Below, one piece after another: positions 1 to 64,000 of a stretch of DNA of 64,000 nt. The stretch is from Clostridia bacterium. GTDB lineage: Bacteria > Bacillota > Clostridia > UMGS1810. Position numbers and translations under genes: made by a program. Within the stretch, counting starts at the first letter, position 1; the number at the start of each line of letters is the position of its first letter. The DNA lies in assembly GCA_017436905.1 (NCBI GenBank), contig JAFSCF010000019.1, positions 62,001 to 126,000 on the forward strand. Direction: 5' to 3'. Under the pieces are notes generated by a model. That model had not been told where the DNA came from, searched no databases, and saw only the letters and a program-made list of their open reading frames with translations.

Positions 1-3000
1 AACTTCCGCATTTATAAATGCAGCTTCTTCTTCGGTGATAAATCCAGCGTTTACAAAGTTACGTATCTGTATCTTTATTGTATCGTCTTTTATATCTTCT
101 GTCAATTCTATTTTTTCCATACACAGATGCATCAGTGTACCGATTGCTGCAGCGCTTACAGAAGAAGCCTCTTTTGAAAAAGCAGGTTTTTTAAGTTCGG
201 GCATACGGTACAGGCGGTAAGTGTCTTCATCTGCCATATCACTTATGCGTTTTATCTCTGTTACGGTAACATTTCGCGGAAGTTGAGTCGAATTGCCATA
301 GGGATACTGATACGTAATTCTGCGCAGAATTTCACCCTTATACGGCGAATGTTCGTCTTTTTCGGCAATCTGCTTATATTCGCTGTGTTCGGCCGGAGCA
401 CTTGATGCAAGTGTATAAATAGGTACAACCTCTGTCCGCACAAATCCGCCGCCGGGAAGTTTTATGCATTTGGGGTTATCATCTTCGTATACAGCCTGGC
501 AAATCCATTTAAGATACGTTCTGGCTGATGAAACTGATTTTGAATGAATTTCCCCGCCGGCATCTGCACATTCATTGCGGATATCCGTAATGAACTTATT
601 ATAATAATCGTCAACTGCACCTGTTATAAAAAGTTTTTCACGTGCACGGGTAAGTGCAACGTACAAAAGACGCATTTCTTCAGACAGATTTTCTTCTAAA
701 ATCTTATCTCTTACAGCATTTTTTATTGCCATTTTATACGAAAAGCGTTTTTTCTCGTCAACATAGTTTATGCCAAGACCAAGTTCGTGGTGCATAATAA
801 CGGGGGCGGAAAGGTCACGCAGATTAAACTTATTCCCGCATTGGCATACAAAAACCACAGGGAATTCCAACCCCTTACTTTTGTGAACTGTCATTATACG
901 CACAACGTCATCATTTTCGCCGATAAGTTTAGCCCCTTTGCCGTCGCCGCCCGACATACTTATTTCATCAACATAATTTGCAAAGGCGGAAATATCATTA
1001 CCGTTATTAGCCGAGAATATATGGGCACAATTAATAAACGAACGTATGTTAGCCTTTTTATACGTTGCTCCGGACAACGTACCGGTAAACTCCATATACC
1101 CGGTATCCGAAAGCAGATACCACAAAAATTCGTCAACTGCCATAACAGATGATTTACGGCGGTAATTTTCTACCTTATTTAAAAATGCTTTAACCTTCGC
1201 CGCAAGGGCATCGGTGCATACAGTGTACTTTATAACAGCATCGTAAAAATATCCCGTTCTGTCTGCGGTACGGATTTTTAAAAGTTCGTTATCAGTAAAA
1301 TTATAAACAGGGCTGCGCATAACAGATACCAGATTGATATCGTCAAACGGGTTACTGATAATCTTTATAAAACTAATAAGCGTGCCTACTTCTTCGCAAT
1401 CAAAATATCCTGCTCCCGTATCGCAGAATGCACCTATCCCGTGCTGAGAAAGTGCATCAACAAAATAATCACCGTTACCACCGCGCACCTTACGCAAAAG
1501 AATGGCAATATCTCTGTATTTTAACGGTCGGTATTTGTCAAGCGATTTATCATACACCGTATATCCGCCATCAACCAGACTGCGTATTTTACGTGCTACA
1601 AGTTCAGCCTCAGCAGCAACCACAGCAGGTTTTTCGCCAATATCGTCCTCACCCGTATCATCAGATGTATCGATTATGCACAAATCAACATAATGCATAT
1701 CCTCGTTTACGTCCTCGTACGAAGCACCGTTATACAAATACTCTTCTTCAGTATAATCAAGTTCACCGACGCTCTCGCTCATAATACGTGAGAATATAAG
1801 GTTAACGCAATCGAGCACCTCTGCACGGCTACGGAAATTTTTACTTAGTACAATCTTGTTATAACTTCCGCCGCTTCCGTATGGGGCATATGTGTCACTT
1901 TTCTCTTTAAACAGTTGCGGATTGGCATTTCTGAAACGGTATATACACTGCTTCATATCACCAACCATAAACATATTGGGGGCGCCGTCAGCATCTCTTG
2001 AAACCGCTTTAAAAAGAGCCTCCTGAACACCGTTGCAGTCCTGATACTCGTCTATATAAATTTCTTCAAAACGTTCTTTCTGCGCCTTTGCAACTTCTTC
2101 ATACTCAGGATTTGTTAAAAGTTTAAGCGCAAGATGTTCGATATCATTAAAATCAACAATATTTCTTTCATTTTTATATTCAGAAAAAACTGCCGAAAAT
2201 TCCTTTACCAACTGACAAAGTTTAATCACACACGGTCTCATATACAAAAGGTCATCTGTAATGGTTGATAAAGGCAGATTAATTTTATCCTGAATAATGG
2301 TTTTCAAACAGTTTCTTGCGTTTTCACGCAGACGTTTTATTTCTTCAAAAACCGTTAAATCCATATTTTTGTTTGACCTTATAACGGCAAATTTATAGTC
2401 TTTTATATAATCGTAGACTTTGTCCCATCCTTCTTTGCATAGTTTTTTTATTGTTTTGGCAAGGTCGAGTTCGGACTTTATAACATTCAGCACTTTTTCA
2501 TAGGCAACATCATCGGGGAAAAAACGCACTGCTCTGTTATAGCACTTTTCAGCATATTCAGCATCTTCAAAAACACCTTCCAATATATACGAAAGTTGCT
2601 TTTCGCAGTCGCCCGAATAAACATTACAGCAATCATCTAAAAATTTATCAGGGTCCGGCGTGCTTTGCGCAAAGGCATAAATAGCATCTATTATTTTCTC
2701 TATAGCATCGTCGCGCTTTTGAGTAAATGAATTTATAACACGCAAAAAAACTTCATCTTCTTCATCATAATGCTCATCAAGCACATCGCCCATCGCTTTT
2801 GCTTTAAGTATAGAAAGTTCTGTTGTGTCACCAACTTTAAAATTAGGATCAAGATTTAAAAGGTGAAAATTATTTTTCAACATATCAAGGCAAAAACTAT
2901 GTATTGTACAAATAGATGCGCTGTTTATTAAAAACAGTTGATTTTTAAGACGTTTGCTATCACTCTGCTCAAGTTTTTCTGCTATTTTTGCCGCAACACG

Positions 3001-3195
3001 TTCTTTTATTTCTGATGCGGCGGCTTTTGTGAATGTTACAACAAGAATTCTATCAATGTCTACGCCATCGGGCGCTATAACACGTTCTATAAGGCGCTCT
3101 ACCATAACAGCCGTTTTGCCGGAGCCGGCAGCAGCAGTAACCAAAATGTCTGACACAGGCGCTTCTATTGCCTTTAACTGGTCATCAGTCCACAT
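1..3195 (-). CDS. addA: AddA, ATP-dependent helicase/nuclease subunit A (3' end cut by window edge)
   Basis: Helicase-nuclease subunit of the AddAB complex, which resects double-strand breaks for RecA-dependent repair. I translated it from the ATG at 3195; 1065 codons are open to base 1 with no stop. UvrD/Rep-type SF1 helicase motifs appear in order: Walker A (AAAGSGKTA, about residue 20), DEYQD, GDMKQCIYRFR, TVHKSKGLEFP and YVALTRARE. The family is usually about 1200 residues, so the missing part should hold the C-terminal RecB-like nuclease. The start overlaps the end of addB by 11 bases, indicating translational coupling. The identification is secure; only completeness cannot be judged. 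Confidence 0.95.
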   Translation of the reverse strand, partial: MWTDDQLKAIEAPVSDILVTAAAGSGKTAVMVERLIERVIAPDGVDIDRILVVTFTKAAASEIKERVAAKIAEKLEQSDSKRLKNQLFLINSASICTIHSFCLDMLKNNFHLLNLDPNFKVGDTTELSILKAKAMGDVLDEHYDEEDEVFLRVINSFTQKRDDAIEKIIDAIYAFAQSTPDPDKFLDDCCNVYSGDCEKQLSYILEGVFEDAEYAEKCYNRAVRFFPDDVAYEKVLNVIKSELDLAKTIKKLCKEGWDKVYDYIKDYKFAVIRSNKNMDLTVFEEIKRLRENARNCLKTIIQDKINLPLSTITDDLLYMRPCVIKLCQLVKEFSAVFSEYKNERNIVDFNDIEHLALKLLTNPEYEEVAKAQKERFEEIYIDEYQDCNGVQEALFKAVSRDADGAPNMFMVGDMKQCIYRFRNANPQLFKEKSDTYAPYGSGGSYNKIVLSKNFRSRAEVLDCVNLIFSRIMSESVGELDYTEEEYLYNGASYEDVNEDMHYVDLCIIDTSDDTGEDDIGEKPAVVAAEAELVARKIRSLVDGGYTVYDKSLDKYRPLKYRDIAILLRKVRGGNGDYFVDALSQHGIGAFCDTGAGYFDCEEVGTLISFIKIISNPFDDINLVSVMRSPVYNFTDNELLKIRTADRTGYFYDAVIKYTVCTDALAAKVKAFLNKVENYRRKSSVMAVDEFLWYLLSDTGYMEFTGTLSGATYKKANIRSFINCAHIFSANNGNDISAFANYVDEISMSGGDGKGAKLIGENDDVVRIMTVHKSKGLEFPVVFVCQCGNKFNLRDLSAPVIMHHELGLGINYVDEKKRFSYKMAIKNAVRDKILEENLSEEMRLLYVALTRAREKLFITGAVDDYYNKFITDIRNECADAGGEIHSKSVSSARTYLKWICQAVYEDDNPKCIKLPGGGFVRTEVVPIYTLASSAPAEHSEYKQIAEKDEHSPYKGEILRRITYQYPYGNSTQLPRNVTVTEIKRISDMADEDTYRLYRMPELKKPAFSKEASSVSAAAIGTLMHLCMEKIELTEDIKDDTIKIQIRNFVNAGFITEEEAAFINAEV

Positions 3196-6100
3196 ACTGC
3201 TCACCTCCTAAAATATCCCATATTTCGTTTTCATCAAGTTTATCAATATGCTCAAAAGCGTTACCTTTTTTTCGTACATCAAAACGGCAGACAGATTTAT
3301 ATCCGCAATACTGACACGGAGAAAAACTCTGTTTGCTATAGGGTGATATATCTATATTTCCGTTGCTCATTTCTTTACACAAGTCTTTAATAACATGGCG
3401 CAGATGCTTGTCCAGAGCAACAAAATTCTCATACGTTGCCTTTTTTGACGCTTTTGCGGTGTCTTTATCCGACGCATCAAGTATCTCTTGCTCACCCAGC
3501 ATAAGACCTTTCATTTTAAGTTCACTTAAAATCTCGCTCTCGGTTTTATATTCATCGTATCGGTTATTCGCTTTAAAAATAGGGTCATCTATTTTAAAAT
3601 AAAGCGCTCCACCGTATTTATAACTTTCATTACTGTCGACCAAAGCATTAAGATACACGAATAGTTGAATGTCCAATCCGTAAAAAACATCATTAAGGTT
3701 AAATGTTTTGCTGCCTGTTTTATAGTCTATAACACGCACATAGTCGCCGCCTTCGCCGTGGTATACATCGCTTCGGTCAATAACACCGGTAACTTTTGCC
3801 TTACGTCCACCGCCAAGGTCAAACTCTATACAGCCGATATCGCCATCGCCAAACTTTATTTCATACCCCAAAGGCTCAAACTGCGAATTTACAATATGGT
3901 CACGTATAAGGCTGAAACACCTGAAAATACCACCACGCAGACGCTTGATAAGATAAAGTTTACGGTTTGATATATAGGCACTGTTTTCCATAAGTTGCTT
4001 TATAAAATCTTCTATAAATTTATCTATCTTATCATATATATATTCGTCCGTTACACTATCAAACCCATAACCGTCGCTTTGCATATCAAGGCAGAGTTTT
4101 TCAATAACGCCGTGCACAAACGAACCGGTGTCCATTGCAGTTATGTCAAATGGTTCATTATCTTTAAGTTTTAATATATATTCAAGAAAATACGAAAACT
4201 TGCACGAACGGTATCTTTGCAATCTCGATATTGTGGTATAAAACTCGTCCCCTATAAACTCTCGCATAAGTTCACTGTCTATGCGTTGCGCCGCATTTGT
4301 GTGGGAATAGTATTTTTCAAGTTTAGTACCAAAATCAAAATTGCGGCAGAAATAATCGTACACATCAAGCCATACGGGGCTAATATCTCCGCCTGACTTA
4401 TACTCCGTTACTTTTTCTATCATTTTCTCTAACGTCGGAATATACGTAGTAATATAATCCATCTGCCCAAAGTCGGTAGTATCTTCTAAAACATCGCTTT
4501 CAAAAGTCAAATCTGGGAAAATGCGCTTGAAATCAGACAGTACAAAAGAGGGTCTTAGCGTATCTGACGAACTGTCGGCTCTGGAAAACGATACAAAAAG
4601 CATATCACTCGGCACAGTAAAGGCACTATACATAAAAAATCTTTCAAAAAATGCTCTTGTTTTAGTATCAGTAGAAAGTTCTATACCCTCTGCCGCAAGA
4701 AGTGCTTTATCGCCGTCATTTATCAATTCTCCGGTAACAGCAGTTGACGGAAATACGCCGTCATTTGCGCCAAGAACAAAAAGTGCTTTTATGTTATCCA
4801 TTTTACTGCGGGTAATATTTCCAACAAAAACATCATCAAGCGAAGTAGGTATAAAACCTATTGCATACCCCGAAAAAGCCGTTTGCAAAAGCATACGGAA
4901 ATTTTTTACGTTGACTGTTTTATCGCCAAGCAAATCTGCCAGTGCATCAAGAGCACCGACTATTATATTCCATATTTTTTCGTACTCCTCACCATGGAGG
5001 ACGTCCCGTTCCTGCTCAAAAAATTTAAGACGTTCTTCTATATGGCACACAAGACCTATGCCTACAAGATATTCATAAAGGCTGGTACACATATGGCAAA
5101 CGTCATGTCTGCCTTTGATAGAATCGTGAAAAGCAGCAAGCGGTTTTATAAAATCATCTCTTACTCTGCAAAGTTTTTCCGTCTGTTCTTCCGAAAGGTC
5201 GTACCTGTGCATAAGGGCATCCCATTTTTCGTCATTCAGCCATGTGCTTTTACGCATATTCGTACTACGACAATAGTTTTCAAGCAAATAGACACTGCTT
5301 AAATCCACATCGCAAAAGCCTGACTTCAAAAACGAAAATACCGTTTCGTTACTGTAGTCGTTAAGGTATATATCAAGTGCATTTAAAACAAACGTCACTA
5401 TACTGTGGTTTAAAACAGGCGATTTTTCGTCTATAAAATAAGATATTCCGTGTTTTTCAAAAACAGGTTTTATAAACGGAGCATATGCGCCTATGTCGCT
5501 GCATATAACACCTATATCTCTGTAGCGGTAGCCGCTGTCACGGCAAAGGCGAAGTATTCTGCGTGCCGTAATTTCAACTTCCTCATAAGGATTAGCGGCA
5601 GAAAATACGCTGATGTCAAGGCAGTCATCATCATATTTGCCCTTAGGGTAAGGGAAAAGATTTTTCTCTAAAAACGCAATCTCTTTGCCGTGTTTTTTGT
5701 TTTCTGAAAGCACAATGGGTTCACAAAACTCTATACTTGCGTCTTTACACATACGGCGAAGTTTTTGCACCGTATCTGAAATGGGGGCAAACAGTACATC
5801 GTCAACTCCGTCGGTACACAAAGTTATATAAACGTCTTTTGCCTTTAATGAAATCTGTTTTATAATTTCCTGCTCCTGGGGAATAAAACTGGTAAACTCG
5901 TCAAAGAAAAACACAGTATCTTCAATATCCCAGTTATCACATATATGCTTTGCGAGGGCAGCAGCGCCGTCGTCAGAATCAAATCCTTTTTCAGCAATGC
6001 GACGGATATACTCAGAATAAATTTTTGAAATATCTTCAAGTTTGAGTTTAAGTCTGGCGTTGTTGTTATTTTCAACAGCATCATCAAGTTGCTGTGGAGT

Positions 6101-6484
6101 GATGCAATATTTTTTTAATTCACCGGCAAGGTTAAGACATACATCTGTAAACCCTGCTGAAGATGCCGCATTCTCAAAATATTTAAGGTCAGTATATGAT
6201 ATTACATCTGCCATAATTATGCTTTTTGACATTGGCGAAAGAATATCTTTTATACCTTTCTCCTTTTCCATACGACGTATCATTTTATTAAAAGAGGTTA
6301 CTTCTGCCGTTTGCGCACTTATGCTGCCGACTGCAGTTAAAAGTTTATGCTCGGCGATATGAGTGTACTGTTCAGGCACTACCAAAACCGACTTTTGATT
6401 TTTTGAGAAACGGCTGTATATCTGTTCGGTAATATAGTGCGTTTTGCCGTATCCTGCTCTGCCGTAAACCAAATGTATCGCCAT
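3185..6484 (-). CDS. addB: AddB, ATP-dependent helicase/deoxyribonuclease subunit B
   Basis: Partner of AddA; in the family it recognises Chi and carries the second nuclease and an iron-sulfur cluster. The 1099-residue length is close to the family norm. The N-terminus has a Walker A motif (GRAGYGKT, residues about 8-15). The C-terminal nuclease shows VIDYKTGSK. One cysteine near residue 760 (RSCKFSYF) and a cluster near 1058 (SPCQYCGYKSVC) match the four-cysteine 4Fe-4S staple of AddB. The ATG at 6484 follows GGAGGTTGTGTT. It is the first gene of the addBA operon, with a promoter just upstream and addA overlapping its 3' end. Confidence 0.96.
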   Translation of the reverse strand: MAIHLVYGRAGYGKTHYITEQIYSRFSKNQKSVLVVPEQYTHIAEHKLLTAVGSISAQTAEVTSFNKMIRRMEKEKGIKDILSPMSKSIIMADVISYTDLKYFENAASSAGFTDVCLNLAGELKKYCITPQQLDDAVENNNNARLKLKLEDISKIYSEYIRRIAEKGFDSDDGAAALAKHICDNWDIEDTVFFFDEFTSFIPQEQEIIKQISLKAKDVYITLCTDGVDDVLFAPISDTVQKLRRMCKDASIEFCEPIVLSENKKHGKEIAFLEKNLFPYPKGKYDDDCLDISVFSAANPYEEVEITARRILRLCRDSGYRYRDIGVICSDIGAYAPFIKPVFEKHGISYFIDEKSPVLNHSIVTFVLNALDIYLNDYSNETVFSFLKSGFCDVDLSSVYLLENYCRSTNMRKSTWLNDEKWDALMHRYDLSEEQTEKLCRVRDDFIKPLAAFHDSIKGRHDVCHMCTSLYEYLVGIGLVCHIEERLKFFEQERDVLHGEEYEKIWNIIVGALDALADLLGDKTVNVKNFRMLLQTAFSGYAIGFIPTSLDDVFVGNITRSKMDNIKALFVLGANDGVFPSTAVTGELINDGDKALLAAEGIELSTDTKTRAFFERFFMYSAFTVPSDMLFVSFSRADSSSDTLRPSFVLSDFKRIFPDLTFESDVLEDTTDFGQMDYITTYIPTLEKMIEKVTEYKSGGDISPVWLDVYDYFCRNFDFGTKLEKYYSHTNAAQRIDSELMREFIGDEFYTTISRLQRYRSCKFSYFLEYILKLKDNEPFDITAMDTGSFVHGVIEKLCLDMQSDGYGFDSVTDEYIYDKIDKFIEDFIKQLMENSAYISNRKLYLIKRLRGGIFRCFSLIRDHIVNSQFEPLGYEIKFGDGDIGCIEFDLGGGRKAKVTGVIDRSDVYHGEGGDYVRVIDYKTGSKTFNLNDVFYGLDIQLFVYLNALVDSNESYKYGGALYFKIDDPIFKANNRYDEYKTESEILSELKMKGLMLGEQEILDASDKDTAKASKKATYENFVALDKHLRHVIKDLCKEMSNGNIDISPYSKQSFSPCQYCGYKSVCRFDVRKKGNAFEHIDKLDENEIWDILGGEQYVD

Positions 6485-6516
6485 AACACAACCTCCTTTT
6501 TAAATCTTCTCATTTA

Positions 6517-6545
6517 ATAATATCACATTTTATTTTGAAAGTCCA
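6517..6545 (-). promoter_or_regulatory. Putative sigma-A promoter of addBA
   Basis: On the minus strand, TGGACT at 6540-6545 and TATTAT at 6517-6522 are separated by 17 bases, and the -10 is preceded by TGA (extended -10). It lies 33 bases in front of the addB start. The -35 is only a four-of-six match. Confidence 0.6.
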
Positions 6546-6553
6546 CAAAAAGA

Positions 6554-6579
6554 AAAACGGTGATTTTCATCACCGTTTT
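6554..6579 (-). terminator. Intrinsic terminator of rpsT
   Basis: An 11-base-pair perfect stem (AAAACGGTGAT / ATCACCGTTTT) with a four-base loop is followed on the minus strand by TTTTTCTTTTT. It sits immediately after the rpsT stop codon and separates it from addBA. Confidence 0.9.
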
Positions 6580-6582
6580 AAA

Positions 6583-6846
6583 TTACGCTATTTTGCTGAT
6601 TTTAGTAGCAAGCTGAGATTTTTTTCTTGCAGCAGTATTTTTATGGAAAATACCCTTTGCAACAACTTTGTCAATCTTCTTATAAACTTCGCTGCAAAGT
6701 GCAACAGCGTTTTCCTTATCACCGTTTGCGATATATTCTTCAAATTTCTTTATGCAAGTTTTTAAGTTGCTTTTAATCATCTGATTTCTAAGAGTTTTAG
6801 TTTCGATAACTTTTACTCTTTTCTTTGCGGATTTAATATTCGGCAC
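6583..6846 (-). CDS. rpsT: 30S ribosomal protein S20
   Basis: Small-subunit protein that binds 16S rRNA early in assembly. I start it at the GTG at 6846, giving 87 residues beginning VPNIKSAKKRVK, the standard S20 N-terminus. The longer in-frame reading begins at 6879 but runs through the ribosome binding site GGAGGTG that lies seven bases before this GTG, so it is not used. The rest is rich in Lys and Arg as expected. It is monocistronic, with its own promoter and terminator. Confidence 0.95.
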   Translation of the reverse strand: MPNIKSAKKRVKVIETKTLRNQMIKSNLKTCIKKFEEYIANGDKENAVALCSEVYKKIDKVVAKGIFHKNTAARKKSQLATKISKIA

Positions 6847-6887
6847 AGTTTCCACCTCCATATTCCTTCTAATAATCACTGCAAACT

Positions 6888-6916
6888 ATTGTATCACACA
6901 TTTTTTAAAAAATCAA
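6888..6916 (-). promoter_or_regulatory. Promoter of rpsT
   Basis: Minus-strand TTGATT (6911-6916), a 17-base spacer and TACAAT (6888-6893), with TGA just before the -10 (extended -10). The transcript would have a leader of about 35 bases before the GTG start. Confidence 0.75.
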
Positions 6917-6924
6917 TACAAATT

Positions 6925-8694
6925 TTAAATTTTATTATTTTTTTCTAATTTTTCCACTATTTCCTGCTCCGGAGTAACATACATTGTACTATAATCCACA
7001 TAAATAACCATACCCGGTTTTGCTCCCGAAGGTTTTTTTACATTATAAACTTCTGTATAATCCACGGGAACAGAGGCAGAGCCTCTGCCACGGCTATAGT
7101 ACGCAGCAAGTATACCTGCTTCTTCATACGTGCGGTCAGGCACGGTCATAGCATCATCTGTTTTTACAAGTACGTGCGAGCCGTGTATCTCTTTTGTATG
7201 AAGCCATATATCTGTCGGGCGGGAAAGTTTCAGGGTAACATAATCGTTCTGTTTATTGTTTTTGCCGACGTATATATCGTACCCGTCGCTGCTTATAAAA
7301 TGCATAGGCGTGGGCTTGTCCTCTTTTTTGCGCTTTTGTATACCCCTCAGGCGCACATACCCTTGCTCGGCAAGTTCGTCACGTATCTGTTTAATTTCGT
7401 CACCTGTTTCTGATTTGGATATTGCCTCTGCAACAGACTCAAGATAATCAATTTCTGCAAGGTTAATCTCACGTTGCTTAACGGTTTGGGTATACGCAGT
7501 TTTTTCCTTGTTATACCTTGCATAGTAGCGCTGTGCATTCTGGGCAGCAGTCTGGTCCTCTTTTAAAGGAATTGTTATCTGCTCACCTTGTTCGCTATAA
7601 AAATTATCAAGTGTAACCTGCTTTGCACCACGTTCTATCATATACAAATTCGCCATAAGCAAATCGCCGTACACTTTATATTTTTCACGTTTTTCTGCTT
7701 TTGCAATAGTTTCGTTTTCTATCTGCAGTTTTTTTCGGCAACGGTCAAGATTTATGCTGACAACCTTTGTAAGGTCTGCCGATTTCTGCTTTAAACTTGC
7801 CGCCGTTGCCTTGCCGACAAAAAACCTTTCAACCGCTTCGCTCATAGTTTCAAACGTTACGGATTTTGCCATATTTTCATACTGATTAATATTAAGCGGC
7901 GAAAAATCCATAAGGCTTTTATTTTCAGTATTCAATATAAGTTGCGGAACAAATTCGGCAGATTTGACTTTATCAAAAACCTCGCAGAATGATACGGCTA
8001 TTTTTTCTTTTACAGAAATTTCGCCTTTTGGAATAACTACTTCGGCAGAGCCCGTGGCACGATAAACAATCTCACGTGCTGCAAGAGGACTTATTCCCAT
8101 ATACTTATTAACAAGCGAGCGTGCGGCTTCGCTGTCGTCATCTAAATTTTGCGCAACATCTTCCGCCGATGCCGCCAGCGGACTTGCCTTACCCTGAGAT
8201 GGCGGGTTTTCGTACATTAAACCCGGCAATATCTGCCTTACGCTGCTTACAGTTATATCTACGTGATAGATGCTGTCTATTATCTTGCCGTTCTGGTCAA
8301 CCAATATAATATTGGAGTGCTTGCCCATAATCTCTGCAATAAGCGTTTTTACAGACAGTTCGCCGAGTTCGTCACGACTTTCGATATCTATTTTTATAAC
8401 ACGCTCAAACGAATGTTGATACACCTTTAATATCTTTCCCGCAGAAAGGTGCTTTCTTAAAAGCATACACAGCATAGGTGGCGAGGCAGGGTTTTCTGCC
8501 TTTGTTTCCGTTATATGTACCCTTGGAAAAGACGGATTGGCACAAAGAAGCAGTTTATAGTTTACTCCGTTTGAACGGACACCTATAATTATCTCCCCAC
8601 GTTCGGGCTGATATATTTTGTCTATTCTGCCGCCTGAGAGAAGTTCGTTCAACTCCATTGTCAGAGCACGGACAGTTATGGAATCCATTGCCAT
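6925..8694 (-). CDS. rqcH: RqcH, ribosome-associated quality control factor (NFACT family)
   Basis: Rqc2/NEMF homologue that in bacteria binds stalled 50S subunits and recruits alanyl-tRNA to add C-terminal alanine tails. It has 589 residues: an NFACT-N domain (about 1-170), central helical and coiled-coil parts (about 280-420), and the NFACT-R domain near the C-terminus (SSDGYDIYVGKNNKQNDYVT, then DIWLHTKEIHGSHVLVK). The ATG at 8694 follows AAGGAG at good spacing. Older annotations call this family fibronectin-binding protein. Its ribosome binding site abuts the intrinsic terminator at 8711-8735, so expression must involve read-through or a promoter I could not identify. Confidence 0.93.
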   Translation of the reverse strand: MAMDSITVRALTMELNELLSGGRIDKIYQPERGEIIIGVRSNGVNYKLLLCANPSFPRVHITETKAENPASPPMLCMLLRKHLSAGKILKVYQHSFERVIKIDIESRDELGELSVKTLIAEIMGKHSNIILVDQNGKIIDSIYHVDITVSSVRQILPGLMYENPPSQGKASPLAASAEDVAQNLDDDSEAARSLVNKYMGISPLAAREIVYRATGSAEVVIPKGEISVKEKIAVSFCEVFDKVKSAEFVPQLILNTENKSLMDFSPLNINQYENMAKSVTFETMSEAVERFFVGKATAASLKQKSADLTKVVSINLDRCRKKLQIENETIAKAEKREKYKVYGDLLMANLYMIERGAKQVTLDNFYSEQGEQITIPLKEDQTAAQNAQRYYARYNKEKTAYTQTVKQREINLAEIDYLESVAEAISKSETGDEIKQIRDELAEQGYVRLRGIQKRKKEDKPTPMHFISSDGYDIYVGKNNKQNDYVTLKLSRPTDIWLHTKEIHGSHVLVKTDDAMTVPDRTYEEAGILAAYYSRGRGSASVPVDYTEVYNVKKPSGAKPGMVIYVDYSTMYVTPEQEIVEKLEKNNKI

Positions 8695-8710
8695 TTTGTT
8701 TTCTCCTTAA

Positions 8711-8735
8711 AAAACGGACACATAGTGTCCGTTTT
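8711..8735 (-). terminator. Intrinsic terminator between the secreted-protein gene and rqcH
   Basis: A perfect 11-base-pair stem (AAAACGGACAC / GTGTCCGTTTT) with a three-base loop, followed on the minus strand by a run of T that leads straight into the rqcH ribosome binding site. Confidence 0.85.
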
Positions 8736-8748
8736 AACTGTTCTATGT

Positions 8749-9228
8749 TTATTTTACAGAATAATTTCCTTTAATCATAAGTATGCAATCTGTTTCAGCA
8801 TAAACACCTCTGCCATCGCCGACGGGAACAATCATAAGATGGTTAGATGGAGCCTGCGAACCATTCGGCAGGTCATACCCTGCAGTTGTATCGGCAAGGC
8901 CACCCTTGGCTGTGGCAATAACTTTAGCAGAGCCTGAGCGCAGAATAATTTCGCATCCGGCATCACATATAACCTCTCTGCCGGCAGGCACTTCTGCAAC
9001 GGCAAAAATAACAGCATCTGATGCAATACCTGCAGATGTTCCGTCTTTAGAAACACCTGAAATTTTGGAATCAATATACGCATATATATCGGGAATAACT
9101 TTATCTGTAATGTATGAAAGAGTAACAACAGGGTCGCCCTCTGTACCGGGGTCTGCAGCAAATACGGCAAACACACCGGCCATCACCAAGCAAACAGCAA
9201 GTATTACTGAAATTTTTCTTTTGTTCAT
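8749..9228 (-). CDS. Small secreted protein of unknown function
   Basis: 159 residues with a clear N-terminal signal peptide (MNKRKISVILAVCLVMAG..., Ala-rich cleavage site near residue 25). The mature start reads GTEGDPVVTLSYITDKVIP, resembling a DPLVTLSYL-type N-terminal motif I recall from clostridial exported proteins. The C-terminal part contains LPNGSQAPSNHLMIVPVGDG and ends YAETDCILMIKGNYSVK. I do not recognise an enzymatic or binding domain. It lies 19 bases downstream of mazF, without room for a promoter, and is followed by a strong terminator, so it is probably the last gene of the mazEF transcript. Confidence 0.75.
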   Translation of the reverse strand: MNKRKISVILAVCLVMAGVFAVFAADPGTEGDPVVTLSYITDKVIPDIYAYIDSKISGVSKDGTSAGIASDAVIFAVAEVPAGREVICDAGCEIILRSGSAKVIATAKGGLADTTAGYDLPNGSQAPSNHLMIVPVGDGRGVYAETDCILMIKGNYSVK

Positions 9229-9247
9229 AATTATGTCCTCCTTGAGG

Positions 9248-9595
9248 TTATTCCATAAGTCCCAAAGATATTGAAACCGCTTCGTCTACCATACCGATTA
9301 CGTTATCATCGATATGGCCTATACGTTCTTTGAGGCGTTTTTTATCTATCGTACGTATCTGCTCAAGCAATATAACAGAGTCTTTGCTAAGACCGTAGTC
9401 ATCGCCTTTAATCTCTATATGCGTTGGCATTTTGGCTTTGTTTATCCGGCTGGTAATGGCGGCTACAATAACAGTAGGGCTATATTTATTACCCACATCG
9501 TTCTGCACAATCAGCACAGGGCGTATTCCGCCTTGTTCGCTGCCTACTACCGGACTTAAATCTGCGTAGAAAATATCGCCTCGTTTTACAATCAC
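9248..9595 (-). CDS. mazF: MazF/EndoA-type endoribonuclease toxin
   Basis: Sequence-specific mRNA interferase of type II toxin-antitoxin systems, here of the Bacillus EndoA (NdoA) subtype. The 115 residues begin [20 protein letters not shown]; Arg25 (in [10 protein letters not shown]) and Thr48 (in AAITSRI) fall at the positions known to be catalytic in EndoA. The start codon is GTG at 9595 and shares GTGA with the stop of mazE, so translation is coupled. Position after alr and mazE is the same as in Bacillus subtilis. No sign of truncation. Confidence 0.95.
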
Positions 9596-9873
9596 TTACA
9601 ATCACACTCCGAAAGTTTGACCTCGTAGGCTCTTTGTTGCGCTTCGTCTGCGCTTACGCAGTATTCGGCAATATCGAGGTTGATTTCAGCCATTTCTTCG
9701 TAACCTTTTTTCATACGTGCACAGAGTTCCATCTTCTTACGCTCTTTAATATAAAGCCGCATAGCATCTCGTATGAATTCACTTCTGTTTATATTTATCG
9801 AATTGGCAAAATCATCAACTTCTGTAAGCAAAGAATCAGGCACGCTGATAAGTATTTTCCTTTGTCGTGACAT
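9592..9873 (-). CDS. mazE: MazE/EndoAI-type ribbon-helix-helix antitoxin
   Basis: Antitoxin that binds MazF and autoregulates the operon. I start it at the ATG at 9873 (93 residues, [21 protein letters not shown]), preceded by GGGGGC; a longer in-frame reading to 9945 would run through the promoter and operator. Residues about 5-50 form a ribbon-helix-helix DNA-binding domain. The following [19 protein letters not shown] strongly resembles the EndoAI segment that contacts the toxin. It has its own promoter, although it sits just after alr. Confidence 0.9.
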
Positions 9874-9892
9874 TTTAATCAAGCCCCCATTC

Positions 9893-9912
9893 GTATACAT
9901 CATGATATATAC
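9893..9912. promoter_or_regulatory. Putative mazEF operator palindrome
   Basis: GTATACATCATGATATATAC is a 20-base near-perfect palindrome (one mismatched pair, centre ATCATGAT). It lies between the mazEF -10 box and the mazE start codon, covering the expected transcription start, which is where an autoregulating ribbon-helix-helix antitoxin would bind. Binding is inferred. Confidence 0.6.
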
Positions 9913-9916
9913 TAAC

Positions 9917-9945
9917 ATTATACAAAGGTTCAGCAAGAAAGTCAA
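9917..9945 (-). promoter_or_regulatory. Promoter of mazEF
   Basis: Minus-strand TTGACT (9940-9945), a 17-base spacer and a perfect TATAAT (9917-9922), located in the gap between alr and mazE. Confidence 0.85.
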
Positions 9946-9952
9946 ATGCAGT

Positions 9953-11116
9953 TTATACCAAGTAATTCAGCACTTTCACAACTTTACCGTCTTTTATGTA
10001 AACTCGGGGGACGCGCTTGCCGACAACCGAAAGCACTTCATAATTTATAGTGCCTGCCAATGCAGCAACAGAGTCTACGGTAATTGTATTATTGCCATCT
10101 GTGCCGAATAATATAACTTCATCTCCAATTTTTATATTTTTAATTTCGGTTACATCTGCCATAGTCTGGTCCATACATACTCTGCCTATAACTTTTGCCA
10201 TGCAGCCGCCTACTATAACCTCAGCCTTATTTGAAAGCGACCTGAAATACCCGTCTGCATAGCCTATGCCAAATGTGGCTATATCTATAGGTGCCTCTGT
10301 TGTGTACGTACCGCCGTAACTTACGTCTATGCCTGCGCCGACACGCTTGACGTCTGTAACTTTTGATTTAAGCTGCATTGCAGGTAAAAGTTCAAGTTCT
10401 TCTGTATTAGTCTGCTCTGACGGATAGTATCCGTATGTTATAATACCGCTACGTACCATATCAAGATGGTATTGAGGATAGTTCACTATTCCACCGCTGT
10501 TACAGCAATGGCGTATGGGAATATCAAGACCTTTTTGTTTAAGTTCGTCGCAAAGCGCAATAAATCTTTCAAACTGTATTTGAGTAAAATCGCTTTCTTT
10601 ATCGTCTGCTTTGGAAAAGTGGGTAAATATTCCGTCTATGCTTATATTTGGCAATTTTGAAATTGCAATAATTTCATCTATCATTTCATCACGGTTATCG
10701 CCCACCGCCATATAGCCGATACGGCTCATACCGGTATCTACTTTAATATGCAATCTCGCTTTTTTGCCAAGAGCGGTCGCAATAGAAGAAATGCGCTTGG
10801 CAATTTCTACATTAAAGACAGTTATAGATATATCACGGTCTACAACATGAACAAATTCATCGTCATCTACAGGACCAAGAATTAAAATAGGCGTGTCAAA
10901 CCCGTTTCGGCGAAGTTGCATAGCCTCGTCTGCAGACGCCACTCCAAAAAAGTCTGCTCCGTTATCAACAGCAACTTTTGCAACCTCTTTATAGCCGTGT
11001 CCGTAACCGTCTGCCTTAATTACAACAAGCAGTTTGGTTTCGGGGTTAAGGCTTTTTCGAATGCAGGATATGTTATGAGCAATATTATCAAGATTAATCT
11101 CTGCCCATGCTCTCAT
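9953..11116 (-). CDS. alr: Alanine racemase
   Basis: PLP enzyme interconverting L- and D-alanine, supplying D-Ala for peptidoglycan. The 387-residue length is typical. The PLP-binding lysine is Lys34 in VVIKADGYGHG; the second catalytic region reads GIDVSYGGTYTTE in the C-terminal domain. The ATG at 11116 follows a GGCGGA ribosome binding site. It lies between a small lipoprotein gene and mazEF, matching the Bacillus acpS-ydcC-alr-ndoAI-ndoA arrangement. Confidence 0.97.
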   Translation of the reverse strand: MRAWAEINLDNIAHNISCIRKSLNPETKLLVVIKADGYGHGYKEVAKVAVDNGADFFGVASADEAMQLRRNGFDTPILILGPVDDDEFVHVVDRDISITVFNVEIAKRISSIATALGKKARLHIKVDTGMSRIGYMAVGDNRDEMIDEIIAISKLPNISIDGIFTHFSKADDKESDFTQIQFERFIALCDELKQKGLDIPIRHCCNSGGIVNYPQYHLDMVRSGIITYGYYPSEQTNTEELELLPAMQLKSKVTDVKRVGAGIDVSYGGTYTTEAPIDIATFGIGYADGYFRSLSNKAEVIVGGCMAKVIGRVCMDQTMADVTEIKNIKIGDEVILFGTDGNNTITVDSVAALAGTINYEVLSVVGKRVPRVYIKDGKVVKVLNYLV

Positions 11117-11135
11117 AATTAAATTCCGCCTTTCT

Positions 11136-11636
11136 CTACCGTGAAAACTTCTTTATGTCTATCTTAATTATATCATCACCGTCTGTATCTTCAATGCACA
11201 TTTTTTGGGGAACAAGTTTTTCGTCAAGTTCCATAACGGCTGTCGCTCTGTAAGGAGTATCTCCCGATATATCACACATCAGTACATATCCTCCGTTATC
11301 AGATACAATCTTTCCGCCCTTTAAGTATGCGTCAAAAAAATACGTAGGTATAAGTGCCAGTTCGTTGTCAGTTGTGCCTGCGATTATATCGCCTGCGTTG
11401 CCCGACAAAATAGAACTGTCTTTTCCAACCGTCAGTACAATATCACCGTAATCTACAATATACGTGCCGTCATCTAAGCGTTTACATAAATACTCATATT
11501 CATTTTCTGTTTTGTTGGACTTCACCTTTGCTATACACTCAGCCGTGTATGCACCATTAAATATTGTTTCTATCTTATCTTCGGTGCTCATATTATCAGC
11601 ACCGCAGCCCGCAAGCAGAGTTATCATAAGTAACAA
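11136..11636 (-). CDS. Small lipoprotein, possible counterpart of YdcC
   Basis: About 166 residues with a lipobox (ITLLAGC) followed by a mature acidic, beta-rich sequence (DDGTYIVDYGDIVLTVGKD..., ending DIIKIDIKKFSR). I recognise no firm domain; the pattern is compatible with a LolA-like lipoprotein fold. Position between acpS and alr is that of Bacillus ydcC, which is about twice as long. The TTG at 11636 is the first conventional start but leaves a signal without a basic residue. An in-frame CTG at 11657 would give MLRIGFTLLLMITLLAGC, a much better lipoprotein signal, with AAAGGA ten bases upstream; an in-frame TAA lies just before it. Confidence 0.7.
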   Translation of the reverse strand: MLLMITLLAGCGADNMSTEDKIETIFNGAYTAECIAKVKSNKTENEYEYLCKRLDDGTYIVDYGDIVLTVGKDSSILSGNAGDIIAGTTDNELALIPTYFFDAYLKGGKIVSDNGGYVLMCDISGDTPYRATAVMELDEKLVPQKMCIEDTDGDDIIKIDIKKFSR

Positions 11637-11663
11637 CGTAAAGCCGATCCTCAGCAGTTACAC

Positions 11664-12938
11664 TCAATCCTTTCCGCAGATCAAATCAATGGCATACGGG
11701 ATATTTTCTATTATATCGGCAGGTGTCATTCCGTACTCGCCTTTATCTTGCGCAGCCATATCACCTGCAAGTGAGTGGATATACACTCCGCACTGAACAG
11801 CATTTTCTATGCCCTGACCTATAAAAGACGCTATAATCCCCGCAAGCACATCGCCGCTGCCGCCGGTTGCCATACCTGCATTGCCGAGCAGATTGGCATA
11901 AATATTACCATACTCATCGGCAACCAGAGTTTTCTCTGATTTTAAAACGAGAGTAACACCCCATTTTACGGCAAACTCTTTGGCAAATTTTTCTCTATCT
12001 GCATTAATATCTTCAACAGCATATCCACTCAGGCGTGCAAACTCTGCTATATGCGGAGTAAGCACAACGGGCGGTTTTGCCGTTTTCAATATATTTATAT
12101 TCCGGGAAAGCGCATTTAGACCATCTGCATCTATAACTACGGGAACTTCAACCTCATGCAGTACACGTTTCAAAATACTGCGGACATCTTTGGTGTTTGA
12201 AAGTCCGCAACCAAACGCTAAAACTGAGGATTTATTAGCTTTTTCTATAATATCGCCGGCGCAATCTTTCAAAAGGTAGATGCCATTATCAGCAAGAGGG
12301 TATGTCATAACCTCGTGCAAAGAAATTTCAAAAATACTGTTAAGGCTATCGGGACAACCGAGCGTGATAAGACCGCCACCAGATTTTAGCGCAGCCTTTG
12401 ATGCCATAATTGCCGCACCGGTAAGGCCTTTGCTACCTGCAACTATAAAAATTTTTCCGTAATCGCCCTTATGGGTATTTGATTCTCTGGGCAATATTGA
12501 CGATTTAACTGTTTTATATGAAATAATGTTTTTGTCGTCTGTACGTGTTTTATCAATCAAAAAAGAGAAATTTTTAACCTTGTCACTACACTCAATGGCA
12601 ACAGCTGCAATTGCCATACCGCCGTCGTGCGACAAAGTCAGTTCAACTTTTTTAGCACCTAAGCGTAAAAGAATTGCCGACACATTATCGGCAAATTTAA
12701 AGTACGGCTTGCCAAGGTTATCCCTTAAAACAGAAATATCACGCAGTTCAAATCCACGCACGCCGGTGCCCAATGCTTTGGCAAACGCTTCTTTTGCAGC
12801 AAAGTTTGCAGCAATTCTTTCGGCGGCTTTTACGCCTGTAAACAAAGCGATTTCGTCTTCGTTAAAGCATTTTTTTATAAATGCCTCGCCGATATTTTCA
12901 AATCTTGAAATCTGCGCAATATCTATTCCGATAAGCAT
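11664..12938 (-). CDS. Fusion of holo-ACP synthase (AcpS) and ADP-dependent NAD(P)HX dehydratase (NnrD)
   Basis: Two enzymes in one 424-residue chain. Residues about 1-120 are AcpS, which puts 4'-phosphopantetheine on acyl carrier protein (IGIDIAQISRF with the metal-binding Asp, then NFAAKEAFAKALGTG). Residues about 140-424 are the ribokinase-like NnrD domain that repairs hydrated NAD(P)H (KIFIVAGSKGLTGAAIM, and GNAGMATGGSGDVLAGI near the nucleotide site). The NnrE epimerase domain usually found with NnrD is absent. The reading frame is continuous through the linker. It occupies the acpS position before the lipoprotein and alr. Confidence 0.9.
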   Translation of the reverse strand: MLIGIDIAQISRFENIGEAFIKKCFNEDEIALFTGVKAAERIAANFAAKEAFAKALGTGVRGFELRDISVLRDNLGKPYFKFADNVSAILLRLGAKKVELTLSHDGGMAIAAVAIECSDKVKNFSFLIDKTRTDDKNIISYKTVKSSILPRESNTHKGDYGKIFIVAGSKGLTGAAIMASKAALKSGGGLITLGCPDSLNSIFEISLHEVMTYPLADNGIYLLKDCAGDIIEKANKSSVLAFGCGLSNTKDVRSILKRVLHEVEVPVVIDADGLNALSRNINILKTAKPPVVLTPHIAEFARLSGYAVEDINADREKFAKEFAVKWGVTLVLKSEKTLVADEYGNIYANLLGNAGMATGGSGDVLAGIIASFIGQGIENAVQCGVYIHSLAGDMAAQDKGEYGMTPADIIENIPYAIDLICGKD

Positions 12939-12958
12939 GGCAATCTCTCTTTTCCAAA

Positions 12959-13480
12959 TTACATTTCACGCATAAAAACATTTCTCGGTACAAATGTTTT
13001 GAATGCTTCCAGCATTTTTGGGGTAGGCTCAAAAACGAGTTTGATTTTCTGCCCGTCTTTTGAAAAAACTGCAAAATACGCTTTGTCGTTGTTTACTCTT
13101 GATGATGCGTCAATCACGCGTGTAAAATTAGCGTTTTCTTCATTCTTATAACGTGCATCGCCAACAGGAGCAACTATATCAAATGTTTTAGAATGAACAG
13201 TAATTAATCTTTTGCGTTTTCTACGATTTACTATGCTGTCTACATCAAGTTCGCCGTTTGTTACGATATACTCATACTCCACATTCTGACCGCTGATAAG
13301 ATAATACGCACCATATATAACGCCGGCAACAAGCAAAAATGCTATGCTGCTGAGCGGTGTTATCAGCAAAAATGAGCAAACAGTGAGTAAAACAAGCATA
13401 GCAAGGAGTATAGCAACTATTTTAAGCATCTCCTTAACACCCTTTTTACGCGGTACAATGTACTCTAAAAAAATATCCAT
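12959..13480 (-). CDS. Two-helix membrane protein of unknown function (DUF6106-like)
   Basis: 173 residues: a basic N-terminus (MDIFLEYIVPRKKG), a hydrophobic hairpin of two membrane segments at about 20-60, then a soluble domain starting VEYEYIVTNGELDVDSIVNRRKRKR. That pattern recalls the clostridial DUF6106 family and other membrane-anchored PH-like domains; assignment is from memory of the motif only. It is 20 bases upstream of the acpS-nnrD start and probably in the same transcript. Function unknown. Confidence 0.65.
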   Translation of the reverse strand: MDIFLEYIVPRKKGVKEMLKIVAILLAMLVLLTVCSFLLITPLSSIAFLLVAGVIYGAYYLISGQNVEYEYIVTNGELDVDSIVNRRKRKRLITVHSKTFDIVAPVGDARYKNEENANFTRVIDASSRVNNDKAYFAVFSKDGQKIKLVFEPTPKMLEAFKTFVPRNVFMREM

Positions 13481-13507
13481 AATTATTCCCTCCGTCTATA
13501 TAACATT

Positions 13508-13537
13508 GGCAGACCTGCTATGATAAGCATGCCTGCC
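13508..13537 (-). other. Imperfect hairpin between mgsA and the membrane-protein gene
   Basis: GGCAGACCTGCT and AGCATGCCTGCC can pair around a six-base loop with a three-base internal mismatch. No T-run follows on the minus strand, so it is not a classical terminator; it may be an mRNA processing or stability element. Nothing else is recognisable in this 98-base gap. Confidence 0.3.
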
Positions 13538-13578
13538 TTAATGTACATTATTAATTATTTTTACCTGTTATGTATCTA

Positions 13579-13989
13579 TTATCCGTTGGTTTTCGGATTT
13601 ACAATATCTCGCCAGTCAAGGTCACCACGTTCCAAACCTCTCACTAAAACCTCAGCAGTAGCAACGTTTGTTGCCAATGGGATATTGTGAACATCGCACA
13701 ACCTGAAAAGTGCAGAAACATCGGGCTCATGAGGTTGCGCAGTCAATGGGTCACGGAAAAATATCACCAAGTCTATCTCATTATAAGCAATGCGCGCTCC
13801 AATCTGCTGATCACCACCCTGGGGGCCTGATAAAAATCTGTGTACTTTTAAACCGGTAGCATCTGCAACCAGTCCACCCGTAGTACCGGTGGCAAACAAA
13901 GTGTTTTTTGATAGGATAGATGTATACGCAATGCAAAACTGTACCATCAATTCTTTTTTCTTGTCGTGTGCTATAAGTGCTATGTTCAT
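13579..13989 (-). CDS. mgsA: Methylglyoxal synthase
   Basis: Converts dihydroxyacetone phosphate to methylglyoxal and phosphate, a relief valve for phosphorylated sugar excess. The 136 residues include the signature [13 protein letters not shown] with the catalytic Asp, and [14 protein letters not shown] in the phosphate-binding region. It lies 27 bases downstream of minD; this minD-mgsA neighbourhood is common in Firmicutes, where rodA or minE is often interposed. Confidence 0.97.
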
Positions 13990-14016
13990 CTGTTTACCAT
14001 CCTTTACTTTTTATTT

Positions 14017-14817
14017 TTAAATATTTGTTTTTGAAAAAAGTTTCTTTAGTTTTCGGAAAAACTTATCATCATCCGGCATTTCCATTATGGGAACGTGTCT
14101 GCCCATTAAACGCTCGGCAATATTGCGATATGCTTTTCCCGAAAGCGAAGAAGGCATCTCGGCTACTGTTTCGTTACGGCTGGCGGCGATTATAACATCA
14201 GTATCGTCAGGTACAATACCCACCACCTGAACGCCTAAAGCGTCGATAGCATCGTCTACATTCATCATATAACCGTGCTTGATTAAGTTAGGGTGTATGC
14301 GGTTAATTACAAATCGCACATCGTCTACCCCCTGCTCTGCAAGCAGGTCTATAATTCTGTCGGCATCACGTATGGCAGACTTTTCCGCCATTGTAATAAC
14401 AAGCGCCTTGTCCGCGCCTGCAACAGCATTCCTGAACCCCTGCTCAATACCTGCAGGGCAGTCAATTAACACAAAATCTGCATCTTTTTTAAGCCTTTGA
14501 CAAAGGCGGCGCATATCTTCTTCATTAATAGCAGTTTTATCGCAGGTCTGTGCCGCAGCAAGAAATTTAAGATTCGGCCGGCGAGCATCCGTTAAAAGCG
14601 CTTTTTCGTAAAGGCTTTCATCTTTGATAACATCAACAATATCATACACAATGCTATCTTCAAGACCAAGTATAACATCAAGATTTCTAAGACCGATGTC
14701 GGTATCAACAAGGATAACCTTTTTGCCCAACGCAGCCAAAGCAATGCCCACATTGGCAGTTGTGGTACTTTTACCCACTCCGCCTTTTCCGGATGTTACA
14801 ACTATTATCTCTGCCAC
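14017..14817 (-). CDS. minD: Septum site-determining ATPase MinD
   Basis: ParA-family ATPase that positions the division septum. 266 residues with the deviant Walker A SGKGGVGKST at about 9-18, DTDIGLRNLD, and a C-terminal amphipathic helix (KFFRKLKKLFSK) of the membrane-targeting type. The start is GTG at 14817 behind AGGAGG. No minC lies upstream and no minE or divIVA nearby: the 223 bases before the gene hold only a promoter. Therefore minD is separated from the mreBCD-mrdA genes with which it is usually co-transcribed. Confidence 0.95.
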   Translation of the reverse strand: MAEIIVVTSGKGGVGKSTTTANVGIALAALGKKVILVDTDIGLRNLDVILGLEDSIVYDIVDVIKDESLYEKALLTDARRPNLKFLAAAQTCDKTAINEEDMRRLCQRLKKDADFVLIDCPAGIEQGFRNAVAGADKALVITMAEKSAIRDADRIIDLLAEQGVDDVRFVINRIHPNLIKHGYMMNVDDAIDALGVQVVGIVPDDTDVIIAASRNETVAEMPSSLSGKAYRNIAERLMGRHVPIMEMPDDDKFFRKLKKLFSKTNI

Positions 14818-14853
14818 CAGAGCATCCCTCCTGTCAAACGCTGCTCCGCTATT

Positions 14854-14882
14854 ATCATACTACATTAACGGAGATTTGTCTA
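14854..14882 (-). promoter_or_regulatory. Promoter of minD
   Basis: Minus-strand TAGACA (14877-14882), a 17-base spacer and TATGAT (14854-14859), each a five-of-six match to consensus. The rest of the gap up to 15040 is AT-rich and shows no gene or terminator that I can support. Confidence 0.75.
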
Positions 14883-15040
14883 TATTTTGCGTTTATTTTT
14901 TACTGTTTTGTAACTTTTTTACATAAATAATCAATTGTTTTTGTTAATCACAGAATACTTCTGATGTTATTTTCAAGTACTATATTGTCATTAAAATCTG
15001 CATAAGTATATTTAGTTGATTTTAAAATATTGTTGTATAC

Positions 15041-17092
15041 TCAAGGTAAAAGCGTATTTTTATAAGACAAATTATCTTTCTGTGATACTTCACCAATTTT
15101 GAAATACGCATCAAACACTTCTTTTGCAACGGGTGCTATAGCATTACCCGAACCTGCGTTTTCAACAACAACGGCAACTGCTATCTGCGGATTGTCGTAC
15201 GGCGCAAATGCCACAAATATTCCGTTTGCCGCACCGGTGGAAACCTGCGCAGACCCGGTTTTTGCGCAAACCTCTACGGGGTAATTAGCAAATACGCTTC
15301 CTGCCGTTCCGCCTTCCATACAAACTTTGCGCATACCTAAAAATATTGCATCCATTGTAGACTGCTTCATATCTATCTGCCCTAAAATTTCAGGAGTAGA
15401 AGAAACTGTTTCCTCGCCCGTTTGTCTGTCACGCACGTTTTTAAGCAGATGCATACGGTAACGTGTTCCGCCATTTGCAAGTGTGGCTGTATAACTTGCC
15501 ATCTGCAAAGGCGAAAAAAGGTTAAAAGACTGACCAATCGCCATCTGCAAAGTATCGCCGGGAAACCATTGCTGGTCAAACACTTTTTGCTTATATTGCG
15601 GATTTGCAAGTGTGCCCTTTGTTTCGCCCTCTATTTCAATACCCGTGTACTCGCCGAGTCCCATCTTTTTGCCATATTCAACCATTTTGTCAACACCGAG
15701 TCTGCGGCCGGCTTCGTAAAAGAAATAATTGCACGAATCACGCAGAGCATCCGACACATTTACGGGGCCGTGATTTTTACCCGTATCTGTATAAATCCAG
15801 CAGTTGAATTTCTGCCCGTAATATTCATACACACCTTCATCAAAAATGATTTCCGACGGCGAGATAACCTTTTCTTCCATAGCGGCGATGGCTGTCATCA
15901 TTTTAAATGTTGAGCCGGGCTCATACGCACCGCTTATAGCTCTGTTAAACATAGGTTTTAAAGGGTCATTGTAAAGCGCATTATAATCTTTTTCAAATGT
16001 TTTCGGGTTAAACGACGGATAATTTGCAAGCGCCAGAACTTCGCCGTTATTTACATCAACAGCAACACACGCTCCTGCAGATGCTCTGTAGCCACTGCTA
16101 TTTCCGCTGCGTAATGATGCAATAGTATTTGCAAGCGCAGATTCTGCAGCATGCTGAACATCAGAGTCTATTGTAAGCAGGGCGTTATTGCCCGCAATAG
16201 GTGCAACTTCGCTTGTAATAGATGCAGTTTTACCTTTAAAAGTCTGCTCTACGCTGCTTCTGCCGTCTTTACCGCGGATATATTTTTCAAGATGTTTTTC
16301 CATGCCGTCTTTACCTATGATGTCGTTCATACCATAGTTTTCGTCTTTTAACTGCTCGTATTCTTCCTGATAAATAATGCCGACACGGCCCAGTATATGC
16401 GCCGCCAGCCCGTCGTTTACATACTCACGCACGGGACTGGTTATGATATTTACACCGTCAAAATCCATACTGCGTTCTCTTATAATCATAACTACAGCAC
16501 TATCAACATCTGACGCAAAAGTATACGGATTGCTCACACTAAAAACTCTTGACGTCATTTCATAACGCACACCGGCAATTTTTCTCTTTTGCTCCGGGGT
16601 ATATTCATGGGATATTTCATAACGCTTGCACAATTCTGCAAAAAATGCATCAGCCGTATGAGGCTCTATCTTTTCGTCGTCACAAAGGGCATCGATTTTC
16701 TTTTGCCTTTCGGTCGGCTCGTATTCGCCATAAGTAAAATCCGTGCCATTTTCATTTAACGGCAGGGTATCTATATATTTTTGCCCGTAAGCGTCCATTA
16801 AACCGATAAGCGAAAGAATTGTACGGTTTAACTGCTCATCGGTGGCGGCGGTTTTTTGAAACTGAACGGAAAAACCCATTCTATTTGTAACAAGCGGTCT
16901 GCCGTAGCGGTCGAGTATTTCTCCCCTTGGGGCAGATATAGTCATAGAACGCACAAGGCGGCTTTCGCTTTTTTGTGCATATTCGCTACCGTTTACCAAT
17001 TGCAAATCAACAAGCCGTATAAGTATAAGAAATGCAAGAACAGCAGTAAAAATATATATTATTATAATTTTGTTGGACTCTCTGTCCTGCAT
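15041..17092 (-). CDS. mrdA: Penicillin-binding protein 2 (elongation transpeptidase)
   Basis: Class B PBP that crosslinks peptidoglycan during elongation with MreBCD. 683 residues from the ATG at 17092, which fits the AAAGG ribosome binding site better than the GTG three codons upstream. One N-terminal membrane segment (about 10-30), a PBP dimerisation domain (PRGEILDRYGRPLVTNR), then the transpeptidase domain: SxxK as STFK near residue 393, SCN, and KTGSAQ near 612. It is the last gene of the miaB-maf-mreBCD-mrdA run; I see no clear terminator after it. Confidence 0.95.
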   Translation of the reverse strand: MQDRESNKIIIIYIFTAVLAFLILIRLVDLQLVNGSEYAQKSESRLVRSMTISAPRGEILDRYGRPLVTNRMGFSVQFQKTAATDEQLNRTILSLIGLMDAYGQKYIDTLPLNENGTDFTYGEYEPTERQKKIDALCDDEKIEPHTADAFFAELCKRYEISHEYTPEQKRKIAGVRYEMTSRVFSVSNPYTFASDVDSAVVMIIRERSMDFDGVNIITSPVREYVNDGLAAHILGRVGIIYQEEYEQLKDENYGMNDIIGKDGMEKHLEKYIRGKDGRSSVEQTFKGKTASITSEVAPIAGNNALLTIDSDVQHAAESALANTIASLRSGNSSGYRASAGACVAVDVNNGEVLALANYPSFNPKTFEKDYNALYNDPLKPMFNRAISGAYEPGSTFKMMTAIAAMEEKVISPSEIIFDEGVYEYYGQKFNCWIYTDTGKNHGPVNVSDALRDSCNYFFYEAGRRLGVDKMVEYGKKMGLGEYTGIEIEGETKGTLANPQYKQKVFDQQWFPGDTLQMAIGQSFNLFSPLQMASYTATLANGGTRYRMHLLKNVRDRQTGEETVSSTPEILGQIDMKQSTMDAIFLGMRKVCMEGGTAGSVFANYPVEVCAKTGSAQVSTGAANGIFVAFAPYDNPQIAVAVVVENAGSGNAIAPVAKEVFDAYFKIGEVSQKDNLSYKNTLLP

Positions 17093-17110
17093 TAATCTCA
17101 CACCTTTCCA

Positions 17111-17626
17111 TCAATCAAGAAGAGAATGTGTACTCCTTATTCTTAAAAATTTGTTTACAAGAAAATATACGGGTATTGCCAAAACTGCATTATACACGCA
17201 TTCAATAAGAATAACACGCACAATCATATAGAAAAAATGTGCTCCGCCAAATATTGCCAGGCTGAATATAAAATATATCATTTCATAGGCAAATGTGCTG
17301 ATTGCCACAAGCATTGCCGCAGCACGGGGGGTTTCTCTGAAAAACTCCTGACCTACAAACACAACACCTATTGAAAGATACATCATCAAAAGTGCATTGA
17401 AGCCTATTATTCTGCCTCCCGAAACATCGAGCAGAAGTCCAGCCACCACAGCAAAAACTGCAGACGGAATACAATCGTTCATTAAAGAAAAGCAAACCAC
17501 CAGTATCAGCATAAGCGATGGTGCTATACCGAAAATAGTAAGTTCGCCTATAAGGGTGGTTTGCAAAATCAGAGCAACAAAAAGCAATACGTATGAAAGC
17601 ATATAATGTCTTTTTCTTTTGTTCAT
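17111..17626 (-). CDS. mreD: Rod shape-determining membrane protein MreD
   Basis: 171-residue integral membrane protein with about five hydrophobic segments, of the MreD family that bridges MreC and the elongation machinery. Sequence similarity in this family is weak, but the size, topology and position between mreC and mrdA leave little doubt. The ATG at 17626 follows GGGAGGTGTG. Confidence 0.93.
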   Translation of the reverse strand: MNKRKRHYMLSYVLLFVALILQTTLIGELTIFGIAPSLMLILVVCFSLMNDCIPSAVFAVVAGLLLDVSGGRIIGFNALLMMYLSIGVVFVGQEFFRETPRAAAMLVAISTFAYEMIYFIFSLAIFGGAHFFYMIVRVILIECVYNAVLAIPVYFLVNKFLRIRSTHSLLD

Positions 17627-17651
17627 CTGTTTGGCACACCTCCCGTTTTTA

Positions 17652-18482
17652 TTATTTTAAATCAGTTATTATAAACACCTCTGTAATACTGTCAAAATCC
17701 ACCGCAGGGTCAACTGTTGCCTGCTGGGAAAGCCCCGTTCCGTCGTCGGTAATTTCTAATACTTTACCTATATAAATGCCTTTTGGATATATTCCGCCCA
17801 TACCAGATGTTTCAAGGTCATCACCTGCAGTTATGATTGACTCTTTATCAACATAAACCATTCTGCATCTGCCCTGTTCCTGCAATTTTAAATCGCCCTC
17901 AACTATGGCAGAATCGCCCGTACGTTTAACAGACGCCGCAACAGACGATGTGGAATCTATAATAGATACGACTCTCGAATATGTAGAGCCTGCTTCGGAA
18001 ACATATCCGACCAATCCGTTGTCGGTAATTACGGGATCATAAAGTTCTACTCCGTCAGACGAGCCTTTGTCCACAGTAAACGAATTAAACCAGTTTCCGC
18101 TGTCTTTTGCAATAACTTCGGCAGTTTCGGTAACATATTCCACAGTACGCTCACGCATATCAAGCATAGAGCGCAGGCGTGTATTTTCTTTTTTTAATTC
18201 CTCGGTTTCTCTGATTTCTTTTTCTAAAAGCGCAACTTTATGTTTAAGTTCATCGTTCTCGGTCCGGTACTCATCCATATTGAAAATGAAAGAGAAAAAG
18301 TTTTGTGTTGAATTTATTGCCTTGCTTATAACTTTTTGCACGGGCGATATTATTACACCAACCGCATTACTTACAAAATTCGGCTTGAGCGAAGGTATGG
18401 TGGAAAGCGCCATAATTATTATAAGCAGGGCTGTCACACATATTAATATAACCTTACCTCTGTTACGTTCAAAGAAAGACAC
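17652..18482 (-). CDS. mreC: Rod shape-determining protein MreC
   Basis: Bitopic scaffold that activates the elongation PBP. 276 residues: one membrane segment at about 10-30, a coiled coil at about 65-105 rich in Glu and Lys, and a double beta-barrel domain (GLVGYVSEAGSTYSRVVSIID). Translation starts at GTG 18482 behind AAAAGGAGGTGG. It is flanked by mreB and mreD in the usual order. Confidence 0.95.
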   Translation of the reverse strand: MSFFERNRGKVILICVTALLIIIMALSTIPSLKPNFVSNAVGVIISPVQKVISKAINSTQNFFSFIFNMDEYRTENDELKHKVALLEKEIRETEELKKENTRLRSMLDMRERTVEYVTETAEVIAKDSGNWFNSFTVDKGSSDGVELYDPVITDNGLVGYVSEAGSTYSRVVSIIDSTSSVAASVKRTGDSAIVEGDLKLQEQGRCRMVYVDKESIITAGDDLETSGMGGIYPKGIYIGKVLEITDDGTGLSQQATVDPAVDFDSITEVFIITDLK

Positions 18483-18514
18483 TTTACCACCTCCTTTTTA
18501 AAGTTGTTTTTAAG

Positions 18515-19525
18515 TTACATTCCTTTTGATTTAATAAGCACTTTTTTAAGCATATCAATCTCTTCAAGCACTTTACCGGTACCCAGAACTACGCAGTCAA
18601 GCGGGGTTTCAGCAATATTTACCGGCATACCGGTTTCAAGTTCGATAAGTCTGTCGAGACCACGCAAAAGCGCACCACCGCCGGTTAAAGTAATTCCGCG
18701 TTCCATAATATCTGCAGAAAGTTCGGGCGGAGTTTTTTCAAGAGTTGTTTTGATTGCATCAACAATAGAGGTAAGCGGCTCATCAAGTGCACGGCGGATT
18801 TCCTGAGATGTAATAAAGATGTTTTTAGGAAGTCCTGTAATAAGGTCACGGCCACGCACTTCCATACTCATTTCCTCTGCCATTTCAAATGCAGAGCCAA
18901 TTTCAAGTTTGATTTTCTCGGCAGTTCTTTCACCTGTCATAAGGTTGCACTCTTTTTTGATATAGTTAATTATAGCATCATCAAACTCATCACCTGCAAC
19001 ACGCAATGACTGGCTTGTAACAATACCGCCCAAAGAAATAACCGCAACTTCGCTTGTACCGCCGCCGATATCTACAACCATACAACCGGTGGGCTCTTCT
19101 ACGGGGAGATTTGCACCGATAGCCGCAGCCATAGGCTCTTCAATAAGATAAACCTCTTTAGCACCTGAAGCAAGAGTCGCCTCTTCAACTGCTCTTTTTT
19201 CAACCTCGGTAACGCCTGACGGAACGCAAACGATTACTCTGGGTTTTAAAAATCCCATACCCGTCTGTGATTTTTTAATAAAGTATTTAAGCATCGCCTG
19301 AGTAACCTCAAAATCAGCGATAACGCCGTCTTTAAGCGGACGGATTGCCACAATATTGCCGGGAGTTCTGCCAAGCATTGCTTTAGCGTCGTTACCTACT
19401 GCCAACACCTGCCCTGTTTCCTGATTAATAGCAACAACAGAAGGCTCGTTTGCTATAATGCCCTTGCCTTTCATATGCACCAGAGTGTTTGCTGTACCTA
19501 AGTCTATACCGATATCTTTTTTCAT
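18515..19525 (-). CDS. mreB: Rod shape-determining actin homologue MreB
   Basis: Actin-like ATPase forming membrane filaments that direct lateral wall synthesis. The 336 residues begin with the phosphate-1 loop [14 protein letters not shown] and contain [18 protein letters not shown] and [17 protein letters not shown], all diagnostic. Length matches the family. It is 21 bases downstream of maf and starts the mreBCD block. Confidence 0.98.
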
Positions 19526-19546
19526 CTTTCTTCTCTCCTTGTTTGT

Positions 19547-20134
19547 TTATAATGAGATATTAAATTCTTTTATCATAAGTTTATTAAGCGCACAGAGGGG
19601 AAGTCCCACAACATTAAAAAAATCGCCTTTAATGCCATCGGCAAAAAGTCCTGCTCTGCCCTGAATTCCGTAAGCACCCGCCTTGTCAAAAGGAGCACCG
19701 CTTGCAATATATTCGTCTATTTCGTTTTCGCTTAAATCTTTAAAATGTACTTCTGTCACCTCGTATCCCGATGCAGTATGCATATTTGCCGCATCTGTAA
19801 CAGAAAATCCTGTGTATACAAAATGAGTATCACCGCTTAAAGAGGTGAGTATACGTTTGGCATCTTCAGCGTCTTTTGGTTTGCCGATAATTTCGCCGTC
19901 ATATACAACAACTGTATCTGCAGCGATCACATAACAGTTTTTGCTGTATCCGTCAGCCACAGATGTGCCTTTTAAAACAGCAAGTTCCTGCACATAAAGT
20001 TGCGGCGGCAAATCTTTTGGGATTTTATCTTCATCTGCACCACTTACACAGACCTCAAACTCTGTATCTGTATTGCGCAGAAGTTCGCAACGTCTGGGTG
20101 ACTTCGACGCAAGTATTAATCTCGGTTTACTCAT
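19547..20134 (-). CDS. maf: Maf-family nucleoside triphosphate pyrophosphatase
   Basis: House-cleaning pyrophosphatase acting on modified or canonical nucleotides (dTTP/UTP type in Bacillus Maf). 195 residues with the signature ASKSPRRCELL at the N-terminus, AADTVVVYDGEIIGKPKDAEDA, and FFNVVGLPL at the end. It overlaps the preceding gene by four bases (ATGA) and is upstream of mreB, the typical Firmicutes position. Confidence 0.96.
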   Translation of the reverse strand: MSKPRLILASKSPRRCELLRNTDTEFEVCVSGADEDKIPKDLPPQLYVQELAVLKGTSVADGYSKNCYVIAADTVVVYDGEIIGKPKDAEDAKRILTSLSGDTHFVYTGFSVTDAANMHTASGYEVTEVHFKDLSENEIDEYIASGAPFDKAGAYGIQGRAGLFADGIKGDFFNVVGLPLCALNKLMIKEFNISL

Positions 20135-20634
20135 TTAAAATCATTCCTTATCCTGTTTATACATTCTGTTGAAATCCAACCGCATATTGTTCCTGATACA
20201 AGCGCAATCAACAACAAGCATGCAAGATACCACGCCAGCGCACCGCTTTGCAAAACGCACCACGCAACTGCCACCTGCGAAGTATTGTGGCAGGCAGCGC
20301 CTAAAACACTTATGCCAATAGGCGAAATACGCTTGTCCAAGGTTTTTTTGGCACATATCATAGCAACCGCCGAAACCAAAGCGCCTGCAAAGCTGTACAT
20401 AAAAGCATTTATGCCGCCATAAAGCATACACGATACAATAACTCTTAAAATACTTACTGCAAATGCATATGGAGTGCCAAAGATATAAAGCACTATAACG
20501 GTTATACTGTTTGCAATACCGAGTTTGCCACCGGGTATAGCCGCAAGTATGGGAAGCATACTCTCAAACACGCCGAGAACAGCCGCAAGAGCCGCCAACG
20601 TAGCAACCGTAAGCATCTTTTTAAGCCTGCTCAT
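20131..20634 (-). CDS. Gx-type transporter family membrane protein (heptaprenyl diphosphate synthase component I-like)
   Basis: 167-residue membrane protein with five or six hydrophobic segments, of the family annotated both as Gx transporter and Hpre_diP_synt_I (PGGKLGIANSITVIVLYIFG, GALVSAVAMICAK, CHNTSQVAVAW). Members resemble the S components of ECF transporters; a direct prenyl-synthesis role is unproven. It overlaps the end of miaB by 14 bases and maf by four, so it is translationally coupled to both. The NusG-domain-II partner often found next to it is not here. Confidence 0.8.
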   Translation of the reverse strand: MSRLKKMLTVATLAALAAVLGVFESMLPILAAIPGGKLGIANSITVIVLYIFGTPYAFAVSILRVIVSCMLYGGINAFMYSFAGALVSAVAMICAKKTLDKRISPIGISVLGAACHNTSQVAVAWCVLQSGALAWYLACLLLIALVSGTICGWISTECINRIRNDFK

Positions 20635-21943
20635 AAACTTCTCCCATAAGCGACCATGTTTTAGGGTCAGTAATTTTTACATCTATTATTTTCCCGATAA
20701 GTTCGTCACTACCTTTAAAGTGCACCAGTTTACCACCGTCTGTACGTCCGGTTAATGTTTCGGGGTCGGTTTTGCTTCTGCCCTCTACCAAAACGGGACA
20801 AATTTTATTAAGATACGTATCGTTTATCTCTGCACAGATGCGGTTCTGTACATCTAACAATCTGTTAAAATTGGATTTCTTTTCTTCAGGCGATATAACA
20901 TCTTCCATAGTAGCCGCAGGAGTGCCGGCACGTTTGGAATATATAAACGAAAATACGGTATCGTAGCGAACACGTTCTAAAAGGTCTATAGTATCTTCAA
21001 ATTCCTCGGTAGTTTCCCCCGGAAACCCCACAATTATGTCTGTTGATATTGTAATATCGGGCATATATGAACGTGCCATATTGATAAGACCGAAATATTT
21101 TTCTCTGGTATAGCCTCTGTTCATAGACTTTAACACACGGTTATTGCCACATTGAACGGGCAGGTGGAGTTGTTTGCAGATGTTTGCGTGTCTGCTCATA
21201 ACACGCAGAAGTTCTTCGCTGATATCTTTAGGGTGCGATGTCATAAAGCGTATACGCTCTACTCCCTCAACACTGGCAACCTCTTCTAAAAGTTCAGCAA
21301 AAGTAATGTCTTTCCCTTTACCGTAAGAGTTTACGTTCTGCCCTAAAAGCATAATTTCTTTATATCCGTTTTTAACGGCATCTTTAACTTCAGCAAGGAT
21401 ATCCTCTTTATCTCTGCTGCGCTCTCTGCCACGTACATAAGGAACTATGCAATATGTGCAGAAATTATTGCAGCCGTACATAATACTTACAGACGCACAA
21501 ACGCCCTCTCCACGGATAATGGGAAGTCCCTCGTGTATTTCGCCGTCAATATTTTCAACGTCTGATATAAAATCATGCTCCTGCTCGGCAGCGTGCACCA
21601 GTTCTTTAAACTTATGCAAAGCATGAGTGCCAAACACAATATCTACATGCTTATACACTCTTTTAATTCTGTCGGCAACGGAAGTCTCCTGCATCATACA
21701 ACCGCAAACGGCTATGATAAGGTCAGGTTTTTTATTTTTAAGTGCTTTTAGCGCACCAAGGTTGCCATACACTTTAAGTTCTGCATTTTCACGAACAGCA
21801 CAGGTGTTATAAACAATTAAATCGGCATCTTCTTTATCGCTACAAAGTGCATAGCCTATTTCTTTTGCCATACCCGCAATTTTTTCGGAATCACTTACAT
21901 TTTGCTGGCAACCGTAAGTTTCTATATATATTTTCTTACTCAA
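20621..21943 (-). CDS. miaB: MiaB, tRNA-2-methylthio-N6-dimethylallyladenosine synthase
   Basis: Radical SAM enzyme that adds a methylthio group to i6A37 of tRNA. 440 residues: the N-terminal UPF0004 domain with three cluster cysteines (YGCQQN, NTCAVRE, CGCMMQE), the radical SAM motif GCNNFCTYCIVP near 155, and a C-terminal TRAM domain. The start is TTG at 21943 behind GAGGAGATTAAA. It is the first gene of a seven-gene run leading to mreBCD-mrdA and has a clear promoter. Confidence 0.96.
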   Translation of the reverse strand: MSKKIYIETYGCQQNVSDSEKIAGMAKEIGYALCSDKEDADLIVYNTCAVRENAELKVYGNLGALKALKNKKPDLIIAVCGCMMQETSVADRIKRVYKHVDIVFGTHALHKFKELVHAAEQEHDFISDVENIDGEIHEGLPIIRGEGVCASVSIMYGCNNFCTYCIVPYVRGRERSRDKEDILAEVKDAVKNGYKEIMLLGQNVNSYGKGKDITFAELLEEVASVEGVERIRFMTSHPKDISEELLRVMSRHANICKQLHLPVQCGNNRVLKSMNRGYTREKYFGLINMARSYMPDITISTDIIVGFPGETTEEFEDTIDLLERVRYDTVFSFIYSKRAGTPAATMEDVISPEEKKSNFNRLLDVQNRICAEINDTYLNKICPVLVEGRSKTDPETLTGRTDGGKLVHFKGSDELIGKIIDVKITDPKTWSLMGEVYEQA

Positions 21944-21980
21944 TTTAATCTCCTCATCCTATTTCAAGGTATACACTACT

Positions 21981-22009
21981 ATAATACCACAATTATTTTG
22001 CGTTGTAAA
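21981..22009 (-). promoter_or_regulatory. Promoter of the miaB-mreBCD-mrdA run
   Basis: Minus-strand TTTACA (22004-22009), a 17-base spacer and TATTAT (21981-21986), 38 bases before the miaB start. No other promoter or terminator is evident down to mrdA, since the gaps are all under 35 bases. Confidence 0.8.
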
Positions 22010-22042
22010 CACAAAATAAACCGATTTTTTCCGCTTTTTCCC

Positions 22043-22072
22043 TTGCGTAGAAGATACGGTTAATGGTATAAT
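22043..22072 (+). promoter_or_regulatory. Promoter of the secreted-protein/GH31 pair
   Basis: TTGCGT (22043-22048), an 18-base spacer and a perfect TATAAT (22067-22072), divergent from the miaB promoter and 36 bases before the first start codon. Confidence 0.75.
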
Positions 22073-22107
22073 GTAGTTAATATTTTAACCGAAAGGTGGA
22101 AACACAA

Positions 22108-23259
22108 ATGAAAATGAAAATAATATTTAAAATTTTTGCCGTTGCTGCTGTACTTACACTTGCTTTCGGTGCGATTAACGCTTTTGCGGCAGACGAAATT
22201 GAAGTTTATGTAAATGAAAAACTGATTGAGTTTGACGTAGCACCGCAGATAATCGATTCAAGAACAATGATTCCTTTCAGATATGTGGCAAATACTTTCG
22301 GTGCTGATGTAAACTACGTTGAAGAAAACGGAGAAAAGATTGTTACTGCAAAACTGCCCGATAAAAACCTTAAACTTATAGTTGGTAACCCTGTTGCCAC
22401 ACTTACCGAAAACGGGGTAGAAAAACTTATAGGCTTTGACGTTGCGCCCTTAATAGTGCCCGAGGGAAGAACACTTGTTCCCGTTCGACTTATCGCAGAG
22501 GCATTCGGCTGCAGCGTTGGCTGGAACGGCAACGATAAACAGGTTATCATCATAGACCCCGCTACAATTGCAGAAACAGTTAAAACAACTTCACCAAAAC
22601 TTTACAACGATGTATTAAATATTGACCTTGACGCATTTTCGGGAACATACAACGCATCGCTTAATGTTTCCATAAACGGCGAAGAAGTTGCCGTTCCTAT
22701 TACGCTTAAATCAACAGACGATGCAACCGCATTAAACTTTAAATATAATGTATATAACTTTGATTTTATCGCAACAGACGATGCGTTATATTCAAAAGAG
22801 AAAACCGTCACCGGTGACAAATGGGAAAAATCATCTCTTGATGCTTCTCTTGCAGGATACGGAATTGACGAGGTTACCAATGTAATTGACGCCGATATGA
22901 TTATATCTGCTATATGCGAGGCATTTGTAAAAAACAACACTCCCACTGCAGATACATACAAAAATATTACAGATTTCTTCGGTATTATGGCAACAAGCGC
23001 AAATACTGACGGTCTTACAATAGAAAACGATTCAATCGATTACAACACCATCTTCCCGCTTGAAACTACAATCGTGGGCATAAGAATTGCTAAAGAATAC
23101 AAAAACGATACATTTAACACATTTAAATTCACCATTGCGGCAGCAGATTTGGAAGATACCAATATTAACTCTAATATCACATTGCAGATAGAACGTGACA
23201 ACACAGTTAAAACAACAAAAATAGATGTTCCTGCTGACAAAGACATTATTACAGAATAA
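22108..23259 (+). CDS. Secreted protein with copper amine oxidase N-terminal-like domain
   Basis: 383 residues from the ATG at 22108 (AAAGGTGG eight bases upstream; the in-frame GTG at 22096 lies inside that site). A signal peptide ends near residue 27 (FAVAAVLTLAFGAINAFA). Two repeats follow at about 29-150, each with a FDVAP...R(T)hPhRhh pattern (FDVAPQIIDSRTMIPFRYV and FDVAPLIVPEGRTLVPVRLI), the CuAO_N1 stalk-like module common in clostridial cell-surface proteins. This module does not imply amine oxidase activity. The C-terminal 230 residues are beta-rich and unrecognised. It precedes the GH31 gene by 25 bases. Confidence 0.85.
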   Translation: MKMKIIFKIFAVAAVLTLAFGAINAFAADEIEVYVNEKLIEFDVAPQIIDSRTMIPFRYVANTFGADVNYVEENGEKIVTAKLPDKNLKLIVGNPVATLTENGVEKLIGFDVAPLIVPEGRTLVPVRLIAEAFGCSVGWNGNDKQVIIIDPATIAETVKTTSPKLYNDVLNIDLDAFSGTYNASLNVSINGEEVAVPITLKSTDDATALNFKYNVYNFDFIATDDALYSKEKTVTGDKWEKSSLDASLAGYGIDEVTNVIDADMIISAICEAFVKNNTPTADTYKNITDFFGIMATSANTDGLTIENDSIDYNTIFPLETTIVGIRIAKEYKNDTFNTFKFTIAAADLEDTNINSNITLQIERDNTVKTTKIDVPADKDIITE

Positions 23260-23284
23260 CAATGATTGAAGGAGGTGCGCAGTT

Positions 23285-24817
23285 ATGAACTTTGCATTTG
23301 ATTTTCTTGAAAACGAGGTATGGTGGGGAGGCTCGTCAAACTACGGCACACAGATGCCTATAGGTAAAGACATCAATTATTGTCAGGATTTTCGGATTGA
23401 CGCATCTAACCAGACAATGCCGTTTTTTGCTTCAAACAAAGGCAGATATATCTGGAGCGAATACGCATTCAAAGCCGAGGTTAAAGACGGCAAATTCTGT
23501 TTTGATGGCGAGGACGACATCGCAATATACGATGGTGGCTCAACCTTAAAAGAGGCATATCAGGCGGCGTCTAAAGCACATTTTCCGTTTACGGGCAAAC
23601 AGTTGCCAGAGGTGTTTTTTAAAACTGCACAATACAACACATGGATTGAAATGCTGTATAATCCTTGTCAGGAAAAAGTTTTAAAATATGCCGAAGATAT
23701 TATTGCTAACGGATTTGAGCCAGGCATTTTAATAATTGACGAAGGCTGGCACGGCAGATACGGCAACTGGGAATTTGACCACGATAAATTCCCTGACCCT
23801 AAAGGTATGATTGATAAACTTCACAAAATGGGATTTTCGGTTATGCTGTGGGTTGTACCGTATGTATGCGCTGACGGCGAGTTCTTTATAAGAAAAATCT
23901 TAAACGGCGAAGATGTGTTTATGCGCACAGAAAATGGCGACGTGGCAATTATAAAATGGTGGAACGGCTACAGCGCAATACTTAACCTTGCTCACGAGGG
24001 CGACAAAGAATTTTTAGACAAACAACTTCAGCACCTCGTAAACGACTACGGTGTAGACGGTTTTAAATTTGACGGCGGTGACATCGCATCTTACGAGCCG
24101 GGTAATGTTATAAACGGTAAATTTGCGTGCGATATGAGTGCTGCAGAACTTAACATTGCATGGAACGAATTTGGCGAAAGATACGCTTTCCATGAATATA
24201 AAGACACCTTCAAAGGCGGCGGAAAATCCGTAATACAAAGATTGCGTGACAAATTCCCCACATGGGATGGCGAGGGTATTAACACACTCATTCCTGATAC
24301 AATTCTGCAGGGACTTATAGGCCATCCATTCGTTTGCCCCGATATGATTTACGGAGGTGACTGGGGTGCATTTATGAACGGCAACAAAATCGATGAAGAA
24401 CTGTTTATACGTTCTGCCCAGTGCTCTGCGCTTCTGCCTATGATGCAGTTCTCACTTTCACCTTGGAGAGTGCTTTCAAAAGAAGCGCTTGAAATAGTTA
24501 CAGAGGCAGCACAACTGCACAAAAAACTGTCACCCGAAATTATTAAACTTGTTAAAGCAAGCACAGTAAGCGGTGACCCGATTGTACGCAACTTGGAGTA
24601 CAACTATCCCAACTGCGGATACGAAAATATATCCGATCAGTTCCTTTTAGGCGAAGACATCTTAGTAGCACCCGTAGTTGAAAAAGGGGTTACAGAGCGC
24701 ACAGTAGTGTTCCCCGATGGTAAATGGTCAAGCGAAGACGGTACAGTTTACGAAAAAGGTACACACACAGTTCCGGCACCAATTAATATTTTACCATATT
24801 TCAGAAAAGTTAAATAA
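23285..24817 (+). CDS. Glycoside hydrolase family 31 protein (alpha-glycosidase)
   Basis: 510 residues with no signal peptide, so probably cytoplasmic. The GH31 barrel is recognisable from GILIIDEGWHGRYGNWEFDH, GFSVMLWVVPYV and VDGFKFDGGD near residue 262, whose Asp matches the family nucleophile. The C-terminal part has GEDILVAPVVEKG, typical of the GH31 beta-sandwich. It is shorter than most GH31 enzymes and lacks a large N-terminal domain. Substrate (glucose-, xylose- or sulfoquinovose-type linkage) cannot be told from sequence. The ATG at 23285 follows GGAGGTG; a strong terminator follows. Confidence 0.88.
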   Translation: MNFAFDFLENEVWWGGSSNYGTQMPIGKDINYCQDFRIDASNQTMPFFASNKGRYIWSEYAFKAEVKDGKFCFDGEDDIAIYDGGSTLKEAYQAASKAHFPFTGKQLPEVFFKTAQYNTWIEMLYNPCQEKVLKYAEDIIANGFEPGILIIDEGWHGRYGNWEFDHDKFPDPKGMIDKLHKMGFSVMLWVVPYVCADGEFFIRKILNGEDVFMRTENGDVAIIKWWNGYSAILNLAHEGDKEFLDKQLQHLVNDYGVDGFKFDGGDIASYEPGNVINGKFACDMSAAELNIAWNEFGERYAFHEYKDTFKGGGKSVIQRLRDKFPTWDGEGINTLIPDTILQGLIGHPFVCPDMIYGGDWGAFMNGNKIDEELFIRSAQCSALLPMMQFSLSPWRVLSKEALEIVTEAAQLHKKLSPEIIKLVKASTVSGDPIVRNLEYNYPNCGYENISDQFLLGEDILVAPVVEKGVTERTVVFPDGKWSSEDGTVYEKGTHTVPAPINILPYFRKVK

Positions 24818-24825
24818 AATTACAA

Positions 24826-24855
24826 AAAAGGCTTGGTTAAAAAACCAAGCCTTTT
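24826..24855. terminator. Bidirectional terminator between GH31 and pnp
   Basis: A perfect 13-base-pair stem (AAAAGGCTTGGTT / AACCAAGCCTTTT) with an AAAA loop serves the two convergent genes on either side. Confidence 0.93.
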
Positions 24856-24868
24856 ACTATGCTTAAAA

Positions 24869-26956
24869 TTATTCTTCTTTAGGAAGAGCATCTTTTCTGG
24901 AAAGATTCATTCTGCCCATCTTGTCAATCTCAATAAGTTTAACGATTATCTCGTCGCCTACACTTACTACATCTTCAACTTTTTCAACACGTTTGTTGTC
25001 AAGTTTAGAGATGTGAACAAGACCCTCTTTACCGGGCAGGAATTCAACGAATGCACCAAAGTCCATTATTCTCATAACTTTACCGAAGTAAGTTTTGCCA
25101 ACTTCAGGCTCTGCTACGATACCCTCAATGATTTTAACTGCTTTATCTGCAGCAGCGCTATCGGGAGAGAGAATGAACACACTACCATCGTCTTCAATAT
25201 CAATCTGTACACCGGTGTCTGCAATAATCTTCTGAATAACTTTACCGCCTGTACCGATAACTTCACGGATTTTATCGGGGTGAATGCTCATTGTAACAAT
25301 CTTAGGCGCATAAGGTGAAAGTTCGCTTCTGGGAGCATCGATTGCTTTTAAAAGCACCTCGTCAATTATATGATAACGTGCATCTCTTGTCTGCTGGAGT
25401 GCCTGCTTGATAATCTCGTAGGTAAGACCGTCAATTTTGATATCCATCTGTATAGCGGTGATACCCTCTTTAGTACCTGCCACTTTAAAGTCCATATCGC
25501 CGTAGAAGTCTTCCAAGCCCTGAATATCTACCATTGTAAGGAAGTCGTCGCCATCTGTAACAAGACCGCATGAAATACCTGCAACGGGTGCTTTAATCGG
25601 AACACCAGCGTCCATAAGAGCAAGTGTTGAACCACACACACTACCCTGAGATGTTGAGCCGTTTGAAGAAAGCACTTCAGATACCAAGCGGATAGCGTAT
25701 GGAAAATCGTCTTTGCTGGGAATAACGGGCTCTAAAGCACGTTCTGCCAATGCACCGTGACCGATTTCACGTCTGCCGGGACCTCTGGAGGGTTTTGTTT
25801 CGCCAACACTGTATGACGGGAAGTTGTAGTGGTGCATATAACGTTTTGAACTGCACTCGTCAATACCGTCGAGCAACTGCTCGTCACGCAGAGCGCCTAA
25901 AGTTGCAACTGTAAGAACCTGTGTCTGACCTCTTGAGAACAGACCGGAACCATGTGTTCTGGGTAAAATTCCTACTCTTGAAGAGAGAGGACGGATTTCC
26001 AAAATACCTCTGCCGTCAACACGTCTGTGGTCTTTTATAAGCCATTTTCTAACGATTTCTTTCTGCAGTTTATAAAGGATTTCGCCGATTTCTTCTTCAA
26101 GTTCGGGGATTTCTTCTGCAAAGTGTGCTACAACATCGTCTGTAACAACTGCCATATTGGCATCTCTTACAGTTTTATCGTCTGTGTCGATAGCCTCGCA
26201 AACTTTATCATATGCGTATGCTTTAACTGCATCGTAGTGGTCGTGGTTGATATCTGCAGAGATATACTCGTGCTTGGGTTTACCAACCTCGTCAACAATG
26301 CTCTGCAAAAATTCGCAGATTTTCTTAATCTCGCTATGAGCATATACGATAGCATCGTACATAACATCTTCTTTAACTTCGCAAGCACCGGCTTCAATCA
26401 TAACAACCTTTTCTTTAGTACCTGCAACAGTTAACTGCATAAGGCTTTTTTCTCTCTGCTCAAGATTCGGGTTGATAACAAATTCACCATCAACAAGACC
26501 TACAGATACACCGCCGATAGGTCCTGCAAAAGGAATATCAGAAATCGATAACGCTGCTGATGCGCCGATCATAGCGGCAATCTCGGGTGAGTTGTCTATA
26601 TCAACGCTCATTACAGTTGTAACAACGCTTACGTCGTTTCTGTAATCTTTAGGGAACAAAGGACGGATAGGACGGTCAATAACACGTGATGTTAAAATCG
26701 CCTTATCAGAGGGTTTGCCCTCACGACGCAAAAAACCACCAGGAATTTTACCTACAGAGTAAAGTTTTTCTTCATAATCAACACTCAAAGGGAAGAAATC
26801 TACACCATCACGAGGTTTTTTAGAAGCAGTTGCGTTTGCCATAACAACTGTGTCGCCATAGCGAACAAGTACAGAACCGTTTGAAAGCTGAGCAAGTTCG
26901 CCTGTTTCAATAGTAAGTTCACGGCCTGCTAAAGTAGTAGTAAATTTTTTATGCAT
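24869..26956 (-). CDS. pnp: Polyribonucleotide nucleotidyltransferase (PNPase)
   Basis: Phosphorolytic 3'-5' exoribonuclease of mRNA turnover. 695 residues from the ATG at 26956 ([19 protein letters not shown]); the longer reading simply translates the ribosome binding site CAGGAGGAT. Two RNase PH domains ([16 protein letters not shown] in the first, [20 protein letters not shown] in the second), a KH domain ([15 protein letters not shown] near 562) and an S1 domain ([20 protein letters not shown]). The leader contains a long imperfect hairpin that may mediate autoregulation. It follows rpsO, the common bacterial arrangement. Confidence 0.98.
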
Positions 26957-26990
26957 TTTTATCCTCCTGTTTTTTAGCAAATACGTGAGT

Positions 26991-27041
26991 TTAGCACTTA
27001 GATAGTATCTCCGTTTACCGAAGATATTATCTAACTGCTAA
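26991..27041 (-). promoter_or_regulatory. Long imperfect hairpin in the pnp leader
   Basis: Two 23-base arms (26991-27013 and 27019-27041) pair around a five-base loop with three differences, one of which is a possible G-U pair. It lies 35 bases upstream of the pnp start and has no T-run. By analogy with Escherichia coli pnp, whose leader duplex is cut by RNase III, it may control PNPase synthesis; that role is inferred. Confidence 0.7.
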
Positions 27042-27067
27042 TACTCTTCGCATTGCTTTAATATTTT

Positions 27068-27102
27068 AAAACGGGCAAAAATGGAAACCCCACCTTTGCC
27101 CG
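27068..27102 (-). terminator. Probable terminator or attenuator after rpsO
   Basis: CGGGCAAA and TTTGCCCG (8 base pairs) enclose a 15-base loop; on the minus strand TTTTAAAA follows. The T-run is short, so partial read-through into pnp is plausible. Confidence 0.65.
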
Positions 27103-27115
27103 AAATAATAACAAA

Positions 27116-27379
27116 CTATTTTCTGATGTTGAGTCTTTTGATGATAGAACGGTATCTCTCAATATCAACCTTAGTAAGGTAGTTGAGCAAACCTCTTCTC
27201 TGACCAACCATCATTAAAAGACCTCTTCTTGAGTGATGGTCTTTGTTGTTGTTTTTAAGATGCTCTGTTAAGTGGTTGATACGGTATGTGAGAAGTGCAA
27301 TCTGTACTTCGGGAGAACCTGTATCACCCTCGTGAATAGCATACTCTTTAATGATAGCCTGTTTTGTTTCTTTCAACAT
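27116..27379 (-). CDS. rpsO: 30S ribosomal protein S15
   Basis: Primary 16S rRNA-binding protein. 87 residues, with the conserved [20 protein letters not shown] and [21 protein letters not shown]. The ATG at 27379 follows GGAGGTAAAAAACT. It has a consensus promoter and a structured leader and is followed by pnp, an arrangement conserved widely in bacteria. Confidence 0.98.
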
Positions 27380-27409
27380 AGTTTTTTACCTCCATATTAT
27401 TTTTAATCG

Positions 27410-27456
27410 CCTGCTACAAAGCAAAAGGTTGGAGATTCCTAAAACCTTGCGGCAGG
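27410..27456 (-). promoter_or_regulatory. Structured rpsO leader, candidate S15 autoregulatory element
   Basis: In the minus-strand transcript CCUGC (27452-27456) pairs with GCAGG (27410-27414), enclosing GCAAGGUU (27443-27450) paired with AACCUUUUGC (27421-27430) with a two-base bulge. S15 leaders are known to be structurally diverse between bacterial groups; assignment as a regulatory RNA is inferred from position and fold. Confidence 0.5.
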
Positions 27457-27467
27457 TTTACCAAGCA

Positions 27468-27496
27468 ATTATAACACATAAAATGGTAATTGTAAA
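27468..27496 (-). promoter_or_regulatory. Promoter of rpsO-pnp
   Basis: Minus-strand TTTACA (27491-27496), a 17-base spacer and a perfect TATAAT (27468-27473). The transcript would carry a leader of about 80 bases. Confidence 0.88.
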
Positions 27497-27514
27497 TAGT
27501 TTTTTTGAATTTTT

Positions 27515-28483
27515 TCAATTATTTTCTTCGCAGAACTCAGCATACTCCTCTATAGCGGCAAGCAGGTCGGGTAAATTCGTCATAGTATTTACTTTTTGGC
27601 GCATTGCCGCAGACTCGCGCATACCCTTTATATACCAAGCCACGTGCTTGCGTGCCTCCAATACCGCTATATGCTCGCCTTTATCCTCTGCCATTTCAAA
27701 GATATGCTGCCCGATAACACGCACTTTCTCAGCCGTATCGGGATAATAAGTTACTTTGCCGTGTTTCATATATTCAAGTATCTGCTTGAATATAAACGGA
27801 TTTCCCTGCGCACCTCTGCCAACCATTATGGCATCACATCTGGTATGCTCTATAAGGTGTGCGGCATCTTGCGCACAAAACACATCGCCATTGCCGATAA
27901 CGGGTATGGAAACGGATTCTTTAACAGCCTTTATAATACCCCAATCGGCTTTACCGCTATAATACATACTGCGTGTGCGTGGGTGGACTGCCACTGCAGA
28001 TGCACCGTTTGCCTCAATAATTTTAGCAACCTCTACAGCATTAACAGCATCAAATCCGCTGCGTATTTTACACGTTACTGGAACCTCTACAGTTTTCACT
28101 ACAGCAGACACTATTTTTCCTATAAGTTCAGGATTTTTCATAAGTGCGCTGCCATCGCCGTTATTTACAATTTTAGGCGCAGGGCACCCCATATTTATAT
28201 CTAAAATCTGCGCACCGGTTTCGAGCGCCATATACGCAGTTTTTGCCATAATATCAGGGTCACTGCCGAAAATCTGCACCGCAAGCGGTTTTTCGTCATC
28301 AGTTGAATTTAAAAGTTGTTTTGTTTTTTTGTCGTTATAGTAAAGCGCCTTGGAACTTACCATTTCGCTGTAAACAAGTCCTGCGCCATAGCGCACACAC
28401 ATTCTGCGAAAAGCCAGATCCGTAACGCCTGCCATAGGCGCCAAAAAAACATTATTTTTTAAAGTGACGTTTCCAATCTGCAT
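27515..28483 (-). CDS. dusB: tRNA-dihydrouridine synthase (DusB type)
   Basis: FMN enzyme that reduces uridines in the tRNA D-loop. 322 residues in a TIM barrel followed by a helical domain: FLAPMAGVTDLAFR at the N-terminus, the catalytic Cys in DINMGCPAPKIV, SGFDAVNAVEVAKI, VHPRTRSMYYSGKADW, and GNGDVFCAQDA. It starts four bases after the nrdR stop codon, and reads as co-transcribed with it. Confidence 0.95.
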   Translation of the reverse strand: MQIGNVTLKNNVFLAPMAGVTDLAFRRMCVRYGAGLVYSEMVSSKALYYNDKKTKQLLNSTDDEKPLAVQIFGSDPDIMAKTAYMALETGAQILDINMGCPAPKIVNNGDGSALMKNPELIGKIVSAVVKTVEVPVTCKIRSGFDAVNAVEVAKIIEANGASAVAVHPRTRSMYYSGKADWGIIKAVKESVSIPVIGNGDVFCAQDAAHLIEHTRCDAIMVGRGAQGNPFIFKQILEYMKHGKVTYYPDTAEKVRVIGQHIFEMAEDKGEHIAVLEARKHVAWYIKGMRESAAMRQKVNTMTNLPDLLAAIEEYAEFCEENN

Positions 28484-28486
28484 ATA

Positions 28487-28960
28487 TTACTCCGATTTAT
28501 CCTGCTTTGAGGATTGAATAAGTCCGTTAATCTCTTCCATAAAAGTAGACACGTCTTTAAACTCACGGTAAACCGATGCAAAACGCACATACGCAATGGG
28601 GTTAAGTTTTTTAAGTCTGTCCATAACAAGGTCACCAATATAAGATGCAGAAATTTCGCTGTCCATAGAATTGAAAAGTTCTGCCTCAATATCCTGAACA
28701 ACGGCTTCTATCTGCGCAACTGTTACAGGCGTTTTTTCGCAAGCACGCAAAATTCCGCTTAATATCTTCTGCCTGTTATACACCTGACGTTTGCCGTCTT
28801 TTTTAATAACAACCAGCGGAACTGACTCAATCTGTTCATAAGTTGTAAATCTTCTGGTACAGCTAAGACATTCACGGCGACGGCGGATTGAATTACCTTC
28901 GTCTACGGGACGCGAATCTATAACTTTACTTTCAGTATTTTCACAATAAGGGCATTTCAT
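28487..28960 (-). CDS. nrdR: Transcriptional repressor NrdR
   Basis: Nucleotide-sensing repressor of ribonucleotide reductase genes. 157 residues: an N-terminal zinc ribbon (CPYC at 3-6, CLSC near 31-34) and an ATP-cone domain starting VIKKDGKRQVYNRQKILSGI. Length and motifs are standard. It lies 74 bases downstream of ftsZ with no sporulation sigma-factor genes in between, unlike many Bacilli and Clostridia. Confidence 0.97.
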   Translation of the reverse strand: MKCPYCENTESKVIDSRPVDEGNSIRRRRECLSCTRRFTTYEQIESVPLVVIKKDGKRQVYNRQKILSGILRACEKTPVTVAQIEAVVQDIEAELFNSMDSEISASYIGDLVMDRLKKLNPIAYVRFASVYREFKDVSTFMEEINGLIQSSKQDKSE

Positions 28961-28984
28961 ACTTTAAAATCTCCTTTTATGGCA

Positions 28985-29014
28985 AATCCGCACATACATT
29001 TTGATGTGCGGATT
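28985..29014. terminator. Hairpin between ftsZ and nrdR, possible weak terminator
   Basis: A perfect 11-base-pair stem (AATCCGCACAT / ATGTGCGGATT) with an eight-base loop lies 21 bases after the ftsZ stop. No T-run follows on the minus strand, so it may rather be an RNA processing or stability element. Confidence 0.45.
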
Positions 29015-29034
29015 GAAAAAATCTTTTTAAAGAA

Positions 29035-30111
29035 TTAGTTTTCCTGACCTTTTAAGAAAGGAGGAATGTTTATATCGCCTTCACCGAATTTGGTAAGAGC
29101 ATCACCACCGAAGGTAATTTCGTCAACTTCGTCTTTAGCAGACTTTTTTCCGCCTTCAAAACCTGTTGCTACAACTGTAACAACAACTTCGTCACGGAGG
29201 TTATCGTCAATAGATGTACCAAAGATGATATTTGCATCTTTATCAACCAACTGATAGATAAGGTCCATAGCAGCGTTAACCTCAAAGAGAGTGATATCGT
29301 TGCTGCCAGCAATATTAACCATAGCCTGAGTAGCACCGTCGATAGTTGTTTCAAGCAGCGGGCTGTTGATAGCAAGTTTTGCAGCAGTTTCTGCTCTGTT
29401 CTCGCCGGAAGCACGGCCGATACCCATATGTACTATACCGGTGTTGCCCATAACAGATTTAATATCTGCAAAGTCAAGGTTGATAAAACCAGGGTGAGTG
29501 ATAAGGTCTGAAATACCTTTTACGCTCTGGCCCAGAACATCGTCAGCCATTTTGAATGCACCCTGCATAGATGTTTTATTATCAGACACTTCCAAAAGTT
29601 TTTCGTTAGGGATAATAACGAGTGCGTCTACGCAGTCTTTAAGTGCTTCAATACCACGTTCAGCCTGTTCCATTCTGCGTTTGCCTTCAAAGCGGAAAGG
29701 TTTGGTTACAACGCCGACTGTCAAGATACCCATCTCTTTAGCGATAGATGCAACTACAGGTGCAGCGCCTGTACCTGTACCGCCACCCATACCGGAGGTG
29801 ATAAATACCATGTTAGTGTCTTTGAGGGCTTCTTTAATTTCTTCGTTACTTTCTTCAGCGGCTTTCTGGCCAATTTCAGGATTTGCACCTGCGCCGAGAC
29901 CTTTGGTAAGTTTTTCACCGATCTGGATTTTGATGCTGGCTTTGGAACCTGCATTACCGTATAGCACCTGCTTGTCCGTATTTATAGCAATAAACTCTAC
30001 GCCATCAAGTTTTTCTTCTATCATACGGTTAACAGCGTTATTACCGCCGCCGCCAACGCCGACAACTTTCATTATGCAAACATTTTCTTTTGAGTTCTCA
30101 AATTCTAACAC
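29035..30111 (-). CDS. ftsZ: Cell division GTPase FtsZ
   Basis: Tubulin homologue forming the division ring. 358 residues: [14 protein letters not shown] at the nucleotide-binding N-terminus, the tubulin signature [13 protein letters not shown], and a short tail ending [10 protein letters not shown], which matches the conserved C-terminal peptide that binds FtsA, SepF or ZipA. The linker before it is short. The start is GTG at 30111 behind GGAGGAAGAAAC. ftsA, usually immediately upstream, is absent. Confidence 0.98.
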
Positions 30112-30153
30112 GTTTCTTCCTCCTCAAACGTATAATTTTTAAGTTTATTGAAT

Positions 30154-30162
30154 ATTATATCA
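30154..30162 (-). promoter_or_regulatory. Extended -10 promoter of ftsZ
   Basis: Minus-strand TGATATAAT (TATAAT at 30154-30159 with the TGA extension at 30160-30162); the -35 region (TGGAAA) is poor. It lies in a 109-base AT-rich gap between sbp and ftsZ. Confidence 0.6.
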
Positions 30163-30220
30163 TACTTTTTTTACAATTTCCATATGTTTTTTAATATTTT
30201 TATAATTTTTCATCAATTTT

Positions 30221-30634
30221 TCAATTTTCTTCGCTTTTTATAGATATTTTGACGGAATCGGGATTGTTTTCTTCCTCCGTTTGCGCCTTTTTGTGCTTTT
30301 TGTCCATAGTTTTGTTAAGAAAAAAACGTCTTATGGAGGCAAAGTTCTGGAACATTCTTGTACCAAACACCAAAACTGCCGCAAGATACAGGTCTGCACC
30401 GAGCCTGTCGCCAACAAACATCAAAAACGCCGCAATTGCAGAGTTACCAATAAGCCCCGTTACAAATATGGTGTAATCAAACTTTTTTTCAAGGTATGAC
30501 CTGCACGCACCGAATATAGAGTCGAGCGCCGCAAGAATTATAATCGCTACATACGAAGTAAGAAATACCGGTATGTACCAATCCACCGCAAACGCAAGCA
30601 ATGCACCTACGGCAACCGCTATAAAAATCAACAT
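30221..30634 (-). CDS. sbp: Small basic membrane protein Sbp (DUF1290)
   Basis: 137 residues with three or four membrane segments, matching the small basic protein family found between divIB/ftsQ and ftsZ in Firmicutes (DWYIPVFLTSYVAIIILAALDS, GARCS-type loop FGACRSYLEKKFDY, FGTRMFQNFASIRRFFL). Its role in division is not established. It follows the DUF881 gene by three bases. Confidence 0.88.
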   Translation of the reverse strand: MLIFIAVAVGALLAFAVDWYIPVFLTSYVAIIILAALDSIFGACRSYLEKKFDYTIFVTGLIGNSAIAAFLMFVGDRLGADLYLAAVLVFGTRMFQNFASIRRFFLNKTMDKKHKKAQTEEENNPDSVKISIKSEEN

Positions 30635-30637
30635 TTC

Positions 30638-31369
30638 TTACTCCTCCACCTTAGCACTTTTAACTTCTTCGGCATGTTTAAATGTTACCGTTCCATTATA
30701 TTTAGGAATTTGAATTTTGCTTGACTTTGTAATAGTTACATCTATCTTAAAAGCACGCATTACGTCTACCACGCCGTCACGTATATTAAGCCCTGCCTCA
30801 AGCGTATCGGGGTCGCCGATTGCCTTAATGGTAAACGGCGATGCATAGTAGCGGTTATTTATTGTAACGGTAGGTCCTACACACCGGATTGCACTTTTAC
30901 CGCTTATGCGCTCTCCGTTTATGCTTATGGCTTCTGCGCCTGATGCTATAAGTTCATTTACAATATCACGCAGATCACGGTCGTGTATTATGTAGTTTGA
31001 CGCTCCGCCCATAGTTGCCTCTGTACTGTCTTTTAAAACAACCGTAACGCCTTTGCCCTCAACATCTGTAAGCCCCGCCAGAAGCATAGCATTTTTAAGT
31101 TCCTCTGCCATGGCTTTAGAACCGCTGTCGTTTTTCTGCGCATTTTCACGGTATGTTTCAAGTGTACTGTTAGCCTGCAGAAGTTGTCTGTTCAAATCAA
31201 TATTTTTTTCCTGTTCTTTAACAAGTTCTCTCTGCAAATCTTCAACTCTTTGAAGTTGAGTGCTATCAAGCCCTGAATTTTTAAGAACACTCTTAAATTG
31301 CAGTACTATAACAAAACTGGTAATAAACAGCACAATAGCAATGGCTGTCTGTGCTTTTCTGTTCTTCAT
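30638..31369 (-). CDS. DUF881 family protein (YlxW/YlxX type)
   Basis: 243 residues from the ATG at 31369 (GGAG six bases upstream; an in-frame ATG at 31381 lacks a site). One N-terminal membrane segment, a coiled coil at about 45-95, and the DUF881 domain (VTVVLKDSTEATMGGASNYI, HDRDLRDIVNELIASGAEAI, then TINNRYYASPFTIKAIGDP). The family is regularly encoded beside ftsQ and ftsZ; molecular function is unknown. Confidence 0.9.
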   Translation of the reverse strand: MKNRKAQTAIAIVLFITSFVIVLQFKSVLKNSGLDSTQLQRVEDLQRELVKEQEKNIDLNRQLLQANSTLETYRENAQKNDSGSKAMAEELKNAMLLAGLTDVEGKGVTVVLKDSTEATMGGASNYIIHDRDLRDIVNELIASGAEAISINGERISGKSAIRCVGPTVTINNRYYASPFTIKAIGDPDTLEAGLNIRDGVVDVMRAFKIDVTITKSSKIQIPKYNGTVTFKHAEEVKSAKVEE

Positions 31370-31398
31370 AATTTTCTCCATTCCAAACCGGTTTTAAG

Positions 31399-32178
31399 TC
31401 AACTACCTCTGTAGGTGACTTTTTCGGGATTTGTCATATCAATCACCGCACCACGTTTATCGCCGGGTTCTTCAAGTATTTTCTTTAAAAACGAAATTTT
31501 ATATATAATATCGTCCATAGTTCCTATATTTACTGTAGACTCCGCTGCTGTGAAAAATTTTATATCTTCAAGGTCCGCTACGTCAATATTTTTTATCAAT
31601 GCCTGCATTTCGTTTATATTTATCTGTTTAAGTATCTGGAATATAGCCTCCTGCTTGGCAGAGTCGTCTATTTTTATCTGGTTGCCCATACCGAACTCGG
31701 TTACGTTTGTACCCAGTATAATAGGTAGTTCCAATTGAGCGTCTTTTGGCTTTATTTCCAGTATTTTTCCTGTTTCGTCTATACCGACATAGTTGCCGAT
31801 AAAGAATATATATGCTATCTCTTTGCTTTCGGTTACGTGTATTTCTATCTTGGCAGGGAATTTGCGCATAACATTTACTTTGTCCACAAACGCCATTGTA
31901 GAAAGTTGCTTTTCGCTTTTAGCCGTATTTACTTTAAAAACGTTTGTTCCAACTGTAATGCCGGATGCCTTGATTACAGCCTCTGCATCGAGTCTGTCGT
32001 TGCCGACAACGGTTATTTCGCTGATATTAAAAATCGGCGACAGTAAAAGCAACACAAACACAGCAACGCACACGCAGGCTATAACAACAGCCTTGGAACT
32101 TGTCCGTTGCTTCTTAATCTTATCAGGGAATATCGGGGAGGATTCCCCTCCCCCTTTTTTATATTCAAGTTCAGTCAC
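31399..32178 (-). CDS. ftsQ: Cell division protein FtsQ/DivIB
   Basis: Bitopic divisome protein that joins FtsL and FtsB/DivIC. 259 residues from a GTG at 32178, which has GAGAGGG nine bases upstream; a TTG at 32187 is the alternative. A basic cytoplasmic tail, a membrane segment at about 30-50, a POTRA domain (ISEITVVGNDRLDAEAVIKAS) and the FtsQ domain (FVDKVNVMRKFPAKIEIHVTE). It overlaps the 3' end of murA by eight bases. Confidence 0.92.
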   Translation of the reverse strand: MTELEYKKGGGESSPIFPDKIKKQRTSSKAVVIACVCVAVFVLLLLSPIFNISEITVVGNDRLDAEAVIKASGITVGTNVFKVNTAKSEKQLSTMAFVDKVNVMRKFPAKIEIHVTESKEIAYIFFIGNYVGIDETGKILEIKPKDAQLELPIILGTNVTEFGMGNQIKIDDSAKQEAIFQILKQININEMQALIKNIDVADLEDIKFFTAAESTVNIGTMDDIIYKISFLKKILEEPGDKRGAVIDMTNPEKVTYRGS

Positions 32179-33433
32179 TTTCGTCAACCCTCTCTATATC
32201 GGCACCGAGTAAGGACAAAGCCTGCTCGAAATTTTCGTATCCTCTGTCTATATAGCAAACATTCGAAATTTTGGTTTCGCCATGTGCGCATAGTGCCGCT
32301 ACAGCAAGCGATGCACCGCTTCGAAGGTCTGCAGCCGCTACATCACATCCCGATAAATTTCGCACACCGCGCACAACGGCTATTTTATCGGCAATGCTGA
32401 TATCTGCACCCATTCTGGCGAGTTCTCCCGCATGGTTAAATCTGCCGCCAAAGATGTTTTCTTTAATAATAGATGTTCCCCGTGCAGTTGCCATAACCGT
32501 CATAACAAGCGACTGTGCATCTGTAGGAAACCCCGGATAAGGCAAGGTGTTAATCATTTTAACAGGTCTTATGTATTTCGGGGCAGTTATTATAACAGAA
32601 TCGTCACAAACAGTTACACTGGCACCGCACTCACGCATAACAGCAATAAATGCAGATATGTGATTCGGCACAATGTTTTTAATCTCTGCCCTACCACCCG
32701 CAACAACAACAGCAGCCATATACGTAGCAGCAACTATTCTGTCGGCAATAACTGTATGCTCGCAATCGTGCAGTTTTTCTGTTCCTTCAATTTCAATTAC
32801 ATCGGTACCTGCTCCACGGATGTGTGCACCCATACTGTTTAAAAAAACCTGAAGATCAACTATCTCAGGCTCACGGGCAGCGTTAATGATAGTTGTAGTA
32901 CCGTGCGTTCGACATACAGCGAGCATTATATTTTCGGTTGCTCCCACAGACGGAAATTCCAAAAATATCTGGCACGGTGATATACTGTCTGCCGTAAAAT
33001 TGAGGTTGCCGTGTTCTTCTTCTGTTATTATACCAAGTTTTTTAAATGCCTTCAAGTGTAAATCTATGGGACGATGTCCAAGATTACACCCGCCCGGATA
33101 TGATATCTGCGCTTTTCCCGCGCGGGCAAGCAAAGCACCTGCAAAAATAACAGATGAACGCATACAACGCATAAGTTCATCAGGCACAGATGTACAAGTG
33201 ATTTCAGAGGAGTCTACTACCACCGTTCCATTTGAAAAACTCACATCACACCCAAGATGTTTTAAAATATCTAAAGATATCCTTACGTCTGTAAGGTCAG
33301 GGCAATTATGTATAATGCTTTTTCCGCCGTTTAAAACGCTCGCCGCTAAAATGGGCAAAACGGAATTTTTTGCACCCTGCACTGCAATACTGCCGCTAAG
33401 CGGGCGGCCGCCGCGTATTTTTATAACGCTCAT
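32171..33433 (-). CDS. murA: UDP-N-acetylglucosamine 1-carboxyvinyltransferase
   Basis: First committed step of peptidoglycan synthesis, transferring enolpyruvate from PEP to UDP-GlcNAc; target of fosfomycin. 420 residues from the ATG at 33433 behind GGAGGTG. AVQGAKNSVLPILAAS at the N-terminus and the active-site loop GGCNLGHRPIDLH with the Cys that fosfomycin modifies. It sits between murG and ftsQ, preceded by a 174-base gap with a long hairpin, so it may have its own promoter (a TATAAT lies at its 5' side without a good -35). Confidence 0.97.
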   Translation of the reverse strand: MSVIKIRGGRPLSGSIAVQGAKNSVLPILAASVLNGGKSIIHNCPDLTDVRISLDILKHLGCDVSFSNGTVVVDSSEITCTSVPDELMRCMRSSVIFAGALLARAGKAQISYPGGCNLGHRPIDLHLKAFKKLGIITEEEHGNLNFTADSISPCQIFLEFPSVGATENIMLAVCRTHGTTTIINAAREPEIVDLQVFLNSMGAHIRGAGTDVIEIEGTEKLHDCEHTVIADRIVAATYMAAVVVAGGRAEIKNIVPNHISAFIAVMRECGASVTVCDDSVIITAPKYIRPVKMINTLPYPGFPTDAQSLVMTVMATARGTSIIKENIFGGRFNHAGELARMGADISIADKIAVVRGVRNLSGCDVAAADLRSGASLAVAALCAHGETKISNVCYIDRGYENFEQALSLLGADIERVDESD

Positions 33434-33535
33434 ACAAGCACGCACCTCCGAAACAATCATATGTTTCATTATATGCCTTTAGGTGCTGCGGGGTGAAAGC
33501 GTTAGTTTTTATTTAAACAGATAGTATATTTGATT

Positions 33536-33583
33536 AATAGTATATTTTTCACACAAATATACTCAGGTGAAAAATATTCTATT
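33536..33583. repeat. Long inverted repeat in the murG-murA gap
   Basis: Arms of 17 bases (33536-33552 and 33567-33583) match at 16 positions around a 14-base AT-rich loop. AGTATATTT occurs at 33523 and 33539 and inverted at 33555. No T-run follows, so a terminator is unlikely; a regulatory or mRNA-processing role is possible. The rest of the 174-base gap shows no gene. Confidence 0.6.
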
Positions 33584-33607
33584 AATTTATATAAACAATT
33601 TTTTCAA

Positions 33608-34699
33608 CTATTTTGTTATCTTTACTATTTTTTTATAAATCATATCGGCAGCGTTTAATTTGCCCATTGAACGAGCCTTTGCACGCATATCATCCGATGC
33701 TTTTTCATTTAAGATAATACTGTCTGCAGCCGCCTTTAAACTCTGCGCATTAAAGTCTTTTTCCAATATGGTAATCGCAGCACCATTATCAGACAGCGCA
33801 CGCGCGTTGTATTCCTGATGATTTCGTGTTACATTTGGCGAAGGCACCAGTACAGACGGAACACCGAGAGCACAGATTTCCGACACTGTTATTGCACCTG
33901 AACGGCACACCACCAAATCTGCCGCAGAAAGCACTTTATCCATATTATGAATATACTGCTTTACTTCTACATTGGGGAACTTTTCTGCAGTTATACGTGA
34001 ACTTACATCGTCATACCCGTATTTGCCGGTAGCAATGCATATACGCACATTTTTTTCGTTGCCGTAGTTTTCTATATAATCGCACGCAACATCGTTTATG
34101 GTTTTTGCACCTAAACTGCCGCCAAAAATTACTATGTACTTTTCATCATTTAATCCAAGTTCAGCCCTTGCAGATGCTCTGTCGGCAGAGAGGATTTCTG
34201 CACGCAGAGGATTGCCGGTAAGCAAAATCTCATTAGCGTCTTTAAGATACCGTGTGCTTTCGGCAAAACTGATAGCGGTAACTGTGGATTTTTTTGCAAG
34301 CATTTTTATTGCGTTGCCGGGAAAAACATTCTGTTCGTGAATAACTGTAGGAATATTAAGGCTGTTCGCCGCCGCTACAACAGGCGCACACACATAACCG
34401 CCCGTACCTACAACCACATCAGCATCAAAGGAACGTATCAGTTTTTTTGATTTGCCGATAGCAGAAATATACTTTATTCCCGCAATGATGTTTTTAAGCG
34501 TAAGGTGGCCTTTCATACCATCGACATCGATATATCGTATATTATAATTCTTCTTTGGCACCAAAGTACTTTCAAGCCCACGCTGGGTTCCCACAAAAAG
34601 GATTTGGGCATCTTTATCGTTTTGCACTATGGCATCAGCAATGGCAAGTGCAGGATTAATATGCCCTGCCGTACCGCCACCCGCAAGAATTACTCTCAT
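33608..34699 (-). CDS. murG: Undecaprenyl-PP-MurNAc-pentapeptide N-acetylglucosaminyltransferase
   Basis: GT28 enzyme converting lipid I to lipid II at the inner face of the membrane. 363 residues: GGGTAGHINPALAIAD at the acceptor-binding N-terminus, TGGYVCAPVVAAA, HEQNVFPG, GGSLGAKTIND, and the donor-binding ALGVPSVLVPSP with NHQEYNA. All are standard. It lies 22 bases downstream of ftsW. Confidence 0.97.
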   Translation of the reverse strand: MRVILAGGGTAGHINPALAIADAIVQNDKDAQILFVGTQRGLESTLVPKKNYNIRYIDVDGMKGHLTLKNIIAGIKYISAIGKSKKLIRSFDADVVVGTGGYVCAPVVAAANSLNIPTVIHEQNVFPGNAIKMLAKKSTVTAISFAESTRYLKDANEILLTGNPLRAEILSADRASARAELGLNDEKYIVIFGGSLGAKTINDVACDYIENYGNEKNVRICIATGKYGYDDVSSRITAEKFPNVEVKQYIHNMDKVLSAADLVVCRSGAITVSEICALGVPSVLVPSPNVTRNHQEYNARALSDNGAAITILEKDFNAQSLKAAADSIILNEKASDDMRAKARSMGKLNAADMIYKKIVKITK

Positions 34700-34721
34700 A
34701 CTTAAATCCTGCCTCTCAAAA

Positions 34722-35849
34722 TTATTTCTTTATATGTCTTGTAACATTTAAAATTATTCCCATTCCGCACAGTATAATGAATAGGCTTGTGCCACCATAA
34801 CTGAAAAACGGCAGGGGAATACCCGTTGCAGGCATTGACGATGTAACAACGGCGATATTTAACACCACCTGTATACCAATAAGCGCCGTGATACCCGTTA
34901 CAAGCAATGACGAAAATGCATCAGGCGCGTGCATGGCTATCTGTATACCTTTCCATATAAGCACCACGAAAAGTATAACAACCAAAAGTGCACCGAAAAA
35001 GCCCAGTTCTTCGCAGATGATTGAAAATATAAAATCGTTCTGCGGTTCGGGCAGATACAAAAACTTCTGTCTGCTCTGACCAAGACCAAGCCCAAAAAGC
35101 CCGCCTGAGCCTATCGCATAAAGCGACTGAACTATCTGGAAACCGTCGCCAAGCATATCGGAGAACGGGTCAAGAAATGTTTTAAATCGTGCAAGTCTGT
35201 AAGGGGCAACTATAATCATACCTGCAACACCTGCTCCGGCAACGGGCAGAAGATACATAAAGTGCCTGAATTTAGCACCGGCAGCAAAAAGCATAACTAT
35301 GCCCACTCCGCCAATAACCATCGCACCACTCATATGCGGTTCTAAAAGAACAAGACCTGCCACAATTCCTATAACTGCAAGGTAGATAACAAATCCGCCC
35401 CAGAACTTATCGAGCATATCGCTGTTATCTGCCAGACTTTTAGCAAGGAATATAATTAATGTGAATTTTGCAATCTCGGACGGTTGGAAAGTAAACACGC
35501 TGAAGCCCAGCCATCGTGACGCACCATTTACCTCTACTCCCAGTGGTGTCAATACCAAAATCAGCAAAATTGCCGAAACACCAAGTGCGGGCAAAGCGAA
35601 TTTATAATACACCTTATAAGGAATAACTGAAAAAACATACATTCCCACAAGACCTATCACTGCCCACAAAAACTGGCGTTTGATAAAATAGAATGTGTCG
35701 TTCATACGGTAGTGCGCAGACGCACTGCTTGCAGAGAACACCATAATAAGACCGTATGCCAAAAGCATTATTACAACGGCTAAAAATGTATAGTCAATAT
35801 TTTTTAGTTTTTTTATTTTTGTGCCTTGCGGCAGTTTTGGTATCTGCAT
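34722..35849 (-). CDS. ftsW: SEDS peptidoglycan glycosyltransferase FtsW
   Basis: Polymerises lipid II at the septum together with a class B PBP. 375 residues and about ten membrane segments; conserved LEPHMSGAMVIGGVGIVMLF, QSLYAIGSGGLFGLGLGQSRQK, LPEPQNDFIFSIICEELGF and TGIPLPFFSYGGTS. Position in the dcw cluster favours FtsW over RodA. The ATG follows GGAGGCAAAT. murD, which usually lies between mraY and ftsW, is missing. Confidence 0.95.
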   Translation of the reverse strand: MQIPKLPQGTKIKKLKNIDYTFLAVVIMLLAYGLIMVFSASSASAHYRMNDTFYFIKRQFLWAVIGLVGMYVFSVIPYKVYYKFALPALGVSAILLILVLTPLGVEVNGASRWLGFSVFTFQPSEIAKFTLIIFLAKSLADNSDMLDKFWGGFVIYLAVIGIVAGLVLLEPHMSGAMVIGGVGIVMLFAAGAKFRHFMYLLPVAGAGVAGMIIVAPYRLARFKTFLDPFSDMLGDGFQIVQSLYAIGSGGLFGLGLGQSRQKFLYLPEPQNDFIFSIICEELGFFGALLVVILFVVLIWKGIQIAMHAPDAFSSLLVTGITALIGIQVVLNIAVVTSSMPATGIPLPFFSYGGTSLFIILCGMGIILNVTRHIKK

Positions 35850-35881
35850 ATTTGCCTCCTATACGCCTGTCAATGACAACA

Positions 35882-35940
35882 AGCCGAAAGATGCCGAAAT
35901 TCCGCTGTTTTAGGCGGGTTCAGATTATATTGCTTCGGCT
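35882..35940. repeat. Hairpin-forming element at the usual murD position
   Basis: Terminal inverted repeats AGCCGAA (35882-35888) and TTCGGCT (35934-35940) flank an inner CCGC/GCGG stem, filling most of the 89-base ftsW-mraY gap and touching the mraY stop codon. Its right end, 35923-35941, matches 57031-57049 at 18 of 19 positions. Confidence 0.5.
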
Positions 35941-36898
35941 ACACACACGCTATGTATGCGATTGTACAAAGTATTGCACTTAATATAATTGCCGAAATAA
36001 CTATTTTTCTTTCATTCCACCCACACATTTCAAAATGATGGTGAATGGGTGTCATTTTAAACACTCTTTTTCCTGTAGTTTTAAAAGATGCTACCTGAAT
36101 AATAACAGAAAGTGTTTCCATAACAAATACAAATCCTGCAATAACGAGCGCCAATGGTGCCTCTAGCATAAGAGCCGCCGCACATATAGCACCACCTAAA
36201 AACAGGGAACCCGTATCGCCCATAAAAACTTTGGCAGGATGTGCGTTGAAAAGTAAAAAGCCTAAACATCCGCCCGTAATGGTTGCTGCAAATTTAGCAA
36301 CCGTAACCTCGTTATAAGCAAGCGCAAGGAAAGTTAAAAATATACTTACCACTGCCGATACAGATGCAGCAAGACCGTCTATACCATCGGTTAAATTAAC
36401 GCTATTGGGAACACCTATCATTATAAAAATAGCAAACGGTATGTAAAGCCATGTAAGGTCAACAGGGCGGTTTAAAAACGGCAGAATAATGCTGGTGTCA
36501 AATACTTTAAAATGCATACCTGCAAGCACAAACACTACCGACACAAAAACCTGAGCCAAAAATTTCTGCAATGCCGTAAGACCAAGGTTGCGTTTTTTAA
36601 CAACTTTTATGTAATCGTCTGCAAAGCCTATTGCACCGAACGCAAGCGATATTGCCATAAGCATTATGCCTCGTCTGTCACGAAAAAGCAAAAGTCCGCT
36701 TACTGCAACAGCCAGTATAAACATAAGTCCGCCCATAGTTGGAGTGCCAGATTTTGACTTGTGCCAACTGGGACCGACCTCACGGATTTCCTGACCAAAT
36801 TTTAGTCTTCTGAGTGCAGGGATCATAAACGGACCCGTAAGCGCACAAATTGCAAAAGCGCAAACTGCTGCAGCGGTAATGGCAAACATATTATTCAT
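35939..36898 (-). CDS. mraY: Phospho-N-acetylmuramoyl-pentapeptide transferase
   Basis: Membrane enzyme making lipid I from UDP-MurNAc-pentapeptide and undecaprenyl phosphate. 319 residues with ten membrane segments; KSGTPTMGGLMFI, FADDYIKVVKKRN with the Asp-Asp pair, NLTDGIDGLAASVS, AKVFMGDTGSLFLGG and TPIHHHFEMCGWNE are all diagnostic. It lies 27 bases downstream of murF. Confidence 0.98.
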   Translation of the reverse strand: MNNMFAITAAAVCAFAICALTGPFMIPALRRLKFGQEIREVGPSWHKSKSGTPTMGGLMFILAVAVSGLLLFRDRRGIMLMAISLAFGAIGFADDYIKVVKKRNLGLTALQKFLAQVFVSVVFVLAGMHFKVFDTSIILPFLNRPVDLTWLYIPFAIFIMIGVPNSVNLTDGIDGLAASVSAVVSIFLTFLALAYNEVTVAKFAATITGGCLGFLLFNAHPAKVFMGDTGSLFLGGAICAAALMLEAPLALVIAGFVFVMETLSVIIQVASFKTTGKRVFKMTPIHHHFEMCGWNERKIVISAIILSAILCTIAYIACV

Positions 36899-36925
36899 CA
36901 GACGTACACTTTCCTTTCAAACAGT

Positions 36926-38278
36926 TTAGTTAAATTTATTTGCTACTTCTTCAAGTTTCATCACACGTGATGCTTTAAAAAGCACTGTATCACCTTTACG
37001 AAGGTTATCTTTTAAATATTTTTCAATACTCTCGTTATCATTATGTATGCTGACATTGCATGCCTTACCTCCCTCTGCGGTAAAGGTTGCATACTTACCT
37101 GTAAGAACAAGAATATCTATATTGTTATTGGCAGCATATTCACCGATTTCTCTATGATAATCAGGGGATTTTTCGCCGAGTTCTGCCATATCTCCCAAAA
37201 CAGCAATCTTTCTTCCGCCCGAAACAGAGTTCAATACATCAATTGCGGCTTTAACAGATGTAGGTGCAGCATTATAGCAGTCTGTTATAACTTTAATACC
37301 GTTTTTTTCTGTAATACTCTGGCGTATGCCTATACTTTTATATGACGCCAGACCTTTTTTTATACTTTCGTTGCTTAATCCATAGTTTTTGCCAACGGCA
37401 ATGGCGCACAGGGCATTTAGCACATTATGCTTACCCATAAGGTTTATTGAAAACTCCTCGCCGAGGGCTGTGAATGAAATGCCATTGTTGCCGGCACATA
37501 TATTCCCGGCAACAACATCGCAAGCGGCATTTTCAATCCCGTAGTATATTGTCTTAAAGGGTAATGTTCCTTTAATACCAAAAAGCAAATTATCGTCGCC
37601 GTTTAAAATAACGGTTCCGTTTTTATCCAGCCCCTCAAAAATCTCGCTTTTTGCTTTTAAGATTCCCTCACGACTGCCAAGATATTCTATATGAGATTCG
37701 CCTATATTTGTAATAACCGCTACATCTGGTGCGGCGCATTTTGTAAGGCGTGATATTTCACCAAAATTACTCATACCCATTTCAATAACGCCTATCTCAT
37801 GCTCATCCCTTATGCCGAACATTGTAAACGGCAAGCCGATTTCGTTATTGAAATTCCCTTGAGTTTTTATAATATTGCGTTCTGTTTCCAAAACGGCAGA
37901 TATAAGTTCTTTTGTGGTGGTCTTGCCGACACTTCCGGTAAGACCTACTATATTTATATTAAACTGTCTGCGATACGCCGCGGCAATATCTAAAAGTGCT
38001 TTTCTTGTATCTGCAACTTTAAGTGCAAATTTACAATTCGTATATTCGCAGTCGCCGTTTGAAATATAGCCTTTTACTCCTGCCGCACACGCTGACGGAA
38101 TAAATTTATTGCCGTCAAAATTTTCTCCCGATATAGCAATGAACAAATCTACGCCGCCACAATCACGGCTATCGGTAGAAATACTTCCGATAACCTCATC
38201 GCCACAGCCGAAAACTATTTCTCCGCCCGTTGCAGATGCAAGGAACGATAATGTAACCTTCTGTATGGGATATGCCAT
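36926..38278 (-). CDS. murF: UDP-N-acetylmuramoyl-tripeptide--D-alanyl-D-alanine ligase
   Basis: Adds D-Ala-D-Ala to the UDP-MurNAc-tripeptide. 450 residues from the ATG at 38278 (GAGGG eight bases upstream). GLTGSVGKTTTKELISAVL is the ATP-binding loop; QGNFNNEIGLPFTMF and VIEMGMSNFGEISRLT are typical of MurF; DCYNAAPTSVKAAID is in the C-terminal half. It follows murE by 23 bases. Confidence 0.97.
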   Translation of the reverse strand: MAYPIQKVTLSFLASATGGEIVFGCGDEVIGSISTDSRDCGGVDLFIAISGENFDGNKFIPSACAAGVKGYISNGDCEYTNCKFALKVADTRKALLDIAAAYRRQFNINIVGLTGSVGKTTTKELISAVLETERNIIKTQGNFNNEIGLPFTMFGIRDEHEIGVIEMGMSNFGEISRLTKCAAPDVAVITNIGESHIEYLGSREGILKAKSEIFEGLDKNGTVILNGDDNLLFGIKGTLPFKTIYYGIENAACDVVAGNICAGNNGISFTALGEEFSINLMGKHNVLNALCAIAVGKNYGLSNESIKKGLASYKSIGIRQSITEKNGIKVITDCYNAAPTSVKAAIDVLNSVSGGRKIAVLGDMAELGEKSPDYHREIGEYAANNNIDILVLTGKYATFTAEGGKACNVSIHNDNESIEKYLKDNLRKGDTVLFKASRVMKLEEVANKFN

Positions 38279-38301
38279 AGAACGAGCCCTCACTTACAAT
38301 A

Positions 38302-39741
38302 TCATTTTGTCAGTTTATCAAAAATTTCTGCAACTATTTTGCGTTCATCAAAATCTATGATGCCATCATTTAAAATCTGGTATGTTTCGTGACCTTTTCC
38401 AAGCAACAGAACAACATCACCTTTTTGCGCAATGCTCATAGCATACTCAATCGCTTTTTTGCGGTTTTCAACAACCTCGTATTGAGCATCGGTCTTTTTA
38501 ACACCGACCATAATATCTTCAATAATTGCCGCTGGTTCTTCTGTACGTGGATTATCGCTCGTTACAACACAGAAATCTGAAAGTTTGCCTGCAATCTCGC
38601 CCATAATAGGGCGTTTAGTGCGGTCACGGTCACCGCCGCAACCAAATAGTGTTATAATTCTTCCTTTGCAAAAACCTTTTACGGCATTTATAATATTTTC
38701 AACCCCGTCGGGGGTGTGGGCATAGTCTATCATAACTGTGTAGTCAGAGGGGATGTGTACAACCTCTGCCCTGCCCTTAACACCATGAGCATCACAAAGA
38801 GAGTCTGCACAGGTTTGGGTGTCAATGCCAAGTGCATGGCAGATACCTATAGCGCACAAAGCATTGTAAACAGAGAATTCACCCGGTATAGGCAGTGATA
38901 CTCTGACACCGTCGGTATCAAACTCCACACCTTTTTCGCCATAGGTGATATTCTCGGCTTTGTGTTTACAATCGCTTTTTACTCCGTAATATTCAATATC
39001 AGTTAAAGCACCGTGTGTAAGTTTATCCGTGTATGCATCGTCGATGTTTACCACACCGTTTTTGCACATAGAAAACAGTTTTGACTTTGCTTTAACGTAA
39101 TTGTCCATAGTTATATGAAAATCAAGATGATCCTGAGTAAGGTTTGTAAATGCGCCAACCTCAAAATTGCAGCCGAGTACACGGTTAAGTTCAAGCGAGT
39201 GCGATGAAACCTCCATAATAACATAGTCCACGTTATCTCTTACCATAATGGAAAACAGTTCCTGTAGTTCTAAAGACTCGGGCGTTGTGCGGTCACTTTT
39301 TAAAATCATATTACCAACCATATTCTGATTAGTACCTATAAGACCGACTTTGTAACCTTTGCTTTCAAGTATAGTTTTAACAAGGTACGTAACGGTGGTT
39401 TTGCCGTTAGTACCCGTAACGCCGATAAGTTTGAATTTATCCGACGGATAATCATAGTACTTTGCAGCAAGCATAGCAAGTGCGGCACGGGTGTCTTCAA
39501 AAACTATCTGCGGCACGGGGAAACCGTCTGCAACATCTTCTACAACAACCGCAACAGCACCGTTTTCAACTGCATTTTTTATATACTTGTGTCCGTCTAC
39601 ATTAAAGCCTTTTACCGCCACAAAAACATCGCCCTTTTTAACTTTAAGCGAGTTGTAGCAAAGACCGCCTATTTCAAGAGAATCGATATTACCTGTTATA
39701 TTGCTTACTTGCATACCGTTTATCAGTTCGCTCAGTAACAT
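38302..39741 (-). CDS. murE: UDP-N-acetylmuramoyl-L-alanyl-D-glutamate--2,6-diaminopimelate ligase
   Basis: Adds the third residue of the peptide stem. 479 residues from the ATG at 39741 (AAAGGTGA seven bases upstream). GVTGTNGKTTVTYLVKTIL is the ATP loop, DRTTPESLELQ and MEVSSHSLELNRV are conserved, and TSDNPRTEEP near residue 395 carries the DNPR motif of meso-diaminopimelate-specific enzymes, pointing to mDAP-type peptidoglycan. Confidence 0.97.
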   Translation of the reverse strand: MLLSELINGMQVSNITGNIDSLEIGGLCYNSLKVKKGDVFVAVKGFNVDGHKYIKNAVENGAVAVVVEDVADGFPVPQIVFEDTRAALAMLAAKYYDYPSDKFKLIGVTGTNGKTTVTYLVKTILESKGYKVGLIGTNQNMVGNMILKSDRTTPESLELQELFSIMVRDNVDYVIMEVSSHSLELNRVLGCNFEVGAFTNLTQDHLDFHITMDNYVKAKSKLFSMCKNGVVNIDDAYTDKLTHGALTDIEYYGVKSDCKHKAENITYGEKGVEFDTDGVRVSLPIPGEFSVYNALCAIGICHALGIDTQTCADSLCDAHGVKGRAEVVHIPSDYTVMIDYAHTPDGVENIINAVKGFCKGRIITLFGCGGDRDRTKRPIMGEIAGKLSDFCVVTSDNPRTEEPAAIIEDIMVGVKKTDAQYEVVENRKKAIEYAMSIAQKGDVVLLLGKGHETYQILNDGIIDFDERKIVAEIFDKLTK

Positions 39742-39826
39742 CGCATAATCACCTTTCTTCCCACAGGTTATAAAACACCGCAAGCCTTATCCGTGGGCAG
39801 ATAAGGCATAGGGTTATTTTCGTATT

Positions 39827-42043
39827 TTAGTGTACGTTTATATATTTAAACTCTACGGTTACTACCGTTCCTTTTGGAACAAGTGTTCCCGACGGCGGCG
39901 ACTGTGACGATGCAACTGCTTCGCCGTCCTGAACTTCGGCATTGCCGGAAATCCGTATATTAAGGTTAGAGTTTGTTATACGTTTATTGGTTTCGCTTAC
40001 GCTGCAACCGATAACATCGGGCACTACAACATCGCTTTCGTCGGTTTCACGCGTGTAGAGAACAACCGTAGAAGACGATGGCAATGCTGTGCCGCCTTTG
40101 GGTATCTGCGATACAACCGTTTCGCCGTCACCGACTATCTGATATTTAAGGCCTGAGTTTGCAAATGCAGCAGGCACATCTGCAACCGGAAGTCCTTCTA
40201 CATTTGGAACGGGCAGATCCATAGTTTCAAGTTCTTCAGCAGTATACTGCGGCTCAACGCCTAAGTAACGAAGAATATCGTCAAATATAAGTTTGAACGT
40301 AGGCGCCGCTATCTGTCCACCCATATGTGAGTCGCCCATAGGCTCATCGAGCAGAAGCAATCCGATTACCTCGGGGTCATTGGCAGGTGCAAAGCCCATA
40401 AACGATGCTATATATTTGCCGTTGCCACGTGGTAGTTTTTCACTTGTACCGGTTTTTCCAGCGATACGGAAACCAGGGATATAAGCATTTTTAGAAGTTC
40501 CGTTCGTTACAACACTTTCCAGTATCTGTCTGGTAGTTGATGCCGTTTCGGCCGAAATTACTTTTCTTATATATTCTGTATCAAAAGTCTGAATAACATT
40601 ACCGCTATCGTCAACTAATTCTTTAGCAATACGAGGTCTTACCATAGTTCCGTCGTTTGTGATGGCCGAATATGCAGTAACAAGTTGCAGAGGTGTAATC
40701 TGGAACGACTGGCCAAAAGAAGATGTTGCAAGTTCCACCTCATTGAAGTTTTCCGTTGAGTGGAAGGCACAAACCGCCTCGCCGGGGAGGTCAAAACCTG
40801 TTTTTTCGGCAAAGCCGAATGCTTTATAGTATTTATAGAAATTGGCATTGCCAACACGTGCACCCACTGTCATAAACACGGGGTTACAAGAACCCTCAAC
40901 ACCCTGAACGAATGTAACAGTTCCATGACCGCCATGCTTCCAGCAACTTATAGAATGTGGACCTACCTGAAGTGCTCCTGTGCAGTTAAATGTATCTGTA
41001 AGACTTACAACGTTTTCTTCAAGTGCCATAGCAGTAGTGATACCTTTAAATGTAGAGCCTGGCTCGTAGGTATCTACAACTGCCTTGTTTCTCCACATTT
41101 TTTGTATTTCATCATTATATGCTTTTGATTTTTCCTCACCCGTAAGAGAGTCTACCAACGCCTGAGCCTCGGCGCTGTTTAAAGTAAACGGGTCATTCAA
41201 ATCGTACGACGGGTATGTTGCCATAGCAAGGATTTCACCAGTTTTGCTATTCATCACTATACACGCAGCACCATTTTGCACATTATAATCTGCAACTGCC
41301 TTTTCAAGATGCTTTTCCACAAAGTGCTGGATTGTTTCGTCTATTGTAAGTACAAGGTTTGCGCCATTTTCGGGGTTTATGTATTTTTCGTACTTAAACG
41401 GCATATCTGTACCGATTGCATTTTTAGCAGTTACTACTCTGCCGGGAATACCTTTTAAGTAATTGTCAAACGAAAGTTCAACGCCTGCAAGACCTTGGTT
41501 ATCGGCACCTACAAAGCCTATAACGTGTGCCGCCAAACTTCCGTAAGGGTAATAGCGTTTGGTATCTTCTGAAAGGTAAACTCCTTTTAATTTATTAACC
41601 GTTTTGCCGTTCTCATCCTCTGCACTCATAAGAGAACGGATAGCCTCGGCAGGTGCTTTTTCTACACGGCGTTTGATAATTTCGTAACTTGAGTTTTTTG
41701 TAATCTTTTCGTAAACAGCAGTTCTGTCAAGTTCAAGTATCTGTGCAAGCGAGTCGGCAACAAAGTCGGCATTGCCTGCCTCGTGAATCTCACGGGGGCT
41801 TACCGAAACAAGTTCAACAGACGCACTCTGTGCCAAAATCTTTCCGTTACGGTCATATATAATGCCTCGCTTGGAGTTAATTGTTTTATCTTTTGTTTGT
41901 TGTTCTATGGCTTTTATCTGCAGTTCTTCGCCATTTACAAACTGTATCCACGCACAACGCACCAACAGGGCAATCAGCAGTACAACAAATATAACAAGCG
42001 TTACAAACGCACGTTTTTTGTTCTGTAAATTCAATGCTTTCAT
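39827..42043 (-). CDS. SpoVD/FtsI-type penicillin-binding protein with PASTA domains
   Basis: Class B PBP of septal or spore-cortex wall synthesis. 738 residues: one N-terminal membrane segment (about 12-30), a dimerisation domain (KRGIIYDRNGKILAQ), the transpeptidase domain with STFK near 328, SCW-type second motif region (HSISCWKHGGHG then GSCNPVF), KTGTSEKLPRG near 531, and two PASTA domains at about 610-665 and 675-735. Single-gene dcw clusters of Clostridia use one such PBP for division; whether a second FtsI exists elsewhere is unknown. A terminator separates it from ftsL. Confidence 0.93.
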   Translation of the reverse strand: MKALNLQNKKRAFVTLVIFVVLLIALLVRCAWIQFVNGEELQIKAIEQQTKDKTINSKRGIIYDRNGKILAQSASVELVSVSPREIHEAGNADFVADSLAQILELDRTAVYEKITKNSSYEIIKRRVEKAPAEAIRSLMSAEDENGKTVNKLKGVYLSEDTKRYYPYGSLAAHVIGFVGADNQGLAGVELSFDNYLKGIPGRVVTAKNAIGTDMPFKYEKYINPENGANLVLTIDETIQHFVEKHLEKAVADYNVQNGAACIVMNSKTGEILAMATYPSYDLNDPFTLNSAEAQALVDSLTGEEKSKAYNDEIQKMWRNKAVVDTYEPGSTFKGITTAMALEENVVSLTDTFNCTGALQVGPHSISCWKHGGHGTVTFVQGVEGSCNPVFMTVGARVGNANFYKYYKAFGFAEKTGFDLPGEAVCAFHSTENFNEVELATSSFGQSFQITPLQLVTAYSAITNDGTMVRPRIAKELVDDSGNVIQTFDTEYIRKVISAETASTTRQILESVVTNGTSKNAYIPGFRIAGKTGTSEKLPRGNGKYIASFMGFAPANDPEVIGLLLLDEPMGDSHMGGQIAAPTFKLIFDDILRYLGVEPQYTAEELETMDLPVPNVEGLPVADVPAAFANSGLKYQIVGDGETVVSQIPKGGTALPSSSTVVLYTRETDESDVVVPDVIGCSVSETNKRITNSNLNIRISGNAEVQDGEAVASSQSPPSGTLVPKGTVVTVEFKYINVH

Positions 42044-42073
42044 CTGCTGTAACCCCCTTTTTTGTGTATTAGC

Positions 42074-42098
42074 CGAAAAAAGCAGGCATTGCCTGCTT
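42074..42098 (-). terminator. Intrinsic terminator between ftsL and the spoVD/ftsI gene
   Basis: A perfect 8-base-pair stem (AAGCAGGC / GCCTGCTT, 42080-42098) with a three-base loop is followed on the minus strand by TTTTTTC. It lies within the dcw cluster, 24 bases after the ftsL stop. Confidence 0.8.
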
Positions 42099-42122
42099 GT
42101 GCTATTTAAGTATATTATTCTC

Positions 42123-42623
42123 TTAATTTATATATTCCATAAATTGACCGATGTTGCTACCTATTGCACCGAATGTCGCCGCAAAGCCCGACGGCGTTGT
42201 TTCGGCTTTGGCAACCTCAGCATAGTCGTTCTGTTCAACGTTTACATATACTATCTGGTATTTATCGGGACGTTTCATACCAAGTTCGTTAATAGCAATT
42301 TCTTCTATCTTTTTAAGGTCTAAGTTTTTTTCAATATCGAGTATAATCTGGTTGTTTGCTTCGGTGAGTTCTGAAAGTTCGCTCTGCATATCGTTAACAG
42401 TAGAAGATTTCTCTATAATCATGGCATTTGTAAAAAGAAGACCGAGTGCTATGGCAAATACACCTGCGAATGTAGCAAAAACACGCACACGTTTTACAAA
42501 CGCTGCTTTTTTGCTTTCACGGATTTGCTGCCTTTTGGCAATATTATCTTTTACGTCACTTCTTACGCCGTATTCAATGTCGTCAATCTTATAAGCAGAT
42601 GTTCCGTTATAATATGTTGACAA
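42123..42623 (-). CDS. ftsL: FtsL-like septum formation protein
   Basis: Small bitopic divisome protein. 166 residues: a charged cytoplasmic part (about 1-45), one membrane segment (VFATFAGVFAIALGLLFTNA, about 48-70), then a leucine-zipper-like coiled coil (MQSELSELTEANNQIILDIE) and KKIEEIAINELGMKRPDKYQ, the hallmark of the FtsL/FtsB group. The start is TTG at 42623. The order rsmH-ftsL-PBP is the standard one. The C-terminal 40 residues are longer than usual. Confidence 0.85.
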   Translation of the reverse strand: MSTYYNGTSAYKIDDIEYGVRSDVKDNIAKRQQIRESKKAAFVKRVRVFATFAGVFAIALGLLFTNAMIIEKSSTVNDMQSELSELTEANNQIILDIEKNLDLKKIEEIAINELGMKRPDKYQIVYVNVEQNDYAEVAKAETTPSGFAATFGAIGSNIGQFMEYIN

Positions 42624-42640
42624 ATTGACTCACCTCATAT

Positions 42641-43573
42641 TTAAAGTTTTTCGATTATCCTTAGTTTAGCACTTGCCGATCTGCTGTTTGATGCGAGTTC
42701 CTCTGCAGACGGAAGTATAGGTTTGCGACTTATGAGTTTGCCCTGTGGCTGCTTGCCGCATACGCAGACGGGAAATTCCTTGGGGCATGTACAACCCGAT
42801 GCAAAGTCTGCAAAAACATGTTTTACTATTCTGTCTTCAAGCGAATGGAATGTTATAATGCAAAGCCTTCCGCCAGGATTTAAACATTCAAAAAAGTCTG
42901 TAACTGCACCTTTTAAATCAGCAAGTTCGCCGTTTACCTCTATGCGTATTGCCTGGAAAGTACGCTTTGCAGGATGCGAGCCTTTTGGAACGCTCTTTGC
43001 AGGAACTGCGCTTTTTATAATTTCTGCAAGTTCAAGTGTGGTTTCAATTGGCTTTTTTGCCCGTGCTTTGCAGATGCTATCTGCAATCTTTCTGCCGTAG
43101 CGTTCTTCGCCGTAGTCGAATATCACTTTAGCAAGTTTATCAGTTTCATATGTATTTACCACGTCGTATGCACTTAAAGGATCGCTTTGGTTCATACGCA
43201 TATCAAGCGGTGCGTCCTTTGTATAACTAAAGCCTCTTTCGGCGTTATCTATCTGGTACGAAGATATTCCCAAATCAACCAATGCGCCGTCAAGTCCTGA
43301 GATGTTATTATTAAAAAGTATATTTTTTATGTTCTTATAATTATCGTGAACGTAGATAATATTTTCTGCCTTGCCTATACGCTTACTTGCGGCATCTATA
43401 GCCTCAATATCACGGTCTATGCCGATAAGTTTGCCTGTTATAAGATGAGAGTATATAACCGACGAATGTCCGCCGCCGCCAAGTGTGCCGTCGGCATATA
43501 TGCCGTCGGGGCGGATATTTAAACCATCTATACACTCACTTAACAAAACAGAGATATGCTTAAACTCCGTCAT
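42641..43573 (-). CDS. rsmH: 16S rRNA (cytosine1402-N4)-methyltransferase
   Basis: SAM-dependent methylation of C1402 in the decoding centre (formerly MraW). 310 residues: HISVLLSECIDGLNI, YADGTLGGGGHSSVI as the SAM loop, GALVDLGISSYQIDNAERGFSY and HPAKRTFQAIRIEVNGEL are all diagnostic. It overlaps mraZ by four bases (ATGA). Confidence 0.98.
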   Translation of the reverse strand: MTEFKHISVLLSECIDGLNIRPDGIYADGTLGGGGHSSVIYSHLITGKLIGIDRDIEAIDAASKRIGKAENIIYVHDNYKNIKNILFNNNISGLDGALVDLGISSYQIDNAERGFSYTKDAPLDMRMNQSDPLSAYDVVNTYETDKLAKVIFDYGEERYGRKIADSICKARAKKPIETTLELAEIIKSAVPAKSVPKGSHPAKRTFQAIRIEVNGELADLKGAVTDFFECLNPGGRLCIITFHSLEDRIVKHVFADFASGCTCPKEFPVCVCGKQPQGKLISRKPILPSAEELASNSRSASAKLRIIEKL

Positions 43574-44001
43574 ATCATAATACCCACTTCGTCAAGACCT
43601 GCTGTTACCTCGTCAGTATCCATAGCGCTTAAGTAATCTGTCCAGTTTTCTGTTGCCCAGATTTCCAGTTTATTTCCGTTACCTGCAACAGTAACTTCTT
43701 TAGTAATCTGCGCAAATTCCACCAGATGCTGAGGAAGCAGAATTCTGCCCTGCTTGTCCACCTCGCAGTCGCACGCACCCGATAAGAAATGTCTGGTAAG
43801 TGCACGTGAATTTTTATTTGTAAGCGGCAAACCTTTAAGTTTTTCTGAGAAAACGCTCCACTCCGACATAGGGAACACAAACAAACTGTTCTCAAAACCT
43901 CTGGTAATAACAAACTCAGTACCAAGGTTATCCCTGAACTTAATAGGCACTATAATTCTACCCTTAGCGTCGATATTATGACGATATTCGCCGTGAAACA
44001 T
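43570..44001 (-). CDS. mraZ: MraZ, transcriptional regulator of the dcw cluster
   Basis: AbrB-like double-fold DNA-binding protein that represses its own operon in bacteria studied so far. 143 residues with two repeats: HNIDAKGRIIVPIKFRDNLG and CDCEVDKQGRILLPQHLVEFA. It is the first gene of the cluster; four phased GTGG repeats, its expected binding sites, lie just upstream. Confidence 0.97.
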   Translation of the reverse strand: MFHGEYRHNIDAKGRIIVPIKFRDNLGTEFVITRGFENSLFVFPMSEWSVFSEKLKGLPLTNKNSRALTRHFLSGACDCEVDKQGRILLPQHLVEFAQITKEVTVAGNGNKLEIWATENWTDYLSAMDTDEVTAGLDEVGIMI

Positions 44002-44027
44002 TTACTCACCACCTTTTTGGCATCTCA

Positions 44028-44061
44028 CCACTTTTTACCACGAAACACCACTAAAATCCAC
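44028..44061 (-). promoter_or_regulatory. MraZ box: four GTGG repeats with 10-base spacing
   Basis: CCAC (GTGG on the coding strand) occurs at 44028, 44038, 44048 and 44058, an exact 10-base period, between the promoter and the mraZ start. MraZ proteins bind tandem short G-rich repeats at one-helical-turn spacing, so this is very likely its operator. Confidence 0.8.
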
Positions 44062-44071
44062 TTTCAATGTA

Positions 44072-44100
44072 ATTTTACATTATTTATTTTGATTTTGCAA
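44072..44100 (-). promoter_or_regulatory. Promoter of the dcw cluster
   Basis: Minus-strand TTGCAA (44095-44100), a 17-base spacer and TAAAAT (44072-44077). The expected start point falls just before the MraZ box. The remainder of the 281-base mraZ-spoVG gap is AT-rich, with the spoVG terminator. Confidence 0.8.
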
Positions 44101-44172
44101 TAGTTTTTTTAAAAAATATTACAGATATATTACTAAAAGTCAGGATTTTTTAAAATTTTGTTAAATTCACAC

Positions 44173-44214
44173 AAAAAAATCCCCACATCAGATTAAATTT
44201 CAACCGTGTGGGGA
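44173..44214 (-). terminator. Intrinsic terminator of spoVG
   Basis: TCCCCACA (44180-44187) and TGTGGGGA (44207-44214) form an 8-base-pair G+C-rich stem around a 19-base loop; TTTTTTTG follows on the minus strand. Confidence 0.85.
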
Positions 44215-44282
44215 GTGATGTTTTATGCAATTTGTTAAATCCGTATGCAATTTTTCAGGAAAATAATTGATAAAAAGGTGTT

Positions 44283-44567
44283 TTATTCATCCGAAAGATG
44301 AATATTTTCCTGAATTACGGTGGAATTGTATTTATCCAAAATAGAGTTTTGCAACATTTCACGCATTTCCATATTTATAGGATGGGCAATATCTTTAAAC
44401 TCGTTATCGGGAGTTTTGCGTGACGGCATTGCAATAAAAAGTTTGTCGGTACCCTCTATAATTTTTATGTCGTGCACTACAAAGCAATTATCAAACGTTA
44501 CCGAAACCACCGCACGCATTTTGCCCTCCTGTTCCATCTGTCTTATTCTGATATCTGTAATATCCAT
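44283..44567 (-). CDS. spoVG: SpoVG family regulator
   Basis: Small RNA- and DNA-binding regulator; in Bacillus it affects asymmetric septation, and it is also present in non-sporulating species. 94 residues: [59 protein letters not shown], the most conserved block of the family. Divergent from murC, with which it is often associated. A TTGACA lies upstream on its strand, but no -10 at good spacing. Confidence 0.97.
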
Positions 44568-44646
44568 TGTTTACACGTTCCTTTCTTTTGATGTTACGTT
44601 CGTAGTTATATTGTGCTAAATTTGTCAATAATATTCTATGATGGCA

Positions 44647-44674
44647 TTGATTTTTCAAAATTAAGTGCTATAAT
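44647..44674 (+). promoter_or_regulatory. Promoter of murC
   Basis: TTGATT (44647-44652), a 16-base spacer and a perfect TATAAT (44669-44674). It places the transcription start inside the longer in-frame extension of murC, which supports the ATG at 44703. Confidence 0.75.
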
Positions 44675-44702
44675 GTTAATAAAGAAAACTGACGGGAGAT
44701 GT

Positions 44703-46052
44703 ATGCATTTGTATAAAAAAGTTCATTTTATAGGCATCGGCGGTATAAGCATGAGCGCCCTTGCAAAAATCCTTATAAGCAACGGCGTGGAGGTTTCGGG
44801 CTCAGATATTACAGAAACGCCTATCGTTACAGAACTGCGCAGTATGGGGTCAAAGATTGCCATACCCCACTGCTACGAGTGCATTGAAAATCCCGATATA
44901 ATTGTATATACATCCGCTATCAAGGACGACAACCCCGAAATGGTTGCCGCACGTGACAAAGGTATTGAGTTGGTGGAACGTGCCACAATGGTCGGCAATA
45001 TAATGCGTGCATATGCTATGCCCGTTGCAGTGGCGGGTACGCACGGCAAAACCACCACAACCTCTATGATGGCATATACTATGATAGAATCTGACCTCGA
45101 CCCTACAGTAATGGTCGGCGGCGAACTTGATATACTCGGCGGTAATCTACGTATAGGCAAAGGCGCACATATGGTTACAGAGGCTTGTGAATACTGCCGT
45201 AACTTTTTACAGTTTGCGCCGAAAATTGGTATGATTTTAAATATCGAGGCTGACCATCTTGACTATTACAAAGACCTTGATGATGTTATAGATGCATTTT
45301 CTTCGTTCTCTAATCTTTTACCAAAAGACGGCACACTCGTTATAAACGGCGATGATGCAAACTGCATAAAAGCCTCAAAAAGTGCCGTGTGCAACGTTAT
45401 AACAGTCGGCATCAAAAACGGCGACTATAAAGCCGAGAATATAACATACGATAAATTCGGTTATCCTTCGTTTGATGTTGTAAAAAACGGTAACACAATT
45501 ATGCATCTTACCCTAAATGTAGTAGGCGAACACAACATTTACAATTCGTTATGCGCCATTGCAGCATCGCTTGCAATGACGGACAACACAAACGCAATCA
45601 AATCAGGGCTTGAAAAATTTACAGGCACAAAACGCAGGTTTGAGAAAAAGGGCGAGGTTGACGGAATTTTAGTGGTAGACGATTATGCCCACCACCCCAC
45701 AGAAATCCGTGCAACACTTTCTGCTGTTAAAAAAATTCAGTCGGGCAATGTGTGGTGCGTATTCCAGCCACACACATATACAAGAACCAAAACGCTTTTT
45801 GATGATTTTGCAGATGCGCTTGCAGATGCGCAAAACCTTATTATAGCAGATATATATGCTGCAAGAGAAAAAGACACAGGTCTTGTACACGCCCGTGACC
45901 TTGCAGGTGCAATTGACGGTGCAGCATATATAAGCGGATTTGAAAACATTGCAGAATACTTTATGAAAAACGCCAAAGAGGGCGATATAATACTTACCAT
46001 GGGTGCAGGCGATATTTTTAAAGTTGGAGAATTGATTTTACAGAAGAGGTGA
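44703..46052 (+). CDS. murC: UDP-N-acetylmuramate--L-alanine ligase
   Basis: Adds the first amino acid of the peptide stem. 449 residues starting MHLYKKVHFIGIGGISMSAL; GTHGKTTTTSMMA near residue 112 is the ATP loop, EACEYCRNFLQF and VDDYAHHPTEIRATL are diagnostic. I use the ATG at 44703 rather than an in-frame start upstream because the promoter overlaps the latter; the ribosome binding site (GGGAG) is rather close. It lies outside the dcw cluster, next to spoVG. Confidence 0.95.
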   Translation: MHLYKKVHFIGIGGISMSALAKILISNGVEVSGSDITETPIVTELRSMGSKIAIPHCYECIENPDIIVYTSAIKDDNPEMVAARDKGIELVERATMVGNIMRAYAMPVAVAGTHGKTTTTSMMAYTMIESDLDPTVMVGGELDILGGNLRIGKGAHMVTEACEYCRNFLQFAPKIGMILNIEADHLDYYKDLDDVIDAFSSFSNLLPKDGTLVINGDDANCIKASKSAVCNVITVGIKNGDYKAENITYDKFGYPSFDVVKNGNTIMHLTLNVVGEHNIYNSLCAIAASLAMTDNTNAIKSGLEKFTGTKRRFEKKGEVDGILVVDDYAHHPTEIRATLSAVKKIQSGNVWCVFQPHTYTRTKTLFDDFADALADAQNLIIADIYAAREKDTGLVHARDLAGAIDGAAYISGFENIAEYFMKNAKEGDIILTMGAGDIFKVGELILQKR

Positions 46053-46057
46053 ACATC

Positions 46058-47434
46058 ATGAGTAAATCACAGGTTTCACACACCATAGATATGTGTTCAG
46101 GGCCTATGGCGGGCAAGATATTTCAATTTGTAATTCCGCTGATGGTTTCCAGCATATTGCAACTGCTCTTTAACGCAGCAGACATTATAGTAGTAAGTCG
46201 TTTCTGCGGTGATGAAGCATTGGCCGCGGTGGGGTCTACGTCATCGCTTATAAACTTAACTGTCGGTTTATTTATAGGAATGTCTACCGCATCAAACATA
46301 ATAGCCGCAAGGCTTATGGGCGAGAGGAATTTTGAAAAACTTCACAAAGTGGTGCACACATCTATCCTTGTAAGTGTTATAAGCGGTATACTGCTTGCAG
46401 CAATAGGAATAACCTTTGCAGAAAAAGCATTGAAACTTATGGGCTCACCCGACGATGTAATAGAACTCTCCACACTTTATTTGAGGATTTATTTTATAGG
46501 CACACCTGCTAACCTTATTTACAACTTCGGAAGTTCGCTTTTGCGCGCCAAGGGTGATACTAAACGACCTTTATACATAATAACGCTTGCAGGCGTTATA
46601 AACTTCGTACTTAATCTGTTTTTTGTAGCATTTTGCGGCAGGAATGTTGACGGCGTTGCAATAGCAACAGTTGTATCACAAGTTGTATCCGCAGTTCTTA
46701 TAATAATATGCCTGATGAGCGACAACGACCATATGCGTCTTAACATAAAAGAACTTAAAATCCACAAAAAAGAACTGCTTGAAATTCTGCGCATAGGTTT
46801 ACCGGCAGGAATTCAGGGTATGGTTTTCTCTTTTTCCAATATAACTATTCAATCTGCAGTAAACTCATTCGGCAAAAACACTATGGCGGGGTATGCCGCC
46901 GCAAACAGTATACAAGGATTTTTATACGTTGCCGGAAACGCATTTTATCAAGCGAATATGACGTTTACCAGCCAGAATATGGGCGCAAATCAATGGGACA
47001 GAATGAAGCGTTCAATGAAACTTAATATACTGTTTGAAGTGATTATATGTACTGCATTGGGTATAATTGCTTTTTGCTTTGCCACACCTTTGCTCGGTAT
47101 ATATACCACTGATGCAGCAGTAGTGCAGGAAGGCATAACCGTAATGAAATACAACTGCTTACTGGTTGTGCTGTGCGGACTTATGGAAACTATTATGGGT
47201 GGCATACGAGGTATGGGATATACTATTATGACAATGGTAGTGTCTATCCTCGGCAGTTGCGTGCTAAGGATTATATGGGTGGCATCTGTATTTAATATCT
47301 TCCCCACTACCGACGTGCTGTTTTCAATTTATCCTATAAGTTGGATACTGACAAGTTTTATACATCTGATGTGTTATTTGGTGATATTTCCAAGAAAGAA
47401 AAAACTTGCCGAATTAAAAAACGTTGATGTTTGA
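46058..47434 (+). CDS. MATE family efflux transporter
   Basis: Twelve-helix cation-coupled exporter of the multidrug and toxin extrusion family. 458 residues from the ATG at 46058 (AAGAGGTG upstream overlaps the murC stop codon). FQFVIPLMVSSILQLLFNAADI and VVSRFCGDEALAAVGSTSSLINL are typical of the NorM/DinF-like clostridial group. Substrate is unknown. Its stop codon lies inside the terminator hairpin. Co-transcription with murC is likely because the gap is five bases. Confidence 0.93.
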   Translation: MSKSQVSHTIDMCSGPMAGKIFQFVIPLMVSSILQLLFNAADIIVVSRFCGDEALAAVGSTSSLINLTVGLFIGMSTASNIIAARLMGERNFEKLHKVVHTSILVSVISGILLAAIGITFAEKALKLMGSPDDVIELSTLYLRIYFIGTPANLIYNFGSSLLRAKGDTKRPLYIITLAGVINFVLNLFFVAFCGRNVDGVAIATVVSQVVSAVLIIICLMSDNDHMRLNIKELKIHKKELLEILRIGLPAGIQGMVFSFSNITIQSAVNSFGKNTMAGYAAANSIQGFLYVAGNAFYQANMTFTSQNMGANQWDRMKRSMKLNILFEVIICTALGIIAFCFATPLLGIYTTDAAVVQEGITVMKYNCLLVVLCGLMETIMGGIRGMGYTIMTMVVSILGSCVLRIIWVASVFNIFPTTDVLFSIYPISWILTSFIHLMCYLVIFPRKKKLAELKNVDV

Positions 47435-47449
47435 ACATCAACGTTTTTT
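47416..47449. terminator. Bidirectional terminator overlapping the MATE gene end
   Basis: A perfect inverted repeat of 16 bases (47416-47431 and 47434-47449, core ACGTTGATGTT) with the stop codon TGA at the loop. T-runs occur on both sides, serving the convergent AEC gene too. Confidence 0.9.
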
Positions 47450-47453
47450 AATT

Positions 47454-48356
47454 TTATATACCAAACAAAGATAACACTATCGGTATGGTTATGCACGAGA
47501 GCAGGCTCGAAACAAGCGCAAGTCCTGCGCCTATTCTGCAGTCCTCGCCGACAAGGTCAGGGAAAACAACAGTATTTAAACCACACGGCATTGCCAAAAA
47601 TATAACTGCTGGTTGAACAATGCTCATAGGGAAGAAAATTGAAAGGCATATCCCCACAGCAACAGGGATAACCATAAGCCTTAAAACAGTTATGATATAT
47701 ATACGCACGTTTGATAATATCTCTTTAAGTTTGAATTTAGAAATTACCACTCCTGCAAGAATCATACTGGTAGGTGCCATACACGCACGTGAGGTATCGA
47801 GTATTGATGTTACAACAGTCGGCATTTGAAGTTCCAAGAGACCTGCTATCATACCGAGTACCATTGTAATTGTCATTACATTTAGAAGTCCTTTTGGCGA
47901 GAACGGTCTTTTAGCAAGTATACAAAACGCTATAAGGTATATGTATATAGACATTGGTATGGAAAACACCATAACGGACAAAAGACCCATAGTACCGAGC
48001 AGGCTCTCTGCAAGAGCATACCCCATATATCCAAAATTAGGGATAAGCATAGAATACTCATACACATATTTTGTGTATTTCTGTTTTGAAAACAGTTTTG
48101 CCGCAAAATGTGCTATAAGCGAAAGAATGGCAAGAATAAGAACTGAAACCAATATCAAAAGATAGTTTGATTTCAAATATTGCACATTAAAATTGGTGGC
48201 AAACGTTCTGAATGTATTACACGACGAAAATACATATACCAAAAGACCTGATAACATTTTTGAATGGTCTGCCTTTATAATATCGGCCTTTGCAAGACCA
48301 TATCCCACAGCGCCAAAAACCAGTAATATAAAAACCTGCTCAAATATAACTGTCAT
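47454..48356 (-). CDS. AEC family transporter (auxin efflux carrier type)
   Basis: Ten-helix membrane protein of about 300 residues from the ATG at 48356 (GAGGA eight bases upstream, inside the last codons of the esterase gene). GAVGYGLAKADIIKADHSKMLSGLLVYV at the N-terminus is typical of bacterial AEC/YfdV carriers that export or import malate, malonate or similar acids. The substrate is unknown. It follows the acetylesterase gene directly and is probably co-transcribed. Confidence 0.9.
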   Translation of the reverse strand: MTVIFEQVFILLVFGAVGYGLAKADIIKADHSKMLSGLLVYVFSSCNTFRTFATNFNVQYLKSNYLLILVSVLILAILSLIAHFAAKLFSKQKYTKYVYEYSMLIPNFGYMGYALAESLLGTMGLLSVMVFSIPMSIYIYLIAFCILAKRPFSPKGLLNVMTITMVLGMIAGLLELQMPTVVTSILDTSRACMAPTSMILAGVVISKFKLKEILSNVRIYIITVLRLMVIPVAVGICLSIFFPMSIVQPAVIFLAMPCGLNTVVFPDLVGEDCRIGAGLALVSSLLSCITIPIVLSLFGI

Positions 48357-48357
48357 T

Positions 48358-49335
48358 TTATTTTTCCTCGTTAAATTCAATCAATTTTTTAAATGCGATG
48401 TCTTCCCAGCCTCGCAAATAAATATGACCGTATTCCGGGAAGAAGATTACGTCTTTTTTGCAGTTTAATTTGTTATAGAAAGCAAACTGTGTTGACGGCG
48501 GGCAGGTAGAATCCATAAGACCTGTTGCCATAAGTACTTCCGCGTCTATCATATGCGCAAAATTCTGCACATCGATATAGCCAAGTCGGTTAAAATACAC
48601 ATCTTCTTTTAGATGCATCGGGTCGCATTCTTTGAAAAATTCACGCAAGCCTGTATAAGCGTCTGAAAGTTCTAAATTCCATACACGTTTGTAATCGCTA
48701 AGGTAAGGATATTGAATAAGAGCAAGTTTAACCTCAGGCACAAGTGCCGCACACGCAATACTGAGCGCCGCACCCTGACTTCCGCCGATAACAGAGATTT
48801 TATTCTCATCAATGTACGGCAGATTCATAATAATGCGAGTCATAATAACTGTATCTAAAAAAACATCTCTGTAGTACATATTATGAGAATTCTCATCACC
48901 AAGACCGCGCGTAAAATGATAATATGTAGTGTTGCCTTTGTAGCTTCCTCTATCTTCGGATATTCCTTCTCCCTGGCCACGACAGTCAAGCCTTGCAATC
49001 GCCATACCCTCTGCGGTGAATTTTAAATTCCTGTTCCACGAGCCGCTTTGAGATGTATAACCGTGATATGCCATAACAGCAGGAATTTTACCGTATATAT
49101 TTTTAGGTTTTAAAAATTTAGCATGAACTCTTGCACCTTTTGTACCCGTAAAAAACAAATCATAGCAATCTGCAGACTTGCAGGAAAAATCCTTTGCAGG
49201 AACAAATTCAGGATTAGGGTCAAAAGTGTCAAGTTCAGCCAAAGCGTCTGCCCAGAATTTATCAAAATCAGCAGGACATGGACTTGAACCTTTATATTCA
49301 AATAATTTCTCTTTAGGCATATCAAAAAGTGCCAT
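48358..49335 (-). CDS. Acetylxylan esterase / cephalosporin-C deacetylase (CE7)
   Basis: Serine esterase removing acetyl groups from xylo-oligosaccharides and other small acetylated compounds. 325 residues with the CE7 features: RLDCRGQGEGISEDRG, the nucleophile in GGSQGAALS near residue 183, a Asp region MDSTCPPSTQF and the C-terminal His in EYGHIYL. No signal peptide, so cytoplasmic. It is divergent from eda-kdgK and has a consensus promoter. Confidence 0.95.
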   Translation of the reverse strand: MALFDMPKEKLFEYKGSSPCPADFDKFWADALAELDTFDPNPEFVPAKDFSCKSADCYDLFFTGTKGARVHAKFLKPKNIYGKIPAVMAYHGYTSQSGSWNRNLKFTAEGMAIARLDCRGQGEGISEDRGSYKGNTTYYHFTRGLGDENSHNMYYRDVFLDTVIMTRIIMNLPYIDENKISVIGGSQGAALSIACAALVPEVKLALIQYPYLSDYKRVWNLELSDAYTGLREFFKECDPMHLKEDVYFNRLGYIDVQNFAHMIDAEVLMATGLMDSTCPPSTQFAFYNKLNCKKDVIFFPEYGHIYLRGWEDIAFKKLIEFNEEK

Positions 49336-49373
49336 ATTAAAAACTCCCTCCGTTATACAAATTACACCATTTT

Positions 49374-49402
49374 ATTATATGTTTACATTATTTGTGTGTC
49401 AA
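49374..49402 (-). promoter_or_regulatory. Consensus promoter of the esterase-AEC pair
   Basis: Minus-strand TTGACA (49397-49402), a 17-base spacer and TATAAT (49374-49379), a perfect sigma-A promoter. Confidence 0.92.
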
Positions 49403-49457
49403 TACTTTTTTGGGTAAAATTATTTTATATTTTGCGTATTTTAATCAATTTTTTCTA

Positions 49458-49486
49458 TTGATAAATTAATTATGATGTGATATACT
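49458..49486 (+). promoter_or_regulatory. Promoter of eda-kdgK
   Basis: TTGATA (49458-49463), a 17-base spacer and TATACT (49481-49486), with TGA before the -10. Confidence 0.8.
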
Positions 49487-49525
49487 CAAAGTATCTATGG
49501 AATTTTTTTGAAAGAGGGAGATAAA

Positions 49526-50173
49526 ATGAGCAACAAACAACAGATTATTACAAAAGTTACCGATGCAGGTATCGTAGCGGTTGTTCGTGCAGAAAGCGCA
49601 GACAAAGCAAAACGCATTACCGACGCTTGCTTAGAGGGCGGCGTTCCTGCTGTAGAGATTACCTTTACAGTTCCGGGTGCACACAGAGTTATCGAAGAAC
49701 TTGCTTCTTACTACAAAAGCGGTGAAATCATTCTCGGTGCAGGCACAGTTTTAGATGCCGAAACTGCAAGAATTGCTATTCTTTCAGGTGCTGAATATGT
49801 GGTAAGCCCTGCACTTGACGAAGACACCATCAAACTTTGTAACCGTTATGCAATTCCCTGCATGCCCGGTGTTATGACATTAAAAGACGTTATCAAAGCG
49901 CTTGAACTTGGCTGCGACATCATCAAACTGTTCCCCGGTGAAGCATTCGGTCCGTCAATGGTTAAGGCTATCAAAGGTCCTATTCCACAGGCAAACATTA
50001 TGCCTACAGGCGGTGTAAACGTGGACAACGTTGACCAGTGGTTCAAAGCAGGTGTTGTGGCAGTTGGCGCAGGCAGTGCTCTTACAGCAGGTGCTAAAAC
50101 AGGTGACTACAAACTCATCACCGAAACTGCTAAAAAGTTTGTTGAAAATATTAAAAACGCAAGAAATAACTAA
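49526..50173 (+). CDS. eda: KDPG/KHG aldolase
   Basis: Class I aldolase cleaving 2-keto-3-deoxy-6-phosphogluconate to pyruvate and glyceraldehyde 3-phosphate. 215 residues from the ATG at 49526 (GAGGGAG upstream; a TTG-initiated longer form translates that site). VAVVRAES, EITFTVPGAHRVIEEL, GAGTVLDAETA and the Schiff-base lysine in DIIKLFPGEAFGPS near 135 are diagnostic. Coupled with kdgK it completes hexuronate or KDG breakdown. Confidence 0.95.
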   Translation: MSNKQQIITKVTDAGIVAVVRAESADKAKRITDACLEGGVPAVEITFTVPGAHRVIEELASYYKSGEIILGAGTVLDAETARIAILSGAEYVVSPALDEDTIKLCNRYAIPCMPGVMTLKDVIKALELGCDIIKLFPGEAFGPSMVKAIKGPIPQANIMPTGGVNVDNVDQWFKAGVVAVGAGSALTAGAKTGDYKLITETAKKFVENIKNARNN

Positions 50174-50199
50174 TTTAATATAATTTGGAGGGCATAAAA

Positions 50200-51222
50200 A
50201 TGGCAAAAGTAGTAACATTGGGCGAGATTATGCTCCGCCTGCAGACACCCGGATTTAAAAGATACATTCAGGCACAGAGTTTTGATGTAGAGTACGGCGG
50301 CGGTGAGGCTAACGTGGCAGTATCACTCGCAAACTACGGTCACGACGCTCACTTTGTTTCGGCAATCCCTGCTAACCCTATTGGTGACGCTTGTATCGCC
50401 ACACTTAAAAAGCACAGTGTAAACACTGGTTACATATCAAGAAAAGGCGAAAGACTGGGCATCTATTTTGTAGAGAAAGGCGCTTCACAGAGAGCATCAA
50501 ACGTAGTGTACGACCGTGCACACTCTTCTATCTCTACAGCACAGCCTTCTGACTTTAACTGGGATGAGATTTTCGCAGGTGCTGAGTGGTTCCACTTTAC
50601 AGGTATTACTCCTGCAGTTTCTGACGACTGTACGGCAGTATGCTTAGAAGCGTGCAAAAAAGCAAAAGCAGCAGGTGTTAAAATCAGTTGTGACTTAAAC
50701 TTCCGTAAAAAACTTTGGACAAGCGAAAAAGCAGGCAAAGTTATGGGCGACCTTATGCAGTACGTTGACGTACTTATCGCAAATGAGGAAGACGCTGAAA
50801 AAGTATTTGGTATTAAAGCAAGCGGAACAGATATTACAGGCGGAACACTCTCTGATGAGGGATACAAAGATGTCTGCAAACAGTTGGTTGACAGATTTGG
50901 TTTCAAAAACGTTGCAATTACATTGCGTGAGAGTATTTCTGCTTCAGTAAACAACTGGGCGGCTCTTCTCTACGACGGCAAAGATTTCTACAAATCCAAA
51001 AAATACAACATCAACATCGTTGACCGTGTAGGCGGCGGCGACTCTTTCGGCGGCGGTCTTATATACGCTATGCTAGAGGGTTACTCTATGCAGGATACTA
51101 TTGAGTTCGCAGTTGCGGCATCCTGCCTTAAACACTCAATTGAAGGCGACTTTAACTTAGTAAGCGTTGACGAAGTTAAAAACCTTATGAAGGGCGACGG
51201 TTCAGGCCGTGTTCAGAGATAA
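50200..51222 (+). CDS. kdgK: 2-dehydro-3-deoxygluconokinase (PfkB family)
   Basis: Phosphorylates KDG to KDPG, the substrate of the preceding gene's product. 340 residues from the ATG at 50200 (TTGGAGGGC upstream). The PfkB signature is VDRVGGGDSFGGGLIYA near residue 280 with the catalytic Asp; GGGEANVAVSLANYGHDAHFVSA lies near the N-terminus. Gap to eda is 26 bases. Sugar specificity is inferred from the eda pairing. Confidence 0.92.
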   Translation: MAKVVTLGEIMLRLQTPGFKRYIQAQSFDVEYGGGEANVAVSLANYGHDAHFVSAIPANPIGDACIATLKKHSVNTGYISRKGERLGIYFVEKGASQRASNVVYDRAHSSISTAQPSDFNWDEIFAGAEWFHFTGITPAVSDDCTAVCLEACKKAKAAGVKISCDLNFRKKLWTSEKAGKVMGDLMQYVDVLIANEEDAEKVFGIKASGTDITGGTLSDEGYKDVCKQLVDRFGFKNVAITLRESISASVNNWAALLYDGKDFYKSKKYNINIVDRVGGGDSFGGGLIYAMLEGYSMQDTIEFAVAASCLKHSIEGDFNLVSVDEVKNLMKGDGSGRVQR

Positions 51223-51243
51223 TCTCTAATGAATTTAATAGCG

Positions 51244-51274
51244 AAAGCGGAGATGCTTAAAGCATCTCCGCTTT
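51244..51274. terminator. Bidirectional terminator between kdgK and the SPFH gene
   Basis: A perfect 14-base-pair stem (AAAGCGGAGATGCT / AGCATCTCCGCTTT) with a three-base loop and T-runs on both sides. Confidence 0.93.
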
Positions 51275-51278
51275 TTAA

Positions 51279-52169
51279 TTATTCGTTTTTATCGTCAACT
51301 ATAAGTTCTTTTAAAGATGTTGCAAGCCCAGCAATACCTTGTATCTGGCTGGGGATAATAATTTTTGTCGCTTTGCCGTCAGCCGCTTTTTCAAATGCTT
51401 CCAAACTTTTAAGTGCCACAACAGCCTCTGTGGGATTTGCTTCGTTTAAGCGTTTTAAACCTTCTGCAATAGCAGTCTGTACGCTTAAAATTGCCTCTGC
51501 CTCACCCTCTGCCTCACGGATTTGCGCCTCTTTTTTGGCTTCAGCGCGCAAAATGGCTGCTTCTTTTTCACCCTCTGCAACGAGAACTGCTGACTTTTTC
51601 TCACCCTCAGCACGAAGAATAAGTTCACGGCGTTCACGCTCTGCTTTCATCTGGCGCTCCATTGCGTCCTGAATTTCAGACGGTGGCAGAATGTTTTTAA
51701 GTTCCACACGGTTTACCTTAATACCCCACGGGTCTGTGGCTTCATCTAAGATTGCACGCATCTTTGTGTTAACGGTATCACGGCTGGTAAGGGTTTCATC
51801 AAGTTCTAAATCGCCGATGATATTTCTTAAAGTTGTGGCGGTTAAGTTTTCTATAGCCATAAGCGGTCTTTCCACACCGTACACATAAAGTTTAGGGTCG
51901 GTTATCTGGAAATATACAACCGTGTCAATCTGCATGGTAACATTGTCTTTTGTTATAACCGGTTGCGGAGCAAAATCAACCACCTGCTCTTTAAGGCTGA
52001 TATTTCTGCCCGTTTTTTCTATAAAAGGAATCTTAAAGTGAAGTCCCACATCCCATGTTGCCTGATATGCACCGAGGCGTTCAAGTATAACTGCATAAGA
52101 CTGCGGTACAATTTTGATGTTTGCAATAATTATTATTGCAATGATTAAGAAAATGATTAAAAACAGCAT
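51279..52169 (-). CDS. SPFH/Band 7 membrane protein (paraslipin type)
   Basis: Membrane-microdomain scaffold of the stomatin/QmcA family. 296 residues: an N-terminal membrane anchor (about 1-20), the SPFH domain (SYAVILERLGAYQATWDVGLHF, DTVVYFQITDPKLYVYGVE, ELDETLTSRDTVNTKM), and a C-terminal coiled coil rich in Glu-Ala-Lys repeats (about 185-250). It is followed upstream in the operon by an NfeD gene, the classic partner. Exact role here is unknown. Confidence 0.94.
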   Translation of the reverse strand: MLFLIIFLIIAIIIIANIKIVPQSYAVILERLGAYQATWDVGLHFKIPFIEKTGRNISLKEQVVDFAPQPVITKDNVTMQIDTVVYFQITDPKLYVYGVERPLMAIENLTATTLRNIIGDLELDETLTSRDTVNTKMRAILDEATDPWGIKVNRVELKNILPPSEIQDAMERQMKAERERRELILRAEGEKKSAVLVAEGEKEAAILRAEAKKEAQIREAEGEAEAILSVQTAIAEGLKRLNEANPTEAVVALKSLEAFEKAADGKATKIIIPSQIQGIAGLATSLKELIVDDKNE

Positions 52170-52183
52170 ACAATTTCCTCCTT

Positions 52184-52627
52184 TTAAACCTCTACTTTAT
52201 TTTTACTCGCAACAACGAGTTTTACTCCCTCTATTGCTTCAACAACAACTTCTTCGCCCTCGTCTATTGTACTTCCGTCCGATGTTACTGCCGACCACAC
52301 CTGACCGGCTACGGTTACCGTGCCCGAAAATTTATCGTGTGTGATGCTTTCTCGTACGATTGCGGTTTTGCCCACTACTCTGTCGGCATTGGTTTTTTCG
52401 CCTTTAACAGAAAGTTTCTTTTTAACCAAAGGCCGTGTAAGCGCCAGAAGTATCAAAGAAGATACTATAAATATCGGCACCTGCCATACAGGCGGAACGC
52501 CCAACGCAACTGCGATAAGCGTTATAAGTGCACCTGCAGCAAACCATATTGTCATAAGATTTGCCGTGTTCGCCTCAACAATGCAAAGCACTACAAACAG
52601 TGTTGCCCATACGATATAAGTTTGCAT
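52184..52627 (-). CDS. NfeD family membrane protein
   Basis: 147 residues from the ATG at 52627 (AGGAG nine bases upstream; the longer form has no site). Three membrane segments at about 5-75, then an OB-fold domain (VVGKTAIVRESI, SGTVTVAGQVWSAVTSDG). NfeD proteins pair with SPFH proteins in membrane quality control. The gene lies 14 bases before the SPFH gene. Confidence 0.93.
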   Translation of the reverse strand: MQTYIVWATLFVVLCIVEANTANLMTIWFAAGALITLIAVALGVPPVWQVPIFIVSSLILLALTRPLVKKKLSVKGEKTNADRVVGKTAIVRESITHDKFSGTVTVAGQVWSAVTSDGSTIDEGEEVVVEAIEGVKLVVASKNKVEV

Positions 52628-52662
52628 AAAATCAACTCCTTTATAAATATATATACGAAGTG

Positions 52663-53904
52663 TCAACGAATTTGACCGTTACCTGTTACAATATACTTAA
52701 CAGACGTAAGTTCGGTTAAGCCCATAGGTCCTCTGGCGTGCATCTTTTGTGTGCTGATGCCAATCTCTGCGCCAAAACCGAATTCAAAACCGTCGGTAAA
52801 GCGGGTGGACGCATTAACATATACAGCCGCTGCGTCTACTCTGTCTAAAAACGCATTTGCGGTTGTATAATTTTCTGTTACAATACATTCTGAATGGCCT
52901 GTGCCGTACTTTGCGATATGGTCAATTGCATCGTCTAAACCGTCTACCATTTTAACGGCAAGTATAAGGTCGCCGAACTCTGTGGCGTAATCTTCTTCCG
53001 TCGCAGCAATTGCACCGTCAAACTTTAAAATTGCCCTTTCACAAGCACGTACCTGAACATTTTTATCTGCAAGTGCGGCTGAAACTTTTGTATAGAACTC
53101 CTGAGGAGCATCTTTATGAATAAGCAGAGTTTCGGCAGCATTGCAAACAGACGGTCTGCTGGTTTTTGCATTTATAATAATATCTACCGCCATATCGGCA
53201 TTACAGTCTTTATCGGCATATATATGGCAGTTGCCCACCCCCGTCTGGATAACGGGAACGGTAGCAGTACTAATAACGGCATTTATAAGTCCTGCGCCGC
53301 CACGGGGAATTAAAACGTCGATATACCCATTGAGTTTCATCATTTCGGATGCAGTTTCCCTCGACGTATCACGTATAAGTTCTACAGTACCTTCGGGAAG
53401 TCCTGCTTTTTTTACAGCGTCTTTCATAATATCGGCAATAGCGGTGTTAGAGTTTATAGCCTCTTTTCCGCCACGTAGTATACACGCATTAGACGATTTT
53501 AAGCACAACACAGCGGTGTCGGCAGTAACATTGGGGCGGGACTCGTAAATAATTCCGATAACGCCCAAAGGTACACGGCGTTTTGCTATCTGCAATCCGT
53601 TTGGACGGCGTGTAGCACCTACAACCTCGCCAATCGGGTCGGGAAGGTCACGCACTTGACGCACTCCCTCGGCAATGCCTTTAATGCGGTCTTCAGTAAG
53701 CCTTAATCTATCTACCATAGACGCTTTCATACCGTTATTCCCGGCATTTTCCAAGTCTATGGCATTAGCAGATAAAATCTTAGCGCTGTATTTTTCCAAA
53801 TCATCCGCTATATATGTGAGCGCTTTGTTTTTATCAGCAGAACTGACAGTTGCCAGAATTCTCGCTGCACTACGCGCTTTTTTACCTATTTCAATAAGTT
53901 CCAT
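52663..53904 (-). CDS. proA: Gamma-glutamyl phosphate reductase
   Basis: Second step of proline synthesis, reducing gamma-glutamyl phosphate with NADPH. 413 residues with AARRPNGLQ-like VGATRRPNGLQIAKRRVPLG, GGKEAINSN, and the catalytic Cys in SRPSVCNAAETLLIH near 250; the C-terminus contains GFGAEIGISTQKMHARGPMGL. proB, its usual neighbour, is not within the window. It lies 11 bases downstream of mltG. Confidence 0.97.
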   Translation of the reverse strand: MELIEIGKKARSAARILATVSSADKNKALTYIADDLEKYSAKILSANAIDLENAGNNGMKASMVDRLRLTEDRIKGIAEGVRQVRDLPDPIGEVVGATRRPNGLQIAKRRVPLGVIGIIYESRPNVTADTAVLCLKSSNACILRGGKEAINSNTAIADIMKDAVKKAGLPEGTVELIRDTSRETASEMMKLNGYIDVLIPRGGAGLINAVISTATVPVIQTGVGNCHIYADKDCNADMAVDIIINAKTSRPSVCNAAETLLIHKDAPQEFYTKVSAALADKNVQVRACERAILKFDGAIAATEEDYATEFGDLILAVKMVDGLDDAIDHIAKYGTGHSECIVTENYTTANAFLDRVDAAAVYVNASTRFTDGFEFGFGAEIGISTQKMHARGPMGLTELTSVKYIVTGNGQIR

Positions 53905-53915
53905 AATAATTCTCC

Positions 53916-54905
53916 TTACTGTGTCGCTCTGAGGTGTTCTTCATAATTTACAGAAAATGTGTGCTTTCCGCTTTTATTAACACCAAAATACAGATAGTCA
54001 GTATCTTCAGGATTTATTGCCGCCGCAATAGATTCCTCACCAGGGTTGGCAATAGGGCCTACGGGAAGTCCTTCATAAAGATACGTGTTATAGGGTGAGT
54101 CTATCTTGGTATCTGCCTCGGACAAAACCGACTTGCGCTCGCCGAGGATATACTGAACCGTAGCACACGACTGCAGTTTTGTAAGTCCGCCCTTGCCGTT
54201 TAATCTGTTATGAAAAACCGACGACACGGTACGTCTGTCAACATCGCCCAATGCCTCACGCTCAATTACAGACGCAAGTATTACGGTTTCGTCTATATTG
54301 TCTATATCGTATTTGGAAATCACCTGCTCAAATATTGTGAGCATGCCATAAACAACTTCACTTGCAGGTGTGTTTTTATTAAACGTATACGTTGTGGGGA
54401 AAAGATACCCCTCAAGCACATATTTGCGGTCTGACTTATTATCAATATCATCTAAAAAGTCAAAATCGTAATCAGTTGTAGACGCCGCTTTTAAAAATTC
54501 GTCAGCGCTACAGATGCCTGCCTGCTCCATGGCAGCGGCTATCATATCGGTTTCAAAGCCTTCGGGAATAGTTATTTTAACTTTGTTTACAACAGAGTTA
54601 GACTCACCAGTTAAAATGTCGAGCAGTTCTTTATAAGAATTCCCCGTATTAACTGCAAAATCACCGCTTTTATACTGCGAGTCCATACCGCTGAACGCAG
54701 CATATATTTTAAATACAAAAGGATATTCTATAACACCCCTTGCTTTTAGCATATCAACAATCTCTCCGCCCGTAGCACCTTTGGGGACAGTCATTTCAAC
54801 ATTTGTTCCCGCACCTCCGAATACGTCTGTATAAACATTTAGCGCAAATATTATAACAGCAAGGCACACAAGCGCCGCCACAATTGTTTTTATAAGTTTT
54901 TTCAT
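53916..54905 (-). CDS. mltG: Endolytic murein transglycosylase MltG
   Basis: Membrane-anchored lytic transglycosylase that cuts nascent glycan strands. 329 residues from the ATG at 54905 (GAGGTG upstream). One N-terminal membrane segment (about 5-25), a LysM-like part (GDFAVNTGNSYKELLDIL), and the YceG domain with the catalytic Glu in ASVIEREALG near 214, and LQSCATVQYILG, SPYNTYLYEGLPVGPIANPG. Its promoter is a near-consensus one. Confidence 0.95.
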   Translation of the reverse strand: MKKLIKTIVAALVCLAVIIFALNVYTDVFGGAGTNVEMTVPKGATGGEIVDMLKARGVIEYPFVFKIYAAFSGMDSQYKSGDFAVNTGNSYKELLDILTGESNSVVNKVKITIPEGFETDMIAAAMEQAGICSADEFLKAASTTDYDFDFLDDIDNKSDRKYVLEGYLFPTTYTFNKNTPASEVVYGMLTIFEQVISKYDIDNIDETVILASVIEREALGDVDRRTVSSVFHNRLNGKGGLTKLQSCATVQYILGERKSVLSEADTKIDSPYNTYLYEGLPVGPIANPGEESIAAAINPEDTDYLYFGVNKSGKHTFSVNYEEHLRATQ

Positions 54906-54925
54906 ATTGTACACCTCGTGATTTT

Positions 54926-54954
54926 ATTTTACACTATACATATAAAAATGTCAA
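54926..54954 (-). promoter_or_regulatory. Promoter of mltG-proA-nfeD-SPFH
   Basis: Minus-strand TTGACA (54949-54954), a 17-base spacer and TAAAAT (54926-54931). The genes that follow are separated by 11 to 35 bases, so one transcript is likely. Confidence 0.85.
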
Positions 54955-55015
54955 ACAGGATTACGCAAAAACATATTGTGCAGTTGTTTTGAAAGTGCAA
55001 ATTATATTATTGACG

Positions 55016-55048
55016 AAAAGGACACAGTAAATAAACTGTGTCCTCTTT
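55016..55048 (-). terminator. Terminator of mscL
   Basis: GGACACAGT (55020-55028) and ACTGTGTCC (55035-55043) form a perfect 9-base-pair stem, extended by A-T pairs; TTTT follows on the minus strand and TCTTTTT on the plus strand. Confidence 0.8.
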
Positions 55049-55058
55049 TTATGTATGA

Positions 55059-55472
55059 TTATTTTTTAAGTAAATCACGAATTTCTGTAAGAAGTACAAC
55101 TTCGTCAGACGGTTTTGGAGGCTCTGCAGGTGCCTCTTCTTTTTTACGTTTAAATCTGTTTAATATCTTAACAACAACAAACACTACAAACGCAAGAATG
55201 AAAAAGTTTATTATCTGGTTTAAAAATGTGCCGTACAAAATTGCAACCTCGGGTGCTTCGCCCTCTGCGGCTTTAAGCACAATCCTGAAGTCGGAAAAAT
55301 CTATACCGCCGATAAGCCAGCCTATAAACGGCATAATAACATCTTTAACCAATGAGTTTACAATTCCTGTAAACGCAGAGCCGACTACAACGCCGACTGC
55401 CATGTCAACCACGTTGCCACGTGATACGAATTCTTTGAATTCGCCTATAAAGCCCTTTGCTTTATCTTTCAT
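55059..55472 (-). CDS. mscL: Large-conductance mechanosensitive channel
   Basis: Homopentameric safety valve opened by membrane tension in hypo-osmotic shock. 137 residues: EFKEFVSRGNVVDMAVGVVVGSAFTGIVNSL holds the gating first helix, then DVIMPFIGWLIGGIDFSD and a second membrane segment (LNQIINFFILAFVVFVVVK), and a charged C-terminal helix. Length and motifs are standard. It follows the M23 gene by 24 bases. Confidence 0.98.
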   Translation of the reverse strand: MKDKAKGFIGEFKEFVSRGNVVDMAVGVVVGSAFTGIVNSLVKDVIMPFIGWLIGGIDFSDFRIVLKAAEGEAPEVAILYGTFLNQIINFFILAFVVFVVVKILNRFKRKKEEAPAEPPKPSDEVVLLTEIRDLLKK

Positions 55473-55496
55473 AATTTTGTCCTCCGTTTTTTTATA

Positions 55497-56984
55497 TTAA
55501 TTTACATAGTTCATAGGGTTTTGAACTTCGTCGTTATAACGCACCTCAAAGTGCACGTGTGGTCCGGTACTATTACCGGTGCTACCCAAAGTGGCGATGG
55601 TTTCGCCTTTTTCAACCACATCACCAACATCGGCAAGCAGACTGTTACAATGAGCATAATATGTTACATATCCGTTATTATGGTCAATTTTTATAACTTT
55701 TCCGTAGCCACCACTCCAGCCGGAGAAAATTACAGTGCCGTTATCTGCCGCTACAATCGGGTCGCCAACAGTTCCGCAAATATCGACGCCTGTGTGAGTG
55801 CCCGAACGGCGTGAGCCAAAACGCGAACTTACCTTTCCGTAGTAAGGGCGCATAAACGAGCCTGTGCCCACGTGCGACGGACGTTCTTTTGTGCCGATTG
55901 CACGCATCTGCATAACGGGTTCACATACAACTTCACTGCTTATTACAGTCTGGTTTACGATTGCACCGTTTGCACGTTCAATCTTCTCTGTAACGGCGGT
56001 TATACCGTTAGCACCTGCCTGCAGGATTTTTTCGCTGCCCTCGTAAATAGTTGCATCTTCTGTAACCTGTTCTTCAAACGGAACGGTGGTTTCATAACTC
56101 AATGTATCAGTAGTCAGCACTGTGATGATTGGTTTCCACACGGGAATAACAACTGTATCGGAAGTATTAATATACTCGCCGAGTTTGGGATTCAATGATT
56201 TTAAATATTCAACTTCTAATCCGTTATCTGCAGCAAAGTCTGCAAAAGCGATTTTTTTATCAACTGCAACTGTATTATAAAGCGTTGTAAATCCCTGAAG
56301 CCTTTCTAAAGCAGCAGCGCTGTCCATAACTATAACAGACGGAACATATTCATAAAGCACCTTAACATCTTCTTTAAACGAAACCTGCGTGGCATCGTCT
56401 GTTTTATATAAAGACGCAATCTGCAAAATAATATCCTCTGCCTGAGTCTTATCATTGAGCGCAGCAAATGCAATATCGTCAACCTCTACAGAATAAGCCT
56501 GCACCATAACATCTGATGTCGACTTAATATTTTCGCAAACTGCAACTGCATCTGTAAATGCTGCCCGTCTTATAATAGCAGGAACATATGTGATTTTTGC
56601 TTTTATAATATCTTCTCCGCTTACATACTGTGCAAATTCTGCATTTATATTATCCACGCAATTTTGCACAAATTCTTTGTCGGGTACATAACCCAGTTCA
56701 GTATCACCTATAAATGCATTATAAGCAAACGAAAAATTGATGTTGAACAGCATCGTAAGCGAAAGTGCCGCCACTGCAACAAGCGCACTTGCAACAGTTT
56801 TTTTATTAAGAGCATTATAAAATGCGATTATCTCATTTTTTATACCGTTAAAATAAGTTTTTAATGTTTTTGTCGTTTGGGATGTTTCGGTGTTTTTATC
56901 AACCTGTGCATATGCTTTGGCGATGCAATTACGCTTGACACTTTTGCTGTCGGCATCTGCAGCATTGATTTTGACAAACCGCAT
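55497..56984 (-). CDS. Membrane-anchored M23 peptidase with G5 domain
   Basis: Zinc endopeptidase that cuts peptidoglycan crosslinks. 495 residues: a cytoplasmic N-terminus of about 65 residues, one membrane segment (about 66-90), an extracytoplasmic region with a LysM-like stretch (NPKLGEYINTSDTVVIPVWKP), a G5 domain at about 300-372, and a C-terminal M23/LytM domain with zinc ligands in HTGVDICG near 396 and HVHFEV near 479. The long leader has an exact 16-base palindrome just before the ribosome binding site. mscL is probably in the same transcript. Confidence 0.94.
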   Translation of the reverse strand: MRFVKINAADADSKSVKRNCIAKAYAQVDKNTETSQTTKTLKTYFNGIKNEIIAFYNALNKKTVASALVAVAALSLTMLFNINFSFAYNAFIGDTELGYVPDKEFVQNCVDNINAEFAQYVSGEDIIKAKITYVPAIIRRAAFTDAVAVCENIKSTSDVMVQAYSVEVDDIAFAALNDKTQAEDIILQIASLYKTDDATQVSFKEDVKVLYEYVPSVIVMDSAAALERLQGFTTLYNTVAVDKKIAFADFAADNGLEVEYLKSLNPKLGEYINTSDTVVIPVWKPIITVLTTDTLSYETTVPFEEQVTEDATIYEGSEKILQAGANGITAVTEKIERANGAIVNQTVISSEVVCEPVMQMRAIGTKERPSHVGTGSFMRPYYGKVSSRFGSRRSGTHTGVDICGTVGDPIVAADNGTVIFSGWSGGYGKVIKIDHNNGYVTYYAHCNSLLADVGDVVEKGETIATLGSTGNSTGPHVHFEVRYNDEVQNPMNYVN

Positions 56985-57006
56985 TTTCTCACCTTCTTTT
57001 CTTTTA

Positions 57007-57046
57007 CCGAATCAATATAATCCTAACCACGATTATATTGATTCGG
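57007..57046. repeat. Perfect 16-base inverted repeat in the M23 gene leader
   Basis: CCGAATCAATATAATC (57007-57022) and its exact reverse complement (57031-57046) flank an eight-base spacer, ending 22 bases before the start codon. There is no T-run. It could be a protein-binding operator or an mRNA stem acting on translation. Confidence 0.7.
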
Positions 57047-57088
57047 CTAGTAATAGTGTATTTAATTATTCAGAAAATATGTAAATTT

Positions 57089-57116
57089 TGTAATAGTTTC
57101 TTAACATTTTTGTAAC
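57089..57116 (+). promoter_or_regulatory. WalR-like half-site array upstream of the M23 gene
   Basis: TGTAAT (57089), CTTAAC (57100) and TGTAAC (57111) are spaced by exactly 11 bases, as in the WalR consensus TGTWAH-N5-TGTWAH; the middle site is imperfect. It lies downstream of the predicted start point. WalR control of M23 peptidases is known in Bacilli; here it is inferred only. Confidence 0.3.
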
Positions 57117-57139
57117 TATTTTATCGCAATACAGAGTAA

Positions 57140-57168
57140 AGTATATCACAAAAATTCAAAAAAAGCAA
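57140..57168 (-). promoter_or_regulatory. Promoter of the M23-mscL pair
   Basis: Minus-strand TTGCTT (57163-57168), a 17-base spacer and TATACT (57140-57145), with TGA before the -10. Confidence 0.65.
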
Positions 57169-57190
57169 CCTTTTATTAAATTTTTACACA

Positions 57191-57862
57191 TTACCTTTCT
57201 GCAAAAAATTGAGGCGTGTTGCCCACTATAATAGTCTGCGCAGCCATTACAGATGTAGTAACTGTGCCTTTTATTCTTGCAACGGCAGATATGGCACGCA
57301 TATCGGCGGTGATATCTATATATATCTCGTGGCGGGTCTGGTTAATGCCGGCATCTGTAAACTGCGAACGGAAATCCACCTTAACATTTCCGTACGGGAC
57401 TATGCAAAACGGTATTTTAGGGCCAATACCCGACAATAGTATTATATCTGTAAGATTGCCGAGAGGAATTGTAAAACCTTTGCTACCAAACTGTTCTATA
57501 TCGTTTAAAATATCAACCGCAAGATTTGACTTGAATTTATTTATCGCTGCAGTGTCGGCAGTTATGGAAGTTATCTGCCCGTCATCGTTATACGATATAT
57601 CCATAAGTTTATTATACATATCGCCGTTAAGGCTGGTTAAAACAGTTTTATTTATTATATTTGTAGCATTTGCCTCAAGCATTTTTTGTGATACATCTTC
57701 TATAAGCGGGTAAACTCTTACAAGAGCAGAGCAAATACAATATGTAACAGATGTAGCTATAAGCAACGCAACTGCCCATCGGCTTATACGCTTTTTGCGT
57801 GCAGGACGAATATACGTTCTGTACGGTCTGCCGAACTTCATAGTGCCAAACTTCTTTTTCAT
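57191..57862 (-). CDS. yunB: Sporulation protein YunB
   Basis: Mother-cell sporulation protein in Bacillus, function unclear. 223 residues from the ATG at 57862 (GGGAGAGAG upstream). A basic N-terminus, a membrane segment (VALLIATSVTYCICSALVRVYP), then EANATNIINKTVLTSL, DISYNDDGQITSITADTAAIN, GSKGFTIPLGNLTDIILLSGIGPKIP and FTDAGINQTRHEIYIDI, close to the YunB family pattern. Its presence supports a sporulating relative. It is divergent from the PBP-like gene. Confidence 0.93.
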   Translation of the reverse strand: MKKKFGTMKFGRPYRTYIRPARKKRISRWAVALLIATSVTYCICSALVRVYPLIEDVSQKMLEANATNIINKTVLTSLNGDMYNKLMDISYNDDGQITSITADTAAINKFKSNLAVDILNDIEQFGSKGFTIPLGNLTDIILLSGIGPKIPFCIVPYGNVKVDFRSQFTDAGINQTRHEIYIDITADMRAISAVARIKGTVTTSVMAAQTIIVGNTPQFFAER

Positions 57863-58010
57863 ATTCTCTCTCCCAACCATAATATTCAATCAGAAAGTAT
57901 ACGTATTCAACCTTGCCTAAATATGCTGAAGCAAGTTTGAACACTTATACTTAATATATCTGATCTTTAGAATAAATCACCAATTTATACAGAAAATACA
58001 TTAAGAGGTG

Positions 58011-58988
58011 ATGCGTATTAAAAGGCCAAAAAAGTTTTTACTGATATTTATGATTCCGCTTGTATACCTTATGTGTGCTATATTAAATATTACGGTTTTT
58101 AAAGGTAATGAATATTCGCATATGGCGGCAACACAACGGACAAACCAAACAGAAATAAGCAGAGGCATTATAACCGACAGAAATATGATACCCTTAACCG
58201 GAACGGACATAAGATACACAGACAGTTCGTTAGCACGCCATGTTATCGGCTACACAGACTCTTACGGCGATGGCATAAGCGGAATTGAAAAGGATTTTGA
58301 CGACGAATTATCGTCAAACGGCAAAGGCCCATACTCGTCACTTAAAGATGCAAACGGAAACGAAATACCAAATTTTAAAACTGACGATTTTAAAACAAAC
58401 CAAAAATATGTAAAACTTACCCTTGACTATCATATTCAGAATATAGTTGAAAATGTTCTTGACAAAAACTCTACAACAGGTGCAGCGGTAGTTCTTGATA
58501 CAGGAAATTTTGATATCCTCGCCGTGGCAAGCAGACCGAATTTTGACCAGAACGATGTGGCACAGTATATAAATTCAGGCGGAACGGCACTTGTAAACAG
58601 AGCAGTAACGCCGTATAAGGCAGATGAATTATGCGCCACAGCACCACTTTTATTTACCAAAACCGAAATAACACCTCTGCAAGCCGCCCAATTGGCTTGC
58701 ACGGTTGCTGCAAAAGGAATACGTAAAGAAAGTAACATCGTTGGCGGAATTGCACTCGAAAACGGATATATAATAAAATCTATGCGTAACGGTAATCAAA
58801 AAAGAATTTTACCGAAAACAGTTACAAAAGAAATTAAAAGTGAAATATCGGGCGAAATATGGGCAATAGGATATTTTCCTTATGAAAATCCGCAATATGC
58901 CATGTCTGTATTGAGTGAAAACGATGCAAGTGCAAATAAAATCTATAATGAAATTAAGAAAAGAATACTTGCGCTGAATATCCAATAA
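58011..58988 (+). CDS. Degenerate class B PBP-like membrane protein without transpeptidase motifs
   Basis: 325 residues: a basic N-terminus, one membrane segment (about 8-28), a PBP dimerisation-like part (ISRGIITDRNMIPLTGTDIR, ARHVIGYTDSYGDGISGIE), a remnant of the transpeptidase domain (NRAVTPYKADEL then directly TEITPLQAAQLACTVAAKG), and a C-terminal WAIGYFPYENPQYAMSVL. SxxK, SxN and KTG are all gone, and the segments that carry them are missing rather than mutated. The frame is otherwise intact. The AAGAGGTG site abuts the ATG at 58011, an unusually short spacing; a GTG at 58008 is no better and an ATT at 58017 would be better spaced. Confidence 0.8.
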   Translation: MRIKRPKKFLLIFMIPLVYLMCAILNITVFKGNEYSHMAATQRTNQTEISRGIITDRNMIPLTGTDIRYTDSSLARHVIGYTDSYGDGISGIEKDFDDELSSNGKGPYSSLKDANGNEIPNFKTDDFKTNQKYVKLTLDYHIQNIVENVLDKNSTTGAAVVLDTGNFDILAVASRPNFDQNDVAQYINSGGTALVNRAVTPYKADELCATAPLLFTKTEITPLQAAQLACTVAAKGIRKESNIVGGIALENGYIIKSMRNGNQKRILPKTVTKEIKSEISGEIWAIGYFPYENPQYAMSVLSENDASANKIYNEIKKRILALNIQ

Positions 58989-59013
58989 AAAAGACGGCAT
59001 AGCCGTCTTTTTT
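58987..59013. terminator. Bidirectional terminator between the PBP-like gene and the ABC permease
   Basis: AAAAAAGACGGC and GCCGTCTTTTTT around a three-base loop, with A/T runs on both sides; it serves two convergent genes. Confidence 0.9.
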
Positions 59014-59842
59014 ATCCTTTTACTGCACCGTCGGACACACCACGGACGATATGCTTTTGTAAAAGAAGAAAAACTATAATGATTGGAATGATAGATACGA
59101 ACACCGCAGGGAAGATAAGTTCCCAAGGATTTCCGAATTGCCCTGATGTCATTTTTGCAAAGTAGAGTTCCAGAGTTAGCGTTCTTGAAGATGCATTACC
59201 GATTACAAGAAACGGAAGCAGGTAGTCGTTCCATATCCACATAGAGTTTAAAATAATTACCGTTGCCGTGGTGGATTTCATCAGCGGAAAAACAACCGTG
59301 AAGAATGTTTTTATCATTCCTGCTCCGTCAATGAGGGCTGCCTCTTCAATCGACGGCGGTATGCTTTTTACAAAGCCGTGATACAAAAATATTGACAAAC
59401 TGAGCCCGAAACCACCGTACATAATGATAAGCCCTAAAATGTTTTTAAGCCCTACCCCCTCGAACAGACTAAGCAACGGATACATAACCGCCTGAAACGG
59501 AATAAGCATTGCGGCAGTAAACATATAAAGCATTACGGACGAAGTTTTTGTTTTTGCTCTTGCAACCGCCCACCCTGCCAAAGATGACGCCAAAACAATA
59601 AGTGCAACCGAAAGCACTGTTACTATAAAAGTTATTCCAAGTGAACGGAAAAAGTTAATCTCCTGCGACGCAGTTAAAATATAGTCAAAATCCCAGTTGA
59701 GCGGCAACGACATTGGCGACGCCACAATCTCTGACTGCGATTTAAACGAGTTTATAAGCAAAAACGCAACAGGTGCCAAAGTTAAAATTGCAAACACCGT
59801 GAGCGCAATATACAAAACGGTGTGCAGAACTTTTTTCCTCAA
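59012..59842 (-). CDS. Sugar ABC transporter permease (MalG/RafG type)
   Basis: Inner-membrane subunit of a CUT1 carbohydrate importer. 276 residues with six membrane segments and the EAA loop EEAALIDGAGMIKTFFTVVFPLMKS. The start is TTG at 59842, overlapping the stop of the partner permease (TTGA), with GGAGGTGG upstream. No ATPase subunit gene is nearby, so a shared MsmX/UgpC-type ATPase encoded elsewhere is probable. Confidence 0.94.
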   Translation of the reverse strand: MRKKVLHTVLYIALTVFAILTLAPVAFLLINSFKSQSEIVASPMSLPLNWDFDYILTASQEINFFRSLGITFIVTVLSVALIVLASSLAGWAVARAKTKTSSVMLYMFTAAMLIPFQAVMYPLLSLFEGVGLKNILGLIIMYGGFGLSLSIFLYHGFVKSIPPSIEEAALIDGAGMIKTFFTVVFPLMKSTTATVIILNSMWIWNDYLLPFLVIGNASSRTLTLELYFAKMTSGQFGNPWELIFPAVFVSIIPIIIVFLLLQKHIVRGVSDGAVKG

Positions 59843-60738
59843 TGCAGTTCCACCTCCCTGCGCTTAGTAACGTACAACTGTACAAGTGTAACAACTGCAA
59901 TCAGTACGAAGAACACTACAGCCTGAGCCTGTGCCATACCGTAATCGGGCGGGGCCGTATCTCTTGTAGTACGCAATATCTGTGTTGCTAAAAGTCTTGT
60001 ATTAAAGTTCCCGTCGGTAAGAGCGATGTTCTGGTCAAGCAGTTTAAAGCAGTTTGCAAGTGTTAAAAAGAATACTATCGTTATAGCCGGCATCAGCATG
60101 GGCAAAGTTATTACCCGAAACTGTGCCAATGCACCGGCACCGTCAATCTGTGCCGCCTCGTAAAGGTCACGGGGAATGGTGTTTAGCCCCGTGATATAAA
60201 TTATCATCATATACCCTGCCATCTGCCACGTTACGAGGATAACAAGTGCAAAAAGTGCTTTTGTATTATCCTGCAGCATATTTGTAAGTGCAGGGATATG
60301 AATAAGCCCCTGCGGACCAAAAAGCACGTCAGAAAACACATTCTGGAATATGAACTGCCATATAAAACCCAGCGCAAGTCCGCCAAGCAAATTTGGCAGA
60401 AAAAACACAGTTCTGTATATTGCACCGCCACGTGATACGGTCGTTATCATCATAGCAAGCGCAAGCGACACTATATTTATGGCAATAACCGCCGTAATGG
60501 TGAACTTGATGGTATACACAAATGCGTTTAAAAATTTTTCATTCTTAAAAGCGTTAACATAATTTTCAAATCCCACGAAGGATTCAAATGCATTGGCTCC
60601 ACCTGCAAAATACGTACCGCGCCACGATGTGAACGAATAAAGAACACCAGTTACAAACGGTATAACGATTACCGCAAAAAACAGTATGAGCGCAGGTAAC
60701 GAAATAGGCAGAAGCCACTTTCTGTAATACTTATCCAT
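59839..60738 (-). CDS. Sugar ABC transporter permease (MalF/UgpA type)
   Basis: Partner permease of the CUT1 importer. 299 residues, six membrane segments, with the EAA loop DLYEAAQIDGAGALAQFRVITLPMLMPA. Position between the binding protein and the second permease is standard. The substrate cannot be inferred from sequence. Confidence 0.94.
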   Translation of the reverse strand: MDKYYRKWLLPISLPALILFFAVIVIPFVTGVLYSFTSWRGTYFAGGANAFESFVGFENYVNAFKNEKFLNAFVYTIKFTITAVIAINIVSLALAMMITTVSRGGAIYRTVFFLPNLLGGLALGFIWQFIFQNVFSDVLFGPQGLIHIPALTNMLQDNTKALFALVILVTWQMAGYMMIIYITGLNTIPRDLYEAAQIDGAGALAQFRVITLPMLMPAITIVFFLTLANCFKLLDQNIALTDGNFNTRLLATQILRTTRDTAPPDYGMAQAQAVVFFVLIAVVTLVQLYVTKRREVELH

Positions 60739-60773
60739 GTGTTAAATCAATCCTTCCCGAGGAAATAAGCATT

Positions 60774-62255
60774 TTACTTCATTTCGTTCCATTTAGAAAT
60801 TCCGTATTCAGCAATAGCAGAGTAATCTTCTTCAGTCCACTTCTCTTTAGTAAGATATTTTTCCATAATTTCAAGTCCAAGTACATCTCCGGACCAGTTT
60901 ACAGGCGCACCACCATACGGATTGGAAATAACGTCGCCGTCTTCCATATATCTTATAATAGAGTTACTTAAAGAATTATCAGTAGTAATATTCTGGTGGT
61001 CTGCATTATAAGGAACGAACGCCATATCTTCCGTTACAAATTTTTGCCCTGATTCAGAGGTGTTGAGCCACACAAGGAAATCCATTGCAGTTTGTTTCTG
61101 CTCGTCAGTTGCTTTGGCATTAATTGCGTAATAGTTGGGCACGTATACAGAAATTGAACGATTTAACTGTTCTGCAGTTTCTACACTTGAAGTAACGTCA
61201 GCATCTGTTAAAGGCAGTTTAACGGGGATAAACTCAAGTGTTTTAACTATTTCTTCATTAATTTTTGCTATATTGGTATATGCCCAGTTACCCTGTTTGA
61301 TAAAAAGCGCCTTGCTTTGAGCAAAAATCTGTACTGCGGAGTCGTAGTTTGCTGTTGTTGTGTTTATAAACTCGGCACCTCGTGTTACGGGGCCGTTCAT
61401 ACCTGCTGCGTATGATGTTTTAAAATCCAGCGCTCTTGCATAAGCGGTAAGCGGACCTTTTAAAGATGCAATCTGTGCATCTGTTGCGGCGGCTGCGTCT
61501 GCAGGGTTATCAAACACGGCGTTCAGTGCTACGTTTACCAGATGGTCACCGTATGTCCATTTATCCGCACCCGCTATAGCAAATACACCTGTAAGTTTTG
61601 AAGAAAGGTCTGTTTTTTCTGAACGCAAGGTATAAGTTTCACCATCCAAAACAACTGATGCGGCAGTGTTATTCTTGATATATCCGTCAACCGCAATTAC
61701 AAGATTTTGAAATTCCTCGTAACTTGCATTTTTGGCGTCTTCTAAAAAGTCGTCGGCACTCCCCTCGCCAAATAGGGCATCTACCATACGTGTATCTACA
61801 ATATAACCGTAGCCCTCTACGTTATAGGGAACACCGAAACTGTTTGTGCCGTTTGAACTCAAACGCATATTTTCGGGGATCTCGTCCGCAAGCATTTTAA
61901 AGTTTTCGTCTGTTACGGTTGTAAGGTCAAGCGCAAAGCCGCCCTCTTCAAACTCTTTAAGTTCCTGAATATTTACGATTGAAAATATTGTGGGCATATT
62001 TTTTGAGTTGAGTTCGGCACGCAGGGTATCTAAACTGCTTGTACCGCTGCCGAGAGAGAAGGTTTTAACTTTTTTGCCTGTTTCTTCAGAAAATTTATCG
62101 GCTGCATCTTTAAGTGCCTGAGCACTTTCGCCCTTGCCGTTAAAGATGTAAAGGTCATATCCCGAGCCAGCCATATCCATACCGCAGCCCGCAAGTGAAA
62201 GCACAGGCAAAGCAAGCACAAGGCAAAGCGAGAATATTTTTGCAAGATTTCTCAT
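60774..62255 (-). CDS. Extracellular sugar-binding lipoprotein of the ABC importer
   Basis: Solute receptor tethered outside the membrane. 493 residues from the ATG at 62255 (AAAGGAG upstream). Lipoprotein signal with the acylated Cys24 in LSLAGCG, then the bacterial type 1 binding-protein fold (LKDAADKFSEETGKKVKTF, TIFSIVNIQELKEF, near the C-terminus TDEQKQTAMDFLVWLNTSESGQKFV). An intrinsic terminator lies 27 bases upstream of the start, so expression may depend on read-through or attenuation. Confidence 0.93.
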   Translation of the reverse strand: MRNLAKIFSLCLVLALPVLSLAGCGMDMAGSGYDLYIFNGKGESAQALKDAADKFSEETGKKVKTFSLGSGTSSLDTLRAELNSKNMPTIFSIVNIQELKEFEEGGFALDLTTVTDENFKMLADEIPENMRLSSNGTNSFGVPYNVEGYGYIVDTRMVDALFGEGSADDFLEDAKNASYEEFQNLVIAVDGYIKNNTAASVVLDGETYTLRSEKTDLSSKLTGVFAIAGADKWTYGDHLVNVALNAVFDNPADAAAATDAQIASLKGPLTAYARALDFKTSYAAGMNGPVTRGAEFINTTTANYDSAVQIFAQSKALFIKQGNWAYTNIAKINEEIVKTLEFIPVKLPLTDADVTSSVETAEQLNRSISVYVPNYYAINAKATDEQKQTAMDFLVWLNTSESGQKFVTEDMAFVPYNADHQNITTDNSLSNSIIRYMEDGDVISNPYGGAPVNWSGDVLGLEIMEKYLTKEKWTEEDYSAIAEYGISKWNEMK

Positions 62256-62281
62256 TTTATTTCTCCTTTCGTAAATCAAAA

Positions 62282-62311
62282 AACCGTACGAGATACTTAT
62301 CTCATACGGTT
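62282..62311 (-). terminator. Intrinsic terminator or attenuator before the sugar-binding-protein gene
   Basis: AACCGTATGAGAT and ATCTCGTACGGTT (on the minus strand) form a 13-base stem with one mismatch and a four-base loop, followed by TTTTTT and then, without room for a promoter, the ribosome binding site of the next gene. TTGACT at 62346-62351 could be a -35 upstream of it, but the -10 is poor. Confidence 0.8.
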
Positions 62312-62347
62312 ATTGTTGATTATTTGCATATTATTTATTCATGGAAG

Positions 62348-62938
62348 TCAACTGTCGATTTCTCCTAATTCTTCCATATTTTCCAAATCAAGTTTGTCGT
62401 AGTCAAAATCGATTGCTTTTACCACTTGCAGATACATAAGGCTTGTATGCTCTTTAAAATTACGCACAATTTTTTTGGCACGTTCTTTATCGCCTACGTA
62501 CATCTCAAATTTTAAAACGGGCACTTTATTCTCCGTAATCTCCGCTTTAACGAGATATTCTTCCTCATTTACGGGAACAATAGAAGCATCAAGTTTATTT
62601 CCACTTAAAACCTCTTTATTAATTTTATCAATCTCGTCAAGCATACGCAAACGCACGCTGCGAAGTATCCTGTGCTCGAAGTACGAAAGTGTTTCGCTAC
62701 CCTGTTTTGTAAGCGAAAACACCGTTTGATCGTCGAAGTGGAGTTCTTCTATATTTCCGCTTTCTATTAAATCCGAAATGGGCACAGTAAGCAGGCAGTA
62801 ACTTACATCTGCCGCGGCGCTTAAAACATGGAAAATGCGTGTATATGTGGCGCTCACCTTCAAACGTGCTATGGCAAACAGCACCATAAGTTTCATATCT
62901 TCGTCATTTTCAGCAGGGCGGTATGTCAAAGGTTCCAT
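62348..62938 (-). CDS. DUF4364 family protein (winged-helix regulator type)
   Basis: 196 residues: an N-terminal helical part resembling a winged helix (LMVLFAIARLKVSATYTRIFHVL, then YCLLTVPISDLIESGNI and FSLTKQGSETLSYFEHRI), followed by a mixed domain ending NFKEHTSLMYLQVVKAIDFDYD. The combination matches DUF4364, predicted DNA-binding proteins of clostridia; no target is known. It lies between the HPr-like gene and the sugar transporter. Confidence 0.85.
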   Translation of the reverse strand: MEPLTYRPAENDEDMKLMVLFAIARLKVSATYTRIFHVLSAAADVSYCLLTVPISDLIESGNIEELHFDDQTVFSLTKQGSETLSYFEHRILRSVRLRMLDEIDKINKEVLSGNKLDASIVPVNEEEYLVKAEITENKVPVLKFEMYVGDKERAKKIVRNFKEHTSLMYLQVVKAIDFDYDKLDLENMEELGEIDS

Positions 62939-62951
62939 TTGCTTCTCCTTA

Positions 62952-62982
62952 AATAAAAAGCGTGACTTGTTTCAGCCACGCT
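62952..62982 (-). terminator. Terminator of the HPr-like gene
   Basis: AGCGTGGCT and AGTCACGCT (minus strand) form a nine-base stem with one mismatch around a six-base loop, followed by TTTTTATTT. A short direct repeat TGAAATCAATTA occurs at 62984 and 63001 next to it. Confidence 0.75.
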
Positions 62983-63009
62983 GTGAAATCAATTACTCTT
63001 TGAAATCAA

Positions 63010-63240
63010 TTATGCTGTGATGTAAGGCTTGAGTTCGCCCATAATCGCATCAGCATCTTCTGTGTGGATTTCAACCTTGATAGGCTTTGCCAAATCCAAA
63101 CTGAATATACCCATAATAGATTTAGCATCTACTACGTATCTTCCTGACGCAAGGTCAATATCAAAGTCGTACTTGCTTACGATATTTACGAAGTTTTTCA
63201 CGTCGTTGATTGAACTGAGTAATACATTTACTGTTACCAT
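63010..63240 (-). CDS. HPr-like protein lacking the phosphorylatable histidine
   Basis: 76 residues with the HPr fold pattern: the regulatory-serine segment DAKSIMGIFSLDL, in which Ser41 corresponds to HPr Ser46, is intact. The region that in HPr reads GLHARPA is replaced by SSINDVKNF, so the catalytic His15 is missing. It therefore cannot work as a PTS phosphocarrier. By analogy with Crh of Bacillus, which also lacks His15, a role in carbon catabolite regulation is possible. The ATG follows AAGGAGG. Own promoter and terminator. Confidence 0.85.
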   Translation of the reverse strand: MVTVNVLLSSINDVKNFVNIVSKYDFDIDLASGRYVVDAKSIMGIFSLDLAKPIKVEIHTEDADAIMGELKPYITA

Positions 63241-63273
63241 ATCAAAATTCCTCCTTTTAATTATTACATTTAT

Positions 63274-63302
63274 ATCTTACAACTATTTTCCAAAAATGTC
63301 AA
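63274..63302 (-). promoter_or_regulatory. Promoter of the HPr-like gene
   Basis: Minus-strand TTGACA (63297-63302), a 17-base spacer and TAAGAT (63274-63279). Confidence 0.82.
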
Positions 63303-63317
63303 TTCGTTTTTTGCCTA

Positions 63318-63345
63318 TTGAAAATTTTTGTAATTGTTGTATAAT
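63318..63345 (+). promoter_or_regulatory. Promoter of mtaB
   Basis: TTGAAA (63318-63323), a 16-base spacer and a perfect TATAAT (63340-63345), back to back with the promoter of the HPr-like gene. Confidence 0.78.
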
Positions 63346-63397
63346 AACAGAGTAGGATTTTGTCCAACAATCATATATTATTTATTGGAGATATTAA

Positions 63398-64000
63398 ATG
63401 AACAAAACCGTTTCTTTTCACACCTTGGGTTGCAAGGTTAATCAATACGAAACAGAGGCCATGGCAGAACTTTTTAAAAATGCAGGTTACACCGTAGCGG
63501 ATTTTGACGATTTGTGCGATGTATACGTTATAAACACCTGCACAGTTACGGGTACGGGCGATAAAAAGTCACGACAGATGATTCGCCGTGCAAAAAGCAT
63601 AAATCCCGATGCTGTAATTGCCGTTGCGGGTTGCTACAGCCAGGTTGCACCTGACGAGATTGCCGCAATGGGTGTAGATGTCATATTAGGCTCGAAAGAC
63701 AAATCAAAAATTGTAAAACTTGTTGAAGATGCATATGCAGGCAAGCAGACAAACGCAGTTTCGGATATTATGAAAAGCCGCAAATTTGAAGATATGCAAG
63801 TTTCCTCGTTCAGTGATAAAACACGTGCTTTTGTAAAAATTGAAGACGGTTGCAATTCTTTTTGCACATACTGCATTATCCCCTATGCACGAGGACCTGT
63901 GCGCAGCCGTGACCTTAAAGATATTTTAAACGAAGTTAAAACTCTTGCAGACAACGGATTTTCCGAAGTAGTACTTACGGGGATTCACATAGCGTCGTAC
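63398..64000 (+). CDS. mtaB: MtaB, tRNA t6A37 methylthiotransferase (3' end cut by window edge)
   Basis: Radical SAM enzyme that converts t6A37 to ms2t6A37 in tRNAs reading ANN codons. The first 201 codons are present, starting at the ATG at 63398 behind TTGGAG. The three N-terminal cluster cysteines (TLGCKVNQYE, INTCTVTGTGDKKSR, VAGCYSQVAPDE) and the radical SAM motif DGCNSFCTYCIIPYARGP are complete. KVNQYE and GTGDKKSR distinguish MtaB from MiaB, which occurs separately at 20621. Confidence 0.95.
   Translation, partial: MNKTVSFHTLGCKVNQYETEAMAELFKNAGYTVADFDDLCDVYVINTCTVTGTGDKKSRQMIRRAKSINPDAVIAVAGCYSQVAPDEIAAMGVDVILGSKDKSKIVKLVEDAYAGKQTNAVSDIMKSRKFEDMQVSSFSDKTRAFVKIEDGCNSFCTYCIIPYARGPVRSRDLKDILNEVKTLADNGFSEVVLTGIHIASY

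Follow-up and report, generated by a model that had tools for sequence, protein, structure and literature searches.

The closest described system is PBP3 of C. difficile (CD630_12290; PDB 7rd0), a sporulation-induced, Zn-binding class B penicillin-binding protein (PBP). It is Spo0A-dependent, is found at the polar septum and interacts with SpoVD, SpoVE and FtsQ (PMC12713402). In a spoVD catalytic mutant it promotes asymmetric division without catalysis of its own, although that catalysis is important at later stages (PMC12713402). Its deletion costs only ∼2-fold in spores, whereas a catalytic mutant of PBP3 has a sporulation defect worse than that of the deletion, and the authors suggest that the catalytically dead protein competes for SpoVE (PMC12713402). 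Once inactivated, C. difficile SpoVD S311A and PBP3 S299A and B. subtilis PBP2b support division non-catalytically via contacts with SEDS proteins or the divisome (PMC12713402). The pedestal of class B PBPs touches ECL4 of SEDS proteins, leading to activation (PMC8078798), and the ligands of Zn-binding class B PBPs of anaerobes are Cys/Asp, Cys/Asp, His and the Cys of SxN (PMC9334274). Class B PBP function apart from cross-linking has so far been tested mostly with point mutants.

The stretch of DNA analyzed here (the window, 64,000 nucleotides) encodes a protein of this type that lacks its catalytic core. The source is a single MAG (88.8% complete, 20 contigs) of a gut or rumen spore-former whose genome, at 1.36 Mb, is smaller than the ∼2 Mb of the family's other genera. 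Both spo0A and spoIVA are present, together with three genes for SEDS proteins. The relevant features of the window are as follows.

34722..35849, minus strand: intact FtsW/SpoVE-type SEDS polymerase, candidate partner
39827..42043, minus strand: intact SpoVD/FtsI-type class B PBP with PASTA domains, candidate partner
57191..57889, minus strand: yunB, the divergent neighbor, intact (TIGR02832 above cut-off)
58008..58988, plus strand: whole open reading frame of the catalytically gutted class B PBP (PBP3-like); probable start ATT 58017
58026..58100, plus strand: N-terminal membrane anchor, helix of residues 7-31 (AF2 model, alignment)
58101..58400, plus strand: pedestal or dimerisation-type region, to residue 131, strongly conserved (alignments, phmmer to 7rd0)
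58401..58622, plus strand: retained start of the transpeptidase domain (YVKLTLDYHIQ...ILAVASRPNFD...NRAVTPYKA)
58623..58667, plus strand: junction of the first lost block, 15 codons compared with 119-121 in congeners; SxxK, the Zn-site C/H and SCN gone
58668..58844, plus strand: retained ITPLQAAQ... segment, first C-terminal transpeptidase remnant, residues 221-279
58845..58859, plus strand: junction of the second lost block, 36 codons net; KTGSAETGW region gone, IAGKTG replaced by ISGEI
58860..58985, plus strand: terminal strands and helix WAIGYFPYENPQYAMSVL... kept; 3-4 codons gone after SEN

The window protein and C. difficile PBP3 have in common a transmembrane (TM) helix, pedestal and transpeptidase layout, the lack of PASTA domains and a sporulation context. 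Unlike PBP3, the window protein has no SxxK, SxN, KTG or Zn ligands, and its length is 326 aa rather than ∼470-560. SpoVD and FtsI share its N-terminal architecture but have PASTA domains, which the window protein lacks along with the catalytic core; a separate, intact SpoVD-type gene lies in the window. The inactivated SpoVD, PBP3 and PBP2b proteins are single-residue laboratory mutants with an intact fold, whereas the loss here is natural and takes out whole subdomains. Our literature searches found no natural pseudo-PBPs, a negative that is weak evidence that none exist.

The original prediction described a PBP-like protein that had lost every transpeptidase motif, and alignment to congeners and homologs bears this out. 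At the motif columns, the window protein has E or a gap where homologs have S..K, gaps in place of SxN and E-I-gap in place of KTG, so that the three motifs of a functional serine D,D-transpeptidase (PF00905 enzyme) are absent. These motifs hardly vary among 65 homologs. The sole exception among S, K, C, N and K is a T in place of the SxN serine in one homolog, and KTG has its T in every case but one, which has S; the G of KTG varies (A in eleven, S in four). An intact ortholog in one further genome (G008, L052 3974-5515) has KTSS as its third motif where others have KTGS. The columns of the His and the SCN Cys that mark Zn-binding class B PBPs are also gaps in the window protein, where homologs have the Cys and mostly the His. 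The losses take away the helical part, which carries SxxK, SCN and the Cys/His Zn site, together with the KTG strand.

Compared with the two congeneric genomes, G001 and G002, the interval from NRAVxPYxA to ITPxQ has 15 residues instead of 121 and 119 (net loss ∼105 aa), that from ITPxQ to W has 64 instead of 100 in each (36 aa), and that from W to the protein end has 42 instead of 45 and 46 (3-4 aa). All three net losses preserve the reading frame. To call the segments cleanly absent, as the original prediction did, was an overstatement: ∼12 residues (208-219, CATAPLLFTKTE) do not align with confidence, and we therefore count at least three deletion events, and perhaps five or six. DNA-DNA alignment to the congeners was too noisy, at ∼50% protein identity, for the placement of deletion ends or junction repeats.

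Pfam, NCBIfam and PDB searches agree that the open reading frame encodes a class B PBP. The PF00905 match is partial (6.9e-9) and best across the last strands (residues 283-321), the NCBIfam spoVD model matches residues 70-187 (3.7e-24), and the best PDB sequence match by phmmer is 7rd0 (6.5e-23; runner-up 8.5e-10). The same structure is the first PDB match of a full-length congener protein (2.8e-53, aligned over 9-463 of 468 residues). Over residues 3-208, identity to both congeners is 54% (E ∼1e-62), and the resemblance of the retained half is thus greater than chance. Of the parts said to be recognizable, the anchor, the conserved pedestal and the C-terminal strand all are, whereas the PBP_dimer match itself falls below threshold (13.9 bits against a cut-off of 24.4). 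The predicted structure (AF2, alignment of 39 sequences; pLDDT 85, pTM 0.76) shows the TM helix, parts of the pedestal and, in compact form, what remains of the transpeptidase sheet along with the terminal helix, although confidence in the remnant may derive from intact homologs in the alignment. A Foldseek comparison of this model ranks C. difficile PBP3 as the nearest solved fold (4e-16).

Full-length orthologs are present in G001 (sheep colon; 468 aa) and G002 (∼470 aa), both with AGSIFK, SCN and GKTGS. As originally noted, the window gene is divergent from yunB, and the same arrangement with a full-length PBP occurs in five relatives, namely both congeners and three other genera; the ABC permease that lies convergent and downstream of the PBP in the window has the same position in G001. 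The occurrence of full-length genes at the same locus in relatives indicates that the locus is ancestral and that the window copy lost its core later. Similarity, a locus shared with full-length orthologs, and an N-terminal TM helix and pedestal together identify the gene, at the level of sequence, as an ortholog of PBP3-type sporulation class B PBPs. Spo0A was not found in G001 (71% complete), though its yunB and PBP are intact; the simplest reason is that the genome is incomplete. The yunB gene, an M23/G5 protein gene and the PBP gene (window 55497-58988) have 49-59% identity to the congeners, compared with 83% for SpoVD, and this region also diverges far more between the congeners than most other neighbors do, as a fast-evolving sporulation locus.

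It had been proposed that homologs lacking the same segments should be sought and that full-length, active versions at the same locus would indicate a recent pseudogene. We found no gutted homolog with the same loss in 391 Clostridia genomes. An alignment-based contig scan covered 80 loci, none seen with this loss, and a single-sequence contig scan for homologs gave no matches. A short open frame in G165 was rejected as a gutted homolog because it is a contig end, and short frames in G013 and G034 were taken as contig ends, by coordinates only. The congeners do carry full-length, active-type versions at the locus, which, as judged from these alignments, confines the loss to the window lineage but says nothing of recency or functionlessness.

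An intact gene misassembled or misbinned in the MAG would also produce a loss seen in one assembly of limited completeness. We consider such an artefact highly improbable, as misassembly is not expected to give at least three separate in-frame losses together with altered flanks (EI in place of KTG) and accelerated remnants, and most of the 12 neighbor genes align to the congeners over their full or nearly full length. Intact sequence for the missing domain was found nowhere else in the genome, which also led us to reject the idea that the domain had moved elsewhere. A second copy of this PBP that might take over its task was not found in the genome, and the remaining PBPs are intact paralogs at ∼30% identity.

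A test of the dN/dS type had likewise been suggested, and we compared change along the gene on the window branch. Maximum likelihood (ML) branch lengths are 0.15 for the TM helix and 0.23 for the pedestal, compared with 0.41-0.62 and 0.98-1.59 in the congeners, and the first transpeptidase strands have an ordinary length. The C-terminal remnants, at 0.89, exceed the 0.41-0.46 of the congeners. Changes unique to the window lineage occur at 2 of 34 informative sites in the TM helix and pedestal and at 31 of 70 in the remnants (10/23 in the first transpeptidase part and 21/47 in the C-terminal remnants), a difference with a Fisher p of 3.9e-5 for which the four domain boundaries were fixed beforehand and the pooling was chosen after the counts had been seen. 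The pooled fraction for 12 neighbor genes is 0.205 (range 0.11-0.26; MraY was left out as a likely paralog in G002). Against this background the remnants show an excess (p = 8e-6) and the TM helix and pedestal show no acceleration. In a codon model, omega = 1 is rejected for residues 2-205 (2ΔlnL = 11.9) and not for the remnants (2ΔlnL = 2.6); synonymous sites are saturated by the large congener divergence, which makes branch omegas rough, and only the test against omega = 1 was used. These three tests and a fourth, the count of stops given below, agree that, at the sequence level, decay is not uniform along the gene.

These data bear directly on whether the gene is a young pseudogene, in which case PBP3 would have been dispensable in a small-genome, host-associated spore-former, the deletions would have preceded any stop or frameshift and the protein would be idle. 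The restriction of the gutted form to one lineage fits this explanation, as do the mild cost of deleting C. difficile PBP3 (PMC12713402), the small genome and the genus-wide fast evolution of the locus; if it holds, PBP3 is being lost in small-genome gut spore-formers. However, the frame is open and relaxation is limited to the transpeptidase remnants. The length changes, at least three, are all in frame (chance ∼1/27), and no stops are seen in the remnants where ∼3 are expected under neutrality (P ∼0.04, assuming ∼1 neutral substitution per codon). The lack of excess change in the TM helix and pedestal and the rejection of neutrality for residues 2-205 also argue against a pseudogene, although the window branch spans time before the deletions as well, possibly the source of much of the observed conservation. 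On balance we regard a young pseudogene as unlikely, though well short of negligible, and prefer a non-enzymatic role roughly two to one.

Our preferred reading, to which we assign a probability of about 0.58, is that a PBP3-type sporulation PBP has become a pseudoenzyme in the window lineage and has kept a non-catalytic role in septation. Of the three attributes of a pseudoenzyme, lost catalysis and continued sequence constraint are supported; the catalytic loss is directly observed, whereas the third attribute, a function, is inferred from the constraint. The constrained TM helix and pedestal, the relaxed remnants, the sporulation genes and the PBP3 precedent make a retained role the better supported reading. 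The intact terminator and ribosome-binding site, the candidate partners of SpoVD and SpoVE type and the confidently predicted compact remnant also favor it. The retained half corresponds to exactly the part to which the C. difficile and SEDS studies (PMC12713402, PMC8078798) assign a non-catalytic role. The protein would still be made and inserted in the membrane, where its TM helix and pedestal may dock, within the polar divisome, on a SpoVE/FtsW-type SEDS protein or a SpoVD-type PBP; once docked, the protein would assist asymmetric division as an auxiliary factor. Cross-links would be made instead by SpoVD, other class B PBPs or a class A PBP, and the shrunken transpeptidase domain would be a folded cap, nothing more. 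The catalysis-free part of PBP3 function would thus be kept and the catalysis-requiring part lost. The odds seem to us even that this anchor, pedestal and catalytically empty cap have been maintained by selection as a SEDS or divisome regulator in sporulation. Counting against a helper of this kind are the defect of the C. difficile PBP3 catalytic mutant, which implies that losing catalysis carries a cost, and the presence of the gutted form in a single MAG with no second gutted relative. The original proposal of a retained role in the divisome or spore wall machinery is partly supported by the asymmetric constraint, the sporulation genes and the PBP3 precedent, and no homolog sharing the loss was found in the 391 Clostridia genomes; a decoy, also suggested there, is conceivable, and nothing in the analysis speaks for it.

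If the preferred reading is correct, a lineage that has discarded the catalytic core and kept anchor and pedestal is evolution's version of the point-mutant experiment. It would back the recent claim of a catalysis-independent contribution by C. difficile PBP3 to asymmetric division, and it would provide a minimal construct for testing which part of a PBP suffices. Evolution would then have separated the allosteric role of a PBP from its role in cross-linking, a proposition that we judge to be evenly balanced.

The protein could instead be a dominant-negative brake that occupies SpoVE/FtsW or SpoVD without activating it and thereby adjusts how much septum or cortex is made, its own expression being limited by a non-ATG start. 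We think this improbable. The C. difficile finding that dead PBP3 is worse than none, with the suggested SpoVE competition, speaks for a brake, as do the ATT/ATA-type starts that all three members of the genus have; however, the present data fail to separate a brake from a helper, and the non-ATG start also occurs in the intact relatives, which indicates that it is unlinked to the gutting. The features that bear on expression are as follows.

58003..58012, plus strand: Shine-Dalgarno sequence AAGAGGTGAT, overlapping the GTG/ATG codons, with the right spacing for ATT 58017
58003-58019 in the window, L050 3980-4005 and L051 3985-4005: PBP start regions in the genus
58985..59015, no strand assigned: strong intrinsic terminator between convergent genes

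The gene had been described as 325 open codons from ATG 58011. The frame is indeed open (326 codons counted from GTG 58008, with the first ATG at 58011), but the true start is probably not this ATG because the ribosome-binding site, which is intact, overlaps it. The likelier ATT 58017 aligns with the ATG start of orthologs from other genera. A sigma-70 pattern scan gave matches no commoner than chance. ATG, GTG or TTG is the start codon of most other genes in the window that have a clear ribosome-binding site. In G002, the stretch from the upstream stop to the TM helix contains no in-frame ATG, GTG or TTG. The apparent start codons are ATT in the window, ATA or ATT in G001 and ATA in G002, so that all three genus members appear to have a non-standard PBP start, each behind a strong Shine-Dalgarno sequence. 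Such a start may act as translational damping, in the intact relatives as well as in the window lineage.
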